Source: Bacillota bacterium
Lineage (GTDB): Bacteria > Bacillota > Clostridia > Christensenellales > Pumilibacteraceae
Direction of reading: 5' to 3'
Length of the DNA stretch: 64,000 nt
Assembly (NCBI GenBank): GCA_009777485.1
Contig: WRLT01000001.1
Location: 1 to 64,000, forward strand
Shown here: positions 1-64,000 of the stretch, piece by piece
How positions within the stretch are numbered: the first letter of the stretch is position 1
Layout: each line of letters opens with the position of its first letter
Program-made: the position numbers and the translations under genes
The notes under the pieces: model-generated
The model's input: only the letters and a program-made list of their open reading frames with translations
Database searches by the model: none
Told to the model about the DNA's origin: nothing

Positions 1-3000
1 TGGGTATCGGTACCCATGCCGAAGGGACTAAACTTTGCCGGCGCGCCGCTTACGCTAAGGTTAAGAGCGGCAGGACGGAGGGCTAATTCTGTCGGGGCGC
101 GGTCGTTTACGCTAAGCGCAATCGGCAACCATACGCCGTAATCCTCGGGCTCGCCGCCGTCACGGATACGCACCAATATATAGAAGTGCCCTAAGCCGTT
201 GGCGCGCGTTTGGGTGTACTGACTGCGCGAGGCGCGCTGTCCGTAAAAAGTAATCGTTGCCGTATTGGGCGTAAACTCGTACGTTACCAGCGTGTTTTTA
301 GTAACCGCGCCGCCAATCGGCACAACTAAATCGTCCTTAAACGTAGTGGCAATACTGCCCTGCCCCGTCAAATGCGTCCCCGTAATAGTCCCCACCGGCG
401 AAGGCCGCGTAATAGAAAAGTCGTTGTTTAGCGCGTTGGTAACGCCCACTCCCAATGCCGCCGCCGTGTGGTAGTATGTTCCGCCGCTATTAGCTAAGGG
501 AGTTGCGTTGCCGTACTTATCTGACGGGAAAAACTCAAATTTAGGCACTACAACGTCCATAATGCTTACGGGGTCGCCGTCGGGGTCGGATACAAATTGA
601 CTGACGTTTACCGTAGCACTGCTCGACACATTAAGCGCTTGATGGAAAGGCGTAGAAAGCCTGCTACGCGTATTGTCTACGCGGAAGATGATATCTACCT
701 CCTGCGTAGCGAACTGAAAGTTTACCCCGTTAGGGTTAGCAATAATTTCGCGGCTAGTTAGCCGCACGGTAACAATAAAGTACCATGGATTAGTAGGGGT
801 ATTTTGCGGTATAGATATGGTTAGGGTGTTGGTTGTACCGCTAATGGTTGCCCCTAATGCCGTATTAGAGCTAAACGCCGTGCCGTATATAGGCGATGCG
901 TTAGTGTTAAGCGTAGTACTGCCAGGCACCACGTAACGGTGCAGTACGGTAAAACTACCGTCAAACAACGCCCTATCCAAAGTGGCCATGCCGGGATTCA
1001 TAATAGCTTGCGAAGTAATTACAAAAGGGCTAGTATTCGTTACAGGCTTTTTAGCCCACACCGTCCGTCTACTGTTCCCCACAGGATTAAACAGCGTTTC
1101 ACTAGCATCCGCATGGTCAAACGGCGGCGCAGCTATAGAGATAGAGTTACCACTACTCGCCGCCTGCCGCACATCCGCATTATTTATATTCTCCGCACTC
1201 CACGCCGTTCGCGTAGTGTTTATATTGAATTGTACCCAGGTTTGGATAACCCCCGTAGTATCGCCGCTTAAACGTATGTTTTCCATCAGCACCCAAAAGC
1301 TGTTGCGTGTGTCGGTTGCGTTGGCTAGGTGTACCCTAGGGGTTATGGTTAATCCGCTAGCATGATTGCCGGACGTGCCGGAAAAACTCCACGTAAGCCA
1401 GTTAGCCGCACTGTTTGCCGTGCCTATTGCGTTGGTGGTGTAAACGCCTTGATTGTCCGTTCTGAAACGAATTCTGTGCGTTACGGTGCTAGGGTTGGTT
1501 TCGGTAACATTTAACGCCGAAACCTCTTTATTTCCCGTATTGTCGCCTGTAACCGTCCAAGCCGCAAGCGCAGTGTCGCGCGTAGTAGAAAAAGTAGGTA
1601 CAGAGGATTGTTGAATGGGGGCAACCAGCGTAGTAATACGCGCGTAGCCGTCCCAAGCTTGTCCAGTTTGCGCCGTACCGAACGCAGTAGCCGCCGTAGC
1701 AGCCGTAGTACCGATTGCGGTAGTAGGTTGGGTTTGACCGCCGTGCCGCAGTGAACCATTGCCGGTAAGCGTATTGTTAGCCGAAATTCCGTATACCTTT
1801 AAGCCTGCGCCGCTTGTAGCGTTTAACGCAGTGCCGGTAGGAAGCGGCAGGCTGTTATCGCCTGCAAAGCTGCTGCCGCTGCCAGCTACACGAGAGTTCG
1901 CACCCGCACCGCCGCCGCCGTACCAGCCGCCGCCGCCTCCACCGCCGCCGTTTGCTGAAATACCGGCTCCGCCTCCGCCGCCGAAACCGCCAAAGCCGTC
2001 TGAGGTACCCGTAACAAGCTGCGTACCGCCTCTTACGCCGGCAGCAAAAGTAACGCCGCCGCCTCCGCCAGGCGTACCGTATCCGCCGCCGCCGCCAGCG
2101 TACCAACCGCCGCCGCCATCAGCGTTAGCTGTTCCTGTAGAACCGCCGCCTCCGCCGCCTCCGCTAGCTCTGGATTTGCCTGCGGGTGCACTAACAGCAC
2201 CGCCGGTACCGATACCGGCAGTAGCAGTCCCAGAACCGTTAGCCGTAGCGGTAGCGCCGTTGTTAGTTGAGTCGGCACCATGACCGCCTTGAGTCTGCGT
2301 TCCGCTGCTACCGTCTTTAGCATTCGCTTTAGTCGTTAGCTCGTTACCGCCGGGGTTGCCCGCGCCGCCAGCACCTGAACCGGATTTTCCGCCGCCTCCG
2401 CCGCCTACTAAAAAGCGCGTATAGGTAGATTGTACTATGTTAATACGGTCGGCATCTGTCATAGACGCGGTGATAACACCAGGGTTATTAAATGCTCGGG
2501 TACGCATATCCGTACCGCCGCCTCCGCCGCCGCCCCGTGATGTGCCTGCTGCACCGCGTCCGCCTACATATATGTATATGGTTTGGTTGATAGACATATC
2601 AATAACGCCCGCAGCGTAGCCGCCGCGTCCGCCGGTAGCGTTTACAGTGGCACTCTGACCGCCACCTTGCGCGCCCCATACCTCTAATAAGTATCTGCCG
2701 CCTGTAGTAGACGTAAAGCTTTGCCGCGCATAGTTGTTAGCCGCCGTAGGCGCAAGATAGTTAAACCCGTATGTAACTATACCCGATGTATTTACGCTTG
2801 TGCTAAATACATTAGACAAGCCCGAGTTACTGTGAAAGTTGGTTGCCTGCGTCGTAGTAACCGTAATACCGGTTATGGTAGTTACGTTGCCCGAAGTCGT
2901 ACCCGTTGATACTACATTGCCTACAATCTCTCCGCTGCCTGATAATTCGCCGCCGCGGAAGTTTTTCGTGTTATCCCACGCGGCTATACCGCACGATGCT

Positions 3001-3074
3001 AAAAATAAGCATGCCAAAATACTTAACAAAAATACGCATATTTTTGCCCTAATTCCCTTTTTTACGTTTTTCAT
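1..3074 (-). CDS. Giant glycine-rich surface lipoprotein (5' part, truncated by window edge)
   Basis: An open minus-strand frame of about 1,024 codons runs from the ATG at 3074 to the window edge with no stop, so simple ORF lists miss it. The first residues (MKNVKKGIRAKICVF, then a hydrophobic run ending LASC) form a lipoprotein signal, so the protein should be lipid-anchored outside the membrane. From about residue 95 to 290 it is very glycine-rich, with phrases such as LEVWGAQGGG, IYIYVGGRG, GGGGGGTDMRT and FLVGGGGGG. This pattern matches the glycine-rich domain of ALK/LTK-type proteins seen in Firmicute surface proteins. The rest is a long Thr/Asn/Ser-rich stretch resembling adhesin repeats, including the phrase FVSDPDGDPVS, which is like Ig or cadherin folds. 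Adhesion is inferred, not shown. Proline-rich frames on the other strand are shadows of the glycine codons. Confidence 0.85.
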   Translation of the reverse strand, partial: MKNVKKGIRAKICVFLLSILACLFLASCGIAAWDNTKNFRGGELSGSGEIVGNVVSTGTTSGNVTTITGITVTTTQATNFHSNSGLSNVFSTSVNTSGIVTYGFNYLAPTAANNYARQSFTSTTGGRYLLEVWGAQGGGQSATVNATGGRGGYAAGVIDMSINQTIYIYVGGRGAAGTSRGGGGGGGTDMRTRAFNNPGVITASMTDADRINIVQSTYTRFLVGGGGGGKSGSGAGGAGNPGGNELTTKANAKDGSSGTQTQGGHGADSTNNGATATANGSGTATAGIGTGGAVSAPAGKSRASGGGGGGGSTGTANADGGGGWYAGGGGGYGTPGGGGGVTFAAGVRGGTQLVTGTSDGFGGFGGGGGAGISANGGGGGGGGWYGGGGAGANSRVAGSGSSFAGDNSLPLPTGTALNATSGAGLKVYGISANNTLTGNGSLRHGGQTQPTTAIGTTAATAATAFGTAQTGQAWDGYARITTLVAPIQQSSVPTFSTTRDTALAAWTVTGDNTGNKEVSALNVTETNPSTVTHRIRFRTDNQGVYTTNAIGTANSAANWLTWSFSGTSGNHASGLTITPRVHLANATDTRNSFWVLMENIRLSGDTTGVIQTWVQFNINTTRTAWSAENINNADVRQAASSGNSISIAAPPFDHADASETLFNPVGNSRRTVWAKKPVTNTSPFVITSQAIMNPGMATLDRALFDGSFTVLHRYVVPGSTTLNTNASPIYGTAFSSNTALGATISGTTNTLTISIPQNTPTNPWYFIVTVRLTSREIIANPNGVNFQFATQEVDIIFRVDNTRSRLSTPFHQALNVSSSATVNVSQFVSDPDGDPVSIMDVVVPKFEFFPSDKYGNATPLANSGGTYYHTAAALGVGVTNALNNDFSITRPSPVGTITGTHLTGQGSIATTFKDDLVVPIGGAVTKNTLVTYEFTPNTATITFYGQRASRSQYTQTRANGLGHFYILVRIRDGGEPEDYGVWLPIALSVNDRAPTELALRPAALNLSVSGAPAKFSPFGMGTDT

Positions 3075-3541
3075 TTTTCTATACCTCTTAAAATGGTTCT
3101 GGTAAAATTTTTGTTTTTACGGCCCCGTCCGCTTGAATCGCCGTTCAACTTAAAGTCGAAAGGAAATGTCTAACGGTTTGTGAGTAAATGGGGGCATGGG
3201 TCAATTGTGTTATCTATATGTCCACTGTGCTTTTCCACAGATTGTTTTCAATGCTTACCTAAATTGTGCACGGTGCTAATTTCAAGCACGTCAAAAAATT
3301 AAACATCAATACGCATATTTTTGCCTTAATTCCCTTGTGTACGTTTTGCCTTTTACTATATATATGGGTTATGGGAATTATAATTTTGTTTTTTCGGCCC
3401 CGTCCGTTTTAATCGCCGTTCGACTTAAAATCGAAAGGAAATGTCTAACGGTTTGTGGGTAAATGGGGGCAAGGGTCAATTGTGTTATCTATATCTACTG
3501 TGTTTTACCACAGATTGATTTTAATTTTTTACCTGATTGTC
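3018..3541 (-). repeat. Direct duplication of gene start plus leader
   Basis: About 250 bp occurs twice in tandem: copy 1 at roughly 3018-3267 spans the first codons and leader of the lipoprotein gene, copy 2 at roughly 3294-3541 lies upstream. Copy 2 has lost the ATG and carries small frame-breaking changes, so it is a decayed relic of the gene's 5' end. The best conserved part is non-coding (3117-3250 against 3392-3520). It includes a CTGTG...CACAG hairpin and a longer nested fold. Confidence 0.8.
3121..3195 (-). promoter_or_regulatory. Putative structured leader RNA of the lipoprotein gene
   Basis: Read on the minus strand, GCCCC (3195-3191) can pair with GGGGC (3126-3121), enclosing CCGTT/AACGG, which encloses a CGACTT/AAGTTG hairpin. 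The duplicate at 3470-3396 keeps the same pairings, and the inner hairpin there is CGATTT/AAGTCG, so two base pairs changed between G-U and G-C forms while the fold is preserved. This suggests the RNA fold matters. It does not match a riboswitch class I can name. Confidence 0.45.
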
Positions 3542-3579
3542 AAGGGTCTTTGGAGAGAGAATTTCTCCGTTACATACTT

Positions 3580-3608
3580 ATACTATCATAGAATATTCAT
3601 TTTGTCAA
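3580..3608 (-). promoter_or_regulatory. Sigma-A type promoter for the giant lipoprotein
   Basis: On the minus strand TTGACA (3608-3603) is followed after 17 bp by TAGTAT (3585-3580). Transcription from here would pass both leader copies, giving a leader of about 500 nt. The rest of the AT-rich gap (3609-3893) holds no gene that I can see, although a second TTGACA with TATAGT at non-ideal spacing lies near 3790-3820. Confidence 0.5.
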
Positions 3609-3893
3609 GTGTTTTTTTAATAATTTATTCATAACTTCTACTTATATTGGCACATTTGTTATATTTTTGTATGTATTAATGAACTTTTACTTCCTGTTGA
3701 ACCCAGTCTTTTGTAAAATATATCTATTATATGTGAACATAATATGAATAGTTTTTTGTGGAACTAGTTGTTTTATTAAGTCCCTATACTATAAGTATAC
3801 CATACCTTGTCAAGCCCCCCTGAAAAAACTGCAAAAAACACGCCGATTTAACAGGGCATTTTTTGTATGGGGAATTAATTTATGCGTTTTTTA

Positions 3894-3922
3894 TTGACAA
3901 ATCTGTTTTTGTATGGCATACT
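3894..3922 (+). promoter_or_regulatory. Promoter of the Ser/Thr kinase gene
   Basis: TTGACA (3894-3899), 17 bp, CATACT (3917-3922) preceded by TGG as in an extended -10. The predicted start of transcription is about 3929, giving a leader of roughly 10 nt with no ribosome site before the ATG at 3939. Confidence 0.65.
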
Positions 3923-3938
3923 GGATATATATTAAACC

Positions 3939-4937
3939 ATGTTCAGCGTTGCAGACAACAGAAATCTAAATGTAATTTGCCCGATGTGCTTTAATACGCT
4001 TAACCCCGGCGGACAGTGTATGTTTTGCAATGTGCGGGTGGATTTAATGAGTAACCCCGAACCTGCCTTGCCCGCCCGAAAAATTTTGCACAAGCATTAT
4101 TTTATAGGCAAGGTGTTAGGGCAAGGCGGCTTTGGTATTACCTACAAGGCATACGACTTGCGCACCTCGCAAACGGTTGCGATTAAAGAGTTTTTCCCCA
4201 AAGGATACGCTACGCGCAGTATTCATTCGCCCAGTGTGGCGGTTTCGGAAGCGCATATGCCTGCGTTTCGGCATTGGATGAAAGCTTTTGTAAAAGAAAG
4301 CACGATTTTAAAATCGGTAAAGGGCTTGCACGGCGTAGTACGGATGCGCGAATTTTTTCAGGAAAATGAAACGGCTTATATCGTAACCGACTTTTTAGAC
4401 GGCGTGTCGCTAAGGGTGTATATAAATTCGTTGGGCGGTAGGCTTAAACTAAAAGACGCGCTTTCGGTTTTGCGTCCTGTTTTTGACTCGCTGTATATCT
4501 TGCATGAGAACGGCGTAATTCATAAAGATATATCGCCCGAAAATATTATGGTAGTAAAAAACCATACCGTAAAGCTTATCGATTTTGGCGCGGCAAGCGT
4601 GTTCTCCGACCCGATTGACAAGCCGTTTGTAGTGTTAAAGCAGGGCTATTCCCCTATTGAATTATATACGGAAAACGCACCGAAAGGCCCGTACAGCGAT
4701 GTGTACCAGGCGGGCGCGACGCTGTATAACGCGCTTACGGGCACTATTCCGCCGGAGGCTCCGCAGCGGCTAAAAGAGGATATGCTTAAAAAGCCGATTA
4801 GCTTTGGCGTGCGGCTTGCCCCGATTGTAGAAAAAGCTATTATGAAATCGCTGCGCGTAAACCCGTTTGAACGTTATCAGTGCATGCTGCCGTTTATTCA
4901 AACGCTGTACGGCGAAGTTATACCTAAGTTTTTTTAG
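3939..4937 (+). CDS. Hanks-type Ser/Thr protein kinase with N-terminal zinc ribbon
   Basis: 332 aa. Residues 14-31 hold two CxxC knuckles (CPMC and CMFC), a likely zinc ribbon. The kinase domain follows: glycine loop LGQGGFGITYKA, VAIKEF with the ATP-binding lysine, catalytic loop HKDISPEN (HKD in place of HRD) and LIDFGAAS as the DFG magnesium motif. The phrase GYSPIELYTENAPKGPYSDVY is typical of the activation segment and lobe of bacterial kinases that phosphorylate Ser/Thr. It ends soon after the kinase domain, with no PASTA repeats and no membrane segment, so it should be cytosolic. It is transcribed divergently from the giant lipoprotein. The start at 3939 is chosen because it keeps the zinc knuckles, although it lacks a ribosome site. 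Confidence 0.9.
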   Translation: MFSVADNRNLNVICPMCFNTLNPGGQCMFCNVRVDLMSNPEPALPARKILHKHYFIGKVLGQGGFGITYKAYDLRTSQTVAIKEFFPKGYATRSIHSPSVAVSEAHMPAFRHWMKAFVKESTILKSVKGLHGVVRMREFFQENETAYIVTDFLDGVSLRVYINSLGGRLKLKDALSVLRPVFDSLYILHENGVIHKDISPENIMVVKNHTVKLIDFGAASVFSDPIDKPFVVLKQGYSPIELYTENAPKGPYSDVYQAGATLYNALTGTIPPEAPQRLKEDMLKKPISFGVRLAPIVEKAIMKSLRVNPFERYQCMLPFIQTLYGEVIPKFF

Positions 4938-4975
4938 TAGAACGGGTATGCGCGAAATGCTAACAGACTGTCATT

Positions 4976-5392
4976 TTATTGAAGTTCAAACCTTTGCTTT
5001 AAGGCCTCTTGAAGAACTTGCGAAAAATTTATGTTTTCGCGCTCGGCCATAACATTTAAGTAGGCCGGTATGGTTAGTGTTTTGCGCACAGCCTTTTTTT
5101 CGTAAAATTTTCGATAGTATTCCGTATCACAAGAAACCAAAGAAACAAAATCCCCCGCTTTATCTGTTTTGATAAGCGATATGTCGCTAGATTTTGGAAT
5201 GACCTCTCCGCTTTCTTCCATGTCGTACAGCGTTAAACAAAGCGCGTCGTTAGCCATAAACAAAGCGTCGTTTAAGTCCTTACCCTGCGTAGAGCAGCCA
5301 TATTTGCAGTCATCTCCAAAATCGGGAAAACCTACCGAATAACCGCCCGTTGCCTCTTTGGTGAAAATTGCGGGATAAACATACTTTGCCAT
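4976..5392 (-). CDS. hicB: HicB-type antitoxin
   Basis: 138 aa. The N-terminal half (YPAIFTKEATGGYSVGFPDF) is the HicB RNase-H-like fold that binds the toxin. The C-terminal part (KKAVRKTLTIPAYLNVMAER, then a helix) reads as a ribbon-helix-helix DNA-binding domain, so the protein can both neutralise HicA and repress the operon. It lies 12 nt after hicA. Its GGAGGTG ribosome site starts right behind the hicA stop codon, which favours coupled synthesis of antitoxin and toxin. Confidence 0.88.
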   Translation of the reverse strand: MAKYVYPAIFTKEATGGYSVGFPDFGDDCKYGCSTQGKDLNDALFMANDALCLTLYDMEESGEVIPKSSDISLIKTDKAGDFVSLVSCDTEYYRKFYEKKAVRKTLTIPAYLNVMAERENINFSQVLQEALKQRFELQ

Positions 5393-5404
5393 AATAACAC
5401 CTCC

Positions 5405-5590
5405 TTACTTTAATCCGGATTTCTTTAAAATATCGTGGAGTGTTCCGGGAGCCACTTCCTCGCTATTATGCCTGCCTACAATAAAAATCTTTCTTGATGT
5501 CGGGCTAAACCATTGCTCGTGATTTGCGCCTTCTTTGTGTATATAGCAGCCTGCGTTCCTTAACTTTTTTTTCAATTCACTGTACTTCAT
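5405..5590 (-). CDS. hicA: HicA-type mRNA interferase toxin
   Basis: 61 aa, the normal size for HicA. It has the double-stranded-RNA-binding-like fold signature: an N-terminal helix with a Lys-rich face, then GANHEQWFSP carrying the catalytic histidine, then IFIVGRHNSEEVAPGTLHDILKKSGL. It cuts mRNA when not held by HicB. It is first in a two-gene operon read leftward. The short leader has only a weak ribosome site (TAGGTAGGG) while hicB has a strong one, which would keep antitoxin in excess. Confidence 0.9.
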   Translation of the reverse strand: MKYSELKKKLRNAGCYIHKEGANHEQWFSPTSRKIFIVGRHNSEEVAPGTLHDILKKSGLK

Positions 5591-5610
5591 GTATTCCCTA
5601 CCTATTATTG

Positions 5611-5639
5611 ATTATACGCATAAATGCGCATTGTGTCAA
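5611..5639 (-). promoter_or_regulatory. hicAB promoter with embedded operator
   Basis: Minus strand TTGACA (5639-5634), 17 bp, TATAAT (5616-5611): a consensus promoter. Its spacer contains the inverted repeat CGCAT-aa-ATGCG (5617-5628), so a repressor bound there would sit between -35 and -10. HicB with its ribbon-helix-helix domain is the obvious candidate. Confidence 0.75.
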
Positions 5640-5690
5640 GTGTTTTTAATAAATAAACAACCCCGCGTGATTACGAGGTCGTTTCTTGCT

Positions 5691-5960
5691 TTATTCTGTT
5701 TGGTCTGTTTTTTTGCATTTCTGAGCCTCTAAGAATTTTTGTATAAAATCTGTGCGGCGTTCCATTTTGTTAAGCAGGGTGTTTTTTATAAAAGAAATAC
5801 CGTCTGTTGCGCCTGTATACACGCTTGCTGCCATTCTGAAAAGTTTCATAAACGGGCGGGCCCACGGCAGCCGCGTTTTGCTAGCATTGTCAACTTGCGC
5901 AAGCTCGTCCCAAACCCCGTTTTCTTTTACTTCCACTTTGTAGTTAAATTTGTTTGACAT
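5691..5960 (-). CDS. Small protein of unknown function (89 aa)
   Basis: I do not recognise this family. It starts at an ATG with a clean GGAGGT ribosome site 5 nt upstream. The first 25 residues are polar (KFNYKVEVKENGVWDELAQVD), the middle has a mildly hydrophobic helix (FMKLFRMAASVYTGA), and the end is basic and rich in Lys/Gln. There is no signal peptide. It lies head to head with the membrane protein gene at 6014, next to a phage-like gene remnant, so it may be phage-derived. Confidence 0.6.
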   Translation of the reverse strand: MSNKFNYKVEVKENGVWDELAQVDNASKTRLPWARPFMKLFRMAASVYTGATDGISFIKNTLLNKMERRTDFIQKFLEAQKCKKTDQTE

Positions 5961-6013
5961 ATATTACCTCCGACTATATAATAAAAGCACCACTTAAAAA
6001 TTTGAGGTGCCTT

Positions 6014-6397
6014 ATGGTTAAAGAATTTCTGAAAAAAAATTGGATTAAAATTATTGTTTCCTCGATAAGCTTAGGTTTTGTTATTATTTATTTTATTGTG
6101 TTTGTAGACTTAGCAAAAACTTTATCCGATGCTATACGTGTTCTTGAAGAATATGTTCTGTTTCGTCAACAATTAGTTTGGACTATCGCTTACCTCTTCC
6201 AAATTCTTTTCGTCATCGCCATAAACCTATACATTTGGCTACGTAAACGCCCGCCTCTAACCGCCGAACAGAAGGAAGCGATTGAGGCAATGCGTAAAGC
6301 CGCAGACGAAGAGCGCGAGCGCCGTCAATCTGAACGCAAGGCAGAAAAAATCACGCAGCTAGAAGCAGAACTGGAAAAGCTTAAAAAGGACGAATAA
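6014..6397 (+). CDS. Small two-helix membrane protein with C-terminal coiled coil
   Basis: 127 aa from the ATG at 6014, chosen because GAGGTG lies 5 nt before it; the frame is open further upstream but has no ribosome site there. Residues about 12-32 (IKIIVSSISLGFVIIYFIVF) and 55-75 are membrane helices. Residues 85-127 are charged Glu/Lys/Arg repeats ending EAELEKLKKDE, likely a cytosolic coiled coil. The layout resembles small phage-encoded membrane proteins, but no family is recognised. A strong terminator follows directly. Confidence 0.65.
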   Translation: MVKEFLKKNWIKIIVSSISLGFVIIYFIVFVDLAKTLSDAIRVLEEYVLFRQQLVWTIAYLFQILFVIAINLYIWLRKRPPLTAEQKEAIEAMRKAADEERERRQSERKAEKITQLEAELEKLKKDE

Positions 6398-6408
6398 TCG
6401 TCCTTTTT
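6383..6408 (+). terminator. Intrinsic terminator after the 6014 gene
   Basis: AAAAAGGACG, a 6-nt loop, then CGTCCTTTTTTTT. The left arm overlaps the last codons of the gene. Confidence 0.85.
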
Positions 6409-6409
6409 T

Positions 6410-6652
6410 TTATTCAATCCTGCTGCGGTTAAAGTTGTATCCCGCCCGCAAGCGGTTTTGCTGCACTTCCCTATTTTCTTTCTGCCGCTGCTGCGAAGCT
6501 TTCCACGCCGACGTTGCGATGTTGATAGCCAACATCGCAAGCCCTATGGCAGGATTGATTGCTATTGCCGCAGCCGTGCCTACCGCTTTTAAGGCAAACG
6601 ATGCTTTGTCTTGCTTATCAGATGAGCCTGTAAACTCTCCTACTTGTTGAAT
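6410..6652 (-). pseudogene. Remnant of a phage-like gene lacking its start
   Basis: An open minus-strand frame of 80 codons ends TAA at 6410-6412 and is preceded by TAG, TGA and TAA with no ATG, GTG or TTG start. The peptide reads QQVGEFTGSSDKQDKASF, then an Ala/Ile-rich helix (AIAINPAIGLAMLAINIA), then a basic tail with NRLRAGYNFNRSR. It resembles the C-terminal end of an internal or tail-associated phage protein. The 5' part is lost at the border with the SRP RNA terminator region. Confidence 0.45.
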
Positions 6653-6730
6653 CTATCAATATTACGCTATAAATGTACGAAAAATGTACGAAAATTATTC
6701 AAACACAATATATAGTGCTATAAACAAAGA

Positions 6731-6756
6731 AAAAACCACTATATATAGTGGTTTTT
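6731..6756. terminator. Palindromic terminator after the SRP RNA
   Basis: AAAAACCACTATATATAGTGGTTTTT is a perfect palindrome with a T run on either strand. It lies 12 nt past the 3' end of the SRP RNA. A related half-copy (CAATATATAGTG) lies 30 bp further left. Confidence 0.85.
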
Positions 6757-6767
6757 AAAGGCAAAAT

Positions 6768-7033
6768 ACTGTGCAGCCACCTTTGTCAGACCGTACCGAA
6801 GCGTCCCGCCGCCAGCCAACTCCGTTAAAGCTTCCTTGCGGCACCCGAAGCTACTCGCTTAGTGCTGCTGCGATCAAGCCCTGACACGGTTCACAAGGCT
6901 TCGTTGCGCAAGACCTTAACATCAACATTACTTAACGGCAACTGCCTTCCATACGATAAGCCGGGGGTGGCATTCCGCCCCACTACAGCGGATTGTGGGT
7001 ACAGGGCACCGCTAGCTCCCCGCGTAGCACAGT
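6768..7033 (-). ncRNA. ffs: Signal recognition particle RNA, large bacterial type
   Basis: The minus strand begins ACTGTGC and ends GCACAGT, which pair to close the molecule. The 5' Alu-domain block (CGGGGAGCTAGCGGTGCCC, then TGTACCCACAATCCGC) matches the large SRP RNA of Bacillus and Clostridia. The S domain contains GTGTCAGG and GCAGCAGC at the positions of helix 8, where SRP protein Ffh binds. The loop between them is GCTTGATCGC instead of the usual TCCGGAAGGA, so the apical tetraloop is not of GGAA type. Length is about 266 nt, as expected. It directs secreted and membrane proteins to the translocon. Confidence 0.88.
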
Positions 7034-7039
7034 ATAGCT

Positions 7040-7068
7040 AGTATAACCTATTATAAAACTAATAGCAA
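7040..7068 (-). promoter_or_regulatory. SRP RNA promoter
   Basis: Minus strand TTGCTA (7068-7063), 17 bp, TATACT (7045-7040). Transcription 7 nt downstream starts at the 5' end of the SRP RNA (7033). It lies just past the stop codon of the leucine-rich-repeat gene. Confidence 0.75.
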
Positions 7069-7073
7069 GCGTT

Positions 7074-9080
7074 TTATTGTAAATTCCATTGGGCGGTGTT
7101 GACAATCATCGTACCCCCCGCAGATTTTCTTGATACCTTTTCGGTAGATATGGTATACGTACCTGCGCGGCGGCCGCTTTGGTTGTACAGTGTTTCAAAC
7201 GAAACGTAGCCGTCTTTGTGGCTGCCGAAAGCCTCTGCAAGGCTGTCAAAGCCGTTTTCGCCGCTGCGTGCGTTTGCTTTGCCTATGGTTACGTTGCTGC
7301 CGATACGCACGGTTTGAACCGTAGCAAACGGCCTCTGGGCACTGCTGCCCTCTATCACTACATTATCGGGAATGGTAACTGCGGTTGATACGCGGTTAGC
7401 AAAAAGCACAGGCCATTCTATGCGGGTAACGGGTAAACCGCGCAACGTAGCGGGAATATTTAGGTTGGTGGCCTTGCCGTTGTATTTTAAAAGCACTATT
7501 CCCCTGCCGCTGCCCTCGTAGCATACCTCAAAGTCGCCCTCGGCGGTGATGTTTTTAGAAAACGCAGTGTCTGCAACATTTGCGCGGGACGGTATGCTTA
7601 GGCTGGTAAGCTCGTTTTGAAAAAATGCCTCGTCGCTGATTTCGGCAACCGTATCAGGCAAAATCACCGTTTTAAGAATGTTTCTATAAAAGGCGCGCTT
7701 GCCGATATGCGTAACTGCGCCGCCCAGTGTTATGCTTTCTATCCGATTTTCCGCAAACGCGCCGTCCTCTATGCGCGTAACACCGACGGGGATATGAATT
7801 GCGCCTTTAAGGGTGGCGGACGCAAAGGCGCGCTTGCCTATGGCGGTAAGGCCTTTTCCGAATGTAACAGAGTTTATGCGGTTGTCGGCAAAGGCTTCGT
7901 CTCCTATAAACGTAACGCTGTCGGGGATTACTACGGATAGGTTTAGCTTGCCTTGCAATGCTTTTGCCGCAATGCCTGTAACGGGAATTCCGCGAATAAC
8001 GGCAGGGATTTTTCCGTCCGAACTTATTGCGCCTGTAATGATAAGCGATTTTCCGTCTGCGGACGGTTTAACGTGGTAATTTTTGTCCGCGCTGCTTTCT
8101 GCCGCTACGCCGCCGCTTGCCTTAACAACGCCCGCTTTTCCAAAGGCTAAATCGCCCATAGAGGTAAGGCTGTCGGGGACAATAACTGCTGTGAGGTTGT
8201 TTCGGTTAAACGCCTTTTCCCCTACCGCAGTTAGGCTGTTGGGGAGTTCTACGGAGGCAAGTTGGTTGCGTTCGAACGCCGATTCTTCGATTGTACGGAC
8301 GTTTCTGCCCAGTGTTAAAGCGGTAAGCTTGTTGTTGTCAAAAGAACCGCGCCCGATAATTTCTACCGAATCGGGAATGATTACGGACGTTAGCGCGCAG
8401 TCTGAAAATGCCCACGCATCGATGTGCTTTACGCTGCTGCCCAGCGTTAAAGCGGTAAGCGGATTTTTGGCAAAGGCGCGGTCTCCGATAAAGGTAACGT
8501 TTGGGGGGATGGTAACGGCGGTTAGCTCGTTTTGTACAAAAGCCTTATCACCGATTTTTACGATGCCCGAACCTAGCGTTACGCTTGTAAGCTCGTTGCG
8601 CTCGAAAGCACCGTCGCCGATTTCGGTAACGCTGTTGGGGATTACAACAGAGGTTAGCTCGTTGCGCCTGAAAGCGTCCTCGCCGATAGTGGTTACCGTA
8701 TCGGGAATGGTTATTGCGGTTACATCGCAGTTATCAAACGCGTCTCCGATTTCGGTAACAGGCAAGCCGTTGATACGCGCAGGAATAGCTACGCTGCCGC
8801 CCTTTCCTGTGTAGGAGGTAATTTTAATCGAACCGTTTACCGTTTCAAATTCAAATTCGCTCTGCGCGCCGCTTGTTTGCGGTGCGCTGTGGGCGGGCGC
8901 GGCAGGGGCTTGTTTGGCTTGATTTAACATATTAAGCACGTTTTGCCAATGCTCAGGCTTATCCGCGTTAGGGTGGTTGGCGTGGCTGTTAAAAATAATC
9001 GCTTGCACCGGTGCGGGATACGTAGCCGCTATAAAATCCTTTAAGGCTTGCTTAGCTTTTGAAAGCGCGTCATCACTCAT
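7074..9080 (-). CDS. BspA-like leucine-rich-repeat protein without signal peptide
   Basis: 668 aa. From about residue 85 onward it is built of BspA/TpLRR repeats (LRR_5 family) of 23 residues, with phrases such as ITIPDTVTTIGEDAF and SVVIPNSVTEIGDGAF. There are two repeat blocks separated by linkers with GGSVAIPARINGLPVTEIG and GKIPAVIRGIPVTGIA. The first 70 residues form a helical, non-secretory region (ALSKAKQALKDFIAATYP), followed by a Pro/Ala/His linker. There is no signal peptide or anchor, unlike most BspA proteins, which are on the cell surface. The ATG at 9080 follows AAGGAG at normal distance. The likely role is a protein-binding scaffold; the partner is unknown. Confidence 0.88.
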   Translation of the reverse strand: MSDDALSKAKQALKDFIAATYPAPVQAIIFNSHANHPNADKPEHWQNVLNMLNQAKQAPAAPAHSAPQTSGAQSEFEFETVNGSIKITSYTGKGGSVAIPARINGLPVTEIGDAFDNCDVTAITIPDTVTTIGEDAFRRNELTSVVIPNSVTEIGDGAFERNELTSVTLGSGIVKIGDKAFVQNELTAVTIPPNVTFIGDRAFAKNPLTALTLGSSVKHIDAWAFSDCALTSVIIPDSVEIIGRGSFDNNKLTALTLGRNVRTIEESAFERNQLASVELPNSLTAVGEKAFNRNNLTAVIVPDSLTSMGDLAFGKAGVVKASGGVAAESSADKNYHVKPSADGKSLIITGAISSDGKIPAVIRGIPVTGIAAKALQGKLNLSVVIPDSVTFIGDEAFADNRINSVTFGKGLTAIGKRAFASATLKGAIHIPVGVTRIEDGAFAENRIESITLGGAVTHIGKRAFYRNILKTVILPDTVAEISDEAFFQNELTSLSIPSRANVADTAFSKNITAEGDFEVCYEGSGRGIVLLKYNGKATNLNIPATLRGLPVTRIEWPVLFANRVSTAVTIPDNVVIEGSSAQRPFATVQTVRIGSNVTIGKANARSGENGFDSLAEAFGSHKDGYVSFETLYNQSGRRAGTYTISTEKVSRKSAGGTMIVNTAQWNLQ

Positions 9081-9107
9081 AAATAATTTCTCCTTTTTAG
9101 CTATATA

Positions 9108-9138
9108 AGTATACCACCCCTCCCTACCCGTATGTCAA
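9108..9138 (-). promoter_or_regulatory. Possible promoter of the LRR gene
   Basis: Minus strand TTGACA (9138-9133) and TATACT (9113-9108) are both consensus-like but 19 bp apart, longer than ideal. Confidence 0.4.
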
Positions 9139-9267
9139 GCATTTTTAGTGTTTTAGGCGGGATAGATTTATCATAAAAAAATACTCTCTATATTAGAGAA
9201 TGTTATCACAAGCTCTTTTTAATATGCTATACTTAAATTATTAATCAACAGTTTTAAGGAGATTATC

Positions 9268-9561
9268 ATGGAAAAATCAAAAATTTATGACTTGCTTGAC
9301 AATGAACTTTTACACAAATGGAAAGCCGAAATAGAGAAAGCTGAAAGCGGAAGTTGGTTTTTTACAAATGTGCAAGAAGTGTTTGAGGAAATAGAAAAAG
9401 GATTAAACCCGCACGAAAAGGTCTTATTAAAAACGTATGCTTTGGCAATTGAAAATAAGTTGGACTATATTGATTATATGCTTAAAGTTAGGGTGCTTAA
9501 TTTTGGAATTAAGATAGGAATGGAATTAGAAAAATCTTTTGCGGCAATGGAGAATTGTTAA
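9268..9561 (+). CDS. Small helical protein of unknown function (97 aa)
   Basis: It starts 7 nt after AAGGAG. The protein is all helix and acidic (MEKSKIYDLLDNELLHKWKA). The motif NFGIKIGMELEKS near the end resembles the GFRLGARL helix of small Firmicute phage or mobile-element proteins of the DUF6809 type; this is a weak suggestion. A TATACT box lies about 30 nt upstream. The gene stops 73 bp before ilvB, which has its own promoter. Confidence 0.6.
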   Translation: MEKSKIYDLLDNELLHKWKAEIEKAESGSWFFTNVQEVFEEIEKGLNPHEKVLLKTYALAIENKLDYIDYMLKVRVLNFGIKIGMELEKSFAAMENC

Positions 9562-9596
9562 AAAAGGATGCCCTATAATGGGCGGGGCGAAAATGG

Positions 9597-9625
9597 TTGA
9601 CAATTCTTTAATTATTAGGTACAAT
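9597..9625 (+). promoter_or_regulatory. ilvB promoter (predicts leaderless mRNA)
   Basis: TTGACA (9597-9602), 17 bp, TACAAT (9620-9625). Only 9 nt lie between the -10 box and the ilvB ATG at 9635, so the transcript should begin at or next to the AUG. Confidence 0.75.
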
Positions 9626-9634
9626 TGTGGCGTT

Positions 9635-11296
9635 ATGAAAATTAAAGGCGCGAAAATTATAGTAGAATGTCTGATTGAGCAAGGCGTAGAATATGTGTTC
9701 GGTTATCCCGGCGGCGCGGTGTTGGATATTTTTGACGAATTGTATAAGGCAAAAGATAGCTTGGCGCAAATTCTTACCTGCCACGAGCAAGGCGCGTGCC
9801 ATGCCGCCGACGGATATGCGCGCGTTTCGGGCAAGACGGGCGTAGTGCTTGCCACCAGCGGGCCGGGCGCGACTAATTTGGTTACGGGCATAGCCAACGC
9901 ATACATGGACAGCGTTCCGCTGGTAGCGATTACGGGCAATGTTTCGGTACCGCTATTAGGGCGCGACAGCTTTCAGGAAGTGGATATTGCGGGCATTACC
10001 ATGCCTATTACTAAGCATAATTATATTGTTAAGGATATTGCCGAATTAGCCGCTACTATCCGCGAGGCTTTTGTTATTGCCTCCTCAGGCAGGCCCGGCC
10101 CTGTTTTAATTGATATCCCTAAAAACATTCAGCAAGAGCTTTACGAATTTAAGGCCGCTAAACCTGTTGCCGCAAAGCAAGCGGCTGTCGAGTTTGATGC
10201 GGCGCAAATCGAGGCGGCGGCGCACATGCTGCAAAATTCCGAAAGGCCGCTGTTATTTGCGGGCGGCGGCGTAATTTCTGCTAATGCGTCGGATAAGCTT
10301 ATACAGTTTATACAAAGCTTTGATATTCCCGTTGTGTCGTCTATGATGGGCTTAGGCGCGGTATCGCACGAGCATCCGCTGTTTTTAGGCATGATTGGCA
10401 TGCACGGGCACGCGGGCGCAAACAAGGCCTTAATCGAATGCGACACGCTTATCGCCGTAGGCACGCGCTTTTCAGACCGCGTTGCAACCAACCGTTCTAG
10501 GTTCGGCGCGGATAAAAACGTTATTCATATAGATATCGATTTTGCCGAAATTGATAAAAATGTACCTAGCAGCGTGTACCTGTGCGGCGATGCGGCGGCG
10601 GCATTAACCCGTCTTGGCGGCGCAATGAAACCCGTAAAGCGCGCGGCGTGGGTAAAGCAGTGCCAAAAGCATGTTGCCGATTTTCCTTTTAAAAGCACGG
10701 GCGGCGCGTTGTGTGCGCGGTCGATTATCGGCGCGGTGCGCAAGCTATCCCCCGATACGCAAGTCGTAGCAACCGATGTAGGGCAGCACCAAATGTGGAC
10801 GGCGCAAAGCTTCGGCTTTAAAAAGCCGCGCACGTTTATAACCAGCGGCGGCTTAGGCACAATGGGCTACGGCATGGGCGCGGCTATCGGCGCGGCATTC
10901 GCCAACAAAAGCCGCGTAGTGCTGTTTACGGGCGACGGGTCGTTTCATATGAACTTTAACGAGGTGGTTACTGCCGTTAAGCACGGCTTGCCTATCGCGG
11001 TATTTATCTTAAACAACAACGCGCTGGGCATGGTGCGGCAGTGGCAGAATATGTTTTATGAAAAACGCTTTTCGTCTACCACCCTTAACCTGCCTACCGA
11101 TTATTCGCTGCTGGCAAAGGCGTTTGGCGCAGAAAGTTTAGTACTGGAAAAAAACGCGGATATCGAAAAGGTGGTTGCGCAAGCGTTAGCTTGCAAAGGA
11201 CCGATTTTGGTAGATTGCCGCGTTTGCCACGATGCGGTGGTGCTGCCGATGGTGCCGGCAGGAAAAAATATAGAGGATATTATTATCAACAAGTAA
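9635..11296 (+). CDS. ilvB: Acetolactate synthase, catalytic (large) subunit
   Basis: 553 aa from the ATG at 9635. It condenses pyruvate with pyruvate or 2-oxobutyrate, using thiamine diphosphate, as the first shared step to valine, leucine and isoleucine. Visible motifs: EQGVEYVFGYPGGAVLDIF at the start; HEQGACHAADGYARVSGKTG with the catalytic glutamate; and the C-terminal thiamine-diphosphate motif GDGSFHMNFNE...NNNALGMV. Earlier in-frame starts at 9539 overlap the previous gene and the promoter, so they are rejected. It is followed 25 nt later by the regulatory subunit ilvN. With no leader RNA there is no room for T-box or attenuator control. Confidence 0.96.
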   Translation: MKIKGAKIIVECLIEQGVEYVFGYPGGAVLDIFDELYKAKDSLAQILTCHEQGACHAADGYARVSGKTGVVLATSGPGATNLVTGIANAYMDSVPLVAITGNVSVPLLGRDSFQEVDIAGITMPITKHNYIVKDIAELAATIREAFVIASSGRPGPVLIDIPKNIQQELYEFKAAKPVAAKQAAVEFDAAQIEAAAHMLQNSERPLLFAGGGVISANASDKLIQFIQSFDIPVVSSMMGLGAVSHEHPLFLGMIGMHGHAGANKALIECDTLIAVGTRFSDRVATNRSRFGADKNVIHIDIDFAEIDKNVPSSVYLCGDAAAALTRLGGAMKPVKRAAWVKQCQKHVADFPFKSTGGALCARSIIGAVRKLSPDTQVVATDVGQHQMWTAQSFGFKKPRTFITSGGLGTMGYGMGAAIGAAFANKSRVVLFTGDGSFHMNFNEVVTAVKHGLPIAVFILNNNALGMVRQWQNMFYEKRFSSTTLNLPTDYSLLAKAFGAESLVLEKNADIEKVVAQALACKGPILVDCRVCHDAVVLPMVPAGKNIEDIIINK

Positions 11297-11321
11297 AACC
11301 TTGTAGGAGTACACAATAAAG

Positions 11322-11819
11322 ATGAAAAAGCATCTTATAACCGTATTGGTTTCTAATAAATCGGGCGTGTTGACGCGCATATCGGGCTTGTTTGCAAGAC
11401 GCGGCTTTAACATTGACAGCTTAGTGGTTTGCAGCACAGAGGACGAGCATGTTTCGCGCATGACGATTGTGGTAACGGCGGACGATACCGTAATCGCGCA
11501 GGTGATTAAGCAGTTAGGCAAGCTAATAGACGTTATCCGCATTACCGAATTAGACCCCGAAAAATCCGTCTCGCGTGAATTGATGATGATTAAAATTCAT
11601 GTTGCGGCAACGCAAAGAAGTGAGATTGAAACTACCTGCACCATTTATAAGGCAGAGATTATAGACCTCTCGCCCGAATCGGTAATTATAGAATTAACGG
11701 GCAAATCCAGTAAGTTAGACGCGTTTATTGAGTTGGTAAAGCCTTACGGCATTATCGAAATGACGCGCACGGGCTTAAACGCGCTGCATCGCGGCAAGCA
11801 AAGCATTTCTTCGCAATAA
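11322..11819 (+). CDS. ilvN: Acetolactate synthase, regulatory (small) subunit
   Basis: 165 aa, the usual length for IlvN/IlvH. The N-terminal ACT domain (TVLVSNKSGVLTRISGLFAR, GFNIDSLVV) binds valine for feedback control. A second, ACT-like C-terminal domain follows (RSEIETTCTIYKAEIIDLS). It pairs with the IlvB product to raise activity and confer inhibition. The ATG at 11322 follows TAGGAG at about 12 nt. No terminator is obvious in the 213-bp gap to ilvD, which contains AT-rich repeats of the ACGTTTTTTACG kind and the ilvD promoter. Confidence 0.95.
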   Translation: MKKHLITVLVSNKSGVLTRISGLFARRGFNIDSLVVCSTEDEHVSRMTIVVTADDTVIAQVIKQLGKLIDVIRITELDPEKSVSRELMMIKIHVAATQRSEIETTCTIYKAEIIDLSPESVIIELTGKSSKLDAFIELVKPYGIIEMTRTGLNALHRGKQSISSQ

Positions 11820-11971
11820 TTTTTCAAAAATCTATCCGTAAAAAACGTGCGATGAGCTTACTCAGCACTTCGTAAAAATGCAAAAACTTAAACTTTTCTA
11901 AAAATTCTGCCGATTTTACGTGTTTTTTTACGGTTTTTTACTATATTTCCGTATTTTTTTTAGTTAGTTTA

Positions 11972-12000
11972 TTGTGTTTTAACGGTTAGTATGTTATACT
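11972..12000 (+). promoter_or_regulatory. ilvD promoter
   Basis: TTGTGT (11972-11977), 17 bp, TATACT (11995-12000). The leader is about 25 nt and includes ACGGAGAC. Confidence 0.5.
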
Positions 12001-12032
12001 ATATACAAAATTTTACGGAGACATGTTTTGCT

Positions 12033-13694
12033 ATGCCAAAAGAATTACTCTCAGGAATCGAAAAAGCACCGCAGCGCGCACTGTTAAAAGCGTTAGGTTT
12101 AACCGACGACGACCTAAGCAAACCGCTTATCGCCGTTATTTCGGCACATTCCGAAATTGTGCCGGGTCATACGCATTTGGATAAAATTGCCGATGCGGTT
12201 AAGGCGGGCGTGTATGCGGCGGGCGGTACGCCGATAGTTATTCCGTGTATCGGAATTTGCGACGGCATCGCTATGGGGCATGCGGGCATGAAATTCTCTT
12301 TGCCCTCGCGTGAATTGATTGCCGACTCGGTAGAGAGTATGCTGTTAGGACATGCTTTTGACGGCGCGGTATTAGTGCCGAATTGCGATAAAATTGTGCC
12401 GGGCATGTTAATGGGTGCGGCGCGTACCAATATCCCGTCGGTGGTTTGCAGCGGCGGCCCTATGTTAAGCGGTGTGCATAAAGGCGAAAAGATTACGCTT
12501 TCTACCGTGTTTGAGGGCGTAGGGCGCGTTAAAGCGGGCAAGCTGAATATTGACGAACTTTCCGAAATCGAAAACCGCGCCTGCCCCGGCTGCGGTTCTT
12601 GCGCGGGCATGTATACCGCAAACTCACTTAACTGCTTGTGCGAGGCTATCGGTATGGCACTGCCCGGCAACGGGACGATTCCTGCGGTTTCGTCCGAACG
12701 TATCCGTTTGGCAAAGCGTGCAGGCGCGGCAGTAATTAAGCTGGTAGCTAACGATATCCGTCCGCGTATGATTTTAACCAAAGAGGCTTTTATGAACGCC
12801 TTAGCGGCGGATATGGCAATCGGCGCGTCTAGCAACACCGTTTTGCACTTGCTTGCGTTGGCGGACGAATGCGGCGTAAAAATCACCTTAGATACGGTAG
12901 GCGAGGTTGCGGAAAAAACACCTAACCTGTGTAGACTCTCCCCTGCCTCCGCTTTTGATATGCAGGATTTAGACCGCGCGGGCGGCATTATGGCGGTTTT
13001 ACATCAGTTAGATAAAAAGGGCTTAATCTTCGGCAAGGCCTTAACGGTTACTAATAAGGATTTATCAAAATCGTTTAAGGGCGCGGCTGTGTTAGACGAA
13101 AAAGTAATACGCCCCCTAGACGCGCCGCATTCGGAAAAAGGCGGTATTGCGGTTTTACGGGGCAATCTTTGCGAAGACGGCGCGGTAGTAAAGCGCAGTG
13201 CGGTAGACGATAAGGCCTTAACGTTTATAGGCAAAGCACGGGTTTTTAACAGCGAAGAAGAAGCCTACGGCGCCATTATGAGCGGCAATATCAAAAAAGG
13301 CGACGCGGTGGTTATCCGATACGAGGGGCCCAAAGGCGGGCCGGGTATGCGCGAAATGCTGTCCCCTACTGCCGCGCTTACCGGCATGGGCTTAGATAAA
13401 GACGTTGCGCTGATTACGGACGGACGATTTAGCGGCGCAACGCGCGGGCTGTGTGTAGGACACGTTTCGCCCGAAGCGGCAGACGGCGGACGCATTGCTT
13501 TAATTGAGGACGGCGATAAAATAGAAATAGATATCACCAAAGGAAAGCTAAGCGTAGATATCAACGCAAAGGATTTAAAGCTGCGCGAACGCAAATGGAA
13601 ACCCAAAGACGACCAAGTTTCCGGTTGGCTGCTGCGCTATAAATACTTAGTAACGGGCGCAGAAACCGGCGCAGTGCTAAAAAAGAAGTTTTAA
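12033..13694 (+). CDS. ilvD: Dihydroxy-acid dehydratase
   Basis: 553 aa from the ATG at 12033 ([20 protein letters not shown]). It dehydrates 2,3-dihydroxy-3-methylvalerate and -isovalerate to the 2-keto acids of isoleucine and valine. Signature motifs: [19 protein letters not shown] with a cluster-ligand cysteine, [18 protein letters not shown] with further Fe-S ligands, and [14 protein letters not shown] near the active site; [20 protein letters not shown] follows. The frame is open upstream to 11991, but that start lies inside the -10 box. An ATG at 12022 is out of frame. It sits between ilvBN and leuB, forming a branched-chain cluster; ilvC, leuA and leuCD are not in the window. Confidence 0.95.
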
Positions 13695-13715
13695 AGTAAG
13701 ATACCAAACAAGCAA

Positions 13716-13806
13716 GGCGGTATAGACCGCGTGTCAGACGTACTTAGATGTACGCGACAAGCCGCAAAACCGAGCGTAGTCCGTATCACACGCGGTCTAT
13801 ACCGCC
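13716..13806. repeat. Variable-stem hairpin element, copy A (deleted form)
   Basis: The outer arms GGCGGTATAGACCGCGTGT (13716-13734) and its perfect complement (13788-13806) enclose CAGACG, a CGTAC-TTAGAT-GTACG hairpin and GAGCGTAGTCCGTATC. Compared with copies B and C it lacks the left inner arm and the AACAG block, although a sequence matching a right inner arm (AAGCCGCAAAACCG) remains. So it looks like an internal deletion. It fills the ilvD-leuB gap and its right arm abuts the leuB ribosome site. Confidence 0.8.
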
Positions 13807-13820
13807 GAGAGGAGAAAGAT

Positions 13821-14897
13821 ATGGAAAAGACAATTGCAGTAATCCGCGGCGACGGCGTCGGGCCTGAAATCATCGACGCAAGCCTTACCGTTTTAAGCAC
13901 GGTGGGCATGGTGTTCGGGCATACGTTCCACACCGAAGAGCTTTTACTGGGCGGCGCGGCGTTAGACGCAACAGGCGTTTCATTGCCCGCAGACGTTGCA
14001 GACGCATGTAAAAAAGCGGACGCCGTTTTAATGGGCCCGATAGGCGGCGCAAAGTGGGAAAATCTTGCGCACCTTGCGCCCGAAAAGGCTGTTTTTTCGT
14101 TGCGGAACACGCTAGGGCTGTTTGCCAATATTCGCCCCGTTGTGTTGTATAACGAGCTTACGCACGCAAGCGCGCTGCGCACCGATATAGCCAAAAAAGG
14201 CATAGATTTAATTATCGTGCGCGATTTAGAGGGCGGCATGTATTTAGGCGCGCGCGGCTACCGTGAGGGCGCGCAAGGTCAAGAGGCGTTTGATACAGAG
14301 GTATATTCTATCAACCAAGTAGAAACGATTGCAAAAACCGCTTTTGAAATCGCGAAAAGCCGCCGCAAAAAAGTAGTCAGCGTAGATAAAGCAAATGTAT
14401 TAGACAGCGCAAAGCTGTGGCGCAAAACCGTATCTAAAATCGCAAACCGCTACCCGGAGGTGGAAATTAAAAATATGCACGTCGAGCAATGCGCGGCGCA
14501 GCTGCTGGCAAACCCCTCTCAATTTGATGTAATTTTAACTACCCAAATGTTCGGCGATATTTTATCGGGCGCGGCGGCAATGCTGACGGGTTCGCAAGGC
14601 ATGCTGCCCTCCGCCTCGTTAGGTGCGGGAAAATTCGGCGTGTATGAACCCTCCTGCCCTTCTTTTGATACGGCGGGCGCGGATTCGGCTAACCCTATCG
14701 GCGCGATACTGGCAGTAGGCATGATGCTTTCTACCTCGTTCGGGCTTGCGGCGGAAACGCGCGCTATCGAACTAGCGGTTCGTGCAACGCTTGCCAAAGG
14801 CTACCGCACCCCCGATATTATGGGCGCGGACGGCAAAAAGAAAATCGGCTGTGCCAAAATGGCAGAAGAAATCTGTTTGCGCCTTTTAAGCCGATAA
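13821..14897 (+). CDS. leuB: 3-Isopropylmalate dehydrogenase
   Basis: 358 aa from the ATG at 13821 (MEKTIAVIRGDGVGPEII), preceded by GAGGAG. It oxidises 3-isopropylmalate and decarboxylates it to 2-ketoisocaproate in leucine synthesis, with NAD and a divalent metal. Motifs: GDGVGPEI at the N-terminus, LRNTLGLFANIRPV, VRDLEGGMYLG and the metal-binding GDILSGAAAMLTGSQGMLPS. A longer open frame starts at 13731 but runs through hairpin element A, so it is rejected. The ribosome site directly follows the right arm of that element, so folding could influence translation. Confidence 0.95.
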   Translation: MEKTIAVIRGDGVGPEIIDASLTVLSTVGMVFGHTFHTEELLLGGAALDATGVSLPADVADACKKADAVLMGPIGGAKWENLAHLAPEKAVFSLRNTLGLFANIRPVVLYNELTHASALRTDIAKKGIDLIIVRDLEGGMYLGARGYREGAQGQEAFDTEVYSINQVETIAKTAFEIAKSRRKKVVSVDKANVLDSAKLWRKTVSKIANRYPEVEIKNMHVEQCAAQLLANPSQFDVILTTQMFGDILSGAAAMLTGSQGMLPSASLGAGKFGVYEPSCPSFDTAGADSANPIGAILAVGMMLSTSFGLAAETRAIELAVRATLAKGYRTPDIMGADGKKKIGCAKMAEEICLRLLSR

Positions 14898-14920
14898 AAT
14901 TTTTACATACTGTTTTTTTA

Positions 14921-14958
14921 AAAAAACCTCTGTCCGCAAATTTGGACAGAGGTTTTTT
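14921..14958. terminator. Bidirectional terminator between leuB and the transglutaminase gene
   Basis: AAAAAACCTCTGTCC, an 8-nt loop, and GGACAGAGGTTTTTT. It serves leuB on the plus strand and the convergent gene ending at 14962 on the minus strand. Confidence 0.9.
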
Positions 14959-14961
14959 GTT

Positions 14962-16110
14962 TTACACATAAATCATAAACACAAATATGCCGCCGGGATA
15001 CTGCATAAAGGGTTCGGACCTGCCGGGCGAAAAAGAAAAGTTTGCGTTGGGTACAGACCTGTACGCCTCTGCAATCTCATTGCTGTAATCGGCTAAATCC
15101 TCCGAATGCGGGGTGAAAAAATCCAACCGCACTTGTATAGCACCGATGCGCGGATTTTTACTGCGGCGCACCATTTGAAAAATTTCGCGCAGTTCTGACG
15201 TATCGCGTGCGGTAAGCGGCCAATCAGAAATACCCGCAAAGGTGTGCCGCCCGTAAAAATCGTATTCGCCTAAGGCAACGGGAATATCCCAACTCATCCG
15301 TTGGTCGATAGCGTGGTCTTCCTCGTGCCAGCCGTTTAAATGCAGCATTTCGTCCGAACGCAAAAAGTAGCCGTGATGCAAAACATTCCATTGACTTACG
15401 CCCGAACCCGTATTATAAAACGGAACATTATCCATAGTAGCGTCTACGTTGTACCAGTCGTTTCCGATTTTAACCTTGTTCCACGCGTGCGGAATGTACG
15501 CGTTGTTTCTGGTGTAATACCCCGAAACATAGCGTGCCTCTATGCCTTCGATTGCGCACAGCAATACAAAAGCTTTAGCGATACCGTCGCAAACGGCGCG
15601 GCCGTTTAAAAACACGCCCGTTAAGTGAAAGGACGGATGGTCGGGTTCGACAGCCGTATCGTCATGCAGCCAGCTGCTGTAAAGGTCTTCATCGTATTCT
15701 ACTACACCCGCTAAGTAATCGTGAATTGCCCACACCTTTTGAAAATCGCCGTCGGGCGCGGTGTGCCACGCGTTTTTTATGTAGCGGTTTAAAACACTTA
15801 AAGCGGCGTAATACGCATCTTTAACGTCTAAGCGCACGTTTTCGGACGTTATTGCGGGACGGCGGCGGTTTCGCATGGTGATTTCTAGCAATTCTAACAG
15901 CTGACTTTCTATTCCGTCAGTTTTAGTGGTTTCAAATTCCATAGCCTCAAAGCTGTCAATCGGCCTAATCGGTGCGGCATCGGGCGCGTCAATCAAATTA
16001 GGAAACGAATGTACGGCAGGCCGTAAAAAAGCAAAGCAGCCCGTCAATAACGCCGCCGACAAGGCCGCAGCTACTAATAATGCAGTAATTTTAAATGTAA
16101 TTTTTTTCAA
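14962..16110 (-). CDS. Transglutaminase-fold lipoprotein
   Basis: 382 aa. The N-terminus is a lipoprotein signal ending LLTGC, so the mature protein is membrane-anchored outside. The transglutaminase-like core is at residues 160-230: GRAVCDGIAKAF with the nucleophile Cys, IPHAWNKVKI with His and WYNVDATMDN with Asp form a complete triad. Bacterial members act as proteases or cross-linkers on cell-surface proteins; the substrate is unknown. It starts at TTG (16110) after GGAGGG. That TTG overlaps the TGA stop of the HtrA gene, so the two are translationally coupled. A larger relative lies at 54017-56794. Confidence 0.9.
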   Translation of the reverse strand: MKKITFKITALLVAAALSAALLTGCFAFLRPAVHSFPNLIDAPDAAPIRPIDSFEAMEFETTKTDGIESQLLELLEITMRNRRRPAITSENVRLDVKDAYYAALSVLNRYIKNAWHTAPDGDFQKVWAIHDYLAGVVEYDEDLYSSWLHDDTAVEPDHPSFHLTGVFLNGRAVCDGIAKAFVLLCAIEGIEARYVSGYYTRNNAYIPHAWNKVKIGNDWYNVDATMDNVPFYNTGSGVSQWNVLHHGYFLRSDEMLHLNGWHEEDHAIDQRMSWDIPVALGEYDFYGRHTFAGISDWPLTARDTSELREIFQMVRRSKNPRIGAIQVRLDFFTPHSEDLADYSNEIAEAYRSVPNANFSFSPGRSEPFMQYPGGIFVFMIYV

Positions 16111-17315
16111 AAAGCCCTCCTTATATTATGGTAACGCAGCGTGCGCGACACTCCGTTACGCGTAAATCTAATCTCTAATAATCCAAATTCGTTTCGACCT
16201 TCAAGCCTGTACGCACCGATAATTCCAAAAATTTGTGAGATAGTTAATCCGTCGGTTTGCACCCCTCCGATGCTTACTATTTTATCGCCTATCTCTACCC
16301 AATCGCCTTGCGTAAGAGCCGTGTTTTGCGGGCCGCGCACCCAATTAACCGTGTAGCCGCCGTCTAAGGGCGTAATCGAAAAATCTAATCCCCATAGGTC
16401 TAGGGTGTTTTGTCCGTTCAACTTAGACATAAAAGCCTCTATTTTATCTATTTCGCCGCCGCCCGTCATCACCCCCCAAACCATTTTGCGGATAAGGGGC
16501 ATGGCTATAACGGCGGGAACGGCATAGCTGACGCCTGCAACGGGCTGACCTAAATTGACGGCTTGCGCCATTCCAAAGCCGATAAATTGATTGTTTAGGT
16601 TAAAAATCGGACCGCCCGAACTACCGCTGTTGACATCTGCAGTAATTTGTATGACGGGCTTATAGCGTTGTCTAGGCGCGGAAAAAACGGCAACGTCTAC
16701 AAAATCAACGATCGTGCAATCGCGCGATACTATCCCGTTAAACGCGGCGATACCGCCGCCTTGCATATTGCCCAGCAAAACAATGTCCTCCGCCGTGCGG
16801 GCAGGAACACCTTCTGCCTCATTCAGCGGTTCTCTTGTTTTTTGAGGGCGTTTATCCGTAACGCGCAGTACGGCGATATCGTGGTAAATATCGTAGCCCG
16901 CAAGCGTTATTTCGGTTTTTTCGGCATTGTTTTCGTACACGTCCGCCGCATCGGAATAAAACGCAAGCTTTGCAGGTACACCCTCTCCCTCTCCTTCGGT
17001 AAGCCGTGTTATCACATGGTAATTGGTAACGATGTACAAAAAGCCCATGCGCGTATCCACCAAAAAGCCCGTGCCCGCCTCTCCCGCAACGGTAATTTCG
17101 CAAACGGAAGCGGCGCGGCGGTTAAAAATCTCCGTAGCGGTTAAGGGCGGCGTTTCATCGATTTTTGAAGAAAGCGCGCGCAGCATAACCACCAGCGCAA
17201 TATTAAATCCGATAGACGTTAAAAAAAGTATAACAACCAGCGCAAGCGCGGTTATTTTTACAATTTTTTCTTGTTTTTCGGCTTTATCGGCGTTTTTTGG
17301 AGAAACCTCTTGCAT
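16107..17315 (-). CDS. Membrane-anchored HtrA/DegP-like serine protease
   Basis: 402 aa from the ATG at 17315 (MQEVSPKNADKAEKQEK). One N-terminal membrane helix (ITALALVVILFLTSIGFNIAL) anchors it. The trypsin-like triad is visible: His in NYHVITR, Asp in YHDIAVLRV and Ser in NSGSSGGPIFN. A C-terminal PDZ-like domain follows (QGDWVEIGDKIVSIGGV). It likely degrades or senses misfolded exported proteins. The longer frame to 17336 reads through the -10 box and is rejected. It is followed by the coupled transglutaminase lipoprotein, suggesting a joint envelope role. Confidence 0.92.
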   Translation of the reverse strand: MQEVSPKNADKAEKQEKIVKITALALVVILFLTSIGFNIALVVMLRALSSKIDETPPLTATEIFNRRAASVCEITVAGEAGTGFLVDTRMGFLYIVTNYHVITRLTEGEGEGVPAKLAFYSDAADVYENNAEKTEITLAGYDIYHDIAVLRVTDKRPQKTREPLNEAEGVPARTAEDIVLLGNMQGGGIAAFNGIVSRDCTIVDFVDVAVFSAPRQRYKPVIQITADVNSGSSGGPIFNLNNQFIGFGMAQAVNLGQPVAGVSYAVPAVIAMPLIRKMVWGVMTGGGEIDKIEAFMSKLNGQNTLDLWGLDFSITPLDGGYTVNWVRGPQNTALTQGDWVEIGDKIVSIGGVQTDGLTISQIFGIIGAYRLEGRNEFGLLEIRFTRNGVSRTLRYHNIRRAF

Positions 17316-17324
17316 GTTACAAAT

Positions 17325-17353
17325 AGTATAGCACACTTTTTAGAAAATGTAAA
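17325..17353 (-). promoter_or_regulatory. HtrA gene promoter (predicts leaderless mRNA)
   Basis: Minus strand TTTACA (17353-17348), 17 bp, TATACT (17330-17325), then 9 nt to the ATG at 17315. Confidence 0.7.
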
Positions 17354-17417
17354 TATATTATTAGTAACCGATAAAAAAATCGGAAAAATTTTTAAAACAA
17401 AAGAGGTGAAAACAATT

Positions 17418-17771
17418 ATGGAAAAGAAAAAAACGGTAAAGCTTGCCGGCGCGAAATTTGCGATTTACAACGAATGCGGCAAAGAAGTGGGCTGCGGCGT
17501 AACGAACCACGAGGGCGAAATTTTATTTGATGTGCTGCCTTTCGGCACGTATCTGTTAAAAGAACTGCACGCGCCCTGCGGCTACGAAAAAAGCCACGAA
17601 ACCTTTGAGGTTGTATTAACCTGCAACCACGACCACCGCACCGTAGAAGTAATTAACGAGAAAAAGAAAGGACGCATCTTAGTTAAAGCCTACGGACGCG
17701 ACGACGTATGTGAACGCGAATCCCATGAGTTCCACGGCGGACCTCACGGCCACAGCAAATGCAGTGAATAA
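17418..17771 (+). CDS. CnaB/SpaA-like single-domain protein with His/Cys-rich tail
   Basis: 117 aa from the ATG at 17418, which follows GAGGTG. Residues 7-80 form one prealbumin-like CnaB (SpaA) domain: AGAKFAIYNECGKEVGCGVT, then GEILFDVLPFGTYLLKEL and GYEKSHETFEVVL. Such domains are normally modules of secreted pilins and adhesins. Here the domain stands alone with no signal peptide and no sorting motif. The tail (CERESHEFHGGPHGHSKCSE) is rich in His and Cys, and CNHDH occurs earlier, suggesting metal binding. A longer frame from 17271 lies in the upstream gap and is not supported. Confidence 0.8.
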   Translation: MEKKKTVKLAGAKFAIYNECGKEVGCGVTNHEGEILFDVLPFGTYLLKELHAPCGYEKSHETFEVVLTCNHDHRTVEVINEKKKGRILVKAYGRDDVCERESHEFHGGPHGHSKCSE

Positions 17772-17791
17772 GCTGTAAAAAAACCTAAATT

Positions 17792-17823
17792 AAAAAGCGC
17801 GTAGGGAAACTTGCGCGCTTTTT
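17792..17823 (+). terminator. Terminator after the CnaB gene
   Basis: AAAAAGCGCG and CGCGCTTTTT around a 12-nt loop. Confidence 0.85.
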
Positions 17824-17878
17824 ACATTATTTTGATGTAAGTGCGCGAAAGCCTTGCAGTACCCGCACTTTCCGCGTG

Positions 17879-17912
17879 TGTCGAAAAAAACGGGTATACG
17901 GCTTTTTCGACA
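17879..17912 (-). terminator. Possible hairpin terminator after ung
   Basis: TGTCGAAAAA pairs with TTTTTCGACA. It lies 40 bp past the ung stop codon, but no clear T run follows the stem. Confidence 0.35.
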
Positions 17913-17952
17913 AATATCCTTATGTAAAACAAACTGTCCTAAAATTGAGAAA

Positions 17953-18639
17953 CTAAACGCGCGTCCAGTCTATGGGGGTTTTACCCGCACTCTCTAAAAA
18001 ACGGTTGGCTTTTATAAAATGATTGCAGCCGAAAAAACCGCCGTGCGCCGAAAGCGGGCTAGGGTGCGGGGCGGTAAGCACTACATGGTGCGGTGCGATT
18101 AAATCCTTTTTCTTTTGCGCGGACGCGCCCCACAGCATAAACACCAACGGTTCTTGCCGTGCGCCGCACGCTTTGATTACCGCATCGGTAAAGGTATGCC
18201 AGCCGTATAGTACGTGCGATTGCGGGCAGCCCATGCGCACGGTAAGCGACGCGTTAAGCAAGAGTACGCCTTGCTCCGCCCAGCCCAAAAGGCTACCTGT
18301 TGCGGGCATTTTACAAGAAAATTCGGATTCTATTTCTTTATAGATGTTTTTAAGCGAGGGCGGCAGCGGTACGCCGTCGTTTACTGCAAACGCAATGCCG
18401 TTAGCTTGGCGCGGCCCGTGATAGGGGTCTTGTCCTAAAATTACTACGCGGGCATCGTTATAATCGGTAGTTTCTAACGCTTTAAAAATCAATTTAGCAG
18501 GCGGAAAAACCGTGCAGGCGGCGTATTCGTTTAATACGGCGCGTTCTAACACAGCAAAGTAATCTTTACTAAACTCTTGGGCTAAAACCTTGTCCCAGCC
18601 GTTCCCGAACAACCTATGCACCGAATTACTACTAAACAT
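17953..18639 (-). CDS. ung: Uracil-DNA glycosylase
   Basis: 228 aa, the family's usual length. It removes uracil from DNA in base-excision repair. Family-1 motifs are intact: GQDPYHGPRQANGIAFAV with the catalytic Asp and the Tyr that excludes thymine, and HPSPLSAHGGFFGCNHF with the His and the minor-groove loop. The ATG at 18639 has no ribosome site; a TATTAT box lies 16 nt upstream, so the leader may be very short. Confidence 0.96.
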   Translation of the reverse strand: MFSSNSVHRLFGNGWDKVLAQEFSKDYFAVLERAVLNEYAACTVFPPAKLIFKALETTDYNDARVVILGQDPYHGPRQANGIAFAVNDGVPLPPSLKNIYKEIESEFSCKMPATGSLLGWAEQGVLLLNASLTVRMGCPQSHVLYGWHTFTDAVIKACGARQEPLVFMLWGASAQKKKDLIAPHHVVLTAPHPSPLSAHGGFFGCNHFIKANRFLESAGKTPIDWTRV

Positions 18640-18744
18640 ATGCAGATTTCAGCATATAATACTTTTACAAAAAAATCAAGCGTTTCGGTATAAATGCCCG
18701 TTTTTTTACCCATGCTATTTTTACGCAAAAGAAAAACCAAAGAT

Positions 18745-18781
18745 AAAACGGCTATTTCGCAAAAGAATATAGCCGTGTTTT
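18745..18781 (-). terminator. Terminator after the 18812 gene
   Basis: AAAACACGGCTAT and ATAGCCGTTTT (minus strand) around a loop of about 13 nt. Confidence 0.65.
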
Positions 18782-18811
18782 AATGCCCATATGCGCAACT
18801 GTACATATATT

Positions 18812-19000
18812 TTAAAAGCTTGTGCTGCGTTCCTCGCGGCGGAAACGGCGTTCTTCTTCCTCGTGCCCGTGGTTAAATGAACCTAATAGCAGCGCAATAA
18901 TGATAATTTCGTTTAAGCGCGAAAAGGTATCGTCGCGTTCCCTTTCGTTCGCGATAAGCAGTACGATAAGCAATAATCTGAAAATGTCGTCTTGAATCAT
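18812..19000 (-). CDS. Small hydrophobic protein (62 aa), unknown
   Basis: It starts at an ATG after AAGGAA and is followed by a terminator, both signs of a real gene. The sequence has two short hydrophobic stretches (LLLIVLLIA and IIIIALLLG) separated by charged residues, and a Glu/Arg-rich tail with FNHGHEEEERRF. It is probably a small membrane-associated protein. No family is recognised. Confidence 0.6.
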   Translation of the reverse strand: MIQDDIFRLLLIVLLIANERERDDTFSRLNEIIIIALLLGSFNHGHEEEERRFRREERSTSF

Positions 19001-19099
19001 ATTGAATTTTCCTTATTCGACAAAGGTAGTGTTTATTTTCTATAACGCGCTATTTTTCGCTATTGACCCGCTATGTGTGCGCATATTACAATATATATA

Positions 19100-19111
19100 T
19101 ATACATGTATA
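19100..19111. promoter_or_regulatory. Possible ArsR operator
   Basis: The palindrome TATACATGTATA lies between a TTGACC/TACAAT promoter (about 19063-19092) and the regulator's ribosome site, a usual place for autorepression. Confidence 0.45.
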
Positions 19112-19130
19112 TTATGTGAGGTGAATAAAA

Positions 19131-19478
19131 ATGCAAATTTCCGAAAAGCCGCGAACGCTTTTAATAGACAACATTACCGAAAATTTGGTGCGCGAAATGA
19201 TGCCCAAAGAGGACGCGCTGAATTCGATGGCGGATTTTTTTTCTACGCTTTCAGACCAAACGCGCATTAAAATCGTTTCTGCGCTGGCTATCTCCCCTAT
19301 GTGCGTAAACGATTTATCTACGGTTCTCGGCATGAACCAAACCACCATAAGCCATCAATTAAAAAACCTACGCACCGTTGGCGTAGTAAAGTGCCGCCGT
19401 CAAGGCAAGGTAGCCTTTTATTCGCTGTGCGACGGCCACATATTAGATATCATGTTAAGCGCAGCAAACTTTATATAA
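19131..19478 (+). CDS. ArsR-family transcriptional repressor
   Basis: 115 aa. The winged helix reads FSTLSDQTRIKIVSALAISP, then VNDLSTVLGMNQTTISHQLKNLRTVGVV as the recognition helix and wing. The common ArsR metal motif ELCVCDL is replaced by MCVNDL, with one Cys, so the ligand may not be arsenic or zinc. GAGGTG precedes the ATG. No transporter or enzyme gene is next to it: the downstream neighbour, argS, is convergent. Its target may be its own promoter. Confidence 0.88.
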   Translation: MQISEKPRTLLIDNITENLVREMMPKEDALNSMADFFSTLSDQTRIKIVSALAISPMCVNDLSTVLGMNQTTISHQLKNLRTVGVVKCRRQGKVAFYSLCDGHILDIMLSAANFI

Positions 19479-19485
19479 AACGGGG

Positions 19486-21159
19486 TTACATTTTGTTAGG
19501 GGCTTTTATTAACAATAAATCCAGTCCGTTTTTTAATACGTTGCGCACTAAGCGGGTAAGCTTTAAGCGGTTTGCGTCGCCTGCTATTTTGTGCGCGATA
19601 TAAAAGCGGTTAAAGCTTTGCGCTACGTCTACTACATAACGCGCTAAAATACTCGGTTCGTATTTTTGCGCCGCCGCACAAACCACCTCATCGTAGCGCG
19701 CTATAAGCTTAACCAACTCAAAGCCTTCTTCCCCTGTTAAATCGTCTTGCGCGGTCGCCGATTTAACCGCCGCGCTTTTTTCTAGCACCGAACAGCACCG
19801 CGCGTGTGTGTACTGAATATACGGCGCGGTTTCGCCGTCGAAATTTAACGCCTTGTCAAACGAAAATACTACGTCCTTGATACGCGCCGATTGCAGTGCG
19901 AAAAAGATTACCGCGCCCGTTCCGACCGCTTCGGCGGTTTGTTCTTTGTTGATTAAATCGGGGTTTTTTTGGCGGATAATCTCGCGCGTTTTTTCTACGG
20001 CGGTTTCTAACACATCGTTTAAATACACTACGTTGCCCTTGCGCGTAGATAACGCGCCGCCGCCCTCTAAGCTTACCATGCCAAACGGAACATGCACGCA
20101 ATCTTCTGCCCAGCCGTACCCCATAAGCTGCAACACCTTAAAAACCTGTTGAAAGTGCAGATTTTGCTGATACGCGACTACATACAAATTTTTATGAAAA
20201 TCATACGTTTTTTTACGGTAAACCGCCGCCGCTAAATCGCGCGATGCGTACAGCGATGCGCCGTCGGACTTTTTGATAAGGCACGGCGGCATCCCAAACC
20301 CCTCTAAATCTACTACCTGCGCGCCGTCGGATTGGGTAAGCAGGTTTTTTTCGGTAAGCGTTTGCACAATGCCGTCTAGCTTGTCGCTGTAAAAGCTTTC
20401 GCCCGCATAGCTGTCAAATTGTACGCCCAGTCGTTTATAAACCCTTTCTACCTCGCGCATGGTAACGTCTTTAAAAAAGCTGAACAGCGCAAGGCTTTGC
20501 GCGTCCCCTTCCTCTATTTTTTTAAAGTGTCCGCGCGCTTCGTCCTCTAACGATGTATCCTTTTCGGCTTCGGCATGAAATTTAACGTATAATTCGTTTA
20601 ATGCGGTTATGCCGCGCTTTTCTACGTCGGCCTTGCTTCCCCACCTAATAAATGCCGCAATCAGCTTGCCGAACTGCGTACCCCAGTCGCCTAAATGATT
20701 AACACCTACCGCCTTATACCCCAGCTGCGTAAAAATACGGTACAGCGAACCGCCTATCGCGGTAGTTAGTAAATGCCCGATATGAAACGGCTTTGCGATA
20801 TTAACAGATGAGTAATCGATTACTACGGTTTTTCCGTTAGGCTTTTCGGGCGCGAAGTTCTCGCCCTTTTTCTCAGCGGCTGCCAAAGTGTTTTTAATAA
20901 AGTTTTTACGGTTAAGCTTGAAATTGACATACCCCGCTACCGCCTCCGCAGACGAAAACGCATCGCTTTTTGTAAACGCCGCCGCCGTTTCTTGCGCGAT
21001 GATTTGCGGCGATTTTTTTAAAACTTTGGAAAATTTAAAGCAAGGCAGGCAATAATCCCCCATTGCCGCGTCATTCGGCACGGTAAGATTGTTGTACACA
21101 TCTTCATATGGTACTGTATCCAGTTTTATCTGCTTTGCAATGATTTTTTTATAGTCCAT
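19486..21159 (-). CDS. argS: Arginyl-tRNA synthetase
   Basis: 557 aa from the second ATG (21159), which has better spacing to AAGGAA than the ATG at 21165. It charges tRNA-Arg. Class I features: SSVNIAKPFHIGHLLTTAIGG with the HIGH-type motif, and LSTRKGN in place of KMSKS, as is common in ArgRS. An N-terminal arginyl-specific domain and a C-terminal anticodon-binding DALR domain (SFNRFYIAHKI) frame the catalytic core. It lies just downstream of ychF and hairpin element B, on the same strand. Confidence 0.96.
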   Translation of the reverse strand: MDYKKIIAKQIKLDTVPYEDVYNNLTVPNDAAMGDYCLPCFKFSKVLKKSPQIIAQETAAAFTKSDAFSSAEAVAGYVNFKLNRKNFIKNTLAAAEKKGENFAPEKPNGKTVVIDYSSVNIAKPFHIGHLLTTAIGGSLYRIFTQLGYKAVGVNHLGDWGTQFGKLIAAFIRWGSKADVEKRGITALNELYVKFHAEAEKDTSLEDEARGHFKKIEEGDAQSLALFSFFKDVTMREVERVYKRLGVQFDSYAGESFYSDKLDGIVQTLTEKNLLTQSDGAQVVDLEGFGMPPCLIKKSDGASLYASRDLAAAVYRKKTYDFHKNLYVVAYQQNLHFQQVFKVLQLMGYGWAEDCVHVPFGMVSLEGGGALSTRKGNVVYLNDVLETAVEKTREIIRQKNPDLINKEQTAEAVGTGAVIFFALQSARIKDVVFSFDKALNFDGETAPYIQYTHARCCSVLEKSAAVKSATAQDDLTGEEGFELVKLIARYDEVVCAAAQKYEPSILARYVVDVAQSFNRFYIAHKIAGDANRLKLTRLVRNVLKNGLDLLLIKAPNKM

Positions 21160-21178
21160 GTGCATATGTTCCTTTATT

Positions 21179-21216
21179 TAATGGAGAATGGAGAATGGAA
21201 AATGGAGAATTTCGGT
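21179..21216. repeat. GGAGAATGGA satellite with AATTTCGG tail
   Basis: Tandem units of ATGGAGAATGG run into AATTTCGG. The same junction recurs near 27196-27240. Confidence 0.7.
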
Positions 21217-21227
21217 TTCTGTTTGTT

Positions 21228-21353
21228 GTGAAAGGCAAAACTTGTGCGTAGACGGACAACAGTTGGCTTTGCGGTGAGGGCGCGTACCTAGTAGTACGTA
21301 ACCGAACCGCAAAGACAAGCGTAGTTCGTATCCGCGCAAGTTTTGCCTTTCAC
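21228..21353. repeat. Variable-stem hairpin element, copy B
   Basis: The outer arms (21228-21248 and 21333-21353) pair over 21 bp with one G-T. Inside lie TAGACGGACAACAG (21249-21262) and AAGCGTAGTTCGTATC (21317-21332). An inner stem CTTTGCGGT/ACCGCAAAG (21267-21275 with 21306-21314) and an apical CGTAC-CTAGTA-GTACG hairpin (21283-21298) complete it. The right outer arm includes the ychF stop codon (21350-21352). Confidence 0.85.
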
Positions 21354-22444
21354 ACGTTAAAGCGGAAAAGAATTACATCCCCGTCTTGCACCGTATACTC
21401 CTTGCCCTCGCTGCGCATCTTGCCTTTTTCTTTTGCTGCGGCAAGGCTGCCTAACGCTACTAAATCGGCATACGGTACAACTTCGGCGCGGATAAAGCCT
21501 TTTTCGAAATCGGTGTGGATTTTACCTGCTGCCTGCGGTGCTTTGGTGCCGCGCTTTATCGTCCATGCACGCACCTCCTTTTCGCCCGCTGTAAGATAGC
21601 TGATAAGTCCCAGCAAACGGTAGCCCGATGCGATAATGCGGTCTAGGCCGCTGCCGTCCAGCCCTAACTCCTCGCCGAATGCCTTGCGTTCGTCCTGCGG
21701 CAAGGCTGCAAGCTCGGATTCTATTTTAGCCGATATGGTAATGGTTTCGGCGTTTTCTTGCGCGGCAAGCTTTTTTACGGCTTGTACAAACGCATTAGCG
21801 TCCTCTTTGCCTATTTCGTCCTCGCCCACGTTGGCGCAATAAATTACGGGCTTATCCGTAAGCAGAAAAAATTCTTTAATCTGTTCGCGCTCTTCCTTAG
21901 TTACGTTCATTGCGCGCACGGGCAAGCCTTTTTCTAAATGCGCCGTTACACGCGCTAAGATTTCCGCCTCCGCAACAAATTTTTTATCGTGCGATTTTGC
22001 GTTTTTTTGCGCTTTGTCCAGCCGTTTTTTAGCGGTGTCTATGTCGCTGAGAATAAGTTCTAAATTGATAATTTCGATATCAAAGGCGGGGTTCGGCGCG
22101 CCGTTGACATGGAGTACTTCCGAATCGGCAAAGCAGCGCACCACATGCACAATCGCGTCTACCTCGCGTATGTGCGAAAGAAATTTATTGCCTAAGCCCT
22201 CGCCCGCGCTTGCGCCCTTAACTAAGCCCGCAATGTCCACAAATTCCAGCACCGCAGGCGTTACCTTTTTAGCGTTGTGCATTTTTTCTAAAACGGCAAG
22301 CCTATAATCAGGAACAGCCACCACGCCTACGTTAGGCTCAATCGTGCAAAACGGATAGTTTGCGCACTCGGCTCCCGCCGCCGTAATCGCGTTGAATAAT
22401 GTACTTTTTCCTACGTTGGGCAGCCCTACTACGCCTAGTTTCAT
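21350..22444 (-). CDS. ychF: YchF/Obg-like ATPase
   Basis: 364 aa from the ATG at 22444 (MKLGVVGLPNVGKSTLFNAI), with AAGAGG 8 nt upstream. The extra 28 codons to 22528 lack a ribosome site. P-loop GLPNVGKST, switch region NYPFCTIEPNVG, and VDIAGLVKGAS are typical. The adenine-specific G4-like segment is YCANVGEDE. A helical insert (180-250) and a C-terminal TGS domain (RAWTIKRGTKAPQAAGKIHT) follow. YchF hydrolyses ATP, binds ribosomes and responds to oxidative stress. The stop codon is inside the arm of hairpin element B. Confidence 0.95.
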   Translation of the reverse strand: MKLGVVGLPNVGKSTLFNAITAAGAECANYPFCTIEPNVGVVAVPDYRLAVLEKMHNAKKVTPAVLEFVDIAGLVKGASAGEGLGNKFLSHIREVDAIVHVVRCFADSEVLHVNGAPNPAFDIEIINLELILSDIDTAKKRLDKAQKNAKSHDKKFVAEAEILARVTAHLEKGLPVRAMNVTKEEREQIKEFFLLTDKPVIYCANVGEDEIGKEDANAFVQAVKKLAAQENAETITISAKIESELAALPQDERKAFGEELGLDGSGLDRIIASGYRLLGLISYLTAGEKEVRAWTIKRGTKAPQAAGKIHTDFEKGFIRAEVVPYADLVALGSLAAAKEKGKMRSEGKEYTVQDGDVILFRFNV

Positions 22445-22562
22445 GTGTAAACCTCTTAGCTTGTTAATTGGATTTATTACGCTATTATACGCTATCCTGC
22501 AAAAAAACGCAAACGTTTTTATTTCCATGAATTTCCGCTAAAAAACCTTTGCTAAAAAACGC

Positions 22563-22591
22563 TTGACACTTCGCCGCGTATTATGTAGAAT
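22563..22591 (+). promoter_or_regulatory. Promoter of the 22626 lipoprotein
   Basis: TTGACA (22563-22568), 17 bp, TAGAAT (22586-22591); AAAGGAGA lies before the ATG. Confidence 0.75.
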
Positions 22592-22625
22592 TATACCTAA
22601 TAATAATCTTAAAGGAGATATAAAA

Positions 22626-23168
22626 ATGAAAAAGAAATTGCTAGCGATTTCCATGCTGGTAATCGCATTCGTCCTGCTGTTCGCAGGCTGCGGAAGCGGT
22701 GTACCCGGCTTTTTAAAAAACCCGCCCGCTACCGTCGAAGAAATGGTAGATGCCTTCGAAACCGAAGGTTGGGAAGTGTTGGGCGATGAGGACATAATGG
22801 GTATGGGTCTGGTCCACATGGTTATGGCCATGAAAACGACGCCCGACTTTTTATTAGACATGGAGGAAGAGTTTGAAGAGGAAGAGATAACGCTTGCGCC
22901 TACGGACAAAGTTACTTTAGAAATGGCGATGGTTATGTATTTTGCGTTCGAAGAATTTGCAAGGGAATCCTATAACGACTCCCGAAGCGAAATAAACGTA
23001 GAAATGAGAGAACTCCGCAGAGAATTGCCCAAAGGCATTTCGCTAAAATATGATTACAGACGCAGCGGCAGAGTTATTTCGCTGTATGCAAACATTAGCG
23101 GCAATTGGAGTGCTTTTAACTCCGATGATTGGGATTTTGAAGATGTGATTGATGATATATTCATTTAA
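22626..23168 (+). CDS. Small acidic lipoprotein, unknown function
   Basis: 180 aa from the ATG at 22626, chosen for its AAAGGAGA site; the frame upstream overlaps the promoter. The signal peptide ends LLFAGC, a lipobox. The mature part is acidic (EEEFEEEEITLAPTDKVTL) and ends in a short beta-rich stretch (ISLYANISGNWSAF). No domain is recognised. It is probably a monocistronic surface lipoprotein: promoter before, strong terminator after. Confidence 0.8.
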   Translation: MKKKLLAISMLVIAFVLLFAGCGSGVPGFLKNPPATVEEMVDAFETEGWEVLGDEDIMGMGLVHMVMAMKTTPDFLLDMEEEFEEEEITLAPTDKVTLEMAMVMYFAFEEFARESYNDSRSEINVEMRELRRELPKGISLKYDYRRSGRVISLYANISGNWSAFNSDDWDFEDVIDDIFI

Positions 23169-23204
23169 CCCATAGTAAACCGTACAAGTAAAATAATCTT
23201 ACTT

Positions 23205-23241
23205 AAAAGAACTGTATCAAAAAACTGATACAGTTCTTTTT
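23205..23241 (+). terminator. Terminator after the 22626 lipoprotein
   Basis: AAAAGAACTGTATCA, a 6-nt loop, TGATACAGTTCTTTTT. Confidence 0.9.
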
Positions 23242-23276
23242 GTATATAGTGCCTGTGTTAAGCACACACTATCGGC

Positions 23277-24107
23277 ATGAAACTTTATAAGCGCATCGTA
23301 TTGGCGATGCTTTGTGTATGTATAGTAGCCACGCTTGCTGCTTTTAGCGTAAACCGTCAAAGCAGCGCGTTAAAAGAAGTTCACAGCGCGAATGAGGGTG
23401 CAAAGGGTGTTCCCTTGCCGATTTTAATGTACCATACGGTTTGCCCCGGCTATAACCAACGCTACATTATTTCGCCCGCCGCGCTAGAAAAGGATTTGCA
23501 GTATATAAAAGAATCGGGCTATACCGCCATAACGGTTGCAGACCTTATCGCGTATAAAGAAAACGATGTTCCCTTGCCCGAAAAGCCGATTATGCTAACG
23601 TTTGACGACGGAAACCGCACCAACTTTATCTACGTTTTTCCGCTGCTGCAAAAATATAATTTAAAAGCGGTGTTCAGCGTAGTAGGCGCGTATGTGGAAT
23701 CGCCCGAAAAAAATTCCTCCGTTACGTATGAACAAATTATCCAAATGCGTGAAAGCGGCTTAGTGGAAATTCAAAACCATAGCTACGACTGCCACAAAAT
23801 AGGTAAACGCAACGGCATGAAACCGCGCGGCAGCGAAAGCTTTGAAGACTACGAAAAATTTATCTCTACGGATTTACAGCGGTTTGAGGATAATATGGAA
23901 AAAAACGCGGGCTTTCGCTGCTTTGCCGTTACTTATCCGTTTGGCGCATTTACCAAAGACACGGTTACGGTGCTGCAAAATTTAGGCTATAAGGCGTCGC
24001 TTATCTGCACCGAAGGCGTAAACTATATCAATAAAAACACCAACCTCTACTATTTAAAGCGTTACAACCGCGACCACAAACGCGACGCAGAAACTTTATT
24101 ACGTTAA
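23277..24107 (+). CDS. Polysaccharide deacetylase (NodB domain)
   Basis: 276 aa. A signal peptide or anchor covers residues 1-25. The NodB homology domain has TFDDGNRTNF (catalytic Asp and first metal Asp) and EIQNHSYDCHK, which supplies the two metal histidines in the form HxxxxH, as in peptidoglycan and poly-GlcNAc deacetylases. The preceding ILMYHTVCPGYNQRY block is typical of the extracellular type. It likely removes acetyl groups from wall or matrix glycans. No ribosome site is visible before the ATG; a GTGT/ACAC mini-hairpin lies there instead. Confidence 0.93.
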   Translation: MKLYKRIVLAMLCVCIVATLAAFSVNRQSSALKEVHSANEGAKGVPLPILMYHTVCPGYNQRYIISPAALEKDLQYIKESGYTAITVADLIAYKENDVPLPEKPIMLTFDDGNRTNFIYVFPLLQKYNLKAVFSVVGAYVESPEKNSSVTYEQIIQMRESGLVEIQNHSYDCHKIGKRNGMKPRGSESFEDYEKFISTDLQRFEDNMEKNAGFRCFAVTYPFGAFTKDTVTVLQNLGYKASLICTEGVNYINKNTNLYYLKRYNRDHKRDAETLLR

Positions 24108-24113
24108 AACTTT

Positions 24114-24332
24114 TTAATAGGGGTGTAAGATGTCGCGCAAGTCTACCCCTAAGGCGTTGCGAATTTTAATAAGCTTTTTTAGAGTCATATGTCGTTGGCA
24201 TGCCCCGTTTAAGAATTTTTGCACCGTTGGCAGTGTTACGCCCATAAGTTGCGCCAGTGCTTTATGGTCTATGCCTTTTTGCGCCATAATTTGCTTTACT
24301 TTTTCTACGTCAATATGATGAATTTTTTCCAT
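24114..24332 (-). CDS. XRE-family helix-turn-helix regulator (72 aa)
   Basis: A single Cro/C1-type domain: VKQIMAQKGIDHKALAQLMG as helices 1-2 and VTLPTVQKFLNGACQRHMTL as the recognition helix, ending in LGVDLRDILHPY. AGAGGT precedes the ATG. There is no second domain, so it is a minimal DNA-binding protein. It converges with the deacetylase gene, ending 6 bp from it, and stands next to the repeat-rich gap on its other side. Confidence 0.85.
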   Translation of the reverse strand: MEKIHHIDVEKVKQIMAQKGIDHKALAQLMGVTLPTVQKFLNGACQRHMTLKKLIKIRNALGVDLRDILHPY

Positions 24333-24439
24333 TTTACGTACCTCTTTGAAAATATTGTAATTCTGCCTGTCGCATAATCACATTTACATATTAGCACGTT
24401 ACGGCATTGAATAGTTTAATTATGCCAAACGGTGCGGAA

Positions 24440-24960
24440 AATTTTTTACATGAATTATTTCTTTCCACCCCGTCTGATTAGGGGTATAAACTTTTCTTTC
24501 CACCCCGCCCCTAACGGGGCACCCCTCAAGAGGGGAATTTTTTAGCGGTTTATTTTTACAAAGTCAATCGCTGAGGGGGATTTTTTACGGCTGTTTTATA
24601 ATTATATTACAAACTCTATTTATGAACTTATAGCTTTAATTGTGTTTTGGTTACTTTTTCAAAAAGTAACGAGTTGCGGGGGATTGTTAAGGGGGACACA
24701 ACCGAAAGTGTCCCCCTAACCGCCCTTTTTTGTTACTTTTTTGGGGCGTTCCAAAAAAGTAAATTACTCTTTCCACCCCGTCAGGCTTGCGCCTGCCACC
24801 CCTCAAGAGGGGAATTTTTCTAATGCTATAAGTATTTAACAACACATGTTTGTAAATGTATTTTAAATTAAATAACAAAGAATGAGGCTATAATAATAAC
24901 CGAAGAAAAATTCCCCTCTTGAGGGGTGGCAACGAAGTTGACGGGGTGGAAAGAAAATAC
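24440..24960. repeat. Repeat-rich non-coding stretch
   Basis: Within the 800-bp gap before gdhA there are three copies of a unit of the form TTTCCACCCCGTC-N(8-14)-CCACCCCTCAAGAGGGGAA: 24495-24543, 24769-24819, and an inverted one at 24905-24955, plus a partial at 24470-24490. Between them lie hairpins of other sequence: GTTACTTTTTC/AAAAAGTAAC (24650-24670), GGGGGACAC/GTGTCCCCC (24691-24716) and GTTACTTTTTT/AAAAAAGTAA (24732-24762). No credible gene is present; a 63-codon minus-strand frame here is made of these repeats. Confidence 0.8.
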
Positions 24961-25042
24961 TTTTTTAACAGCGTAAAGTTTAAGTATTAACAGACAATAA
25001 TTTTTTTAAGAAACATACCTTCTTAAAATCCTTAAATTTTGG

Positions 25043-25071
25043 TTGACTTTTATTGCGGATTTTATTACAAT
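25043..25071 (+). promoter_or_regulatory. gdhA promoter
   Basis: TTGACT (25043-25048), 17 bp, TACAAT (25066-25071). Confidence 0.7.
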
Positions 25072-25132
25072 GGGTGTGTTGGTGTCGAAACTAAGAAAAA
25101 TTCGGCACTTTTATTACAAATAGGAGTTTACT

Positions 25133-26419
25133 ATGGCAAAATCTGATTACAACGCTTATGAAAACGCGCAGGCACAATTTGACAAGGTTGCCGAATACTT
25201 AAAGCTAGACAGCGGTATGCGCGAATTTTTGCGTCAACCGATGAAAGAACTGCATTTTACTATCCCTGTTAAAATGGATAACGGTACTACTAAGGTTTTT
25301 AAGGCGTACCGCAGCCGCCACAACGATGCGCGCGGCCCTGCTAAGGGCGGCTTACGCTTTCATCCGGACGAAACCGCCGACGACGTGCGCGCGCTTTCGA
25401 TGTGGATGACGTGGAAATGCGCAACGGTAGATATTCCGTTGGGCGGCGGCAAGGGCGGCATTGTATGCGACCCGCGCACAATGAGTCTTGCCGAACAAGA
25501 ACGCATGTGTCGCGGCTATGTACGCGGACTGTTTAAAGAAGTGGGGCCTAATTCGGACGTTCCCGCCCCCGATGTTATGAGTAACAATCAGCACATGCTT
25601 TGGATGTTAGACGAATACGAAACGATTGCGGGCGCGCGCTACCCCGGCATGATTACGGGCAAGCCCGTAGGTATGGGCGGCAGCTTAGGGCGCACGGAGG
25701 CTACGGGGTACGGCGTAATTTACACCCTTAAAGCCTACGCGGCGGCCGAAAAAATTAATTTAGCCAAAACTACCGCCAGTATTCAGGGCTTTGGAAACGT
25801 AGCCGAATACGCCGCCAGAATGTATTCCGAATTAGGCGGCACAATAAAATGCGTTTCTTGCTGGGATGCGGCAGACAATAAAGCCTATACCTTTAAAAAA
25901 GAGGACGGCTGCAATATTGCCGAATTAGTTTCTATTAAGGACACTTTTGGCAGTATAGATAAGACAAAAGCGCAAAAGCTAGGCTATCAAATTATAGACG
26001 GCGATGCGTGGCTGAAAGAGGAAGTTGATATACTAATCCCCTCTGCTTTGGGCAACCAAATTACGCCTAAAAATGTTGCGGATATTTCTAAAAAGGTTAA
26101 AATAATTTGTGAGGGCGCAAACGGCCCTACTACGCCCGATGCAGACCCTTTGCTGCAAAAGCGCGGAATATTTATGATTCCCGACTTTTTATGTAACGCA
26201 GGCGGCGTAACGTGCAGTTATTTTGAACAAGTGCAATGCAACATGAATTATTTTTGGGATAAGCAAGAGGTGCTTAACAAGCTAGAATACGCTATGACCA
26301 AAGCGTTTACCGCCGTGCATGAATTAGCCAAAGAGAAAAAGCTGTATATGCGCGACGCGGCTTATGTAATTGCTATCAACCGCGTAGCAGAGGCCGTTAA
26401 AAAACGCGGATGGGTATAA
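25133..26419 (+). CDS. gdhA: Glutamate dehydrogenase (Glu/Leu/Phe/Val family)
   Basis: 428 aa, close to the 420-430 aa hexameric type. It interconverts glutamate and 2-oxoglutarate plus ammonia. The substrate domain has KGGLRFHPDE, PLGGGKGGIVCDP with the catalytic lysine, and DVPAPDVMSN with the catalytic aspartate. The nucleotide domain has IQGFGNVAEYAA, a GxGNxA Rossmann motif. AATAGGAG precedes the ATG and a terminator follows, so it is monocistronic. Coenzyme preference (NAD or NADP) cannot be set by eye. Confidence 0.95.
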   Translation: MAKSDYNAYENAQAQFDKVAEYLKLDSGMREFLRQPMKELHFTIPVKMDNGTTKVFKAYRSRHNDARGPAKGGLRFHPDETADDVRALSMWMTWKCATVDIPLGGGKGGIVCDPRTMSLAEQERMCRGYVRGLFKEVGPNSDVPAPDVMSNNQHMLWMLDEYETIAGARYPGMITGKPVGMGGSLGRTEATGYGVIYTLKAYAAAEKINLAKTTASIQGFGNVAEYAARMYSELGGTIKCVSCWDAADNKAYTFKKEDGCNIAELVSIKDTFGSIDKTKAQKLGYQIIDGDAWLKEEVDILIPSALGNQITPKNVADISKKVKIICEGANGPTTPDADPLLQKRGIFMIPDFLCNAGGVTCSYFEQVQCNMNYFWDKQEVLNKLEYAMTKAFTAVHELAKEKKLYMRDAAYVIAINRVAEAVKKRGWV

Positions 26420-26423
26420 TAAA

Positions 26424-26455
26424 AAAGAAAGGGCTGTATGCCCTTTCTTTTTTTA
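26424..26455 (+). terminator. gdhA terminator
   Basis: AAAGAAAGGGC, a 5-nt loop, GCCCTTTCTTTTTTT. Confidence 0.9.
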
Positions 26456-26496
26456 ACTGACAATTGACGACTGACAACTGTCAGTATTTAATCTAC

Positions 26497-27123
26497 TTAC
26501 TTATCCCCTATTTCGGGCAAGTACGTTAGCGGGTTTACCAGTTTTCCGTTTAGGCGCGTTTCTAAATACAGATGCGAACCCTCACTGCGGCGGCGCGGCA
26601 GTACAGACGCAACCGTACCTATGGAATCGCCCGCCTCTATGGTATCGCCTTCCTCTACGCGGATATCCGCCGCTAAGCCCTTATAGGTAGACTCTAAGCC
26701 TCCCGCATGCCGTATGACCACTACGCCCGCATCTAGCTGCGTGTGCTGTACCGATACTACCGTTCCGTCGGATATTGCCACAACAGACGCGCCTTCTTCG
26801 GCTAAAAAGTCCATGCCGTTATGCGTGCGCCATTGATTCATAGACGAATTGTACACCAGTCTATCCAGTACGGCCGTTCTGCCCAGCGAAAAATCGTCCG
26901 CCGCCATCGGCAGTACAAAGCTAGGGCCAGGTACGGGTACTTCTATTTGCGTGCCGTCGTCGGGCGGCGTATGCAAGGGCACTTCATCTTTGCCCAGTGT
27001 AAGGCTAAGCGTAATTACCAACGCTACCGCAACCAGTGTAGCGGTTAAAACTATCGAATATAATATGGCCCGTTTGCTTTTTCTGCCCTTTTTGTCCTTT
27101 GCTTGCGATTGATACGTTCTCAT
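26497..27123 (-). CDS. LytM (M23) domain membrane protein, SpoIIQ-like
   Basis: 208 aa. A basic cytosolic start is followed by one membrane helix (ILYSIVLTATLVAVALVITL). The LytM domain covers residues 100-200: THNGMDFLAEEGASVVA supplies the first His and Asp of the zinc site, and GSHLYLETRLNGKLVNPL replaces the usual HxH with HLY, so the site is incomplete. Size, topology and a degenerate LytM domain fit SpoIIQ, the forespore protein that joins SpoIIIAH across the septum. A plain wall hydrolase relative is the alternative. GGAGGT precedes the ATG. Confidence 0.8.
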   Translation of the reverse strand: MRTYQSQAKDKKGRKSKRAILYSIVLTATLVAVALVITLSLTLGKDEVPLHTPPDDGTQIEVPVPGPSFVLPMAADDFSLGRTAVLDRLVYNSSMNQWRTHNGMDFLAEEGASVVAISDGTVVSVQHTQLDAGVVVIRHAGGLESTYKGLAADIRVEEGDTIEAGDSIGTVASVLPRRRSEGSHLYLETRLNGKLVNPLTYLPEIGDK

Positions 27124-27195
27124 GTTGTAAAACCTCCGTGCAAAAGATAATACCCCTATTTGCAGGGTTTATACATGAGGAGATAAAATTTTTTA

Positions 27196-27290
27196 GTAAT
27201 GGAGAATGGAAAATGGAGAATGGAGAATTTCGGGCTATGAAATTTAAATAACAGCGATTTCTATTTTAATATGTTTTTAATGCGTTTTTA
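27196..27290. repeat. GGAGAATGGA satellite joined to an AATTTCGGGCTATG core
   Basis: Units of ATGGAGAATGG lead into AATTTCGGGCTATGAAATT and an AT-rich tail with TAAATAACAGCGAT. The tail resembles the core of the element at 52487-52582, which has a different satellite. Confidence 0.65.
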
Positions 27291-27302
27291 ATTGAATAGG
27301 CG

Positions 27303-27330
27303 TTGACAATTTGGTTAAGCATGGTATAAT
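27303..27330 (+). promoter_or_regulatory. Promoter of the 27337 gene (predicts leaderless mRNA)
   Basis: TTGACA (27303-27308), 16 bp, TATAAT (27325-27330), only 6 nt before the ATG at 27337. Confidence 0.8.
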
Positions 27331-27336
27331 AAGATT

Positions 27337-27864
27337 ATGGAAACGATTGGAAAAAAAGGCGGCAGCGGCATAATTTTAATGATTTCGGGCGGTATCGTTT
27401 TACTGCCCGGGTTGGTTTTTGTTTCGCTTATCCCGATTATATTCGGTTTGCCGCTTAACCCGAACAACGCAATCGCGGCGGTTTTTGCGCCGTATACTAT
27501 TTGGTCGTGGACGTTGGCGATTGTATCGCTTTTAATGCTTTTATGCGGCGGTTCGTCGGTAATAGGCGGCTTTATCTTGTTTTTAACGCCCGGCAAATTG
27601 GTGCTTGTAACCGAAAACGAAATTTTACTTAACGGCATCTTGCGCCGCAAAATTGCAATTCCGTTTGCCCAAGTTACGCGTATTCGCGGAAAAGAGGCGT
27701 CCGCAGGATTATCAAACAAGAAAAAAACGCACGGCGTACTATTAATTGATACGCACGAAAAAACATATAAGCGCGGGTCGGTGCGCCATGTGCGCGATGT
27801 TTCGGACGAATTAAACGCAAGGCTAGTTTCTCACGCACGCATCCACGGCGGACCGAAGGCTTAA
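27337..27864 (+). CDS. Two-helix membrane protein with PH-like domain
   Basis: 175 aa. There are two long hydrophobic helices at about 10-38 and 52-85. A soluble part follows with a bacterial PH-like pattern: LVLVTENEILLNGILRRKIAIPFAQVTRI, in which a strand-turn-strand is followed by an arginine-rich loop. The function is unknown. A similar layout is found at 45974-46549. The ATG lies 6 nt after the -10 box, so there is no room for a ribosome site. Confidence 0.7.
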   Translation: METIGKKGGSGIILMISGGIVLLPGLVFVSLIPIIFGLPLNPNNAIAAVFAPYTIWSWTLAIVSLLMLLCGGSSVIGGFILFLTPGKLVLVTENEILLNGILRRKIAIPFAQVTRIRGKEASAGLSNKKKTHGVLLIDTHEKTYKRGSVRHVRDVSDELNARLVSHARIHGGPKA

Positions 27865-27904
27865 AAAAACAAATGCGTATCAACTGATACGCATTTGTTT
27901 TTTT
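27863..27904 (+). terminator. Terminator after the 27337 gene
   Basis: AACAAATGCGTATCA, a 2-nt loop, TGATACGCATTTGTTTTTTT. Confidence 0.9.
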
Positions 27905-27906
27905 AA

Positions 27907-28040
27907 TGAAGACGCAAACAAGTTTGCTTGTGAAGACGGCTGCGCCTTGTGAGTGAAGTGCCCAAAAACCGACCGCAATGCGAACTTGTTCGCACTTCAT
28001 GCGCGAAGCGCACTTCATACTTTCATGCGAAGCACTTCAT
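27907..28040. repeat. CACTTCAT repeat cluster with small hairpins
   Basis: Units of CACTTCAT alternate with short palindromes of varied sequence: TGCGAACTTGTTCGCA, TGCGCGAAGCGCA and TGCGAAGCA, ending at the dnaB hairpin. The spacers differ while each stays self-complementary. Confidence 0.65.
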
Positions 28041-28080
28041 TAGCGGATAAATTACGCGTTTCCGCGTAATTTATCCGCTA
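28041..28080 (-). terminator. Long perfect hairpin that includes the dnaB stop codon
   Basis: TAGCGGATAAATTACGCG (28041-28058), loop of 4, and its exact complement (28063-28080). The dnaB stop TAG is the outermost base triplet of the arm. There is no T run, so it may act as an end-stabilising or U-less terminator hairpin. Confidence 0.6.
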
Positions 28081-29607
28081 CCAAATGTCGTCGTCTTTAT
28101 CGGGCATTGGCGTGTTTAAAATTTCTTTAACCGAACGAATTGCGACAGGCTCTTCCGCGCTGTCCGACATGGTGAAAGACCCGCCCGCTGTTTCGGGCGG
28201 TGCGCTGCGCGGCGCGTATTCTAAATCCTTAAAGGTTACGGTTTCGCCGTGCCATAGTACATCTACCGTGCCTAGCTCGCCGTTGCGGTGCTTAGCGATT
28301 ATCAGCTGTACCTTGTTGCGCGTTTCGGGGTCTACGTTGGGGTCGTCGGGCGCGTGCTTGCGGTGAATAAATACTATAACGTCTGCGTCTTGTTCGATTG
28401 CGCCCGATTCGCGCAAGTCGGACATTTGCGGTTTTTTATCACCGCTGCGTTTTTCGATTTCGCGCGACATTTGGCTTAATAAGATGATAGGAACGCCTAA
28501 ATCCTTTGCACCCAGCTTTAAGGCGCGTGTGATTTCGGCAACCTCCTGTTGGCGGTTGTCGGTGCGCTTGCCCGCGCTTAACAGCTGCAAATAGTCTATT
28601 AAAACCAAATCTAAGCCCTTTTCGCGCTGTAAGCGGCGGCACTTAGATAAAATTTCGGCGGGTGTGGGCTGCCCTGACGCATCTATGTACATATGCGCAT
28701 TATCTAAGCGCACTTTGGCAGCGTACAAATTTTTCCACTCTTTCGCCGTTAAATCGCCTGAGTTTACGCGCGACATATTTACCCCCGCCTCCGAACACAA
28801 TAGGCGTTTAACAATTTGCTGCGCACTCATTTCTACCGAAAAAACCGCACATTTGTAGGGGTCGGGCTTGTTGGCGGGCGTGCGGCGGTTCGTATCGAAA
28901 ACCGCATGCTGTAAAAAGTTCATACCGATACTGGTTTTACCTTGACCGGGGCGTGCCGCAACTAGGATAAGGTCGGAGGGCTGAAAGCCGTTTAAAATTT
29001 TATCTAAGCGTTTAAAGCCCGTAGGAATACCGCGTGCGGCATCGGGGTTTTTATGTAAAAATTCTATCCGCTGAATAACCTCATTAAGCGGGGCGCGCAG
29101 CTCTAACAGCGAAGAACGCTCGCGCTTTTTGGCGATTGCAAAAATTTCTTCTTCGGCAAAGGCTAAGGCGTTATCGTCTATATCACCCGTAAACGATTTA
29201 TCTATAATACGCTGTCCCGCGTCTATAAGCTTTCTAAGCAATGCGTTTTTTTGTACGATTGCGCTGTAATGGCCGTAGTTTGCCGCCGACGGAACGGCAT
29301 TAGAAAGCGTGGTAAGGTACGATAAACCGCCTGCCGCCTCTAACCTGCCCAAAGCCTCTAATTCGGTTACCAGTGTAACAATGTCTACGGGCTTATTTTT
29401 AGAAAAAATTTGCTGCATAGCCGCCAAAATGTCGCGGTTTTGCGGCGCGTAAAAATCATCTGATTTTAAATCGTTCAGTATGCTTACCGCCGCGCCCTCG
29501 TCTATCATAACGCAGCCTAAAACCGCCTGCTCGGCCTCTAAGCTGTGCGGCGGAATGCGGGCGGCTAAATTGGGATGGTTTTCTTTTTTGTCTATTTTGG
29601 GCGGCAT
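28078..29607 (-). CDS. dnaB: Replicative DNA helicase
   Basis: 509 aa, slightly longer than usual because of a C-terminal acidic tail (PMPDKDDDIW). It unwinds DNA at the replication fork as a hexamer. The N-terminal domain (IPPHSLEAEQAVLGCVMID) and the RecA-like C-terminal domain are complete: Walker A ARPGQGKTSIGMNF, Walker B LDLVLIDYLQLLS, then LSQMSREIEKR, the arginine finger region and ESGAIEQDADV. It has its own promoter 6 nt ahead of the ATG. The tail locus begins upstream of it on the same strand. Confidence 0.96.
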   Translation of the reverse strand: MPPKIDKKENHPNLAARIPPHSLEAEQAVLGCVMIDEGAAVSILNDLKSDDFYAPQNRDILAAMQQIFSKNKPVDIVTLVTELEALGRLEAAGGLSYLTTLSNAVPSAANYGHYSAIVQKNALLRKLIDAGQRIIDKSFTGDIDDNALAFAEEEIFAIAKKRERSSLLELRAPLNEVIQRIEFLHKNPDAARGIPTGFKRLDKILNGFQPSDLILVAARPGQGKTSIGMNFLQHAVFDTNRRTPANKPDPYKCAVFSVEMSAQQIVKRLLCSEAGVNMSRVNSGDLTAKEWKNLYAAKVRLDNAHMYIDASGQPTPAEILSKCRRLQREKGLDLVLIDYLQLLSAGKRTDNRQQEVAEITRALKLGAKDLGVPIILLSQMSREIEKRSGDKKPQMSDLRESGAIEQDADVIVFIHRKHAPDDPNVDPETRNKVQLIIAKHRNGELGTVDVLWHGETVTFKDLEYAPRSAPPETAGGSFTMSDSAEEPVAIRSVKEILNTPMPDKDDDIW

Positions 29608-29613
29608 GGTACT

Positions 29614-29642
29614 ATCGTATCATAAATACGAAAAATTGGCAA
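29614..29642 (-). promoter_or_regulatory. dnaB promoter (predicts leaderless mRNA)
   Basis: Minus strand TTGCCA (29642-29637), 17 bp, TACGAT (29619-29614), then 6 nt to the ATG. Confidence 0.6.
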
Positions 29643-29666
29643 GGATTTTAGAGAGGAGATTTTTTA

Positions 29667-30923
29667 TTAGCACCATTGCCCGCTAAGCCAGTCGGCACGA
29701 TTAAACAGCCAATCCCGCAAACATTCGGCGTCCTTTTTCCAATCGGAGGCGGCGGCGTGCGGACACTTCGCGTCCCAAAGGGCGAAATTTTTGCCGAATA
29801 AGTGCTTGTAGGAAGGTTCATTGATATAGCCGTTAAAAAAATCAATTAAAAATGTCTTGATTTTATCGGCCGTTTTCTGCCAGCGGCAGATTACCAATTC
29901 TTTAAATTTAGGCATCGCGTACAAATATGTAATAAATGGGCTAGGATTTTGCGTAGTGCCGTTAATAGTGTAAAAACCTTCGCAACCGCCGTTTACCGCC
30001 CAATCAAAATCCCACGGCGGGCCTGCGTACAATTTTCCGCCGCCGCGCTTTTTGTAAAGATAGCAGCCGCCCGCGCCGTAATCGGTGTTTTTATAAAGCT
30101 CTTGCAAAATTAAATTATCTACAAACGAAGGAACGTCCGCAAGACGGCTAAACGCTTCGTAATCAAGCGCAATTAGCGCGTCCGCTAGCTTTTGTGTTTG
30201 GCCTTTAATGCACTGCACCAAAGCTGCGTACTCAGTCGGGTCTGCACCGCGCGCTGAGGGCGATTTTATTATAAAATATTCTGCATTTTCTTCGTTACCC
30301 TTTATTCCCCGCGGCGATTTTTTTAAGCCCTCTGCTTGAAAGCGCGACTCAGGAGGCGCTCTTTCGGTATGCTCAAACCAAACATAGTTTAACAAATACC
30401 CCGTATCTATATCGCCCGTTTTGCACGAAATGTTGATTTTATGCTTTTCGGGGCGGACTTTTTCGGACAGCGTAAAAACACCGTGATAGCCGTTATTAAC
30501 ATACACCTCTACGGGGCGCGTGCGCACAGAATATTCCATATTAGTAAGCACCGCGCGCGCCAAAGAAAACGCGGAATCACTTTTTAACATACTGCCGTCT
30601 TTATTGTTCCAAACGCCCGCGATTAGGCAAAAATGACGCGAAGCGGGCATATCGAAAAGCTGCAGTTTTTTAATAAATTTAATGCGGTAATTTCGTTTGG
30701 GCGGGTCAGCCCTCCACGAACCGTACCCGCGCCCTTTAAAATGCGCGGGCAAAATATGTACGCCGTGCGTGTCGTGCAGCGTTACGGTGCAAGCTTGATA
30801 GGCTTTTCGCGTTACATCGCTTAATGCAGCCAAAATACCGTCTTTATATAACATGATGCGCAGCGACGGCAGTCGAACCGCCGTGCCGCGACATGTGTTA
30901 AAATTTGCAGAAAGTTTTTCCAT
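29667..30923 (-). CDS. CotH-family protein kinase
   Basis: 418 aa. CotH proteins are atypical kinases that phosphorylate spore coat or surface proteins. Visible motifs: FKGRGYGSWRADPPKRNYRIKF (the nucleotide-binding arginine/lysine region), GVFTLSEKV, and the C-terminal GPPWDFDWAVNG with the DFD metal motif. There is no signal peptide, unlike many secreted CotH proteins. It follows a GT92 gene by 6 nt, has no ribosome site of its own and is probably translated by coupling. It is last in the tail-locus block, so it may modify the tail fibre or the cell surface rather than a spore coat. Confidence 0.85.
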   Translation of the reverse strand: MEKLSANFNTCRGTAVRLPSLRIMLYKDGILAALSDVTRKAYQACTVTLHDTHGVHILPAHFKGRGYGSWRADPPKRNYRIKFIKKLQLFDMPASRHFCLIAGVWNNKDGSMLKSDSAFSLARAVLTNMEYSVRTRPVEVYVNNGYHGVFTLSEKVRPEKHKINISCKTGDIDTGYLLNYVWFEHTERAPPESRFQAEGLKKSPRGIKGNEENAEYFIIKSPSARGADPTEYAALVQCIKGQTQKLADALIALDYEAFSRLADVPSFVDNLILQELYKNTDYGAGGCYLYKKRGGGKLYAGPPWDFDWAVNGGCEGFYTINGTTQNPSPFITYLYAMPKFKELVICRWQKTADKIKTFLIDFFNGYINEPSYKHLFGKNFALWDAKCPHAAASDWKKDAECLRDWLFNRADWLSGQWC

Positions 30924-30929
30924 AGCATG

Positions 30930-31784
30930 TTACTTGGCAGATACGTCAAATTCCTGAGTCGGATAAACATCCTCACAGCAGCTATCCATTTCGGGATTGT
31001 ATTCAAAAAAGTCGAAGTAATTGCGGGCGTAATACGGATTGCATCTGCCGCGCCGCAGCTTTTCTAGCCACTCTTGATACGATTTTGTAAAATAGTGGTC
31101 TACGCAAATCATACGCGTAGTAGAATTTCCTTTCCACAAATGTCCTTCGTCTACATATTCCTTTTTTTCGTCTACCACGATAAAGCCCTCTATGGGGTGG
31201 CCGTTGTGAATAATCATGTTTTTCATAAGCAGCGGCTGCACAAAAACCTTGCCCATACCGTCGCACGCTTTTGAAAGCGACAGTGTATTAAAGCGTTCTC
31301 TAAGCGGCTGCGCGGTTTTTTCAACATGACCGTTTGCGCCGTACATGTTCCAAACTACAAACACGCCTGCATAGCTTTCGTAGTACTTTAAAAATTCGGG
31401 AACGCTTTGCCCCGTATTCATGCGAACCTGCTCATCTACGTCGATAAAGCCAATCCAGCGGCTTTCCTTGCCGTATTTAGCTAAGCAGTTGTTGTAGGCA
31501 TCTATCTGCGGATTAGGATACGAACCGCGCCAATTAATGACGGTTACCTTGCTCTTGTAATCCTTAGCATGCGCTGCAATAAAATCGGATACGGGCTGCT
31601 TAGACGAATGGTCGTAAATGTAAAAATGTTGAATGCCTTGCTTGATGTGCCATTTAAGCCATTCCTCCAAATACTCGTTTTCGTCGCGGATGATTAAGCA
31701 AAGACTGCAATAATACTTAAAGTCTAAGCTTTTTAACTCTTCCAGTTTTTCTTGTTTGATTTTTTCGATTTCTTTGTTTTCCAT
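30930..31784 (-). CDS. GT92-family glycosyltransferase (first copy)
   Basis: 284 aa. Reads as a GT-A glycosyltransferase of family 92: LCLIIRDENEYLEEWLKWH, IQHFYIYDHSS, WIGFIDVDEQV with the DxD metal motif, and VCDHYFTKSYQEWLEK-like end (VDHYFTKSYQEWLEKLRRG). The N-terminus is a coiled coil of Glu/Lys. There is no membrane segment, so it is cytosolic. It forms an operon with the CotH kinase downstream and the holin and second GT92 gene upstream. The sugar and acceptor are unknown. Confidence 0.88.
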   Translation of the reverse strand: MENKEIEKIKQEKLEELKSLDFKYYCSLCLIIRDENEYLEEWLKWHIKQGIQHFYIYDHSSKQPVSDFIAAHAKDYKSKVTVINWRGSYPNPQIDAYNNCLAKYGKESRWIGFIDVDEQVRMNTGQSVPEFLKYYESYAGVFVVWNMYGANGHVEKTAQPLRERFNTLSLSKACDGMGKVFVQPLLMKNMIIHNGHPIEGFIVVDEKKEYVDEGHLWKGNSTTRMICVDHYFTKSYQEWLEKLRRGRCNPYYARNYFDFFEYNPEMDSCCEDVYPTQEFDVSAK

Positions 31785-31813
31785 ATTAATTTTTTAACTC
31801 CGTTTTTTTGGTT

Positions 31814-32188
31814 TTAATTTTCGGGGGACTGGACGCTTGCGGTAATCGGCGCGATTTGGTCTTTCATGCGCTTATTGACTTCTTTGGTCAGCTTTACCAG
31901 TTCTTCTACCTTACCGCCTACCAGTGCGGCGTTAAAGGGCATGCCCTGCTCTATGGCGTACTGATTGGCTTTGGTCATAACAAATTCTTTTTTTTCTTGT
32001 CCGCTGTATTGGCTGAATGTTTCTGCTTGCTTAATATACGGCAGTACCGCATCACCGATTTTTATGGTATGCTCGGCAAGCCGCTTTTCCTTAACGCTTT
32101 TATAAAACTTAAATATAAACGTAATTGCCGCCGCTAAAAGCCCTACGGCCGTTGCCGTCAGCGATAAAATTACCTCTAATTTTTCCAT
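31814..32188 (-). CDS. Phage-type holin, LLH superfamily
   Basis: 124 aa with one N-terminal membrane helix (VILSLTATAVGLLAAAITFIF) and a long helical tail containing KKEFVMTKANQYAIEQG and VEELVKLTKEVNK, the signature of superfamily-6 (LLH) holins. It would open the membrane to release particles or lysin. In tail-like bacteriocin loci the holin follows the fibre genes, as here. No endolysin gene is adjacent. GGAG precedes the ATG. Confidence 0.8.
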   Translation of the reverse strand: MEKLEVILSLTATAVGLLAAAITFIFKFYKSVKEKRLAEHTIKIGDAVLPYIKQAETFSQYSGQEKKEFVMTKANQYAIEQGMPFNAALVGGKVEELVKLTKEVNKRMKDQIAPITASVQSPEN

Positions 32189-32212
32189 TTGCTTAAACTC
32201 CTTTGATTTAAT

Positions 32213-33517
32213 TTATTCTGTTTTTTGTGTAAGTCCCTTCCTTTTTCGCTTAAAGGCAGGATGCTCAGACGCAAAGCCCGCGCCGCCGTGCCCTTGCCAT
32301 ATTTGGAAGTCGGTGCGCTTATGCTCTCTTAAATCGGGGTTGATATCAAAAAACATATCGTATTTGCGCAAAAACACTACGTCTGCGCAGCCGCGCTTAA
32401 TTTTCCACTCCCATTCTTCAAGGCTGCGGGTAAAGAAGTGCTTAACCCATGCAACCTCGTAAATATGGGCGTTGCTGTCGGGTACGATGTCTAGCTTTTT
32501 ATGATGCACGTTTACCGTTAAATCTTCGTACAGCAGTCTAGAACCGTGCAGGTTAAAACCGTTAGGTTTTAGCAGCGACGGACGGAACATAGATTTTCCT
32601 TGCATGATGTCCGAACTTATGTAGCGTCTGGTAAAACGCTGCATAGAGGGCTTGTCCTCGTAATAAACTTGTCCGTTGGCGTCTAAGCATTCCCACGAAA
32701 AGTACACCTGTCCCGCAGCAGAAAACTCTTGCAAAAAAGCTTTAAGCGGTATATCCAGCATAAAAAACTCGTCTAGGTCTATATTCATTACCCAGCGCGC
32801 CGTGTCGCGGTAGTTTTTAGCAAAATGATACGCCGCCTCGACTTGTTGGAATTTGTAATACGTCCGCCACGGAAAAACGCTAACCTTTGCCAAATGCGCT
32901 TCGGATAAAACCGTTTTTAAAAATGCGGGCAACGTATCCTCGTCGTTGTTGTCGTATATGTAGATATGGTCTATGCCTAAGTTGAGGTGATGCTCTATCC
33001 ACTCTTTAAAATACGGCTCTTCGCGGCGCGCGATACACTGAATAACTAGCTCATGCGGGTAATTTTTTACGTTGTCCGCCGCAATCCACTCTTCTTTGCT
33101 GAGTGTAGGCGATAGTACAACGGGCTTAAAAACATTTAGCTTTTTTTCGATTTCGTTGATTTTTTTACGGCACGCCGCACGGTTATGCTTTACCGCTTGA
33201 AACTCGCCGTTATCTATTAAGCCCTCGAAATGCTTAATCGAAAGATAATCTGTATCGGCTAAATATTGCTCGCATTCGCTAAGCGTAATTTTATCACGCT
33301 CGGCAGTTTTTTCGTCTACAAAATCTTGCAGCGGAAAGATATTGCCCTCATCGTCGAAGGTGTAGCACGAAATATCTAAATACATAGGATATTCGTTTTT
33401 TTCGTTATCTTCCTCGACATCGAAATACACAATGGACTCATCGTCTTCGGTTTCGTCTGTTACATAAACCAACTGACGCGTATAGTGATACTCAATTTTT
33501 TTGTACCTTTGTAACAT
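32213..33517 (-). CDS. GT92-family glycosyltransferase with N-terminal extension (second copy)
   Basis: 434 aa. Residues 1-150 form an acidic extension of unknown fold (DETEDDESIVYFDVEEDNE). Residues 155-420 are a GT92 domain: LVIQCIARREEPYFKEWIEH, IDHIYIYDNND, WVMNIDLDEFF with the DxD-type motif, VKHFFTRSLEEWEWKI. It lies between the receptor-binding gene and the holin, inside the tail operon, with GGAGGAG before the ATG. It could glycosylate the tail fibre or a cell-wall polymer. It shares its core with the 30930 gene but is clearly not a recent duplicate. Confidence 0.87.
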   Translation of the reverse strand: MLQRYKKIEYHYTRQLVYVTDETEDDESIVYFDVEEDNEKNEYPMYLDISCYTFDDEGNIFPLQDFVDEKTAERDKITLSECEQYLADTDYLSIKHFEGLIDNGEFQAVKHNRAACRKKINEIEKKLNVFKPVVLSPTLSKEEWIAADNVKNYPHELVIQCIARREEPYFKEWIEHHLNLGIDHIYIYDNNDEDTLPAFLKTVLSEAHLAKVSVFPWRTYYKFQQVEAAYHFAKNYRDTARWVMNIDLDEFFMLDIPLKAFLQEFSAAGQVYFSWECLDANGQVYYEDKPSMQRFTRRYISSDIMQGKSMFRPSLLKPNGFNLHGSRLLYEDLTVNVHHKKLDIVPDSNAHIYEVAWVKHFFTRSLEEWEWKIKRGCADVVFLRKYDMFFDINPDLREHKRTDFQIWQGHGGAGFASEHPAFKRKRKGLTQKTE

Positions 33518-33535
33518 ATTTTTTTGTACTCCTCC

Positions 33536-34192
33536 TTAATTTTTTGGTTGCAGCCCGAAAATCAGCACGGACGCAACGGTATATTCTGTAGGCATAGTTC
33601 CCGTAAACTTTATGTGAAAAGTTTTATAATCTTGATTATGGGTTATGTTGTACGGGCCCGTATACAGCTGCGCTTGCGTGTTTACTATTCTGCATGCCCC
33701 TACGCAGCCGCTTGTACCCGCATCCGACACTAGCTGTCCGCATCCGCTTCCTCCGTGACCTGGCCCTGGGCAGCTGCCCGCACCATTTGCAAAAAACTGA
33801 TAGTACGGACGGTAGTACACTTGGGTAAAAAGTGCGGTATAGGGTTTGCTGAACGCAACCGAAAAGCTGCGCTGCGTGTGGCTTAACGGAAAGCTTACAT
33901 ATTCTACGGCAAGACTGTATTTTCCTGATACCCCGCTGCCGCTTAAAACGTGCTCGTCGTTTAAAATGTGGTCTGCAATAGCGGCGGATATAGCATTTTC
34001 GTGCGCGTCTTCTTTGCCGTCATGCTCGCCTATTTTGTCGGGTATTTCTTGATTATACAAGTGCAAGATGCCGTTAATGATTTTGTTTACATCGTCGCAA
34101 AACAACGCGTCTGACGACTTAAATTCTTTTTCGCCATTGATACTTCTCGCAGTAAACTCAGATGCGCTAAATTTTTTATCTTGTTCTGACAT
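33536..34192 (-). CDS. Putative receptor-binding (tail-fibre) protein
   Basis: 218 aa. The N-terminus is helical (DDVNKIINGILHLYNQE), as in the shaft of small receptor-binding proteins. The second half is beta-rich and ends with a segment holding Gly/Cys turns (GSCPGPGHGGSGCGQLV, TSGCVGACRI). No catalytic motif. The position after the hub gene and before the holin is where siphophage and monocin fibre genes sit. The Cys-rich stretch is unusual for a fibre and may bind metal or form disulfides. The family is not recognised, so the role rests on context. Confidence 0.6.
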   Translation of the reverse strand: MSEQDKKFSASEFTARSINGEKEFKSSDALFCDDVNKIINGILHLYNQEIPDKIGEHDGKEDAHENAISAAIADHILNDEHVLSGSGVSGKYSLAVEYVSFPLSHTQRSFSVAFSKPYTALFTQVYYRPYYQFFANGAGSCPGPGHGGSGCGQLVSDAGTSGCVGACRIVNTQAQLYTGPYNITHNQDYKTFHIKFTGTMPTEYTVASVLIFGLQPKN

Positions 34193-34329
34193 TTATTTTC
34201 TCCTTTTTATTTATTTTTGCAATACAAACACCTGTGCGGTTGCAAAATCCGCACGTCTTAAAAAACTTGACTTTTTTACTTATTTTTGCCGCGCGCTACG
34301 CGATACCTCGCGCGGGTTATTGTAGAAGT
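34193..34329 (-). promoter_or_regulatory. Two hairpins before the receptor-binding gene
   Basis: Minus strand CCGCGCG...CGCGCGG followed by CAAAAATAAG, then GTGCGG-ATTTTGCAA-CCGCAC, and AAGGAG before the ATG. This may partly end transcription of the hub gene and set fibre expression separately. Confidence 0.4.
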
Positions 34330-35352
34330 TTACATTACGTAAATTTGCTCGTCTTTATACTCGTCTCCTACCAGTACGGAGATTCCCTCCGACCGCATAA
34401 AAAACTTACCGCTGTTTTCTAATACAAACTCGTTGCCCGTAATCATGTATTTGGTTTCGATGCCGAATTTGTCCTCTAAAACTAAATAATCGCCGATTGT
34501 TATGCGCGGGTCGCCTTGCCAGGTGATTTCAAAGGTTTCGCGCCCGTGCTTGTAACGGCTGATTACATGCTTTGCAATGGATTCGGCTAAATCGTTTTTT
34601 GCAACCTCGCCTTGCGCGTTTTTTTCTTCAATATACGCATCGTGCTGCAATAGCGTATTTTCGGGATATGTGTACGAAAACTTTTCCCGCGATGCTACCG
34701 AATCTACGTCTGTTTCTATAATTTTTGCTGTTTTTTCTGCCTTTAACGCTCCGCCCGTAAGCTTATAGCGCCAGTTTAGAAAGTCGTACCTCCAAATAGA
34801 ACGCTTGCTGTCTTGAAAAGCGGCTGCTAGTTCCTTGTTAAAGCGGATACTATATTTTATCTCTTTGCCTACTATAATCGTTTTTATGACAGGCTGCGTA
34901 AATACGGGAGTCCATAAGGTAAGAGAGGTTTTCTCGTTAAATTTTCGCACTTTTGCAATCTGCACCTCGCATTCTAATTTATGGCGCGGTACGGTTATTC
35001 CGTCATCATCGTCATCATGATTACGCGTTTCATCCTTTAAAAGAATATCCTCATTTTCCCTTGCATTTTTTTTCAACTTGCCGTAAGTCCAGCTGTCAAA
35101 TTCGTCTTGCTTTTTATCATCTAAGCCTTTTTTTAACTCTTCTTTATCTAAATCCGTCGCTGTTTTAAAATCTGTTGCCACGCTAAACTGTCTTTCTTCT
35201 GTTATAATGTCGCACGGCGTTACCTCTACGTGGTTTATCACGTTTTTGCCGCTGTCTGTAATTTTTAAGCCGTAATACTCACCAAACTTTAACCGTAATA
35301 ACTTAGGTTTGTTGGTTGGTATTGCGTATTCAATTGTTAAATTTTGTTTCAT
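34330..35352 (-). CDS. Tail hub / Tal-like protein, C-terminal half
   Basis: 340 aa. It opens with NLTIEYAIPTNKPKLLRLKFG, which in single-piece hub proteins normally follows a segment like the end of the 36331 gene. The C-terminal part (IAKHVISRYKHGRETFEITW, RITIGDYLVLEDKFG, YMITGNEFVLENSG) is a beta-barrel of the kind that ends siphophage hub proteins. It follows the lipoprotein gene by 9 nt and has no ribosome site. The separation from its presumed N-terminal half by a lipoprotein gene with its own promoter suggests an insertion split the hub gene. Confidence 0.6.
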   Translation of the reverse strand: MKQNLTIEYAIPTNKPKLLRLKFGEYYGLKITDSGKNVINHVEVTPCDIITEERQFSVATDFKTATDLDKEELKKGLDDKKQDEFDSWTYGKLKKNARENEDILLKDETRNHDDDDDGITVPRHKLECEVQIAKVRKFNEKTSLTLWTPVFTQPVIKTIIVGKEIKYSIRFNKELAAAFQDSKRSIWRYDFLNWRYKLTGGALKAEKTAKIIETDVDSVASREKFSYTYPENTLLQHDAYIEEKNAQGEVAKNDLAESIAKHVISRYKHGRETFEITWQGDPRITIGDYLVLEDKFGIETKYMITGNEFVLENSGKFFMRSEGISVLVGDEYKDEQIYVM

Positions 35353-35361
35353 TATGTCTAT

Positions 35362-36087
35362 TTACCAAATATTGACAATTATTACCTCCGTTACGTTAGT
35401 TCTTAGCTCATTGGACAGAAAAACATAACCTAATACTCTTCTTGGGGTAGATGTGAAAACATAATTTATTATTGTATCATTGCTACCAAAGCTAGTATGT
35501 CCTAAATACTTTCCTGTTGAATCTAAGAAAGCTACCGAAACTTGATATCTAACTCCTGTTGCAGGAATCCGATTTTCAATGCTTATGACACTGAGTTCTA
35601 CGTGGGCATAGTGTTGATTTATACTATCAAACTCAAATGATGTTACTTGCAGTCCTGGAAAACTATGGTGTTTAGTAAGGTTAATTTGTACCGTTTCTTG
35701 AATAAAACCTCCTGTTGCATTTGCGATTTTGCTGCTAACGGTTATCGTTGCCATACCGATACCCCTAAATGTGATTAAACCGTTTGTGTCTACGGTTGCT
35801 ACGGCAGCACTGTTAGAAGTAAAGGTAATGTCTTCGCTTGTGGCAACACGCAATGCCTCGTCTACATACTTGATGTTTGCAAAAATTTGCGCTGTTTCGT
35901 CCATTCCCCAAATACTTGAAATGCTTTTGGGGCTTGTTACGGTAATGCTTTGCGCTACTGGATTAGACGTTGGATTGCCGTTTGGATTGCCGTTCGGGGG
36001 TTGGTCAACAGACCCACCGCAGCCTACAAACAACGCCATACCTAGCAAACACACTACACCTGCCATAATCGCGAACAACTTTTTCAT
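35362..36087 (-). CDS. Lipoprotein with Ig-like (BIG2) domain, cargo gene in tail locus
   Basis: 241 aa. The signal peptide ends ALFVGC. A Asn/Pro/Gly linker is followed by a BIG2 domain (SITVTSPKSISSIWGMDETA, ITFTSNSAAVATVDTNGLI, IGMATITVSS) and a beta-rich C-terminal region. It has its own promoter, a GGAGGT ribosome site and an AT-rich upstream region unlike the compact tail genes around it. This is how phage 'moron' genes look, cargo expressed independently of the structural operon. It may be displayed on the host cell, for example to shield the surface; that is inference. Confidence 0.85.
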   Translation of the reverse strand: MKKLFAIMAGVVCLLGMALFVGCGGSVDQPPNGNPNGNPTSNPVAQSITVTSPKSISSIWGMDETAQIFANIKYVDEALRVATSEDITFTSNSAAVATVDTNGLITFRGIGMATITVSSKIANATGGFIQETVQINLTKHHSFPGLQVTSFEFDSINQHYAHVELSVISIENRIPATGVRYQVSVAFLDSTGKYLGHTSFGSNDTIINYVFTSTPRRVLGYVFLSNELRTNVTEVIIVNIW

Positions 36088-36165
36088 TTTTTAAACCTCC
36101 GTTTGGTAATCTTACTATAATATAGATGCCATCATATAGATTAATGCTACATTTTGACAAGATAT

Positions 36166-36195
36166 AGTATACAATAAGTAAATACAAAATGGCAA
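36166..36195 (-). promoter_or_regulatory. Promoter of the cargo lipoprotein
   Basis: Minus strand TTGCCA (36195-36190), 18 bp, TATACT (36171-36166). Three tandem GAATTATTTT-like units lie just upstream (36208-36236). Confidence 0.65.
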
Positions 36196-36330
36196 GTGTT
36201 TATATATTGAATTATTTTGAATTATTTTGAATTACCTTGTTTACTTTTGGATTACCAATATTTGTAATTTTTGGGTAGTGCATTTTACGCATTGTGTTTA
36301 CCATTTTTTGGAAATTTTTTAGGTTTTACT

Positions 36331-37920
36331 TTATAGTTGCTTTATTTTATCTATAATCAATACGTCCTCCCTGTTAATATAGGTGTGCACTAAATCTATA
36401 TCGCACATTTTTTGCAGCGCTGCCCAAAGACTGGATTCGTCTAAATAGCCTTTTTCTATCACGCGGTTTTTCATAGCGTTTTCTGCAACCTCTGTGATTT
36501 TATACAGCATGCTGTTGTCTATATGCGGCTCGTCTAGCCCTACTGTTTCGGGGCCGCCTTTCGCAATTAGCTCGGCGCGGCGCATAATATCCCAAGCCAG
36601 GTCTAATTTTTCAATTTTTTGCAGATTTTCATCTACCAGTCTTTTGTAACCAGGATAGGTGTTATCTTTAAAACGGTGTAATCTATCCTGTGTTTTAAAG
36701 CGCGCTACGCTTTTAACCTCGTCAAACTCTATATCGGTGATGTAGTGCGTGGCAAGCAGCACGTACGGGGGGTCGGTGGGTGCAAACTGTACAGGGTTTA
36801 AATCTTTATCGTTTACCGTTCCTTTATCTTCGCCGCTTTCGCGCGTGGGCGGAGTAAAATAATTATGCGCCTTTACAAAATACTCTACCTTTAAGCCTGT
36901 TTTTAATACGTCTGCAAATTTTAGCGAATCAAACATTTTATCTAGGTTGACTAATGAAATTTGACCCGTGTTGCTTTGTACGCCGTAGTTTGCTTTGCCG
37001 ATTCCGCTGCATAGGTATTCGTTTACGGAAAAGCTTTGCAGCATGTCGCGGCTAGTGTATTCGGTAATTCCGCCCGCTATATCTGCATTGTGGAAAAAGT
37101 ACAGGATTTTTGCGCAAGTAGGCTTAGTGTAAAATGTTTCGTTCGTTCCTCCGGCATTTTGTAAATTAATTGCAGTAGGGTTTAGCGTTGCTGCCTCCTC
37201 TACGCCCCATCGGGTTATGCGTAGCTCTACCCGCGTGCATAATCCGCGATTTACCTTAATGGAAACGCGTGAGGCACGGTTGTTTGTTCTGATTTCTTTA
37301 AACCTAAGTTCCTCTTCGCCCTTATCATTAAGCCCGTACACGCATAGACTGAAATCTATGGGAAATTCGTTTGCGTGTGCGCAAATCAGCCAGTTGGCTA
37401 TGCTGTGCGTACCCTCAAAGGTATATAGCAGCCGTACAGGTTTTTCAAATATGCCGTTTTCATTGCAAGCTGCATCGCTCATCCAGCTTACTGCCGAATC
37501 TTTGCCGATTAGATTTAAGCCGTTATTGCCAAAGCGGGTTTTGCCGTCTAGGTGGAGGTACGCCGTGCGTACTTGTGTGTCGTTTGCGCTTGTGCGCCCT
37601 GCGTTAAACGCCTCGGACGAATACAGTTGGCTAAACGCATCAAAGGAGTTGTTTAGCGCGTTAAAGCGTATGACTGATTTTTTTTCGTTGCGCATGGGCG
37701 TATTGCCGATGTTGAGGTCTAATGTATTGTTATTAAAATTCGTTGCGTCGCTAAACTGTCCTGTTCCGCTTTTACTCTCGTCGAAAAACTTTTTATCTAC
37801 CGGCTCGTAATGCACCTTTATTTTATGTTCTAGGGCGCGCTGGGCGTATAAATAGTCGTTAGGCTTGCGGAGTATCGGGTTAAGTTCGAACTCTATTTCT
37901 TTAAATGCTAAATTTGACAT
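36331..37920 (-). CDS. Tail hub / Tal-like protein, N-terminal part
   Basis: 529 aa. A long beta-rich protein with an inner galactose-binding-like segment (residues 100-260: KTRFGNNGLNLIGKDSAVSW, VELRITRWGVEEA) followed by a hub-like part: NYGVQSNTGQISLVNLDKMF, YVLLATHYITDIEFDEVKSV and near the end LWAALQKMCDIDLVHTYINR then EDVLIIDKI. The last block is typical of the middle of siphophage hub proteins, not of their ends. It starts 4 bp after the distal tail gene. Together with the 34330 gene it would make a normal-length hub. Confidence 0.65.
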   Translation of the reverse strand: MSNLAFKEIEFELNPILRKPNDYLYAQRALEHKIKVHYEPVDKKFFDESKSGTGQFSDATNFNNNTLDLNIGNTPMRNEKKSVIRFNALNNSFDAFSQLYSSEAFNAGRTSANDTQVRTAYLHLDGKTRFGNNGLNLIGKDSAVSWMSDAACNENGIFEKPVRLLYTFEGTHSIANWLICAHANEFPIDFSLCVYGLNDKGEEELRFKEIRTNNRASRVSIKVNRGLCTRVELRITRWGVEEAATLNPTAINLQNAGGTNETFYTKPTCAKILYFFHNADIAGGITEYTSRDMLQSFSVNEYLCSGIGKANYGVQSNTGQISLVNLDKMFDSLKFADVLKTGLKVEYFVKAHNYFTPPTRESGEDKGTVNDKDLNPVQFAPTDPPYVLLATHYITDIEFDEVKSVARFKTQDRLHRFKDNTYPGYKRLVDENLQKIEKLDLAWDIMRRAELIAKGGPETVGLDEPHIDNSMLYKITEVAENAMKNRVIEKGYLDESSLWAALQKMCDIDLVHTYINREDVLIIDKIKQL

Positions 37921-37924
37921 ATGT

Positions 37925-38497
37925 TCACCTCTCTAAAAAAACCAGCGAAACGCCCTCGTAGCCTATCATAAGCGGCATGGCTTGCTTAGACGGGCTATCG
38001 GATAACACGTCAACCTCTTGCGGGGTGTGGTATACCACTACCTTTCCTGTATATTTGCCCTCTAAGTATGCATCCATTTCGGCAAGCTGCGGCTGTAATT
38101 TGCCGTTTTCTGCTTGATAAAACGCATCGTTAGGGTTTAGAGATTTTATTTTATAATACAGGATAGGCTGATGCTTATCGTTAAAATTAATGCACAGCAG
38201 GTCAAGCAGCGATTTGTATTGCTGCTGCGTAAGAAACTGCCAGCCCACCGTTACCTTTCGCTTTTTATTGACGTACTCTAAAAATAAATCTCCTTTGGCG
38301 TTTTTTTCTTGATTAGCAATTACCGTACCTTCCCAGTCTACCGATGTCGGGTTTGGTATGTTGTTTTTTGCAAGTGTTCGGCTGTCTACGCCTTGCGATT
38401 CAAAAGAAACCGCTCGTGAAATATTGGAAAAAAAGATGGTTCCAGGCGTTATTTCTATCATTTTTAAGCTGTCTGTGTTGTTTATCATGTTGCTCAC
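37925..38497 (-). CDS. Distal-tail-like protein
   Basis: 190 aa. It follows the tape measure gene (4-bp overlap) and precedes the hub, the place of the distal tail protein in siphophages. The sequence contains RKVTVGWQFLTQQQYKSLLDL and DKHQPILYYKIKSL, beta-strand pairs like those of phage tail-adaptor proteins. No clear family name; the position gives most of the support. Confidence 0.6.
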   Translation of the reverse strand: MSNMINNTDSLKMIEITPGTIFFSNISRAVSFESQGVDSRTLAKNNIPNPTSVDWEGTVIANQEKNAKGDLFLEYVNKKRKVTVGWQFLTQQQYKSLLDLLCINFNDKHQPILYYKIKSLNPNDAFYQAENGKLQPQLAEMDAYLEGKYTGKVVVYHTPQEVDVLSDSPSKQAMPLMIGYEGVSLVFLER

Positions 38498-40239
38498 CTA
38501 TATACGGCATCTGCGCGCAGCACGCCGTACCCTTCGTTATTTAATGCGTCCACAAAATCTCTTACGGTAGTTTCGGCTAGCTGACGGCCGTCTATGTGCA
38601 GCTGAACCGTAAGGTCTTTGCCGCCGCCTCCGCCGCCCGACTGATTTAAAGCACCCATGCCCGCTAATACCGCGTTGGCGATATCGGCTTTCATTTCGGC
38701 AAATTGAGGGCTTTCGCCTAGCGGTACTACAGCCTCTGGGTATCTGCCCTCGCCTACCATTGCCATAGTAGGGCTGTCTACTACGCCGCCCGTTGCCATA
38801 GCGGGTATTAATGTTTTAACTAATAACGCACCCGCGATTGCCGCCGCAACCGTAATTCCACCCATAATAAGGTTGGATAAAATGGCTTTCGCTGCCAACA
38901 GAGGATTGAGAATTGCAAGCTGCTTGCATTGATTTTTCATTGCGTTAGTTATTTTGTCTAGTCCTGTGGCTATTTTTTCTAGGAAAAATGACATAGCTAT
39001 CAGTATCAAAGCAAAAACGCCGAACGCAATTACAAAACCGATGCTCATAATTTCTTGAAGCTTTTGCATATTTTCTACAAACGGACCCATTTGCTCGTTT
39101 ATTTTTTCTAGACCCATTGCCATTAAAAACATGGCTACGCCCAGCAGAATAAACAATAATATCCCCCAAATGTTTTCGCCGATTAACGCCAAGCATTCAA
39201 TAAATGCGGGCATGATTTCTATTAGGGCGGTTAAGCCTAATGCAACGTTTACTAAGCCCTCGCCCGCTGCCTTAATCCCCTCGCCTAAAAGCCCTAAAAC
39301 AATAAGTATCCCTATAAATATCAACAATTCGGGCAGATACGCAAGAATGCCTGACATATTTATGGCCATTTCCAGCATAGCCGTACCCAGTGCAGGAAGC
39401 AGCGGAATAAGCATAGCAATCGCCGTAACAATGCTTTGTAAGCCTTCGCCGAAAACCGACATGGCATCGGCAATTGATTTCATTCCCTCGCCTACCGCTT
39501 GAATGGCCTCGCCTGCGGGCACTAAATCCTCTCCGATAAGCGAAAGCCCGTACAATGCCGCGCCGAATACCGCAATATGAGGTATGTACATAAATACGCC
39601 GTCTAACGCAACGCACATTTCCATAAAACCTTTTGCGGCCGCAGGAAGCGCGGTTGCAAGACCGTTTAGGGCGTCTACCGCCCCGTTAAGGCCCTTAGCA
39701 ATATCCATAACACCGCCGCCGATATCCTTAAAGCCGCAGCCGATATCTTTAAAGCCCGAACCTACGTCTTTCATACCGCTGCCGATATCTTTAAAGCCCG
39801 AACCGATGTCTTTTGCCGCACTGCCCGCCGCGCTAGCCGCGCCCTCGAAACTCGCGCTGATATTTGCAGTGATATCTACGACTTCTGCGCTGATATCACC
39901 GGTATTAATTTCTGTGTCAATAATTACAGCGGTTTGATTTCCGCTAAATTTATCCGCGCTTTTCGAAAAATTCGTTACGGATGTATTAGTGGTTTGAACC
40001 GTCTTTTGAAAATTATTGAACACTGCTTGCATATCGAGAATTTTTTGCACAAATAAGTCAAAATTAGAGGCTTTTGCAATCGCTTCTAATTTTTGAAAGG
40101 AGTCGATTGCGCCTTGCATATCCATCTTGCTAAGGTCGATGGTTATGTTATTATTGGTAGTCTTAATCTCTTGCTCTACATGCTTTGTAGAATAACTTTT
40201 ACTATTATCAATAGATTGATTAATTTGATTTTTAGCCAT
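38494..40239 (-). CDS. Tape measure protein
   Basis: 581 aa. An N-terminal coiled coil (SIDNSKSYSTKHVEQEIKTT) leads into repeats of KDIGSGF/KDVGSGF, then a middle with many hydrophobic helices (ILLFILLGVAMFLMAMGLEKI), then a Gly-rich end (ALNQSGGGGGGKDLTVQLHI) where phage tape measures carry the same VDSPTMAMVGEGRYPEAVVPL motif. This PTMAMVGE-GxxEAVVPL block is very common in siphophage tape measures. It sets tail length; by the usual 0.15 nm per residue that would be roughly 85-90 nm, a short tail. It overlaps the distal-tail gene. Confidence 0.88.
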   Translation of the reverse strand: MAKNQINQSIDNSKSYSTKHVEQEIKTTNNNITIDLSKMDMQGAIDSFQKLEAIAKASNFDLFVQKILDMQAVFNNFQKTVQTTNTSVTNFSKSADKFSGNQTAVIIDTEINTGDISAEVVDITANISASFEGAASAAGSAAKDIGSGFKDIGSGMKDVGSGFKDIGCGFKDIGGGVMDIAKGLNGAVDALNGLATALPAAAKGFMEMCVALDGVFMYIPHIAVFGAALYGLSLIGEDLVPAGEAIQAVGEGMKSIADAMSVFGEGLQSIVTAIAMLIPLLPALGTAMLEMAINMSGILAYLPELLIFIGILIVLGLLGEGIKAAGEGLVNVALGLTALIEIMPAFIECLALIGENIWGILLFILLGVAMFLMAMGLEKINEQMGPFVENMQKLQEIMSIGFVIAFGVFALILIAMSFFLEKIATGLDKITNAMKNQCKQLAILNPLLAAKAILSNLIMGGITVAAAIAGALLVKTLIPAMATGGVVDSPTMAMVGEGRYPEAVVPLGESPQFAEMKADIANAVLAGMGALNQSGGGGGGKDLTVQLHIDGRQLAETTVRDFVDALNNEGYGVLRADAVYR

Positions 40240-40245
40240 CTAGTA

Positions 40246-40575
40246 TCACAGCTCCTTTTCTAATTCTTTCAGTTTTTCGATATCCTTTAAGCCGTCTTCT
40301 AAGCTTTGCTTTTTGGCGTATAGCTTTTTGATAAGGTCGTTAGGGTTTTTGGCTTTTCTTCCGCTGTTGGTATAATACGCGGCATAGTATCCGGTAAAGA
40401 TTGCTTGCGCAATATCATTTTTTTGCTTTTCTTGAATCGTCGAAACGTAGACGTTAAATTCCCACAGTTCTAAATCCCAAACCTCGCGCGGCGTTAAGCC
40501 TGCAAACGCACCGCTTTTTATTACCTCTACCCAATCGAACCCTTGCTTGCTTGTAGCTCCCGATTGCGTTGCAGC
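40246..40575 (-). CDS. Tail chaperone extension made by -1 frameshift (gpT-like part)
   Basis: From the slippery site to TGA at 40246 the -1 frame has 109 sense codons and no start codon, so it can be made only as an extension of the 40527 gene. It reads ATSKQGFDWVEVIKSGAFAG, then LTPREVWDLELWEFNVYVST and a Lys-rich helical end (KKLYAKKQSLEDGLKDIEKL). The fusion would have 214 aa. This is the G/GT arrangement of lambda-like tails. The long product bridges tail tube subunits and tape measure during assembly. Confidence 0.85.
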   Translation of the reverse strand, partial: AATQSGATSKQGFDWVEVIKSGAFAGLTPREVWDLELWEFNVYVSTIQEKQKNDIAQAIFTGYYAAYYTNSGRKAKNPNDLIKKLYAKKQSLEDGLKDIEKLKELEKEL

Positions 40576-40889
40576 TTTTTTTGAATTCGGTCTTGCACCT
40601 CCTCATCGGATAGTCCTGGATACTGCAACGCATAAAAGAATTTTTCTAAGTATTCCATAAGGTCACCTATCCCCAAATACTCCTCGCACAAATCCATAAA
40701 AGCGGACTCGCTTAAATGGGCGTCCGCTTTGCGCGCGCCTACGTAAAGCAGCTTGATTTGCTGTTCGACTTTCATAGCCGAAACGGTATTTACAACCTCG
40801 TAAAACGATTTACTAAACGCTTTTTCTATTTCGCGGATAGTACCGAGTGTTGTTTTTACCTCGTAGTCTTTGTCTAGTTTGATAAACAT
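40527..40889 (-). CDS. Tail assembly chaperone (gpG-like, upstream frame)
   Basis: 120 aa, helical and acidic (VKTTLGTIREIEKAFSKSFY, MDLCEEYLGIGDLMEYLEKF). It lies between the tail tube gene and the tape measure, as in siphophages and F-type tailocins. At codons 103-105 the mRNA reads A AAA AAG (40581-40575), the most efficient known -1 slippery heptamer. Most ribosomes end at the stop at 40527; some shift into the frame described at 40246-40575. GGAGG-type bases precede the ATG. Confidence 0.85.
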   Translation of the reverse strand: MFIKLDKDYEVKTTLGTIREIEKAFSKSFYEVVNTVSAMKVEQQIKLLYVGARKADAHLSESAFMDLCEEYLGIGDLMEYLEKFFYALQYPGLSDEEVQDRIQKKLQRNRELQASKGSIG

Positions 40890-41008
40890 TTTACTCCTCC
40901 TAAAAAGTAATTTTTGTTGGTAAGGCTGGTCGGTCTTGCCCGAAATTGCCCCGAAGGGGCTTTGTTTAGGAAAGGTACAAAGCCCGAAAACCCCGAAAGA
41001 AGTTGTTA

Positions 41009-41401
41009 TTATACAGCAGGCGAATTCGGATATACTAATTCATCCGTACCCGAAATGCTAATGGCGATATTTCCCTTATCCTCGGCGGATAGGTCTACGC
41101 TTAACGATTCGATTAAGCCTGTGCCAGAAAATTTAGTAGTATTATTTAAGTAAAATTCGCATACTACTTTTGTGCCGTTATGCATAGCGTCAAATAAAAA
41201 CTTATGGCTTTCTGCGCCGACAAATTCAATCGCGCCGTCTGCGCTAGCCGACCAACCGTATTGACCCGCCATTTTATCCTTTGCGCGTTTGCCAAGCTCG
41301 GCAACCTCGATAAGCTCTACCGTATCCTCTACGCTCCAATTGCTGATGTAGGCAACCTCCGTAGTGCCAATTTTAATTTTTCCCGTTAAACCAGTATACA
41401 T
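41009..41401 (-). CDS. Major tail tube protein
   Basis: 130 aa. The tube fold is visible as GLTGKIKIGTTEVAYISNWSV, WSASADGAIEF and the end TGLIESLSVDLSAEDKGNIAISISG, close to tail-tube proteins of Gram-positive siphophages. Many copies stack into the tail tube. The 120-bp gap to the chaperone gene holds a small GCCCC-TTCG-GGGGC-type hairpin, which could lower downstream expression so that tube protein exceeds chaperone. Confidence 0.85.
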   Translation of the reverse strand: MYTGLTGKIKIGTTEVAYISNWSVEDTVELIEVAELGKRAKDKMAGQYGWSASADGAIEFVGAESHKFLFDAMHNGTKVVCEFYLNNTTKFSGTGLIESLSVDLSAEDKGNIAISISGTDELVYPNSPAV

Positions 41402-41424
41402 GTTTTTTGAATCTCCTTTTTGAT

Positions 41425-41784
41425 TTAATCTTTTTTTATAAATTTAAAGCTGACAGCAAGCTGAACATACGCATCGTCTTTCGATTCGATATCCTCATAC
41501 CCGCCGATTTGAGCAAATCCCGCAAGCTTAAACTTGTTTTTTACGGCATTTGCCATTTGTTCGAGCGTTTCATACTCGTCTCCGCGCAAAATTACTTTAA
41601 AAGCGCCGACTTCGGTTTTTCCGCCGCCCAAAAATCTTGCCGCACGTTTTTCGGTTTTCTCGTTTTCGGGTTTGTTAATAAAAACAATCTTACCGCAAGG
41701 GTTTTCTGTTTTTGGAAATTTTCCGGCTTTTACCGTAAAATCTACGCCCGCTAATGCGTCCAGAATACTTCTTATTACGCTCAT
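41425..41784 (-). CDS. Putative tail terminator / tail completion protein
   Basis: 119 aa with an alpha/beta pattern (GKIVFINKPENEKTEKRAAR, GAFKVILRGDEYETLEQMAN, AYVQLAVSFKFIKKD). It lies just before the tail tube gene, where siphophages encode the terminator ring that caps the tube and, in complete phages, joins the head. The family is inferred from position and size; no single motif is decisive. It overlaps the upstream gene by 4 bp. Confidence 0.6.
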   Translation of the reverse strand: MSVIRSILDALAGVDFTVKAGKFPKTENPCGKIVFINKPENEKTEKRAARFLGGGKTEVGAFKVILRGDEYETLEQMANAVKNKFKLAGFAQIGGYEDIESKDDAYVQLAVSFKFIKKD

Positions 41785-42344
41785 TTTTTTACTCTCCTGT
41801 TATTGATGTTGATATGGTTTATTATGGATTTGTGTAAAGGCTCACCAGACTTTACAGGTACTAACACGTACGCCGTGTCAAAGGATTCTTCAAACATATA
41901 ATGCTGGCTCTTTTTTAATGCAAGGACTTGTTCCTCTGCTTTCGGCACATTGCCGTCGTGGTCCAGATATAGTATTGAAAAATCTATCAAAGCCTTGACC
42001 GCAGTCAAGTTCTTTGCACGGTGCTGCGCAAGAATGGTTTCTACCTTAGATTCTACAAGGGATTTTTCAAGCTCATCGATGCGTATTTTTTGCGCATCCG
42101 CTTGGGCGGAGGTTTGAATTAACGCCTCCTTAGTATCTTTTAAACACAAGTTGACGCAATCAAACCTATGCTTAGGAATCATAAGGCTTTCCTGCGGCGA
42201 AAGTTTTGACTCGCCTGCTTTCTCTGCCTTCTGTTTGCTCTCATTTTTTTGCTCCATAACTGTTTCCCGTTCGGTTGGTATCGCGGACCGGCCGCGCAAA
42301 GGGTTTATTTTTAATATGCTGTCGCGCATATCGGGCAGATACAT
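41781..42344 (-). CDS. Phage scaffold-like (GP20-type) coiled-coil protein
   Basis: 187 aa. The middle is a coiled coil (KDTKEALIQTSAQADAQKIR, IDELEKSLVESKVETILAQH) followed by AKNLTAVKALIDFSILYLDH then DGNVPKAEEQVLALKKSQ and YMFEE. This second block matches the C-terminal pattern of Phage_GP20 scaffold proteins (LLD-x-L-DEDGNV-x-LKKSxxYLF). A scaffold in a locus without a capsid gene is odd: it may be a relic of a deleted head module or reused. The ATG at 42344 overlaps the stop of the regulator gene (TAATG); a later ATG (about 42257) is an alternative start. Confidence 0.6.
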   Translation of the reverse strand: MYLPDMRDSILKINPLRGRSAIPTERETVMEQKNESKQKAEKAGESKLSPQESLMIPKHRFDCVNLCLKDTKEALIQTSAQADAQKIRIDELEKSLVESKVETILAQHRAKNLTAVKALIDFSILYLDHDGNVPKAEEQVLALKKSQHYMFEESFDTAYVLVPVKSGEPLHKSIINHININNRRVKK

Positions 42345-42565
42345 TAAATAGCGGTTTTTCCTAGCAGCTCATCTAGCGAAATATCAAAAAAATCGGTTAA
42401 TTGGTGCAAAGCGTCTAGGTTGGGGCTTCTTCCTTTATGAATCCAATCGGAAATAGTCTGACGGGGTATATCGATATCCTTAGAGAATTCGCTTATACCC
42501 TTTAAGCCTCTTTCTTGGATTAGGCTTTTTAAGTTGTATGCAAATGTTTTTTGATGCTTTGTCAT
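42344..42565 (-). CDS. XRE-family regulator of the tail locus
   Basis: 73 aa, one helix-turn-helix domain (GISEFSKDIDIPRQTISDWI as the DNA-reading part), with C-terminal helix LTDFFDISLDELLG. It is first in the tail block and translationally coupled to the next gene. AGGGG precedes the ATG. It may repress or activate the tail genes. Inverted 10-mers TTTGTACCCC (42567-42576) and GGGGTACAAA (42662-42671) flank its start and could be operators. Confidence 0.8.
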   Translation of the reverse strand: MTKHQKTFAYNLKSLIQERGLKGISEFSKDIDIPRQTISDWIHKGRSPNLDALHQLTDFFDISLDELLGKTAI

Positions 42566-42676
42566 CTTTGTACCCCTATAATAAATCTTTTTTGACGCCC
42601 TGTGCGGATTCGCTGATATCTCGGCAAAGATTTTTTTATTTCCGTTTTAGCGCATTACATTGGGGTACAAAATTAA
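42566..42676. promoter_or_regulatory. Putative operator region of the tail locus
   Basis: The 10-bp inverted repeats TTTGTACCCC and GGGGTACAAA lie 85 bp apart, the first touching the ribosome site of the XRE gene. TATTAT near 42580 is a possible -10 box with no good -35. Confidence 0.4.
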
Positions 42677-42764
42677 AAGCTGCGCTATGCACATTCCCGC
42701 TTGCGGGACAGTTTTGTGCAAGGAATTTTGATTGTGAAAAACGATATTTTTCTATGCATAAAAA

Positions 42765-42887
42765 AAGGCTTTTTGCACGATAAGCAAAAAGCCGTATAGG
42801 TTTTTAAAATCGACCGGCAATACCGCCGCCTCGGTATGCCGCCTCAATAAAAAACAATGTACAAAATAAAATATTCAGCACGGTTTT
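42765..42887 (-). ncRNA. Possible small RNA upstream of the tail locus
   Basis: An orphan terminator (GGCTTTTTGC, loop, GCAAAAAGCC then seven T on the minus strand, about 42793-42761) has no gene in front of it. The preceding 100 bp has TATAAT at 42893-42888 with only a weak -35, and an inner hairpin with GGCATACCG and CGGTATTGCC. This would fit a short RNA, but the promoter is poor. Confidence 0.25.
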
Positions 42888-42944
42888 ATTATACTATAAT
42901 TCGACACTGTTTTACATAAAGCGGTTTGTTTAGCCTTGAAAAAT

Positions 42945-42980
42945 AAACAAACCCCGCATTCGACTACGAATGCGGGGCGT
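42945..42980 (-). terminator. Terminator after the DUF4097 gene
   Basis: Minus strand CCCCGCATTCG, a 4-nt loop, CGAATGCGGGG, then TTTGTTTATTTTT. Confidence 0.85.
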
Positions 42981-43042
42981 TTTAAACCATTTATTCCTTT
43001 GCAAAAATAAGATTGCGGGGTGCTTTTATCTAGTAAAGACTT

Positions 43043-44077
43043 TTATACCGCGATAAATTCGATGCTGATGCGTCCGTTTGAAGTGCGCACATTTAGGTTT
43101 TTTGCGCCGCCCGACGTACCTGTGGGCAAATTGTTCGCCCCGTTTGTAGTGCGGGAAGTGATAGAAAAATCGGATTGCGCGCCCAGTATGCTTCCTTGCA
43201 CCGACCCGTTGGTGCTTTCTAACCTAACAGCGGCTTGCGTGGAAATGCGGACAAAATTTATATTGCCGTTGGTGGTTTTCAGGCGCAGCATGCCCTCTGC
43301 GGACACGCGCTCCGCCGTTATATTGCCGTTAGTGGTTTCGGCCTCTATTTTTCCTTGTGCCGCTACATCGGAAAGAGTAAACCGCCCGTTGGTGGTTCTT
43401 AGCGCAATATCCGCCGCGCTTACATTGCTAAGCGTGATATTCCCGTTGCTGCTTCTTACCGACAGATTGCCCGCGCTAACCGTATCTGTAATTGCCGCGG
43501 CACCGTTGGTAGTATATACCGAAAGCTCTCCCGTGGCGGTTACGCGTATACTTTCTATGCTTGCGTTGGTGCTTTCTACGCTAAGCCGCGCACACGTTAT
43601 GCCTTCCGCTTTTACCGTGCCGTTTGTGGTTTTTACACTAACCGAACCGCTGTAATCTGCGGGCAGCAGCAGTGTGAAGGCGGGGCTTTGCGTATCAAAG
43701 AAAAACATGCGCTCAAACATATTATACTTCCATTCCTTTGTAAAGCCAATTTCCGTATCCGATTGCGTAACGGTGTAAAACTCTTTTTCGCGCTCGAAAT
43801 ACGTTATGCGGATTTTATCGTCGGGCGAAACGCCGATATGCACGCGCATATTGCGGTCTGAAAGCGTAAAAGCTTGGTTGAGATTTTCAAACTCTTCGCT
43901 CTTTTCTGCATACGGCGGCAAAACGGACAGATTTTTTGCGTCCCAGCCGCTCGCACTCATACCGCCTACAAACAACGCCGCGCCGATACAAAATAGTATA
44001 ACGCCGACAATTGCGGTATATAAAAGCTTTTTGTTTTTAAGCGGTTTTACGGTGGTTTGATTATTTTCGGTTTCCAT
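43043..44077 (-). CDS. DUF4097-family beta-helix envelope protein
   Basis: 344 aa. One N-terminal membrane helix (LLYTAIVGVILFCIGAALFVGG) anchors an extracytosolic domain of short right-handed beta-strand repeats with the TTNG motif: VKTTNGTVKAEGI, VYTTNGAAAITDT, LKTTNGNINFVRI and others. This is the DUF4097 (adhesin-like) family. It is third in a PadR-DUF1700-DUF4097 operon, a common Firmicute envelope module of unknown purpose. Confidence 0.9.
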   Translation of the reverse strand: METENNQTTVKPLKNKKLLYTAIVGVILFCIGAALFVGGMSASGWDAKNLSVLPPYAEKSEEFENLNQAFTLSDRNMRVHIGVSPDDKIRITYFEREKEFYTVTQSDTEIGFTKEWKYNMFERMFFFDTQSPAFTLLLPADYSGSVSVKTTNGTVKAEGITCARLSVESTNASIESIRVTATGELSVYTTNGAAAITDTVSAGNLSVRSSNGNITLSNVSAADIALRTTNGRFTLSDVAAQGKIEAETTNGNITAERVSAEGMLRLKTTNGNINFVRISTQAAVRLESTNGSVQGSILGAQSDFSITSRTTNGANNLPTGTSGGAKNLNVRTSNGRISIEFIAV

Positions 44078-44119
44078 AAATTTTAATTCCTTTTATTGAT
44101 TTTAAAGCCTTTTTATGCT

Positions 44120-44722
44120 TTACGCGGTTTTATGCTTGCCTAAGTAATAATATTTTTGCGTTAAGCGGATAGCCGTGCGTATAACCGAATACGCGGATAT
44201 GCACAGTACAATACCTATCCCCAATGCGGCAAGCCCCATGCCCGAAATAGTTAAGGTTTGCGCCGTGCCTTGCGCCATAGGAGTAAGCCCTGCTACCGCC
44301 GTAAAAATACCCCATAAAACCGCGCCGATACCGCCCGAAACTAACCCGATAACCATGCTCCACAAAAAGATGGTAAGCGCCATATACGGAATAAAAAACA
44401 ACAGCTTTGCCGCAAGCCGTTTAGGGCTTTTATTAGCGCGGAAGGTAGTAACTGAACGCTCGTCTGCCTTTGCTTCTGTCTGCGCAGGCGCGCTTGGGGG
44501 CGTTTCTTCTGCTTGCGCCGCAACCGCACCGCTGTCGTAGATGATTTTATACGCAACATCAAAAGGATTGCCGAACCCGCGTATAATCTCGCGCTCCGAA
44601 CTGCCGCTTTCGGCCTTATCCGCAAACAGCTCGTTGTAATAATCTACAATGCGGGCAATTTCCTCTTGCGGAAGTCTTTTAAGATTATTTTTTAATTCTT
44701 TTTCCCATTCGTACTTGGTCAT
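44120..44722 (-). CDS. DUF1700-family membrane protein
   Basis: 200 aa. The N-terminal 65 residues (MTKYEWEKELKNNLKRLPQE, EIARIVDYYNELFADKAESG) are the DUF1700/HAAS signature. Three or four membrane helices follow, the last LGIGIVLCISAYSVIRTAIRL. A Pro/Ala/Glu linker separates the two. It lies between padR and the DUF4097 gene. Partner proteins of this family are thought to act in signalling between PadR-type regulators and the membrane; the mechanism is not known. Confidence 0.9.
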   Translation of the reverse strand: MTKYEWEKELKNNLKRLPQEEIARIVDYYNELFADKAESGSSEREIIRGFGNPFDVAYKIIYDSGAVAAQAEETPPSAPAQTEAKADERSVTTFRANKSPKRLAAKLLFFIPYMALTIFLWSMVIGLVSGGIGAVLWGIFTAVAGLTPMAQGTAQTLTISGMGLAALGIGIVLCISAYSVIRTAIRLTQKYYYLGKHKTA

Positions 44723-44737
44723 GGGGCTAAACCCTCC

Positions 44738-45040
44738 CTAAGAATTTATATAACGGTGTATATTGGTTATAGACTTAAAGTCCTCTTCAAATTCGGCTAG
44801 ACGCTGTGTGCCTTTATAGGTTATAAAATAGTATCGCCGCAATCTGCCGTTATATTCTGCCGTTCGCGCCGAAACAAACTCGTCGGCTTCAAGACGTTTT
44901 AAAATCGGGTACAGCGTAGATTCGGATATCTCTACATACGGAGAAATATCCGAAATAATTTTGTAGCCGTACGATTCCTCATACCGAACCGCCCTTAGCA
45001 CGCAAACCTCTAATAAGCCTTTTTTAAGTTGAACATCCAA
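44738..45040 (-). CDS. PadR-family transcriptional regulator
   Basis: 100 aa, a short PadR: winged helix KGLLEVCVLRAVRYEESYGY, ISESTLYPILKRLEADEFVS as the recognition helix, wing RLRRYYFITYKG, and a short C-terminal helix for dimerisation. It is first in the operon and probably represses it. A palindrome overlaps the promoter about 65 bp upstream. The start codon at 45040 lacks a strong ribosome site. Confidence 0.92.
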   Translation of the reverse strand: MDVQLKKGLLEVCVLRAVRYEESYGYKIISDISPYVEISESTLYPILKRLEADEFVSARTAEYNGRLRRYYFITYKGTQRLAEFEEDFKSITNIHRYINS

Positions 45041-45103
45041 CTATTCTGCCGCTCCCTATCGTTTAGACAATACACGCGCAAAACGCATACTGCCTTATAT
45101 ATG

Positions 45104-45135
45104 ATACTATACAATACATAGTATTATGCCGTCAA
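45104..45135 (-). promoter_or_regulatory. padR operon promoter with operator palindrome
   Basis: Minus strand TTGACG (45135-45130), 18 bp, TATAGT (45111-45106). The inverted repeat ATACTAT-N7-ATAGTAT (45104-45124) covers the -10 box, a likely autorepression site. Confidence 0.65.
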
Positions 45136-45202
45136 GTACTTTTAGTAAAGTTTTTTATTAAAATTTGATTAGAAAAATTCCGCGAACTGTCGTAGAACTA
45201 AA

Positions 45203-45240
45203 AACGCCCCTCACCGAAATTCGATGAGGGGCGTTACCGT
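45203..45240. terminator. Terminator after the DUF4190-like gene
   Basis: AACGCCCCTCA, an 11-nt loop, TGAGGGGCGTT; T runs lie on both sides, so it may work both ways. Confidence 0.85.
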
Positions 45241-45269
45241 TTTTTTAGTCAAGCTTTTTTAAAGCAACA

Positions 45270-45527
45270 CTACATATAAATCATTAAAATGACAAAAAGA
45301 ACAGCCCAAGCGACTAGCCCCACGGTGCCTATAATAACGCCCGCAGTTGCCGCACCGCTCGGTTCGTTGGCCGCTTTCAGCGTATTTCTTGCCGACAAGC
45401 CTTTTACAAGGGCTATAACGCCAAGAACAAGGCCAAGAAAAAACAACGAGATTATGCCGCAAACCAAGGCGGTAGTAGCCCGCGATTTGGCAGAAGCAAC
45501 TTCTGGATTGTATGACGGTTCCATCAT
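45270..45527 (-). CDS. Small two-helix membrane protein (DUF4190-like)
   Basis: 85 aa from the ATG at 45527 (MMEPSYNPEVASAKSRATTA), which follows AAGGAGG; the frame upstream is open but untranslated. Two membrane helices (ALVCGIISLFFLGLVLGVIALV and GVIIGTVGLVAWAVLFVILM) flank a hinge with KGLSARNTLKAANEPSG. This is the usual form of DUF4190 proteins. The function is unknown. A trinucleotide repeat lies in its promoter. Confidence 0.8.
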   Translation of the reverse strand: MMEPSYNPEVASAKSRATTALVCGIISLFFLGLVLGVIALVKGLSARNTLKAANEPSGAATAGVIIGTVGLVAWAVLFVILMIYM

Positions 45528-45588
45528 TCGTTTCCTCCTTTTTAAAAAGTTTTCCACATGATAAAGCTTGTACCCTATCATATAAATA

Positions 45589-45615
45589 AGTATACGTCGT
45601 CGTCGTCTATGTCAA
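45589..45615 (-). promoter_or_regulatory. Promoter with four CGT units in the spacer
   Basis: Minus strand TTGACA (45615-45610) and TATACT (45594-45589), both near consensus but only 15 bp apart. Twelve bases of the spacer are four tandem trinucleotides (45595-45606). Confidence 0.6.
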
Positions 45616-45786
45616 GTGTTTTTTGCAACAAAAAATATTGAAAATCTACAAAATTCTACTTTTTAGCCTAAAAAATTTATTATACTTATCCACATTACCC
45701 ACCCCGCGCACACGCACACGGCTTTTTGTTGCGGCGGCATAGTTAAATAATGGAAAATGGGGAATATATTTTAAGTCTTAGCCGCA

Positions 45787-45893
45787 AAAAAATTCCCCTC
45801 TTGAGGGGTGGACGCGTTAGCGGACGGGGTGGAAAGAAAAACGCCTTTCCACCCCGTCAACTTCGTTGCCACCCCTCAAGAGGGGAATTTTTA
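45787..45893. repeat. Back-to-back pair of CCACCCC repeats
   Basis: Two copies of the repeat family seen at 24.4-25.0 kb lie head to head (45787-45838 inverted, 45845-45893 direct), forming a palindrome of about 100 bp. The rest of the 392-bp gap (45582-45973) holds a GGAAAATGG satellite fragment and nothing that looks like a gene. Confidence 0.75.
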
Positions 45894-45973
45894 TATGGTT
45901 TTTTTACAAATACTCATGCAACGCGCATGGGATTGAGATTACCGCATCGGGCTTTTGCCCCGTCTAGCTTGGG

Positions 45974-46549
45974 CTAATCATTTGTGTCGTTATTTTCTTC
46001 TGTTTCTTGTGTAGCCTGTTTTAATTCTTCTTCTAGTTCCTCTTGGGCTATTGCACTTTTAAATGTTCTACCCGTAATAATTTCTTTTTTATAATGATTG
46101 CGAATGCTTTTACAAATGTTTTTGCTTGCGACTTCAAGTATAATTATATCCTCGCAATTTTTCATACTACATAAACGTTTATGCCCATAGTACATATGCA
46201 CTCTTGTAATATATATTATCGTTCTTATACCTAAAAATTTTATAACTTCTATTTCGTGTATTTCTTCCCACTTAAAAAAACGTGTTAGTTTTCTAAATTT
46301 CAAGCAGTTTCGATATAAAATTCCTTCACTGTTAATTTCGACAATCCCTCGATTTAGAATCAAAATACCTAAGCCGAAAATTGAAGCGCATGCAAAAGCA
46401 AGACCAATTACTAACAAAACTTCGTATGCACTATTATTATTTATGTCGCCATCAAAAACACAATACAATACAAAACATATACATGACGCTAAAATAAAAC
46501 CAAGCGACAAAAAGAACTGTAGCTTATGTGTATAAAATTTTTTACGCAT
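45974..46549 (-). CDS. Two-helix membrane protein with PH-like domain and acidic tail
   Basis: 191 aa from the ATG at 46549 (MRKKFYTHKLQFFLSLGFIL), with GGAGGTG 5 nt upstream. Two membrane helices (15-38, 50-75) are followed by VEINSEGILYRNCLKFRKLT, KWEEIHEIEVIKFLG, like PH-type domains in which a basic strand pair faces the membrane, and a C-terminal Glu/Gln-rich tail (EELEEELKQATQETEENNDT). It shows weak likeness in layout to the 27337 protein. Unknown function. Confidence 0.7.
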   Translation of the reverse strand: MRKKFYTHKLQFFLSLGFILASCICFVLYCVFDGDINNNSAYEVLLVIGLAFACASIFGLGILILNRGIVEINSEGILYRNCLKFRKLTRFFKWEEIHEIEVIKFLGIRTIIYITRVHMYYGHKRLCSMKNCEDIIILEVASKNICKSIRNHYKKEIITGRTFKSAIAQEELEEELKQATQETEENNDTND

Positions 46550-46590
46550 TGTACACCTCCTATGGTCGTGGGGACGATGCGGCAATTATT

Positions 46591-48000
46591 TTACAGCCAG
46601 TTGTAGTTGTTGGAGTTGATGGTGATGCTTATATCTACGGGCGTGCCTTCTCTTAGTACGCGTACTACAAGAACTTGATTGTTGCGTGCATAATATAGAT
46701 AGTCGCTAAGCATAAAGTTGCGCGTAATTTGAATTGCTTCGCGGTTGGGAAGTTTGGCAGAAACTAACACATCTCCCTCTTGTAAAGCGGGGGTTGCTTT
46801 AAACGCGGGCGTATCGGGCGAAACAGACAGCACTGCGGTTTCTTCTATAATCCGCACAATGCCGTTTACTAACTCCCCGCGCGAACCGATAATGTTGGTT
46901 TGAATGCCGATAATGTGTTTGATAAACCTATTGCCCCGCCGCACGCCGTCTAAGACGGATTGTGCAATGCCGTCTGCTACGTTTGCGGGAATTGCGTAGC
47001 CGATATTGTCTATCGCGTTGTCTACGGCCTTTGCGTTTACTATGCCTACCACCTTGCCGCTTGTATCAAAAACCGCGCCGCCCGAATTGCCGCGGTTAAT
47101 GGCCGCATCTACCCGCAATACGCGGTGTCTTTCCCGTTGATTTGCGCTGGATAAGCTTTCCATATAAATATCCTCTGAATCGACATTTACAATACCGCTT
47201 GTCGCGGAAACACCTACGCCCTCCGGATTGCCTACCGCAATAACAGACTGCCCGACAATAAGATTGTTAGAATCGGCAAATTCTGCCGCCGTGTAAAAAC
47301 TATGCTTAAAAATATCGGCAGAGGTTTGCAATAGCGCGATATCCCTAGAAATAGAACCGCCGATAAACATCGCAGGAATAGACAGGTCTAGCCCACCGTC
47401 TTCGTCGTCGAAATATTCTCTGCCGTAGGGTGCAATGCGGATATTTGCGCTAACCCCGCTGTCGGTAGCGGTGTTGCGGCGGTCGTGGATAACGTGGTAG
47501 TTGGTAATAATAATAACCGTACCCGTTGTACGGTTTATGCTGTAAATTACGCCCGCACCCGCGCCCGTAGCCTCGTTTCTTCCGATAGAAAACTCTGCGC
47601 GCACGCTTACGGAATTGCGTAGCGCGCTTTGCACAACGTCTTGAATCGGGTCGCGTTGGTATTTTAACAAAAGCGACATGAATGTGCCGACTGCCTCATC
47701 AAGGCTTAGGTCGGGATACAGCGTAAGATAAAAGCTGAATAAATCCTCTATGCTTAAATCGTCCACGCGCAAAGAGGCTAAAAAAGCTACTTCGTCGCCC
47801 GTGTTGCCTTGTTCAAGCCATAATTGATACGCGGATTGACCCTTATGCGAATCCAGCCACTGCGATATTGTGCCGCTGTTGCCTTGCTCTAACCAGATTT
47901 CGTACGCGGATTTTCCCGCGCAGCCCGCAAACAGTGCCGCCGAAAGAATTACAGAAAGGATTACACCCAGCAAAATACGGATAAGCGAATTCTTTTTCAT
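46591..48000 (-). CDS. HtrA-like serine protease lipoprotein
   Basis: 469 aa. The signal peptide ends ALFAGC. Residues 28-75 hold two repeats of SAYEIWLEQGNSGTISQWL-type, a module common in Firmicute surface proteins. A trypsin-like domain follows with a full triad: His in TNYHVIHD, Asp in SRDIALLQ, Ser in NRGNSGGAVFD. The end is a PDZ-like domain (ALQEGDVLVSAKLPNREAIQ). It should act outside the membrane on misfolded or surface proteins. GGAGGT precedes the ATG. It differs from the 16107 protease in anchor and N-terminal repeats. Confidence 0.92.
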   Translation of the reverse strand: MKKNSLIRILLGVILSVILSAALFAGCAGKSAYEIWLEQGNSGTISQWLDSHKGQSAYQLWLEQGNTGDEVAFLASLRVDDLSIEDLFSFYLTLYPDLSLDEAVGTFMSLLLKYQRDPIQDVVQSALRNSVSVRAEFSIGRNEATGAGAGVIYSINRTTGTVIIITNYHVIHDRRNTATDSGVSANIRIAPYGREYFDDEDGGLDLSIPAMFIGGSISRDIALLQTSADIFKHSFYTAAEFADSNNLIVGQSVIAVGNPEGVGVSATSGIVNVDSEDIYMESLSSANQRERHRVLRVDAAINRGNSGGAVFDTSGKVVGIVNAKAVDNAIDNIGYAIPANVADGIAQSVLDGVRRGNRFIKHIIGIQTNIIGSRGELVNGIVRIIEETAVLSVSPDTPAFKATPALQEGDVLVSAKLPNREAIQITRNFMLSDYLYYARNNQVLVVRVLREGTPVDISITINSNNYNWL

Positions 48001-48062
48001 TTAGTATACCTCCGAACCTACATACCACTAAGTAATATGTATAAACCTATAAAAGGTTCTTA

Positions 48063-48114
48063 GCCTTATCTTAAAGTTATTATGCCACATATTCTAAAAA
48101 ATGTCAAACCTCGA
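48063..48114 (-). promoter_or_regulatory. Promoter of the HtrA lipoprotein gene
   Basis: Minus strand TTGACA, 17 bp, CATAAT (between about 48107 and 48079). The leader is about 70 nt with a CCTTTTATAGG-like hairpin. Confidence 0.55.
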
Positions 48115-48151
48115 CAGCATGTTTTTTGTAAGCCGAAAACCGTGTGCCGCC

Positions 48152-48889
48152 TTAATCCTCTAACAGTAAGCCCAGCTCGCGCATAATAGTTTCTAAATCC
48201 TCTTTGGGGTTTAGGGCTTCCTCAAACGAAAAGCCTGAGACTTCGGCGGGCTTAGCCGCTTTCTTTTTGCGGTTTGATTCTTTTTGAGGCTTAGCCTTAT
48301 CGGCGTGCAAGAAGTTTTTGATACGCTCTACGGGGTCAAACGTGCCAAGCCCGAAAATCTCATCCCCTTCCTCTTCGATCGCCATATCGTCTTCTTTCGG
48401 CGTTTGTACGGTGATGTAGCCGATGCGGCGTTCCTCTACGCGCTTTTTTTCGTTTTGATAGGTTTGTTCTATTTCGGGCGGAAAAGCGGAGGCGTCTGCG
48501 CCTTGCAAAATTTTGCGCATTTGGCGGTTGAATTTTGCCTGCGCCGCAAGCTCGTCGTCTAACGGATATTTTTCTAACAGCTTGTTGTAATACGAAACCC
48601 ACTTATCGTGAAACGCATTAAGCCGCGCAAGCTCTTGCTCGTATTTAAGTTTGGCTAGGTTTTCTATTTCTTCGGCCTTTGCAACGGCGTTAAAGATTGA
48701 TTTGGTAATAAGCCCCGTTTTTTCTTTATACGACGCCATGCGGCTTTCTGCGGCGTTCAGCGCGTGCTTTAACTCGTCGATACGCTCTTTTTGCGCGTCG
48801 ACGACATGGTTATATTCGTCCGCAAGCTTTTTTAAATACGCTTCGACTTCGGAGGTTTTATATCCTTTTTTATCAATCGAAAATTTCAA
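48152..48889 (-). CDS. DivIVA-domain protein
   Basis: 245 aa, starting at TTG (48889) 5 nt after AGGAG. The first 25 residues (MKFSIDKKGYKTSEVEAYLK) are the membrane-curvature-binding DivIVA motif with the conserved GY and EV. A long coiled coil follows to about residue 110, then a linker with DDELAAQAKFNRQMRKILQG and an acidic C-terminal region. DivIVA-like proteins mark poles and septa and recruit division or wall factors. It follows pncB by 63 bp in the same direction. Confidence 0.85.
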   Translation of the reverse strand: MKFSIDKKGYKTSEVEAYLKKLADEYNHVVDAQKERIDELKHALNAAESRMASYKEKTGLITKSIFNAVAKAEEIENLAKLKYEQELARLNAFHDKWVSYYNKLLEKYPLDDELAAQAKFNRQMRKILQGADASAFPPEIEQTYQNEKKRVEERRIGYITVQTPKEDDMAIEEEGDEIFGLGTFDPVERIKNFLHADKAKPQKESNRKKKAAKPAEVSGFSFEEALNPKEDLETIMRELGLLLED

Positions 48890-48952
48890 CTTTACTCCTT
48901 TTTTATTCCTTTCTTCTTTACGCGGCTGAGGCTGTTTAGCAAACGTATTCAG

Positions 48953-50377
48953 CTAATAGGTGCGGCTGTTTAGCAACTTCTGCTTTAAGGCGTATAGTCC
49001 GTCGCTTAGGTTTACCTTGTAGATGTGCGGCTGCGCGGTGCGCTTGTATTCTTCCCAAAAGCGTGCCTTTTCGGCTTTGGCAAACGCCGCGCTTTCTAAA
49101 AGCGGAGGAATTTTGTATACGCGTTTGCCCGCCTTAAAGATTTGTTTTAACATAGGGCGGATTTCGTAATCGGCTAAAACGGAGGTTTTATACCGCTCTA
49201 CGGGGTGCGTCAGCGTTAAAGGCTTAGGAATTTCTTCGCCGCGCAAGGTAATTAAATCGGCAAACGCCATGCGGCTTTCTTTATCGTATATGCGGAAAAG
49301 GTTTTTAAAGCCTGGATTGTTTGCTTTAAACAGCGAATCCGAAATCTTCATTACGTTGCGTACAGAACCGTTGGCTTCTTCTACTGCTGAAAGCTTGTAT
49401 ACGCCGCCCAAAGAAGATACGCCCGCGCCGGTTATAAGCTTAGTGCCTACGCCGTATAAATCAATTTTCGCGCCTTGCAGTTTTAACTGCTCAATCAGAT
49501 TTTCGTCGATGTCGTTAGAGGCAAATATAATAGCGTCGGTAAAGCCCGCCTCGTCTAACATTTCGCGCGCCTTTTTACTAAGGTATGCCAAGTCGCCGCT
49601 GTCGATACGGATGCCTATCGGACGGCGGCCTTTTTCACGCAGTTCGGCAAAAACTTTAAGCGCGTTGGGTACGCCCGACTTTAACGTATCGTAGGTATCT
49701 ACCAGCAATAAACAGTTGTCGGGATAACATTCGGCAAATTTGCGGAAGGCTTCTAACTCGGAGTTATACGTCATAATAAAGCTGTGGCTTTGCGTGCCTT
49801 TAACATCGATGTCAAACATTTTGCCCGATAAAACGTTGCTAGTACCCTGACAGCCGCCGATAATCGCCGCACGCGCGCCGTAGATGCCCGCGTCCGGCCC
49901 TTGCGCCCTGCGCGCGCCAAACTCGATTACCTTAGCCTTATCCGCCGCGACAGCAATACGCGAAGCCTTAGACGCGATAAGCGTTTGGTGGTTGATGATG
50001 TTTAGCAGCGCGGTTTCTAAAAACTGCGCCTCGCACAGCGGTGCGCGAACCGTTAGTATCGGCTCGCCGGGAAAAACGATTTCGCCTTCTTCTACCGAAT
50101 ACACATCGCCCGTAAACGAAAACCCCTGCAAATATTGTATAAAATTTTCGTCTAAGACGTTTAGGCTTTTTAGGTATTCTATGTCGGCTTTTGTAAATTT
50201 TAAGCTTTCGATATACTCTACCGCTTGCGCAAGCCCCGCCGCAACCGCATAATTAAACTGCTGCACAGGACGGAAAAATAAATCAAAAACGCCGACGGTT
50301 TCGTTTCGTCCCGACTTAAAATAGCCGTTCATCATCATCAGCTGATATAGGTCTGTTAAAAGGGTAAGGTTACGCAT
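48953..50377 (-). CDS. pncB: Nicotinate phosphoribosyltransferase
   Basis: 474 aa. It makes nicotinate mononucleotide from nicotinate and PRPP, the first step of NAD salvage. Motifs: LLTDLYQLMMMNGYFKSGR at the N-terminus, RAQGPDAGIYGARAAIIGGC then QGTSN with the active-site region, and GIRIDSGDLAYLSKKAREML near the PRPP site. The ATG at 50377 lies 1 nt past the stop of the membrane protein gene (TAGTATG), so the two are coupled. Confidence 0.94.
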   Translation of the reverse strand: MRNLTLLTDLYQLMMMNGYFKSGRNETVGVFDLFFRPVQQFNYAVAAGLAQAVEYIESLKFTKADIEYLKSLNVLDENFIQYLQGFSFTGDVYSVEEGEIVFPGEPILTVRAPLCEAQFLETALLNIINHQTLIASKASRIAVAADKAKVIEFGARRAQGPDAGIYGARAAIIGGCQGTSNVLSGKMFDIDVKGTQSHSFIMTYNSELEAFRKFAECYPDNCLLLVDTYDTLKSGVPNALKVFAELREKGRRPIGIRIDSGDLAYLSKKAREMLDEAGFTDAIIFASNDIDENLIEQLKLQGAKIDLYGVGTKLITGAGVSSLGGVYKLSAVEEANGSVRNVMKISDSLFKANNPGFKNLFRIYDKESRMAFADLITLRGEEIPKPLTLTHPVERYKTSVLADYEIRPMLKQIFKAGKRVYKIPPLLESAAFAKAEKARFWEEYKRTAQPHIYKVNLSDGLYALKQKLLNSRTY

Positions 50378-50378
50378 A

Positions 50379-50918
50379 CTACTCTATATTTTTATCCTTG
50401 TTTTTATAAGACTTTAACGCTAGCAATAAAACGCACAGGCCCGCAAACACCACTACGCAAGGCGCGGCGACAGACCAGCCCGCAACGCGGGAACTTTGCA
50501 GTGCGAATATCATAGATAATCCGCCGAAGAATATTACGGGGTATAAATGCGGCTTAAATTTTCTGAATATCAGTGCGGTTGCCAAACATGCAACGGCGGG
50601 AATCGCGATATATATAGGATATAAATTGCCGTATGTTGCAGACGTGGTTTTAGCTAAAATTTCTACCAAAACGGGCGTTAAAAAAGCAGCGGCCAGCCAA
50701 ACCGAAACAGGGTTTTTTTGGATAAGTCCGCCCGCTAAAAAAGCAAGCCCGACGGCAGATAATATGCTTGCCGCCAGCGCGTCTTGCACGGTAAACGGAA
50801 TAACGTTAACACCGCACAAAAGCAAAAACACACCGCACAAAACAACCGACACGCCGGCGCAGATATTGCCCGCCGCCTTCCTTGACGGCGATATTTGGAT
50901 TTCTTCTATCTCGTTCAT
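50379..50918 (-). CDS. Multi-span membrane protein, unknown
   Basis: 179 aa from the ATG at 50918 (MNEIEEIQISPSRKAAGNIC), preceded by GAGGTG. Five or six membrane helices (NICAGVSVVLCGVFLLLCGV, ILSAVGLAFLAGGLI, IYIAIPAVACLATALIF, VIFFGGLSMIFALQSSRVAG and a last helix). No family recognised. Coupled to pncB: it may be involved in nicotinate uptake, but there is no motif for that. TTGACT-17-TACAAT lies upstream (about 50950-50980). Confidence 0.7.
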   Translation of the reverse strand: MNEIEEIQISPSRKAAGNICAGVSVVLCGVFLLLCGVNVIPFTVQDALAASILSAVGLAFLAGGLIQKNPVSVWLAAAFLTPVLVEILAKTTSATYGNLYPIYIAIPAVACLATALIFRKFKPHLYPVIFFGGLSMIFALQSSRVAGWSVAAPCVVVFAGLCVLLLALKSYKNKDKNIE

Positions 50919-51044
50919 GCGCACCTCGCAAGAGTTTAATATACAAAATTGTACCATATGCAATAAATAAAGTCAAATGATAAATTGACAACTAACGAAT
51001 TTCGGCTAAGATTTTACATTACACAGTATGTTGTCCGTTATCGC

Positions 51045-51173
51045 TTAGGACGTGCTGAAAGCGTGTCAGACGGGTAACAGTTTATTTTTTTGCGCGTGCC
51101 GCGTACCACTCGGTACGCAAACGCGCAAAAAAATAAAGCGTAGCCCGTATCACACGCTTTCAGCGCGTCCTAA
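51045..51173. repeat. Variable-stem hairpin element, copy C
   Basis: The outer arms (51045-51066 and 51152-51173) pair over 22 bp with one G-T. Inside lie CAGACGGGTAACAG (51067-51080) and GCGTAGCCCGTATC (51138-51151). The inner stem has 17 bp (51081-51097 with 51121-51137) and the apex is GCGTACC-ACTC-GGTACGC (51101-51118). The right arm contains the VanW gene stop codon (51170-51172). Confidence 0.85.
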
Positions 51174-52432
51174 GGGGCTATCATTACGGTGCCTGCCAGA
51201 CTTTGATACGTATCCTTACGGATTTGTGTACGTTTTATAAAGTTGCCTGCGTGGTCGCGGTAGACTAAATATCCTTCGCTTTTTAGCGCGCCGTGTCCTT
51301 GCGCGATGCGCATACGCTCTCCGGGGAAGCTTTCGGGCGAAAGATACTTGTATTGATGGTCTATTTCCTCTTTATCGGGCGGCGGCTCGGCGGCGGCCAG
51401 TGTAATGCTTTCGGTAGAAATTTTATACGGCATCGGCGCACCGTAAATTTCAATTTCGGCGCGTTTTCCGTTAGCTAAGGCGCGGATAAACACGCAAGAG
51501 GACGAACTGTTGGTAAAAATTAAATCGGAAGAACCCGAATTTACCATAGCGTCAAATGAGGGCTGCACATAAGACGGCAGCAGCGAATGCGGACGCGCTT
51601 GCGTAACGGACATATCCGCTAGCAGCGCGGCGTTATAAACGGTGCTAGACGCTTGACAAACGCCGCCGCCTACGCCGTCTACATATTCGCCGCACAGGAT
51701 TATTTTAGACGTTTTAAAGCCGTTTTCTGCGGTTCGTCTGCCTACGGTTTTGTTAAAAGAAAATTCTGCACCGGGCGCTAAAACCGTTCCGTTTATTTTA
51801 GAAAGCGACAAGGCTATGTTGTTTTTTCTTGCCTCCGAAGAGGAAGCGTAATCGGTACAAAACCGCGCACGCAGCGAAGTAAGCGGCACGTTATCTAACG
51901 CCGTAACTCTGGCGGCCAAAATTTTCGGGCGTATCTGAATAGGCTTTTTAACGCCGTGTTTCAGCCCCAAATAAATCTCGCGGTACAGCGTTTCTTCTAC
52001 TACCTCGCAGCCCGTCTTTTCCCGCGTGATGGTAAACATAGGCTTGCGCTGCGGGTGAAATTTAATTTCGGAGTCTACGGGCGATGTATTTATCGAAGAA
52101 ACAATTTCCGCCATAGTTTTTTCTAACAGCGGAAAAGGATACAGCATAGCTTTTTTATAATCCCCGCCCGTTGCCGCTATGGTTTCGCACATTTTAAGCT
52201 TTTCGCTAAGCGGTGCGTTTATGCGGCGCGTGTGGATTTGCTCGGCCACTAAATGGTCGGTAGGCTCGATAAACGTATCCGTGTAGCGGTATGTATGCCC
52301 GTTATACACAAGCTCAACCTGCGCCCGCTGTTGCTCGACAACGGCAGTTCCCGAAAATGCGGGCTTTAAACAAAAACCCGTTAGTAATAAAAACGCCGCC
52401 GCAAAAAATATTATGCACAATTTCCGTTTCAT
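51170..52432 (-). CDS. VanW/G5-type wall-associated protein
   Basis: 420 aa with a signal peptide or anchor at residues 1-27. The VanW domain covers about 215-330: TDYASSSEARKNNIALSLSK, LAPGAEFSFNKTVGRRTAEN, VGGGVCQASSTVYNAALLAD. A C-terminal part with DHQYKYLSPESFPGERMRI, YLVYRDHAGNFIKRTQIRKD resembles the G5 region. VanW is linked to vancomycin clusters but is common in Clostridia with no resistance; it probably binds wall components. The stop codon lies in the arm of hairpin element C. Confidence 0.9.
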   Translation of the reverse strand: MKRKLCIIFFAAAFLLLTGFCLKPAFSGTAVVEQQRAQVELVYNGHTYRYTDTFIEPTDHLVAEQIHTRRINAPLSEKLKMCETIAATGGDYKKAMLYPFPLLEKTMAEIVSSINTSPVDSEIKFHPQRKPMFTITREKTGCEVVEETLYREIYLGLKHGVKKPIQIRPKILAARVTALDNVPLTSLRARFCTDYASSSEARKNNIALSLSKINGTVLAPGAEFSFNKTVGRRTAENGFKTSKIILCGEYVDGVGGGVCQASSTVYNAALLADMSVTQARPHSLLPSYVQPSFDAMVNSGSSDLIFTNSSSSCVFIRALANGKRAEIEIYGAPMPYKISTESITLAAAEPPPDKEEIDHQYKYLSPESFPGERMRIAQGHGALKSEGYLVYRDHAGNFIKRTQIRKDTYQSLAGTVMIAP

Positions 52433-52486
52433 ACCCCGATATTTTGTGCGCTTTTACTAAAAATTATGCCTGTATCGGAGTATGAA

Positions 52487-52582
52487 TTGACAACTTACAA
52501 CTGACAACTTACAAATTTCGGCTATGGGTTTTATAAATAAAATAGCAATAATTTGTCAATTGTAAGTTGTCAGTTGTCAGTG
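52487..52582. repeat. Inverted-repeat element of TTGACAACT satellites around an AATTTCGGCTATG core
   Basis: Left units of TTGACAACTTACAACTGA (52487-52514), core AATTTCGGCTATGGGTTTT and an AT-rich tail, then right units complementary to the left ones (52553-52580). The whole looks like a small non-autonomous element. Single-sided relatives lie at 26457-26485 and 50984-51015. Confidence 0.7.
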
Positions 52583-52584
52583 GT

Positions 52585-53922
52585 TTAAGCTTTTGCCCTG
52601 CGGGCGGCATACGCCATTAACCACTCTCTCCGATTAAGCCTAGGCTCTAATAAACATTTTTCGTGCATGTCGCGCAAAATTACGCCGATAGGCTCGCCGC
52701 GGATACCCATGCTTAATAAATCGCCTCCGTTGATTTCTAAATCCATTTGGCGAATCGGCGTATTTTCGGCAAGCATTTTTTGTTTAACCTCGATTAAGCG
52801 GCATACGGGCAGCGCGTCGGACACTCCCGCCCCTTTGCGGTCTGCCTCTATCAAAAGCGCAAGCTTTTCTATAATATCGTAATTTCGCGCAACAAAAAGG
52901 CGGATTTTTGCCTCGGAGGTGTTGCCGTTTATATCGTACATGTGGTGTAAGCACAGCCGTGCAACCTCGTCTATTTTTTCGTTAGAATATTTAAGCCCAT
53001 ACGAACCCATTACCATACGCGCAATAAATTCGGACGAAATTTCGTGCCCGTGCATGTTGCCGTACTTTTTAAAGCAGCCGGGCTTTCCTATATCGTGCAG
53101 CAACGCGGCAAGACGGACAGAAGGATGCGCGTGCAGCACCGTGCGGAACGCGTGTTCTAATACATCGTATTTATGATAGGCGGTATTTTGGGGCATTTTA
53201 TCGCCCTCTAATAATTGCGGAACAAGATACTGCCAAAGACCGAATTGATACAACAGCTTTAAGCCGCGGTAATGCGCGTGCGCAACGCCGTATTTTTGGT
53301 CGGCAAGCAAAATTTTATCCAACTCTACGCGCTTACGCTCAGCCGAAATATCCTTTAAAAGGGCGGCGTTTTTAAGGGCAGCCGCGCCTGTTGCCGCTTC
53401 GATTTTAAAGCCTGTTTCGGCGGCGATACGCACCAACCGCAATAATCTTAAACCGTCGTCAGCAAAAATGCGTTCGGGCTCGCGGGCGCGCAGCACGTTG
53501 TTTTCTGCGTCCTTTTTGCCGCCGAAAAGATCTATCAGCTCACGCGTTTTCACGTTATAATATAAGCTGTTGCAGGTAAAATCGCGCCGTGCCGCGTCCG
53601 CTTTTATATCGGATGTAAACGCAACCGTTACGGGGGTGTGCTTACCTCCCGGCCCATAGCTTTCTATACGGAAAGGCGTATATTCAAACTCCTCCGCGCC
53701 GCAGCGTATAAGTGCCGTGCCGAGTCGGTAGTTTACTATCTTTACTTGATAGTTTTTGGGCAAATTTAAGGCAGGCGCGACAATCGGACCGGATAAGTCT
53801 ATATCCGTATCCCCCAATCCCGCGATTACATTTCTTAAATAACCGCCCGTTATATAAATATCGAACTCTGACAGCTCCGCAATTTTAGCGACAGCAGCCG
53901 GAACCTCCAAGTGGAACTCCAT
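52585..53922 (-). CDS. cca: CCA-adding tRNA nucleotidyltransferase with HD domain
   Basis: 445 aa from the ATG at 53922 (MEFHLEVPAAVAKIAELSEF). It adds or repairs the 3' CCA end of tRNA. Class II motifs: YITGGYLRNVIAG, DTDIDL with the metal aspartates, RRDFTCNSLYYN, and the neck RLLRLVRIAAETGF. An HD domain (HPSVRLAALLHDIGKPGCF) follows. It could alternatively be a poly(A) polymerase of the same class. The longer frame to 53943 reads into the -10 box. Confidence 0.92.
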   Translation of the reverse strand: MEFHLEVPAAVAKIAELSEFDIYITGGYLRNVIAGLGDTDIDLSGPIVAPALNLPKNYQVKIVNYRLGTALIRCGAEEFEYTPFRIESYGPGGKHTPVTVAFTSDIKADAARRDFTCNSLYYNVKTRELIDLFGGKKDAENNVLRAREPERIFADDGLRLLRLVRIAAETGFKIEAATGAAALKNAALLKDISAERKRVELDKILLADQKYGVAHAHYRGLKLLYQFGLWQYLVPQLLEGDKMPQNTAYHKYDVLEHAFRTVLHAHPSVRLAALLHDIGKPGCFKKYGNMHGHEISSEFIARMVMGSYGLKYSNEKIDEVARLCLHHMYDINGNTSEAKIRLFVARNYDIIEKLALLIEADRKGAGVSDALPVCRLIEVKQKMLAENTPIRQMDLEINGGDLLSMGIRGEPIGVILRDMHEKCLLEPRLNRREWLMAYAARRAKA

Positions 53923-53931
53923 AGTAAACCC

Positions 53932-53960
53932 ATTATAGCACATGTTTTACTATATTACAA
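53932..53960 (-). promoter_or_regulatory. cca promoter (predicts leaderless mRNA)
   Basis: Minus strand TTGTAA (53960-53955), 17 bp, TATAAT (53937-53932), 9 nt before the ATG at 53922. Confidence 0.7.
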
Positions 53961-54016
53961 GCAAAATAACGTGGGAAATGTAAAGAATGTGTAATTTTTT
54001 GAGGGTGCGCGTTGTT

Positions 54017-56794
54017 TTACGGAAGAACAGAGTAATTAAGCGCGATAAAAATATGCTGATACATTTCGTTTGAGTTGCCGTCGGTTACTATAAAGAAATG
54101 CGTGTTAAATTCTAGCCCCCATATTTTAAGCGCGTTGATTACGGGGTGATTGGTAAGATTTTGGTACAGTGCGCGGTTGCGCGAATGTATCATAATTTCA
54201 AACGAAATAAAGTGCGCAAAATCAAAGCCGGGCGTACCGCCGGGCATTGCGGGTTGCTCTTGCGCCGCCCAATCGGTTGTTTCTAACATATATTCAGCCA
54301 ACGCGGCAGCTTGAACGGCGGCGGAGGCGGCATCGCGCGAATCCATAAAGAAATTACCCGTTCCGAAATTTTGTGTTTGATACGTAATACGCTGAAAAAC
54401 ATTAACAGGCTCTACGGCGGTTCGCGGATACAGGTTAGGCGTTTCCTCGCGGTGCGTAGCGGAAAGCTCGGCGTCCGTTTTTAAAAAGTAACGGCGGGTA
54501 AGCATTTCACGCACGGGCCTTATGTTAAACATCGCGGATAAATCTAAGGCTTTATTATTCCAGGTGGTATCTACAATATACCACCTACCCTCTATACGCA
54601 CCTTGTTCCACGCGTGCCCGTTCCAACGGCCGTTTATTTCGTCGTAGCCGCGTCCCGCAACGCGCATAGAAGGAATATTTTCCATATTGCTTAATAGCGC
54701 AAAGGCTTTCGTCATTCCGTCGCACACCGCAAAATACCCATGCGCGCGCGGCACAAATACGCCCTCTAAATAATAGGCGGTATACTGTACCGCTTCCTCA
54801 GCGGCAAAGCCTACCGCATCAAAATCATACGAAACGCGCCAAATGATATAATCGTGTATAGCAAGTGCTTTTTCAAAATCGTTCATTTCATCGGTTATAA
54901 TGCTGCGCAAAATTAACGATGCGTCTGTATAAATTTTTTCCGCAGCCGAACCCGCCGCAGGCACAGGACGATAGCCCTGTTCGGCAATCTTATACAGCTG
55001 TTCACTAGTAAAAACCGCAACGGGAAGTTTGCCCGAATCCGCGCTTTCGATAGGCAGCGAATCGCGCACGCGCGCGCGGTCGTAATTGACGCGCGGCATA
55101 TTAGAGTTGAACGAATCGTACCACGCCGGGCCGCTTGTGGTGCGGCTGGGCAGCCCGTCTGTGCGGAAAGTAATGGTTATGTCAAAAATGCGCCCTCCGC
55201 CCTCCGTCTTAAACGTAAATCCGAAATTCCCCGTAGCTTGATGCAGCGAAAATGCTTCCGCTAACATACGCTCGGCGTTTGCGGGCTGAAACGGAAACGC
55301 AATAAATGTTTTAAAATTATAAGTCGGAAAATCTCTGCCCGCCTCTACAAACTGACGGTCGCGGAACAGCCGCGCATAGGTAAACATGTCCGCCAAATCC
55401 TCCGGGGTTGCGGCGTAAAAGTTGCGGTGCCCGTTATAAAAGGTGGTTTTTAGATGTGCCATTGCCTCGCTGGGCACCATCGCCGTGCGGATAGGCTCGG
55501 TATAGTCGCTGGGCAAATAGATATCGCCCCCGCGCGAACGGACGGAAATTCTAAATTCCGTTCGGAATATATGATGCTGCGGCAGCTGCCCCGCCTCGTT
55601 TTCGCCGATAAATTTGCGCAGGTCTACTTGATTTGCGCCCACTACTAAATAGTCTCTTACAATTTCGCGCCCTTCAACCGTTTCAATTTTAATTTCGTAG
55701 TCTACGTCGCGCGGGTCGTCGGACACGCTGTCCCACGATAACATCAGGCGCGGGTACGAACGCGCAAAGTCAAAGCGTACATTTTCGGGCGCGGAAACGC
55801 CTTTCGCCACAATTTCTACAAAATCAAATAAAACTGCTTCGATAGGGTCGATATCGCCCGCAAAGCCTTGTACTTCTTTGCCGTTAATGGTTAGGCGGAT
55901 TCTGTGCCTGCCTGCGCGTTCGGGACGGTACGAAAAGCTAGCTTGCTGCGAAGGCTGCGGCTCGTCGTTTACAAACCATACAATCGCCGGCGGCGGATTA
56001 AGCGGTAATTGTTCAAAATCCGCTTCAAAGAAAACCGTGCGGTACGCACCCTCCTCTTGCAGCAGCGCGTTAGACGGCGCAAAGGTAAAGGGGCGAACCT
56101 CAAACGGCTCGAATACCAACAGGGTTTCAAATACTTCTAAGCGCGTTCCGTCGTCGAACTGCGCACTTACGCCGATTTGGTATAAGCCTTGCTGATCGGG
56201 CGTAAACAGTAATTCGTAAGCAAGGCTTTGACCCGCTTCGGTTTTTAACAGCGTTCCGTTATGGCGCACCGTCCAATCAAAGCTTAGGTTAGGCGAAAAT
56301 TTATTATCGCCTTGTTCGGCTAGCACAACCCAAAACTGCACTTCCGAAAAATCGTCTATTTCTTGAATGAGATGCCCCTCTGTAACAATTTCTAAGCGTC
56401 TGGGGATAGCGTAGTCTACCGTTACGGTGATGGTGTCGGTTAATTTTGGATTGTCCGCGCTTATAACGGTAAGCTCGGCCTCACCAATGGATAAAGCAAT
56501 AATCGTATTTAGATAGTTGGGGCTTACAACAGCGTTGTTGCTTGATTCAAGCGTAAAGTTTTTATTAGAGGCAAGCTGCGGCGAAACTTGAACCTGCTGT
56601 GTGCCGATGTTTATTTCATCACCGATGCGCATATGAATGCCGTCTGCTTTTTGAGTAAAACTAATATCTGTAACCGGAACATGCAAAATGGTGCAGGCAG
56701 GCAAAAGCACAGCCAAAAACACACTCAACGCCAAAAGAAACGCTATAAAGCGTTTGCCGCACTGTTTTTTTGCATGTGTAGCCACTATGCGCAT
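54017..56794 (-). CDS. Large transglutaminase-fold lipoprotein with Ig-like domains
   Basis: 925 aa from the ATG at 56794 (MRIVATHAKKQCGKRFIAFL). The signal peptide ends AVLLPAC. Residues 40-130 are a BIG2-like domain (VSPQLASNKNFTLESSNNAV, ALSIGEAELTVIS); two or three more Ig or fibronectin-like parts follow (YPRLMLSWDSVSDDPRDVDY). Residues 600-780 are the transglutaminase core with triad Cys (GYFAVCDGMTKAFALL), His (NGHAWNKVRI), Asp (WYIVDTTWNN). A further beta domain ends the protein. It resembles the 14962 lipoprotein with a large N-terminal extension. Confidence 0.9.
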   Translation of the reverse strand: MRIVATHAKKQCGKRFIAFLLALSVFLAVLLPACTILHVPVTDISFTQKADGIHMRIGDEINIGTQQVQVSPQLASNKNFTLESSNNAVVSPNYLNTIIALSIGEAELTVISADNPKLTDTITVTVDYAIPRRLEIVTEGHLIQEIDDFSEVQFWVVLAEQGDNKFSPNLSFDWTVRHNGTLLKTEAGQSLAYELLFTPDQQGLYQIGVSAQFDDGTRLEVFETLLVFEPFEVRPFTFAPSNALLQEEGAYRTVFFEADFEQLPLNPPPAIVWFVNDEPQPSQQASFSYRPERAGRHRIRLTINGKEVQGFAGDIDPIEAVLFDFVEIVAKGVSAPENVRFDFARSYPRLMLSWDSVSDDPRDVDYEIKIETVEGREIVRDYLVVGANQVDLRKFIGENEAGQLPQHHIFRTEFRISVRSRGGDIYLPSDYTEPIRTAMVPSEAMAHLKTTFYNGHRNFYAATPEDLADMFTYARLFRDRQFVEAGRDFPTYNFKTFIAFPFQPANAERMLAEAFSLHQATGNFGFTFKTEGGGRIFDITITFRTDGLPSRTTSGPAWYDSFNSNMPRVNYDRARVRDSLPIESADSGKLPVAVFTSEQLYKIAEQGYRPVPAAGSAAEKIYTDASLILRSIITDEMNDFEKALAIHDYIIWRVSYDFDAVGFAAEEAVQYTAYYLEGVFVPRAHGYFAVCDGMTKAFALLSNMENIPSMRVAGRGYDEINGRWNGHAWNKVRIEGRWYIVDTTWNNKALDLSAMFNIRPVREMLTRRYFLKTDAELSATHREETPNLYPRTAVEPVNVFQRITYQTQNFGTGNFFMDSRDAASAAVQAAALAEYMLETTDWAAQEQPAMPGGTPGFDFAHFISFEIMIHSRNRALYQNLTNHPVINALKIWGLEFNTHFFIVTDGNSNEMYQHIFIALNYSVLP

Positions 56795-56800
56795 AGATGT

Positions 56801-56830
56801 AGTATAACACAACCTTTTACCTTTTTGCAA
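56801..56830 (-). promoter_or_regulatory. Promoter of the large transglutaminase gene (predicts leaderless mRNA)
   Basis: Minus strand TTGCAA (56830-56825), 18 bp, TATACT (56806-56801), 6 nt before the ATG at 56794. Confidence 0.65.
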
Positions 56831-56898
56831 GTATATTGTAAAAAAAGGTGCTAAAATGGCTGAAATTTGTACATATTTATTTAGCTAGCAAAAAAAGA

Positions 56899-56927
56899 TT
56901 GACAAACGGTTTAAAAAAGTGTATGCT
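56899..56927 (+). promoter_or_regulatory. Promoter of the 56962 lipoprotein
   Basis: TTGACA (56899-56904), 17 bp, TATGCT (56922-56927). Confidence 0.7.
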
Positions 56928-56961
56928 AACGGTATCCAAAAAATAAAAAGGAGAATAATGT

Positions 56962-58389
56962 ATGAAAAAAAAGTTGGGATTATGGGTAGCTGTGTTGACG
57001 CTTATGTTTGCGTGCGCCTTTGTGATGGCGGCGTGCGGCGACAAAGACGACGAAACAGCAACTCAGGTGGCGTTAGAGGGCATAACCGCCAACGGAACGG
57101 CTGATACGGTTACTACTTCCGAATTAACCTTAACGTTCAGTGCAGACCCCGTAGGTTTAACGGCAAACAACATCACTCTAACAGGTGCAACGCGCGGCGC
57201 GCTTACGGGCAGCGGAAACACGCGCACACTGGCAATTTCTGCTGTCACGGTAGCGCAAGGCGGAAATGTATCGGTTGCGATTTCCTCCCCTTCGGGCATA
57301 AACATTACGGGCAGCCCCAAAACCGTTGCAGTAAACGTAGCGGGCGCGAACGTAACAACGGTGGCATTTACGAGCTTATCCGCCAACGGAACGGCTAATA
57401 CGGTTACCACTACCGCATTAACCTTAACGTTCAGCGCAGACCCTGTGGGCTTGACGGCAAGCAACATCACCGTAACAGGCGCAACACGCGGTACGCTTAC
57501 AGGCAGCGGAACTACGCGCACGCTGAACATTTCTAACCTTACGGTAACGCAGGGTGAGCTTATATTGGTAACAATTACCTCTCCTGTCGGCACTGCCATT
57601 ACGAACCCTACCAACAGCGTTGCAGCAAACGTAGCATCGGGCGGCGGTCAGCCTACTGCCTCTATCGGCATCAGCAACCAAGCGGGCTTAGCGCAAATTA
57701 GAAGTAATCCGAGCGGCACGTTTCATCTGACTCAAAACATCGAAATTACGGGTAGAAACTGGGTGTCGTTAGGCAACTTTTCAGGTACATTTGACGGCAG
57801 AGGCCGCACGATTTCGTTCGGGTCGGTATCGTCTATTGACGTTACTTCGGGCGGGGTGCAGGATTTTTCTTTCTTTAATAATATTTTAGCGGGTGGGGTT
57901 GTTGAAAATGTTGCTTTTGACGGACACGTTGACGGCTTTGGTACAGTAGGCGCAGTTCTTGCCCGTGAAAACAGCGGAACTATCCGAAACGTACTGATTG
58001 ATGTGGCAATGGAAGGCGACTGGGATTGGTCTGCGGGTTCTATGCTTGTAGTTAAAAACCTAGCTACGGGCAGGATTGAAAACACCTTAATTACAGGTAT
58101 TAACCTAAGCTTTGCGACTGCGTTATCCCCTCCTGGCGCATTCGGCGCAGCATTCCAAATGGAAGCACCTGCAAGCGGCGCGCAAATCGTAAACAGCTAT
58201 TGGGATACTCAGGCCGTTGACTTAGAGGGCACAATTGAAACGGGTGCTAATGCGCATAAAAGAGACGGCGGGCAAACTACGGCGGCACTGCAAATTGCGC
58301 ACGGCGGAATTTATTCAAACTGGTCTACGGATATTTGGGCGTTTTCGGCAGGCAGCTACCCTACCTTAAAAGTATTGCCCATGCCGTAA
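56962..58389 (+). CDS. Lipoprotein with two Ig-like repeats and GLUG-like domain
   Basis: 475 aa. The signal peptide ends VMAACG. Two tandem Ig-like repeats of about 88 residues follow (ITANGTADTVTTSELTLTFS and LSANGTANTVTTTALTLTFS), nearly the same in sequence, so a recent internal duplication. From residue 235 a beta-helix-type region (GTFHLTQNIEITGRNWVSLG, FSGTFDGRGRTISFG, VENVAFDGHV, TIRNVLIDVAMEGDWDW) resembles GLUG-motif surface proteins. Probably an adhesin-like surface protein. AAAAGGAGA precedes the ATG; a strong terminator follows. Confidence 0.88.
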   Translation: MKKKLGLWVAVLTLMFACAFVMAACGDKDDETATQVALEGITANGTADTVTTSELTLTFSADPVGLTANNITLTGATRGALTGSGNTRTLAISAVTVAQGGNVSVAISSPSGINITGSPKTVAVNVAGANVTTVAFTSLSANGTANTVTTTALTLTFSADPVGLTASNITVTGATRGTLTGSGTTRTLNISNLTVTQGELILVTITSPVGTAITNPTNSVAANVASGGGQPTASIGISNQAGLAQIRSNPSGTFHLTQNIEITGRNWVSLGNFSGTFDGRGRTISFGSVSSIDVTSGGVQDFSFFNNILAGGVVENVAFDGHVDGFGTVGAVLARENSGTIRNVLIDVAMEGDWDWSAGSMLVVKNLATGRIENTLITGINLSFATALSPPGAFGAAFQMEAPASGAQIVNSYWDTQAVDLEGTIETGANAHKRDGGQTTAALQIAHGGIYSNWSTDIWAFSAGSYPTLKVLPMP

Positions 58390-58419
58390 ATTAGGTAAAC
58401 GGCTAAATAGTATACAGCT

Positions 58420-58456
58420 TTTTAAAAGGCGCGGCGAAAAGCCGCGCCTTTTAAAA
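58420..58456 (+). terminator. Terminator after the 56962 lipoprotein
   Basis: AAAAGGCGCGGC, a 5-nt loop, GCCGCGCCTTTTAAAA. Confidence 0.85.
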
Positions 58457-58495
58457 TGGAGAATGGACAATGGAGAATGGAGGGTGAAAAATCAA

Positions 58496-58524
58496 TTGAC
58501 AAGAATGCTAATATACTATATACT
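58496..58524 (+). promoter_or_regulatory. MarR gene promoter (predicts leaderless mRNA)
   Basis: TTGACA (58496-58501), 17 bp, TATACT (58519-58524), 10 nt before the ATG at 58535. A GGAGAATGG satellite lies just upstream. Confidence 0.75.
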
Positions 58525-58534
58525 TACCTCTACG

Positions 58535-58930
58535 ATGTACCCTATCGCGGCAAAAGTATTAGCCTTAATTCAATCTGGGCAAAACGCGTTTGTCGGAACG
58601 GATTTGCTGCACTTGAAAAACCGTTTCTTGTTTGCGTTGCGCGATAAGCCCCTGCCCCCCAAAGAGCTTTGCGCGGTTTTAAAGCAAGATAAAACCAACA
58701 TCGCGCATTTAGCCGCCGATTTAGTAATGTGCGGCTTAATCGAAAAGCAGCTGCACAAAACGGATAAGCGGCGTATCCGCTACGCGCTGACGGAAACGGG
58801 GCGCGAAAAAATAGACGCCGCGCTGGCACTTGCAGACAGTGCCCTTGCAAAAATCATCGACGGCGAGGCGGCGGCAATCTGTGCGCAAGAGCAAATCGAG
58901 GGCTTGCTGCGATTGTTTTCGTTTTTATAG
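58535..58930 (+). CDS. MarR-type winged-helix regulator
   Basis: 131 aa from the ATG at 58535 (MYPIAAKVLALIQSGQNAFV). The wing and helix region is KPLPPKELCAVLKQDKTNIA, HLAADLVMCGLIEKQLHKTD and RRIRYALTETGREKIDAALA, the MarR pattern of recognition helix plus basic wing. The longer frame to 58463 includes the promoter and satellite, so it is rejected. The gene precedes cysE with a 67-bp gap. The palindrome CAACATA-TAT-TATGTTG (58961-58977) in that gap may be its operator, which would make cysE-cysS a target. Confidence 0.85.
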   Translation: MYPIAAKVLALIQSGQNAFVGTDLLHLKNRFLFALRDKPLPPKELCAVLKQDKTNIAHLAADLVMCGLIEKQLHKTDKRRIRYALTETGREKIDAALALADSALAKIIDGEAAAICAQEQIEGLLRLFSFL

Positions 58931-58960
58931 AAAAAAAGCAAGTTGTTACAAGAGCGTAAA

Positions 58961-58977
58961 AAGCAACATATATTATG
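58961..58977. promoter_or_regulatory. Palindrome before cysE
   Basis: CAACATA, TAT, TATGTTG, lying between the MarR gene and cysE and overlapping a possible TATATT -10 box. A candidate regulator site. Confidence 0.45.
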
Positions 58978-58997
58978 TTGAGTTAGTAAAGGTGCGT

Positions 58998-59639
58998 ATG
59001 TCAGTTTTTAAAAAAATACACTATGATTTAAACGCTGTATTAAAAAGCGACCCCGCCGCGCGCAATAAGTTTGAGGTTATTTTAACGTACAGCGGCTTTC
59101 ACGCGCTTATCCTATACCGCTTAGCGCACTTTTTTTATAAGCACCGTTACAGGCTTGTAGCACGGATTATCAGTCAGCTTGCGCGGTTTTTTACGGGTAT
59201 CGAAATTCATCCCGGCGCGCGTATCGGCTACGGCGTTTTTATAGACCACGGTTCGGGCGTTGTAATAGGCGAAACCGCCGTTGTAGGCAATTATGTAACC
59301 ATTTATCAAGGCGTAACGTTGGGCGGCACGGGCAAAGAAAAAGGCAAACGCCACCCTACTATCGAGGACGGCGTAATGATTGCGGCGGGCGCAAAGGTTT
59401 TAGGCGGGTTTACCGTAGGTAAAAATGCAAAAATCGGCGCGGGCAGTGTAGTACTGCACGAAGTTCCTGCTAACTCAACGGTGGTGGGCGTGCCCGGCCG
59501 CGTAGTAAAGCTGAACGGCGAACGCGTAGACAACGATTTAAACCAAGACCTTCCCGACCCTGTTGCCGAAGAGCTTACCGCACTGCGGGCAAGGCTTGAA
59601 GAATTAGAAAAAACCGTACAAAAAATCCAAAAGCCCTAA
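58998..59639 (+). CDS. cysE: Serine O-acetyltransferase
   Basis: 213 aa from the ATG at 58998 (MSVFKKIHYDLNAVLKSDPA), which follows AAAGGTG; the upstream frame overlaps the MarR gene. It acetylates serine as the first committed step of cysteine synthesis. The helical N-terminal part is followed by the left-handed beta-helix: GIEIHPGARIGYGVFIDHGS with the catalytic His, GNYVTIYQGVTLGGTGKEKG and KIGAGSVVLHEVPANSTVVG. The C-terminal tail is a Glu/Lys coil, longer than usual. It is followed 12 nt later by cysS. Confidence 0.95.
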   Translation: MSVFKKIHYDLNAVLKSDPAARNKFEVILTYSGFHALILYRLAHFFYKHRYRLVARIISQLARFFTGIEIHPGARIGYGVFIDHGSGVVIGETAVVGNYVTIYQGVTLGGTGKEKGKRHPTIEDGVMIAAGAKVLGGFTVGKNAKIGAGSVVLHEVPANSTVVGVPGRVVKLNGERVDNDLNQDLPDPVAEELTALRARLEELEKTVQKIQKP

Positions 59640-59651
59640 GGAATATTTTTC

Positions 59652-61046
59652 ATGTTGAAAATTTATAACACCTTAACGCGCAAAAAAGAAACGCTTAAGC
59701 CGATAAAACCTAAAACGGTTACGATGTATTCGTGCGGACCTACCGTGTATAATTTTGCGCATATCGGCAATATGCGCACCTATATTTTTATGGATATTTT
59801 GCGCCGTTCGCTTAAATTTTGCGGCTTTAAAATTCGCGGCGTAATGAACATTACAGACGTTGGGCATTTGCTTTCCGATGCGGACGAGGGCGAGGATAAA
59901 ATGGCGCTTGCCGCGCGCCGTCAACAAAAAACGCCGCAGGAAATCGCCGACTTTTACACGCAGGTTTTTTTTGAGGATTGTAAAAAATTAAATATCGGAA
60001 GCCCTGAGGTTGTCCCCAAAGCAACCGAACATATAGCCGAAATGATAGCGTATGTGGAGGGGCTTATAAAAGGCGGCTACGCATACGAAACCGACGACGG
60101 CATTTATTTTGATATTGCCGCTTTTTCCTCTTACGGCGCGTTATCAAGGCTGGATTTAGAGGAGCAAATTGCGGGCGCGCGCGTAGAGGTAAACAGTCAA
60201 AAGCGTCATCCCGCCGATTTCGCGCTATGGAAAAAGGCCGAGCCCAACCACATTATGCAGTGGGATTCCCCATGGGGGCGCGGCTACCCCGGCTGGCATA
60301 TCGAATGTTCGGCTATGGCTAAAAAATATTTCGGCAAGGTCTTTGATATTCATACCGGCGGCGTAGACCATATTCCTATCCACCACGAAAACGAAATCGC
60401 CCAAAGCGAGGCGTTAGAGGGCTGTAAAACCGTGCAGTATTGGATGCACGGCGAATTTATGTTGGTGGACGGCGGAAAAATGAGTAAGTCGTTGGGCAAC
60501 ACCTATACCGTAAAGGATTTACAAGAGCGCGGCTATTCGCCGTTGTCGTTTAGATATTTTTGTTTAAACGCGCATTACCGTAAAAAATTAAACTTTACCT
60601 TTGAGGGGCTTAGTGCGGCGCAAACCGCGTTGTTTAGGCTGTATGTGCAGCTGTTTAAGCATAAATCTAGCGCGGCTAAAACCGATGCGGATGTTTTAGC
60701 GCGTTATAAAGACGAGTTTATTTCCGCCGTTACGGACGACTTAAACATTCCGCTTTGCTTAGGAATTTTGTGGACGATGTTAAAAGAGCCGTTTTCGGCT
60801 GATATTTATAAAACCGCGTTAGAGTTTGATACCATTTTGGGGCTTAATTTAGCCGAAGTACGCGAAGCGCAAGACGAAACTGCCGCGCCTATTCCCGATG
60901 AGGTTATTACGCTAGCAAGGCAGCGTCAAGCCGCGCGCGAGGCAAAGTTGTGGGCGGAGTCGGATAGATTGCGCGAAGAAATTGCGCAGTTGGGGTATGC
61001 GGTAGAAGACGGCAAAGACGGCTATAAATTAAAAGCGCGGAATTAG
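59652..61046 (+). CDS. cysS: Cysteinyl-tRNA synthetase
   Basis: 464 aa, normal length. It charges tRNA-Cys. Class I: SCGPTVYNFAHIGNMRTYIF with the HIGH-type motif and the zinc cysteine; GWHIECSAMAKKYFG and HHENEIAQSE with further zinc ligands; GGKMSKSLGN as KMSKS. The cysE-cysS pairing is the classical Bacillus order, linking cysteine synthesis to its use. Its stop overlaps by 4 bp the stop of the convergent ABC ATPase gene. Confidence 0.96.
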   Translation: MLKIYNTLTRKKETLKPIKPKTVTMYSCGPTVYNFAHIGNMRTYIFMDILRRSLKFCGFKIRGVMNITDVGHLLSDADEGEDKMALAARRQQKTPQEIADFYTQVFFEDCKKLNIGSPEVVPKATEHIAEMIAYVEGLIKGGYAYETDDGIYFDIAAFSSYGALSRLDLEEQIAGARVEVNSQKRHPADFALWKKAEPNHIMQWDSPWGRGYPGWHIECSAMAKKYFGKVFDIHTGGVDHIPIHHENEIAQSEALEGCKTVQYWMHGEFMLVDGGKMSKSLGNTYTVKDLQERGYSPLSFRYFCLNAHYRKKLNFTFEGLSAAQTALFRLYVQLFKHKSSAAKTDADVLARYKDEFISAVTDDLNIPLCLGILWTMLKEPFSADIYKTALEFDTILGLNLAEVREAQDETAAPIPDEVITLARQRQAAREAKLWAESDRLREEIAQLGYAVEDGKDGYKLKARN

Positions 61047-62554
61047 CCTATTGCGTAAAGTCTTATTTTAGACGCCTGCGCAAGCAGTGTAATGTCGCCG
61101 CCCGCGCAAACGGTTTCGGGCGGGCAAAGCGCGACAACCAGTCCCCTTTTGCCTGCAACCGATACAAACAGAGCGGTAAAAAGCGCGTGCTTTTCGGCAA
61201 ACTCTAATTTGCCTTGTATTTCAAAATATTCATCCTCAAAGGGCGGTTCCCCTTTTTCTAAACGCGCTAGCTGCATGGCATCGAATGCCTTTTTTTCTAT
61301 TAAAAACTGCGGGTCTATTTCTAAGCGCACGTTACCCGCTACGAGGGGCGCGGCTATCAAGGCTTTTGTATCGCCAAAAGCTAAGCGGCTGCCGTTTTCG
61401 GTTTTTTCCACTTCGGCAAATATACGGTTGGTGTGCGGTACGCCCGTTATGGAATGCCCCGTTTCGGGGTCAAAAAAGTGTATGCGGTTGCCGTCTAGGG
61501 CAAGCTTGATTGTATCGCCCGCGACAGCCGTTTGCCGTGCGCATACACGCGCCGTTGCATCGTCCTTACTTCCCGCAACGCGGATATGCAAAATGGTTTC
61601 GTGCCCCAATCTTTCTACGTTTTCGATATGCGCGTCGATTACCGTGTCGGGCGAGCCTGCCAAAAAAACTTCTTCCGCGTGAAAGTTTTCGGGCCTTACA
61701 CCCAATACAACCTCTTTGCCGATATAGGCCTCATCGAATAAACGGCGCGCGCGGGCGGGCGGAATAAGAATTTTATGCGCGTCTAATGCGGCGTACATTT
61801 TGCCGCTTTCGCGCGTTAGCATGCACTTAAAAAGGTTAATCCTAGGCGCGCCGAAATAGGCGGCAGCAAATTGGTTGGGCGGATTGTCGTATAAGCTTTG
61901 CGGCGCGTCATAGCCTGCTATTTCGCCGCAGTCTAATAACACCACGCGTTCTGCGCAGCTAAGAGCCTCACTAAAATCGGCGGCAGCGCAGATAAAGGTG
62001 GTTTTTAATTGCTTATGCACATTAAGTATATCCGTGCGCAAGGCGGTGCGCGCCCTGCCTTTTAAAGTGCCCAGCGGTTCATCTAATAAAAATATTTCGG
62101 GGCGGCGCACCAGTGCCCGCGCCAGCATAGCGCGGCGGCGTTGCAGTTCGGTTATTTTTTTGGGCTTTTTATTCAGCATAGCCGTAAGCCCAAGCTGTGC
62201 GGCGGCCTCACGGACGCGTACATCAATTTCTTCTTTGTCGGTTTTGCGCAATTTTAAGCCTAATGCTAAATTTGCATACACGGTTAAATTAGGGCGCAGT
62301 CCGTAATGCTGAAAAATCATTGCCGCATCGCGTGCCCGTATATCGGGCGGAGCAGGCTTGCCGTCTATTAAAATTTCGCCCTCTGTCTGCTTTTCTAAGC
62401 CCGCAATAATGCGCAAAAGGGTTGACTTGCCGCTGTCGGGCATACCCGTTACGGCAACTAATTCTCCTTGCGCGATTCTTAGGTTTATATTGTGCAACGC
62501 AATAGTGCCGTTACCGTATTTTTTGGTTATGTTTTTTAATTCGAACTCCGCCAT
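61043..62554 (-). CDS. ABC-type ATPase with degenerate signature motifs
   Basis: 503 aa, against about 370 for MalK/UgpC-type sugar-importer ATPases, which it resembles. Walker A (GMPDSGKST), Q-loop (FQHYGLRPNL) and Walker B (FLLDEPLG) are present. The signature LSGGQ is replaced by ITELQ, the D-loop Asp by Lys (GTLKGRAR) and the switch His is absent (AAADFSEA in place of THDQ). Two TOBE-like parts follow (VVLGVRPENFHAEEV) and an extra C-terminal region of about 130 aa. It is probably impaired in ATP hydrolysis and may be regulatory. No permease or binding-protein gene is nearby. Confidence 0.85.
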   Translation of the reverse strand: MAEFELKNITKKYGNGTIALHNINLRIAQGELVAVTGMPDSGKSTLLRIIAGLEKQTEGEILIDGKPAPPDIRARDAAMIFQHYGLRPNLTVYANLALGLKLRKTDKEEIDVRVREAAAQLGLTAMLNKKPKKITELQRRRAMLARALVRRPEIFLLDEPLGTLKGRARTALRTDILNVHKQLKTTFICAAADFSEALSCAERVVLLDCGEIAGYDAPQSLYDNPPNQFAAAYFGAPRINLFKCMLTRESGKMYAALDAHKILIPPARARRLFDEAYIGKEVVLGVRPENFHAEEVFLAGSPDTVIDAHIENVERLGHETILHIRVAGSKDDATARVCARQTAVAGDTIKLALDGNRIHFFDPETGHSITGVPHTNRIFAEVEKTENGSRLAFGDTKALIAAPLVAGNVRLEIDPQFLIEKKAFDAMQLARLEKGEPPFEDEYFEIQGKLEFAEKHALFTALFVSVAGKRGLVVALCPPETVCAGGDITLLAQASKIRLYAIG

Positions 62555-62577
62555 TGTACACCCGCCTTAGCTGAATA

Positions 62578-62615
62578 GCCGTATACAGTATACGGCATAA
62601 CGCACATTTTGTCAA
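62578..62615 (-). promoter_or_regulatory. Promoter of the ABC ATPase with operator palindrome
   Basis: Minus strand TTGACA (62615-62610), 17 bp, TATACT (62592-62587). The palindrome GCCGTATAC-a-GTATACGGC (62578-62596) covers the -10 box. Confidence 0.75.
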
Positions 62616-62695
62616 GTTAAACATTGCTTTTTAATCGCAAAAGAGTTCCCAAAAAGAGATTATAAAAAGATTTACAGGATTTGGGGTGAAAACAC

Positions 62696-62724
62696 TTGCA
62701 TAAATATTCATAAACGTGTATAAT
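62696..62724 (+). promoter_or_regulatory. argC promoter
   Basis: TTGCAT (62696-62701), 17 bp, TATAAT (62719-62724). The spacer contains AAATATTCAT, which is faintly like an ArgR half-site. Confidence 0.6.
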
Positions 62725-62791
62725 TATACTTAACTCTTTTTTAAAAGGGGGTTTAGCCTGTTATTTTGGGCTATATAGGAAATTAGAGATT

Positions 62792-63829
62792 ATGATAAAA
62801 GTTGGTATTATCGGAGCAAACGGCTACACAGGTTACGAGCTTATGCGTTTATTGGCTAACCACAGCGGCGCAAAGGTGGTGTATGCGGCGAGCCGTTCTA
62901 TGGCGAATACGCCTGTTGCCGAGCTGTATCCTGCGTTGGGCGGCGCGTATGCGGATATGCGGTTTTCCGTTCCGTCGGCAGAGGATGCGGCATCTTATAG
63001 CGATGTGGTTTTTACTGCCCTGCCGCACGGGTTAAGCGCGGAAATGGGTGCACGGATTATACGCATGGGCAAAAAGGTTATCGACCTTTCGGCAGATTTT
63101 AGATACGACAATTTAGCCGTGTTTGAAAAAACATACGATATTACACACCCTTGCCCGCAGTTAAACAACACGGCGGTGTACGGCTTAACGGAGCTGAACC
63201 GCAAAAAAATTAAGTCTGCAAGCTTAATCGCAAATCCAGGCTGCTACCCTACCGCCTCTATTCTTGCCTTGTATCCGCTGTTAGCGGAAAAGGTAATCAA
63301 GCTTGACGGCATTATAATAGACGCAAAGTCGGGGCAAAGCGGCGCGGGCAGAAAAGCGGACGAGGCTTTTTCGCTGTGCGAATCGGCTTTGAATTTTAAG
63401 GCGTATGCGGTAGCTAATCACCGCCACACCGGCGAAATAGAGGAAAAGCTTTCCTTAGCGGCAGGCGCGGATATTACGCTTTCGTTCACGCCGCACTTAT
63501 TGCCGATTTCGCGCGGGATACTAGCCACTGTTTATGCGGATTTAAGTTTAGACGAAAAAGCCGCACAAGCCGCATATAAAAAGTTTTACGGCGGCGAGCC
63601 GTTTGTATCCGTGCTTACGGCGGGAGCTTTGCCCGAATTAAAATCGGTAACAGGTTCTAATATTTGCCGCATCGGTTTTAAGGCGGATAAACGCACGGGT
63701 AAAATAATAATCGTATCGGTAATCGATAATTTAATTAAGGGCGCGTCGGGTGCTGCCATTCAAAACATGAACGTACTTTTCGGGCTTAAAGAAACCGAAG
63801 GGCTGCCCTTAGTAGGAAACCAAATCTAA
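62792..63829 (+). CDS. argC: N-acetyl-gamma-glutamyl-phosphate reductase
   Basis: 345 aa. It reduces N-acetylglutamyl phosphate to the semialdehyde in arginine synthesis, using NADPH. Motifs: GIIGANGYTGYELMRLLANH as the Rossmann loop, ALPHGLSAEMG, SLIANPGCYPTASILALYPL with the catalytic Cys, and HRHTGEIEEKL with the His. It is followed 13 nt later by argB, so this is the start of an arginine operon that continues beyond the window. The leader is about 65 nt. Confidence 0.95.
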   Translation: MIKVGIIGANGYTGYELMRLLANHSGAKVVYAASRSMANTPVAELYPALGGAYADMRFSVPSAEDAASYSDVVFTALPHGLSAEMGARIIRMGKKVIDLSADFRYDNLAVFEKTYDITHPCPQLNNTAVYGLTELNRKKIKSASLIANPGCYPTASILALYPLLAEKVIKLDGIIIDAKSGQSGAGRKADEAFSLCESALNFKAYAVANHRHTGEIEEKLSLAAGADITLSFTPHLLPISRGILATVYADLSLDEKAAQAAYKKFYGGEPFVSVLTAGALPELKSVTGSNICRIGFKADKRTGKIIIVSVIDNLIKGASGAAIQNMNVLFGLKETEGLPLVGNQI

Positions 63830-63842
63830 AAGGAAAAGCAAT

Positions 63843-64000
63843 ATGAAAATGCAAGAAGAATATATTAAAAAAGCAGAGATTATTACCGAAGCGTTGCCGT
63901 ATATCAGCCGCTATTCGGGTAAAACGGTGCTGATTAAGTACGGCGGAAATGCTATGAACGACGAGCATGTGCTTAAAACCATTCTGCAAGACATCGCTAC
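63843..64000 (+). CDS. argB: Acetylglutamate kinase (5' part, cut by window edge)
   Basis: The ATG at 63843 follows AAAGGAAAAG. The visible 52 codons read MKMQEEYIKKAEIITEALPY, then YSGKTVLIKYGGNAM, the nucleotide-binding glycine-lysine motif of the amino-acid kinase family as found in ArgB. It phosphorylates N-acetylglutamate, making the substrate of ArgC. It runs off the right edge. Confidence 0.92.
   Translation, partial: MKMQEEYIKKAEIITEALPYISRYSGKTVLIKYGGNAMNDEHVLKTILQDIA

Follow-up and report, generated by a model that had tools for sequence, protein, structure and literature searches.

A phage tail hub encoded in two reading frames around a lipoprotein gene, and a possible role of the lipoprotein in self-protection

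We wanted to know whether two open reading frames (ORFs) separated by a lipoprotein gene encode a single phage tail hub and, if so, whether the divided hub is still in use or marks a disabled locus. The window analysed here is a 64,000-nucleotide stretch of contig WRLT01000001.1 from a Bacillota bacterium, and the features of the locus are collected in Table 1.

Table 1. Features of the tail cluster and of the divided hub, with the evidence for each
Feature	Position	Strand	Evidence
Holin-like protein (LLH type)	31814..32188	-	Phage_holin_6_1 1.1e-4, just under the Pfam cut-off
Downstream tail-cluster protein, function unknown	33536..34192	-	L065 homologue (3e-5) after hub and lipoprotein
Hub C-chain (340 aa)	34330..35352	-	Homology to intact hubs
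Lipoprotein gene (241 aa)	35362..36087	-	Pfam Big_2 1.4e-5; full-length relative in G224
AT-rich spacer (25% GC)	36088..36330	-	Promoter-like site and lipoprotein ribosome site
Hub N-chain (529 aa)	36331..37920	-	Homology to intact hubs; AlphaFold model compared with gp44-like hubs
Dit-like distal tail protein	37925..38497	-	Matches the gene between tape measure and hub in relatives; PHROG 1194 (function unknown) 2.8e-6
Tape measure protein	38494..40239	-	PHROG 12798 tape measure 6.8e-10; L084 4e-138
Tail assembly chaperone-like	40527..40889	-	PHROG 2115/183; kept in all related clusters
Tail tube protein	41009..41401	-	Phage_tail_2 2.1e-5; PHROG 1407 6.7e-13; 75% identical in L076
Tail terminator-like	41425..41784	-	Weak Phage_tail_terminator_6 (E 0.07); syntenic homologues
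Scaffold-like coiled-coil protein, first of the tail cluster	41781..42344	-	Phage_scaffold 8.9e-8; PHROG 194 4.2e-8; syntenic homologues
Small XRE-type regulator	42344..42565	-	Sequence read by eye; similar L066 gene (3e-6)

The first-pass annotation had proposed that the 36331 ORF is the N part and the 34330 ORF the C part of one hub, and homology bears this out. Both products match the tail hub family PHROG 13879 (571 profile positions) in order and without overlap, the first at positions 83-158 (E 0.005, a weak match) and the second at positions 440-533 (E 7e-5). Ordinary members of this family are single continuous chains, whereas the window hub consists of two ORFs with the lipoprotein gene between them. 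An alignment to an uninterrupted hub had been named as the check on the proposal, and uninterrupted homologues in the same bacterial order, 592-629 aa long, cover both parts end to end. The match to the N part extends over about residues 60-370 (E 5e-15 to 1e-9), that to the C part over about residues 430-594 (E 6e-5 to 3e-2), and the joined N and C sequence passes through the break with no residues missing. The opposite case, in which the homologues are always separate and unrelated proteins, fails because the homologues are single proteins. Judged by homology, the two ORFs together encode one phage tail hub, the first its N-terminal and the second its C-terminal part.

The N-chain contains an N-terminal hub barrel, a CBM32/discoidin-like insert (model residues ~85-286) and an alpha/beta domain, and the C-chain a domain inserted in the hub (about residues 1-205) and a C-terminal barrel part (about residues 206-340). 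The break is located mid-hub, after the alpha/beta domain and at the N-edge of the inserted domain. The last window residues before it are ...YINREDVLIID, with ...FVDRQNRIVI as the counterpart in relatives, and the end of the alpha/beta domain reads WAALQKMCDIDLVHTYINREDVLIID in the window and WDALQEIANAGLCKVFVDRQNRIVI in relatives. The C ORF starts ~30 aa upstream of a conserved NVINHVEV / NSVSVEY stretch; its 340 codons are open and retain conserved hub residues. L084, whose tape measure protein is among the closest to that of the window (4e-138), has a hub uninterrupted at this site. The AlphaFold model of the N-chain (mean pLDDT 60) was compared with solved structures by VIA-align 2 and matched 9g8s_q (Z 12.4, rmsd 3.0, 171 aligned), the diffocin protein 8v3w_H (Z 11.1, rmsd 3.1, 171 aligned), Mu gp44 (1wru; Z 10.8, rmsd 3.0, 173 aligned) and the monocin tip protein 9j1k_L (Z 9.8, rmsd 3.5, 173 aligned). 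The N-chain fold covers only residues ~1-180 of gp44-like hubs, which are 311-325 aa long, as expected if the remaining hub is encoded elsewhere. The C-chain model was poor (mean pLDDT 45). The hub profile had no sequence match among solved structures, single-protein searches of the GenBank phage collection and IMG/VR gave no convincing close homologue, and the hub was absent from the same-genus genomes. Nothing equivalent to a split tail hub was found in the papers searched.

The genes around the hub are those of a phage tail. A Pfam and PHROGs scan of the cluster proteins, covering part of the small ORFs, recognised only tail genes apart from the scaffold-like coiled-coil protein; no gene for head, packaging or integration (capsid, portal, terminase, integrase) was recognised. 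The locus therefore looks like a gene cluster for a headless phage tail, probably a flexible one of the siphophage type. It is flanked by host genes, dnaB on one side and DUF4097/PadR on the other, and the same gene order is found in the clusters of related genomes (L065/L080, L076, L048/L082). The isolate codes, read as termite samples, suggest that the closest cluster relatives are mostly termite-gut Clostridia MAGs.

The window lipoprotein is made up of a signal peptide, the lipobox LFVGC, a Big_2 stalk and a C-terminal head of ~105 aa, and Big_2-type domains were the only ones found in it. The signal peptide and lipobox predict a lipid-anchored, surface-exposed protein, encoded here by a phage element. 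Its GC3 is 0.34 against 0.48 for the hub N-part. The annotation was right about a Big_2 lipoprotein with a ribosome site, as GGAGG is present at 36100-36096, ahead of the ATG at 36087. The promoter that it also assigned to the gene can be described as a good promoter-like site, TTGCCA-18-TATACT at 36195-36166, 5' of the gene, such matches being only mildly enriched in the region (15 against 8.7 +/- 3.1 in shuffles). The C ORF shares the frame of the lipoprotein gene and begins with an ATG 9 nt past its stop. As had been noted, no ribosome site precedes this ATG at the usual distance; a GGAGG occurs 32 nt upstream, within the lipoprotein gene.

Other possible traces of how the hub was divided were also considered. 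The sequences IKQL and MKQNL on either side had been taken as a footprint of the insertion, but a match of 7 of 9 nt is reached by 45% of random 30-nt hub pairs, and we attribute the resemblance to chance. No Rfam RNA element, group I/II intron or other, matched positions 33000-38500 at E up to 1, which gives no support to the idea that such an element splits the hub. Window repeats gave nothing meaningful as transposon ends.

We then looked at lipoprotein genes beside the hub in relatives. A hub profile search of whole genomes returned further full hubs and many headless C-parts. Within the related tail-cluster family, the hub or hub C-end has a lipoprotein gene directly beside it in 15 of 16 cases from 7 genomes (L065, L076, L087 A/B/C, L114, L115, L116, L117, L118, L120, L121, L122, L050 and the window), the sole exception being L123, which is without a lipoprotein. 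The L122 lipoprotein runs into a contig end, and several relatives' contigs stop inside the hub. As controls we used ordinary prophage hubs from IMG/VR, 33 of which had sufficient sequence downstream for a lipobox screen: none of the 33 has an adjoining lipoprotein gene, with the screen recognising 12 of 14 complete family lipoproteins, so that a few can be missed, and none is split. The lipoprotein is thus a standing neighbour of the hub in related headless tail clusters. Nothing equivalent was found in the papers searched for tailocin-linked lipoproteins.

The window differs from its relatives in how the two genes are arranged. L065, L076 and L087 have an unsplit hub whose 3' end is met by a lipoprotein gene on the opposite strand, with an overlap of about 4 nt in several cases. 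Contrary to this convergent arrangement, usual in the family, the window lipoprotein gene is on the hub's own strand and upstream of the inserted domain. The anchor Cys is invariant in 12 related antisense lipoproteins, which have a coiled coil in common, a collagen-like stalk in most cases and a divergent C-terminal head. Between these proteins and the window lipoprotein head no homology was detectable (hhalign probability 0.5%), so that a "same role" for the two types rests on position and layout.

The window's own junction was found again in G224, from another genus of the same family. G224 encodes a Big_2 lipoprotein homologous to that of the window (5e-29), which runs with a 10-nt overlap into a hub C-chain start (2e-13). 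The hub start is 47% identical to the window's, the C-chain is cut to 96 aa, and the junction lies downstream of rpoC with no tail genes. The window-type lipoprotein head occurs in 2 of 396 genomes of the order, the window and G224, both times beside a hub piece, and the window-type hub C-chain start is present in the same two among 74 genomes of the family. The common junction is therefore older than the window genome, or it was transferred between lineages as a unit. The moron-like insertion proposed by the annotation stands in that the hub gene is divided by the lipoprotein gene at a domain edge; the idea of a one-off cargo does not agree with the adjacency in the family or with the junction in G224.

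Several genomes carry orphan modules among housekeeping genes, each with a truncated hub C-part and an intact lipoprotein. One is found between mutS and mutL (L117) and another after rpoC (L050); L114 has a full hub that stands alone with its lipoprotein, away from tail genes. The hub pieces begin at varying points and measure 51-338 aa. All fully visible orphan lipoproteins are intact and have the lipid-anchor Cys, and no specific domain was found in those of L114 and L117. Such C-terminal modules, orphaned together with a partner gene, are of the kind found in polymorphic toxin systems. L087 holds a full hub and a headless copy of its C-part; the two are 96-100% identical in this part, with a dN/dS of 0.13. 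Identity drops to 35-67% over a stretch that takes in the final ~105 nt of the hub and the lipoprotein gene, and it rises again upstream of the latter. Since the drop spans both, the hub end and the lipoprotein differ as one block. Across nine modules, covariation of the hub end with the lipoprotein head was weak or none and not significant (Mantel r 0.14-0.37, p 0.05-0.27). The inserted hub domain is located mid-hub in L076 and in ordinary hubs and at the hub end in L065, L087 and L114-L116, and its shifting place indicates that the hub of this family was rearranged repeatedly.

We propose that the lipoprotein is a self-protection partner of the tail that moved inside the hub gene, and that the hub is made of two chains, a reading to which we give slightly less than an even chance. 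The lipoprotein would be a surface-anchored partner of the superinfection-exclusion or immunity type, which keeps the producing cell safe from its own tails or those of a sister; its position, its anchoring, its retention in orphans and the block-wise divergence all point in this direction. It would be made from its own promoter and kept when other cluster genes are lost. The hub would assemble from an N-chain providing the first barrel and the following domain and a C-chain providing the rest of the ring, as suggested by the break at a domain edge, by the open and conserved C-chain and by the age of the junction. Translation of the C-chain may occur by re-initiation 9 nt past the lipoprotein stop, which would explain its production without a ribosome site of its own. 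A broader reading, in which flexible tailocins have dedicated, diversifying hub-end immunity lipoproteins that spread as orphan protection modules in gut Clostridia, with a two-chain hub in one lineage, is more speculative and rather unlikely as a whole.

The main rival of the two-chain reading is a decaying cluster, in which insertion of the lipoprotein gene or a rearrangement broke the hub, the tail is dead and the lipoprotein is kept as protection against related tails. The orphans, in which lipoproteins persist while hubs decay, the C-chain without a proper ribosome site and the shortened C-chain of the sister case G224 all agree with it. However, the remaining ORFs of the window cluster are all intact, the C-chain is open over its whole length with conserved hub residues, and a junction held in common with G224 at this level of hub-start identity leaves time enough for stops to appear if the C-chain were untranslated. 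An open C ORF and a junction found in two genera speak for a hub in use rather than a disabled locus, and we hold decay to be unlikely, though it deserves serious weight.

The two other explanations concern the lipoprotein more than the hub. An unrelated lipoprotein gene with its own promoter could have been inserted by chance and confer some other benefit on the host; the promoter-like and ribosome sites, the lower GC3 and the AT-rich leader fit such a plain moron. It does not account for an adjacency that is family-wide and absent from ordinary prophage hubs, nor for the recurrence, in a second genus, of this lipoprotein next to this hub piece, and we find it very improbable; the survey of relatives had already made it unlikely. 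Alternatively, the dispersed hub C-parts could be a store of alternative hub ends, with a lipoprotein that is tail-associated or adhesive and has no part in immunity. Headless hub C-parts are present in four genomes, and the near-identical L087 copies with divergent ends, the low dN/dS of the headless copy against its full hub and the relocation of the inserted domain from mid-hub to the hub end in L065/L087 are in line with such an archive. Several pieces would nevertheless make poor donors, being too short (51-121 aa) or interrupted by a contig end or a stop, some are alone in housekeeping loci, and no recombinase or repeat system was recognised, which makes an archive quite improbable.

If the self-protection reading holds, a lipoprotein encoded at the side of the hub and kept with distant hub stubs would be a candidate for protein-based immunity against phage-tail weapons in Gram-positive bacteria. 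Specificity of and resistance to tailocins pass through the fibre and LPS, and the escape of producers and their kin is usually ascribed to surface sugars (PMC12090994). The split hub, for its part, would be an example from nature of two polypeptides that together form the ring of a tail hub.

Among known systems, the window cluster resembles the F-type tailocins (Listeria monocin, rhizoviticin) in being a headless, siphophage-like cluster with tube, tape measure, Dit, hub, holin and host flanks. It differs from them by a hub that is split, and permuted in relatives, and by the lipoprotein partner. Ordinary PHROG 13879 or gp44-like prophage hubs belong to the same hub family, and the N-chain fold matches them, but they are single chains of 590-630 aa with no lipoprotein neighbour. 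The closest likeness for the lipoprotein itself is Ltp of Streptococcus phage TP-J34, a superinfection-exclusion lipoprotein (PMC3952083). Both are prophage-linked, surface-anchored lipoproteins thought to act against an incoming tail. However, Ltp is encoded among the lysogeny genes of a complete phage, acts by blocking DNA injection and is composed of other domains, and by its description it is set apart from a gene that abuts or interrupts the hub of a headless cluster. Finally, as in polymorphic toxin and orphan immunity modules (Rhs, CDI, T6SS; PMC10539506), C-terminal ends are duplicated with their neighbour and dispersed as headless orphans, and in L087 the end diverges together with its partner gene. 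Unlike in those modules, the carrier here is a tail hub, in which no toxin domain was recognised, and the partner is a predicted extracellular lipoprotein.

In L048, one of the loci from related Clostridia genomes compared with the tail cluster of the window, a hub remnant with internal deletions (8259-8489) was found after the lipoprotein gene. Over 189 nt this remnant shares 98% identity with the hub lying upstream, and its hub sequence covers the position at which the window hub is split.

The domain inserted in the hub has shifted from the middle of the protein, its place in L076:5723-7756, to the C-terminus in three other loci (Table), a natural domain permutation. In the window, the N-terminal hub part (36331-37920) carries an inserted CBM32/discoidin-like domain at residues ~85-286 (VIA-align Z about 10, several CBM32 modules), possibly for sugar binding.

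In three loci the tail tube gene is present a second time, 3' of the hub, and these second copies have big additional C-terminal domains (total length 255-606 aa), with a weak YadA-head-like stretch in that of L076. Such a copy is absent from the window. Inside its tail cluster, 29667-33517 encodes two GT92-type glycosyltransferases, one with a close homologue at the equivalent place in L076 (1.7e-110), and a CotH-kinase protein.

Two orphan loci, each with a hub end and a lipoprotein gene, adjoin CRESS-type Rep genes, a possible vehicle for their dispersal. Hub/lipoprotein loci were also observed 3' of rpoC in two bacterial families (L119:13070-13999 and L050:8008-11589), perhaps a favoured site.

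Table. Coordinates of features in the related loci
Feature	Position	Match
Second tail tube copy	L076:9919-11739	
Second tail tube copy	L065:11348-12313	
Second tail tube copy	L116:3721-4488	
Hub, inserted domain C-terminal	L065:7279-9471	
Hub, inserted domain C-terminal	L087:1271-3460	
Hub, inserted domain C-terminal	L114:8297-10546	
CRESS-type Rep	L116:9260-10441	Viral_Rep PF02407, 1e-15
CRESS-type Rep	L121:9493-10536	Viral_Rep PF02407, 7e-16
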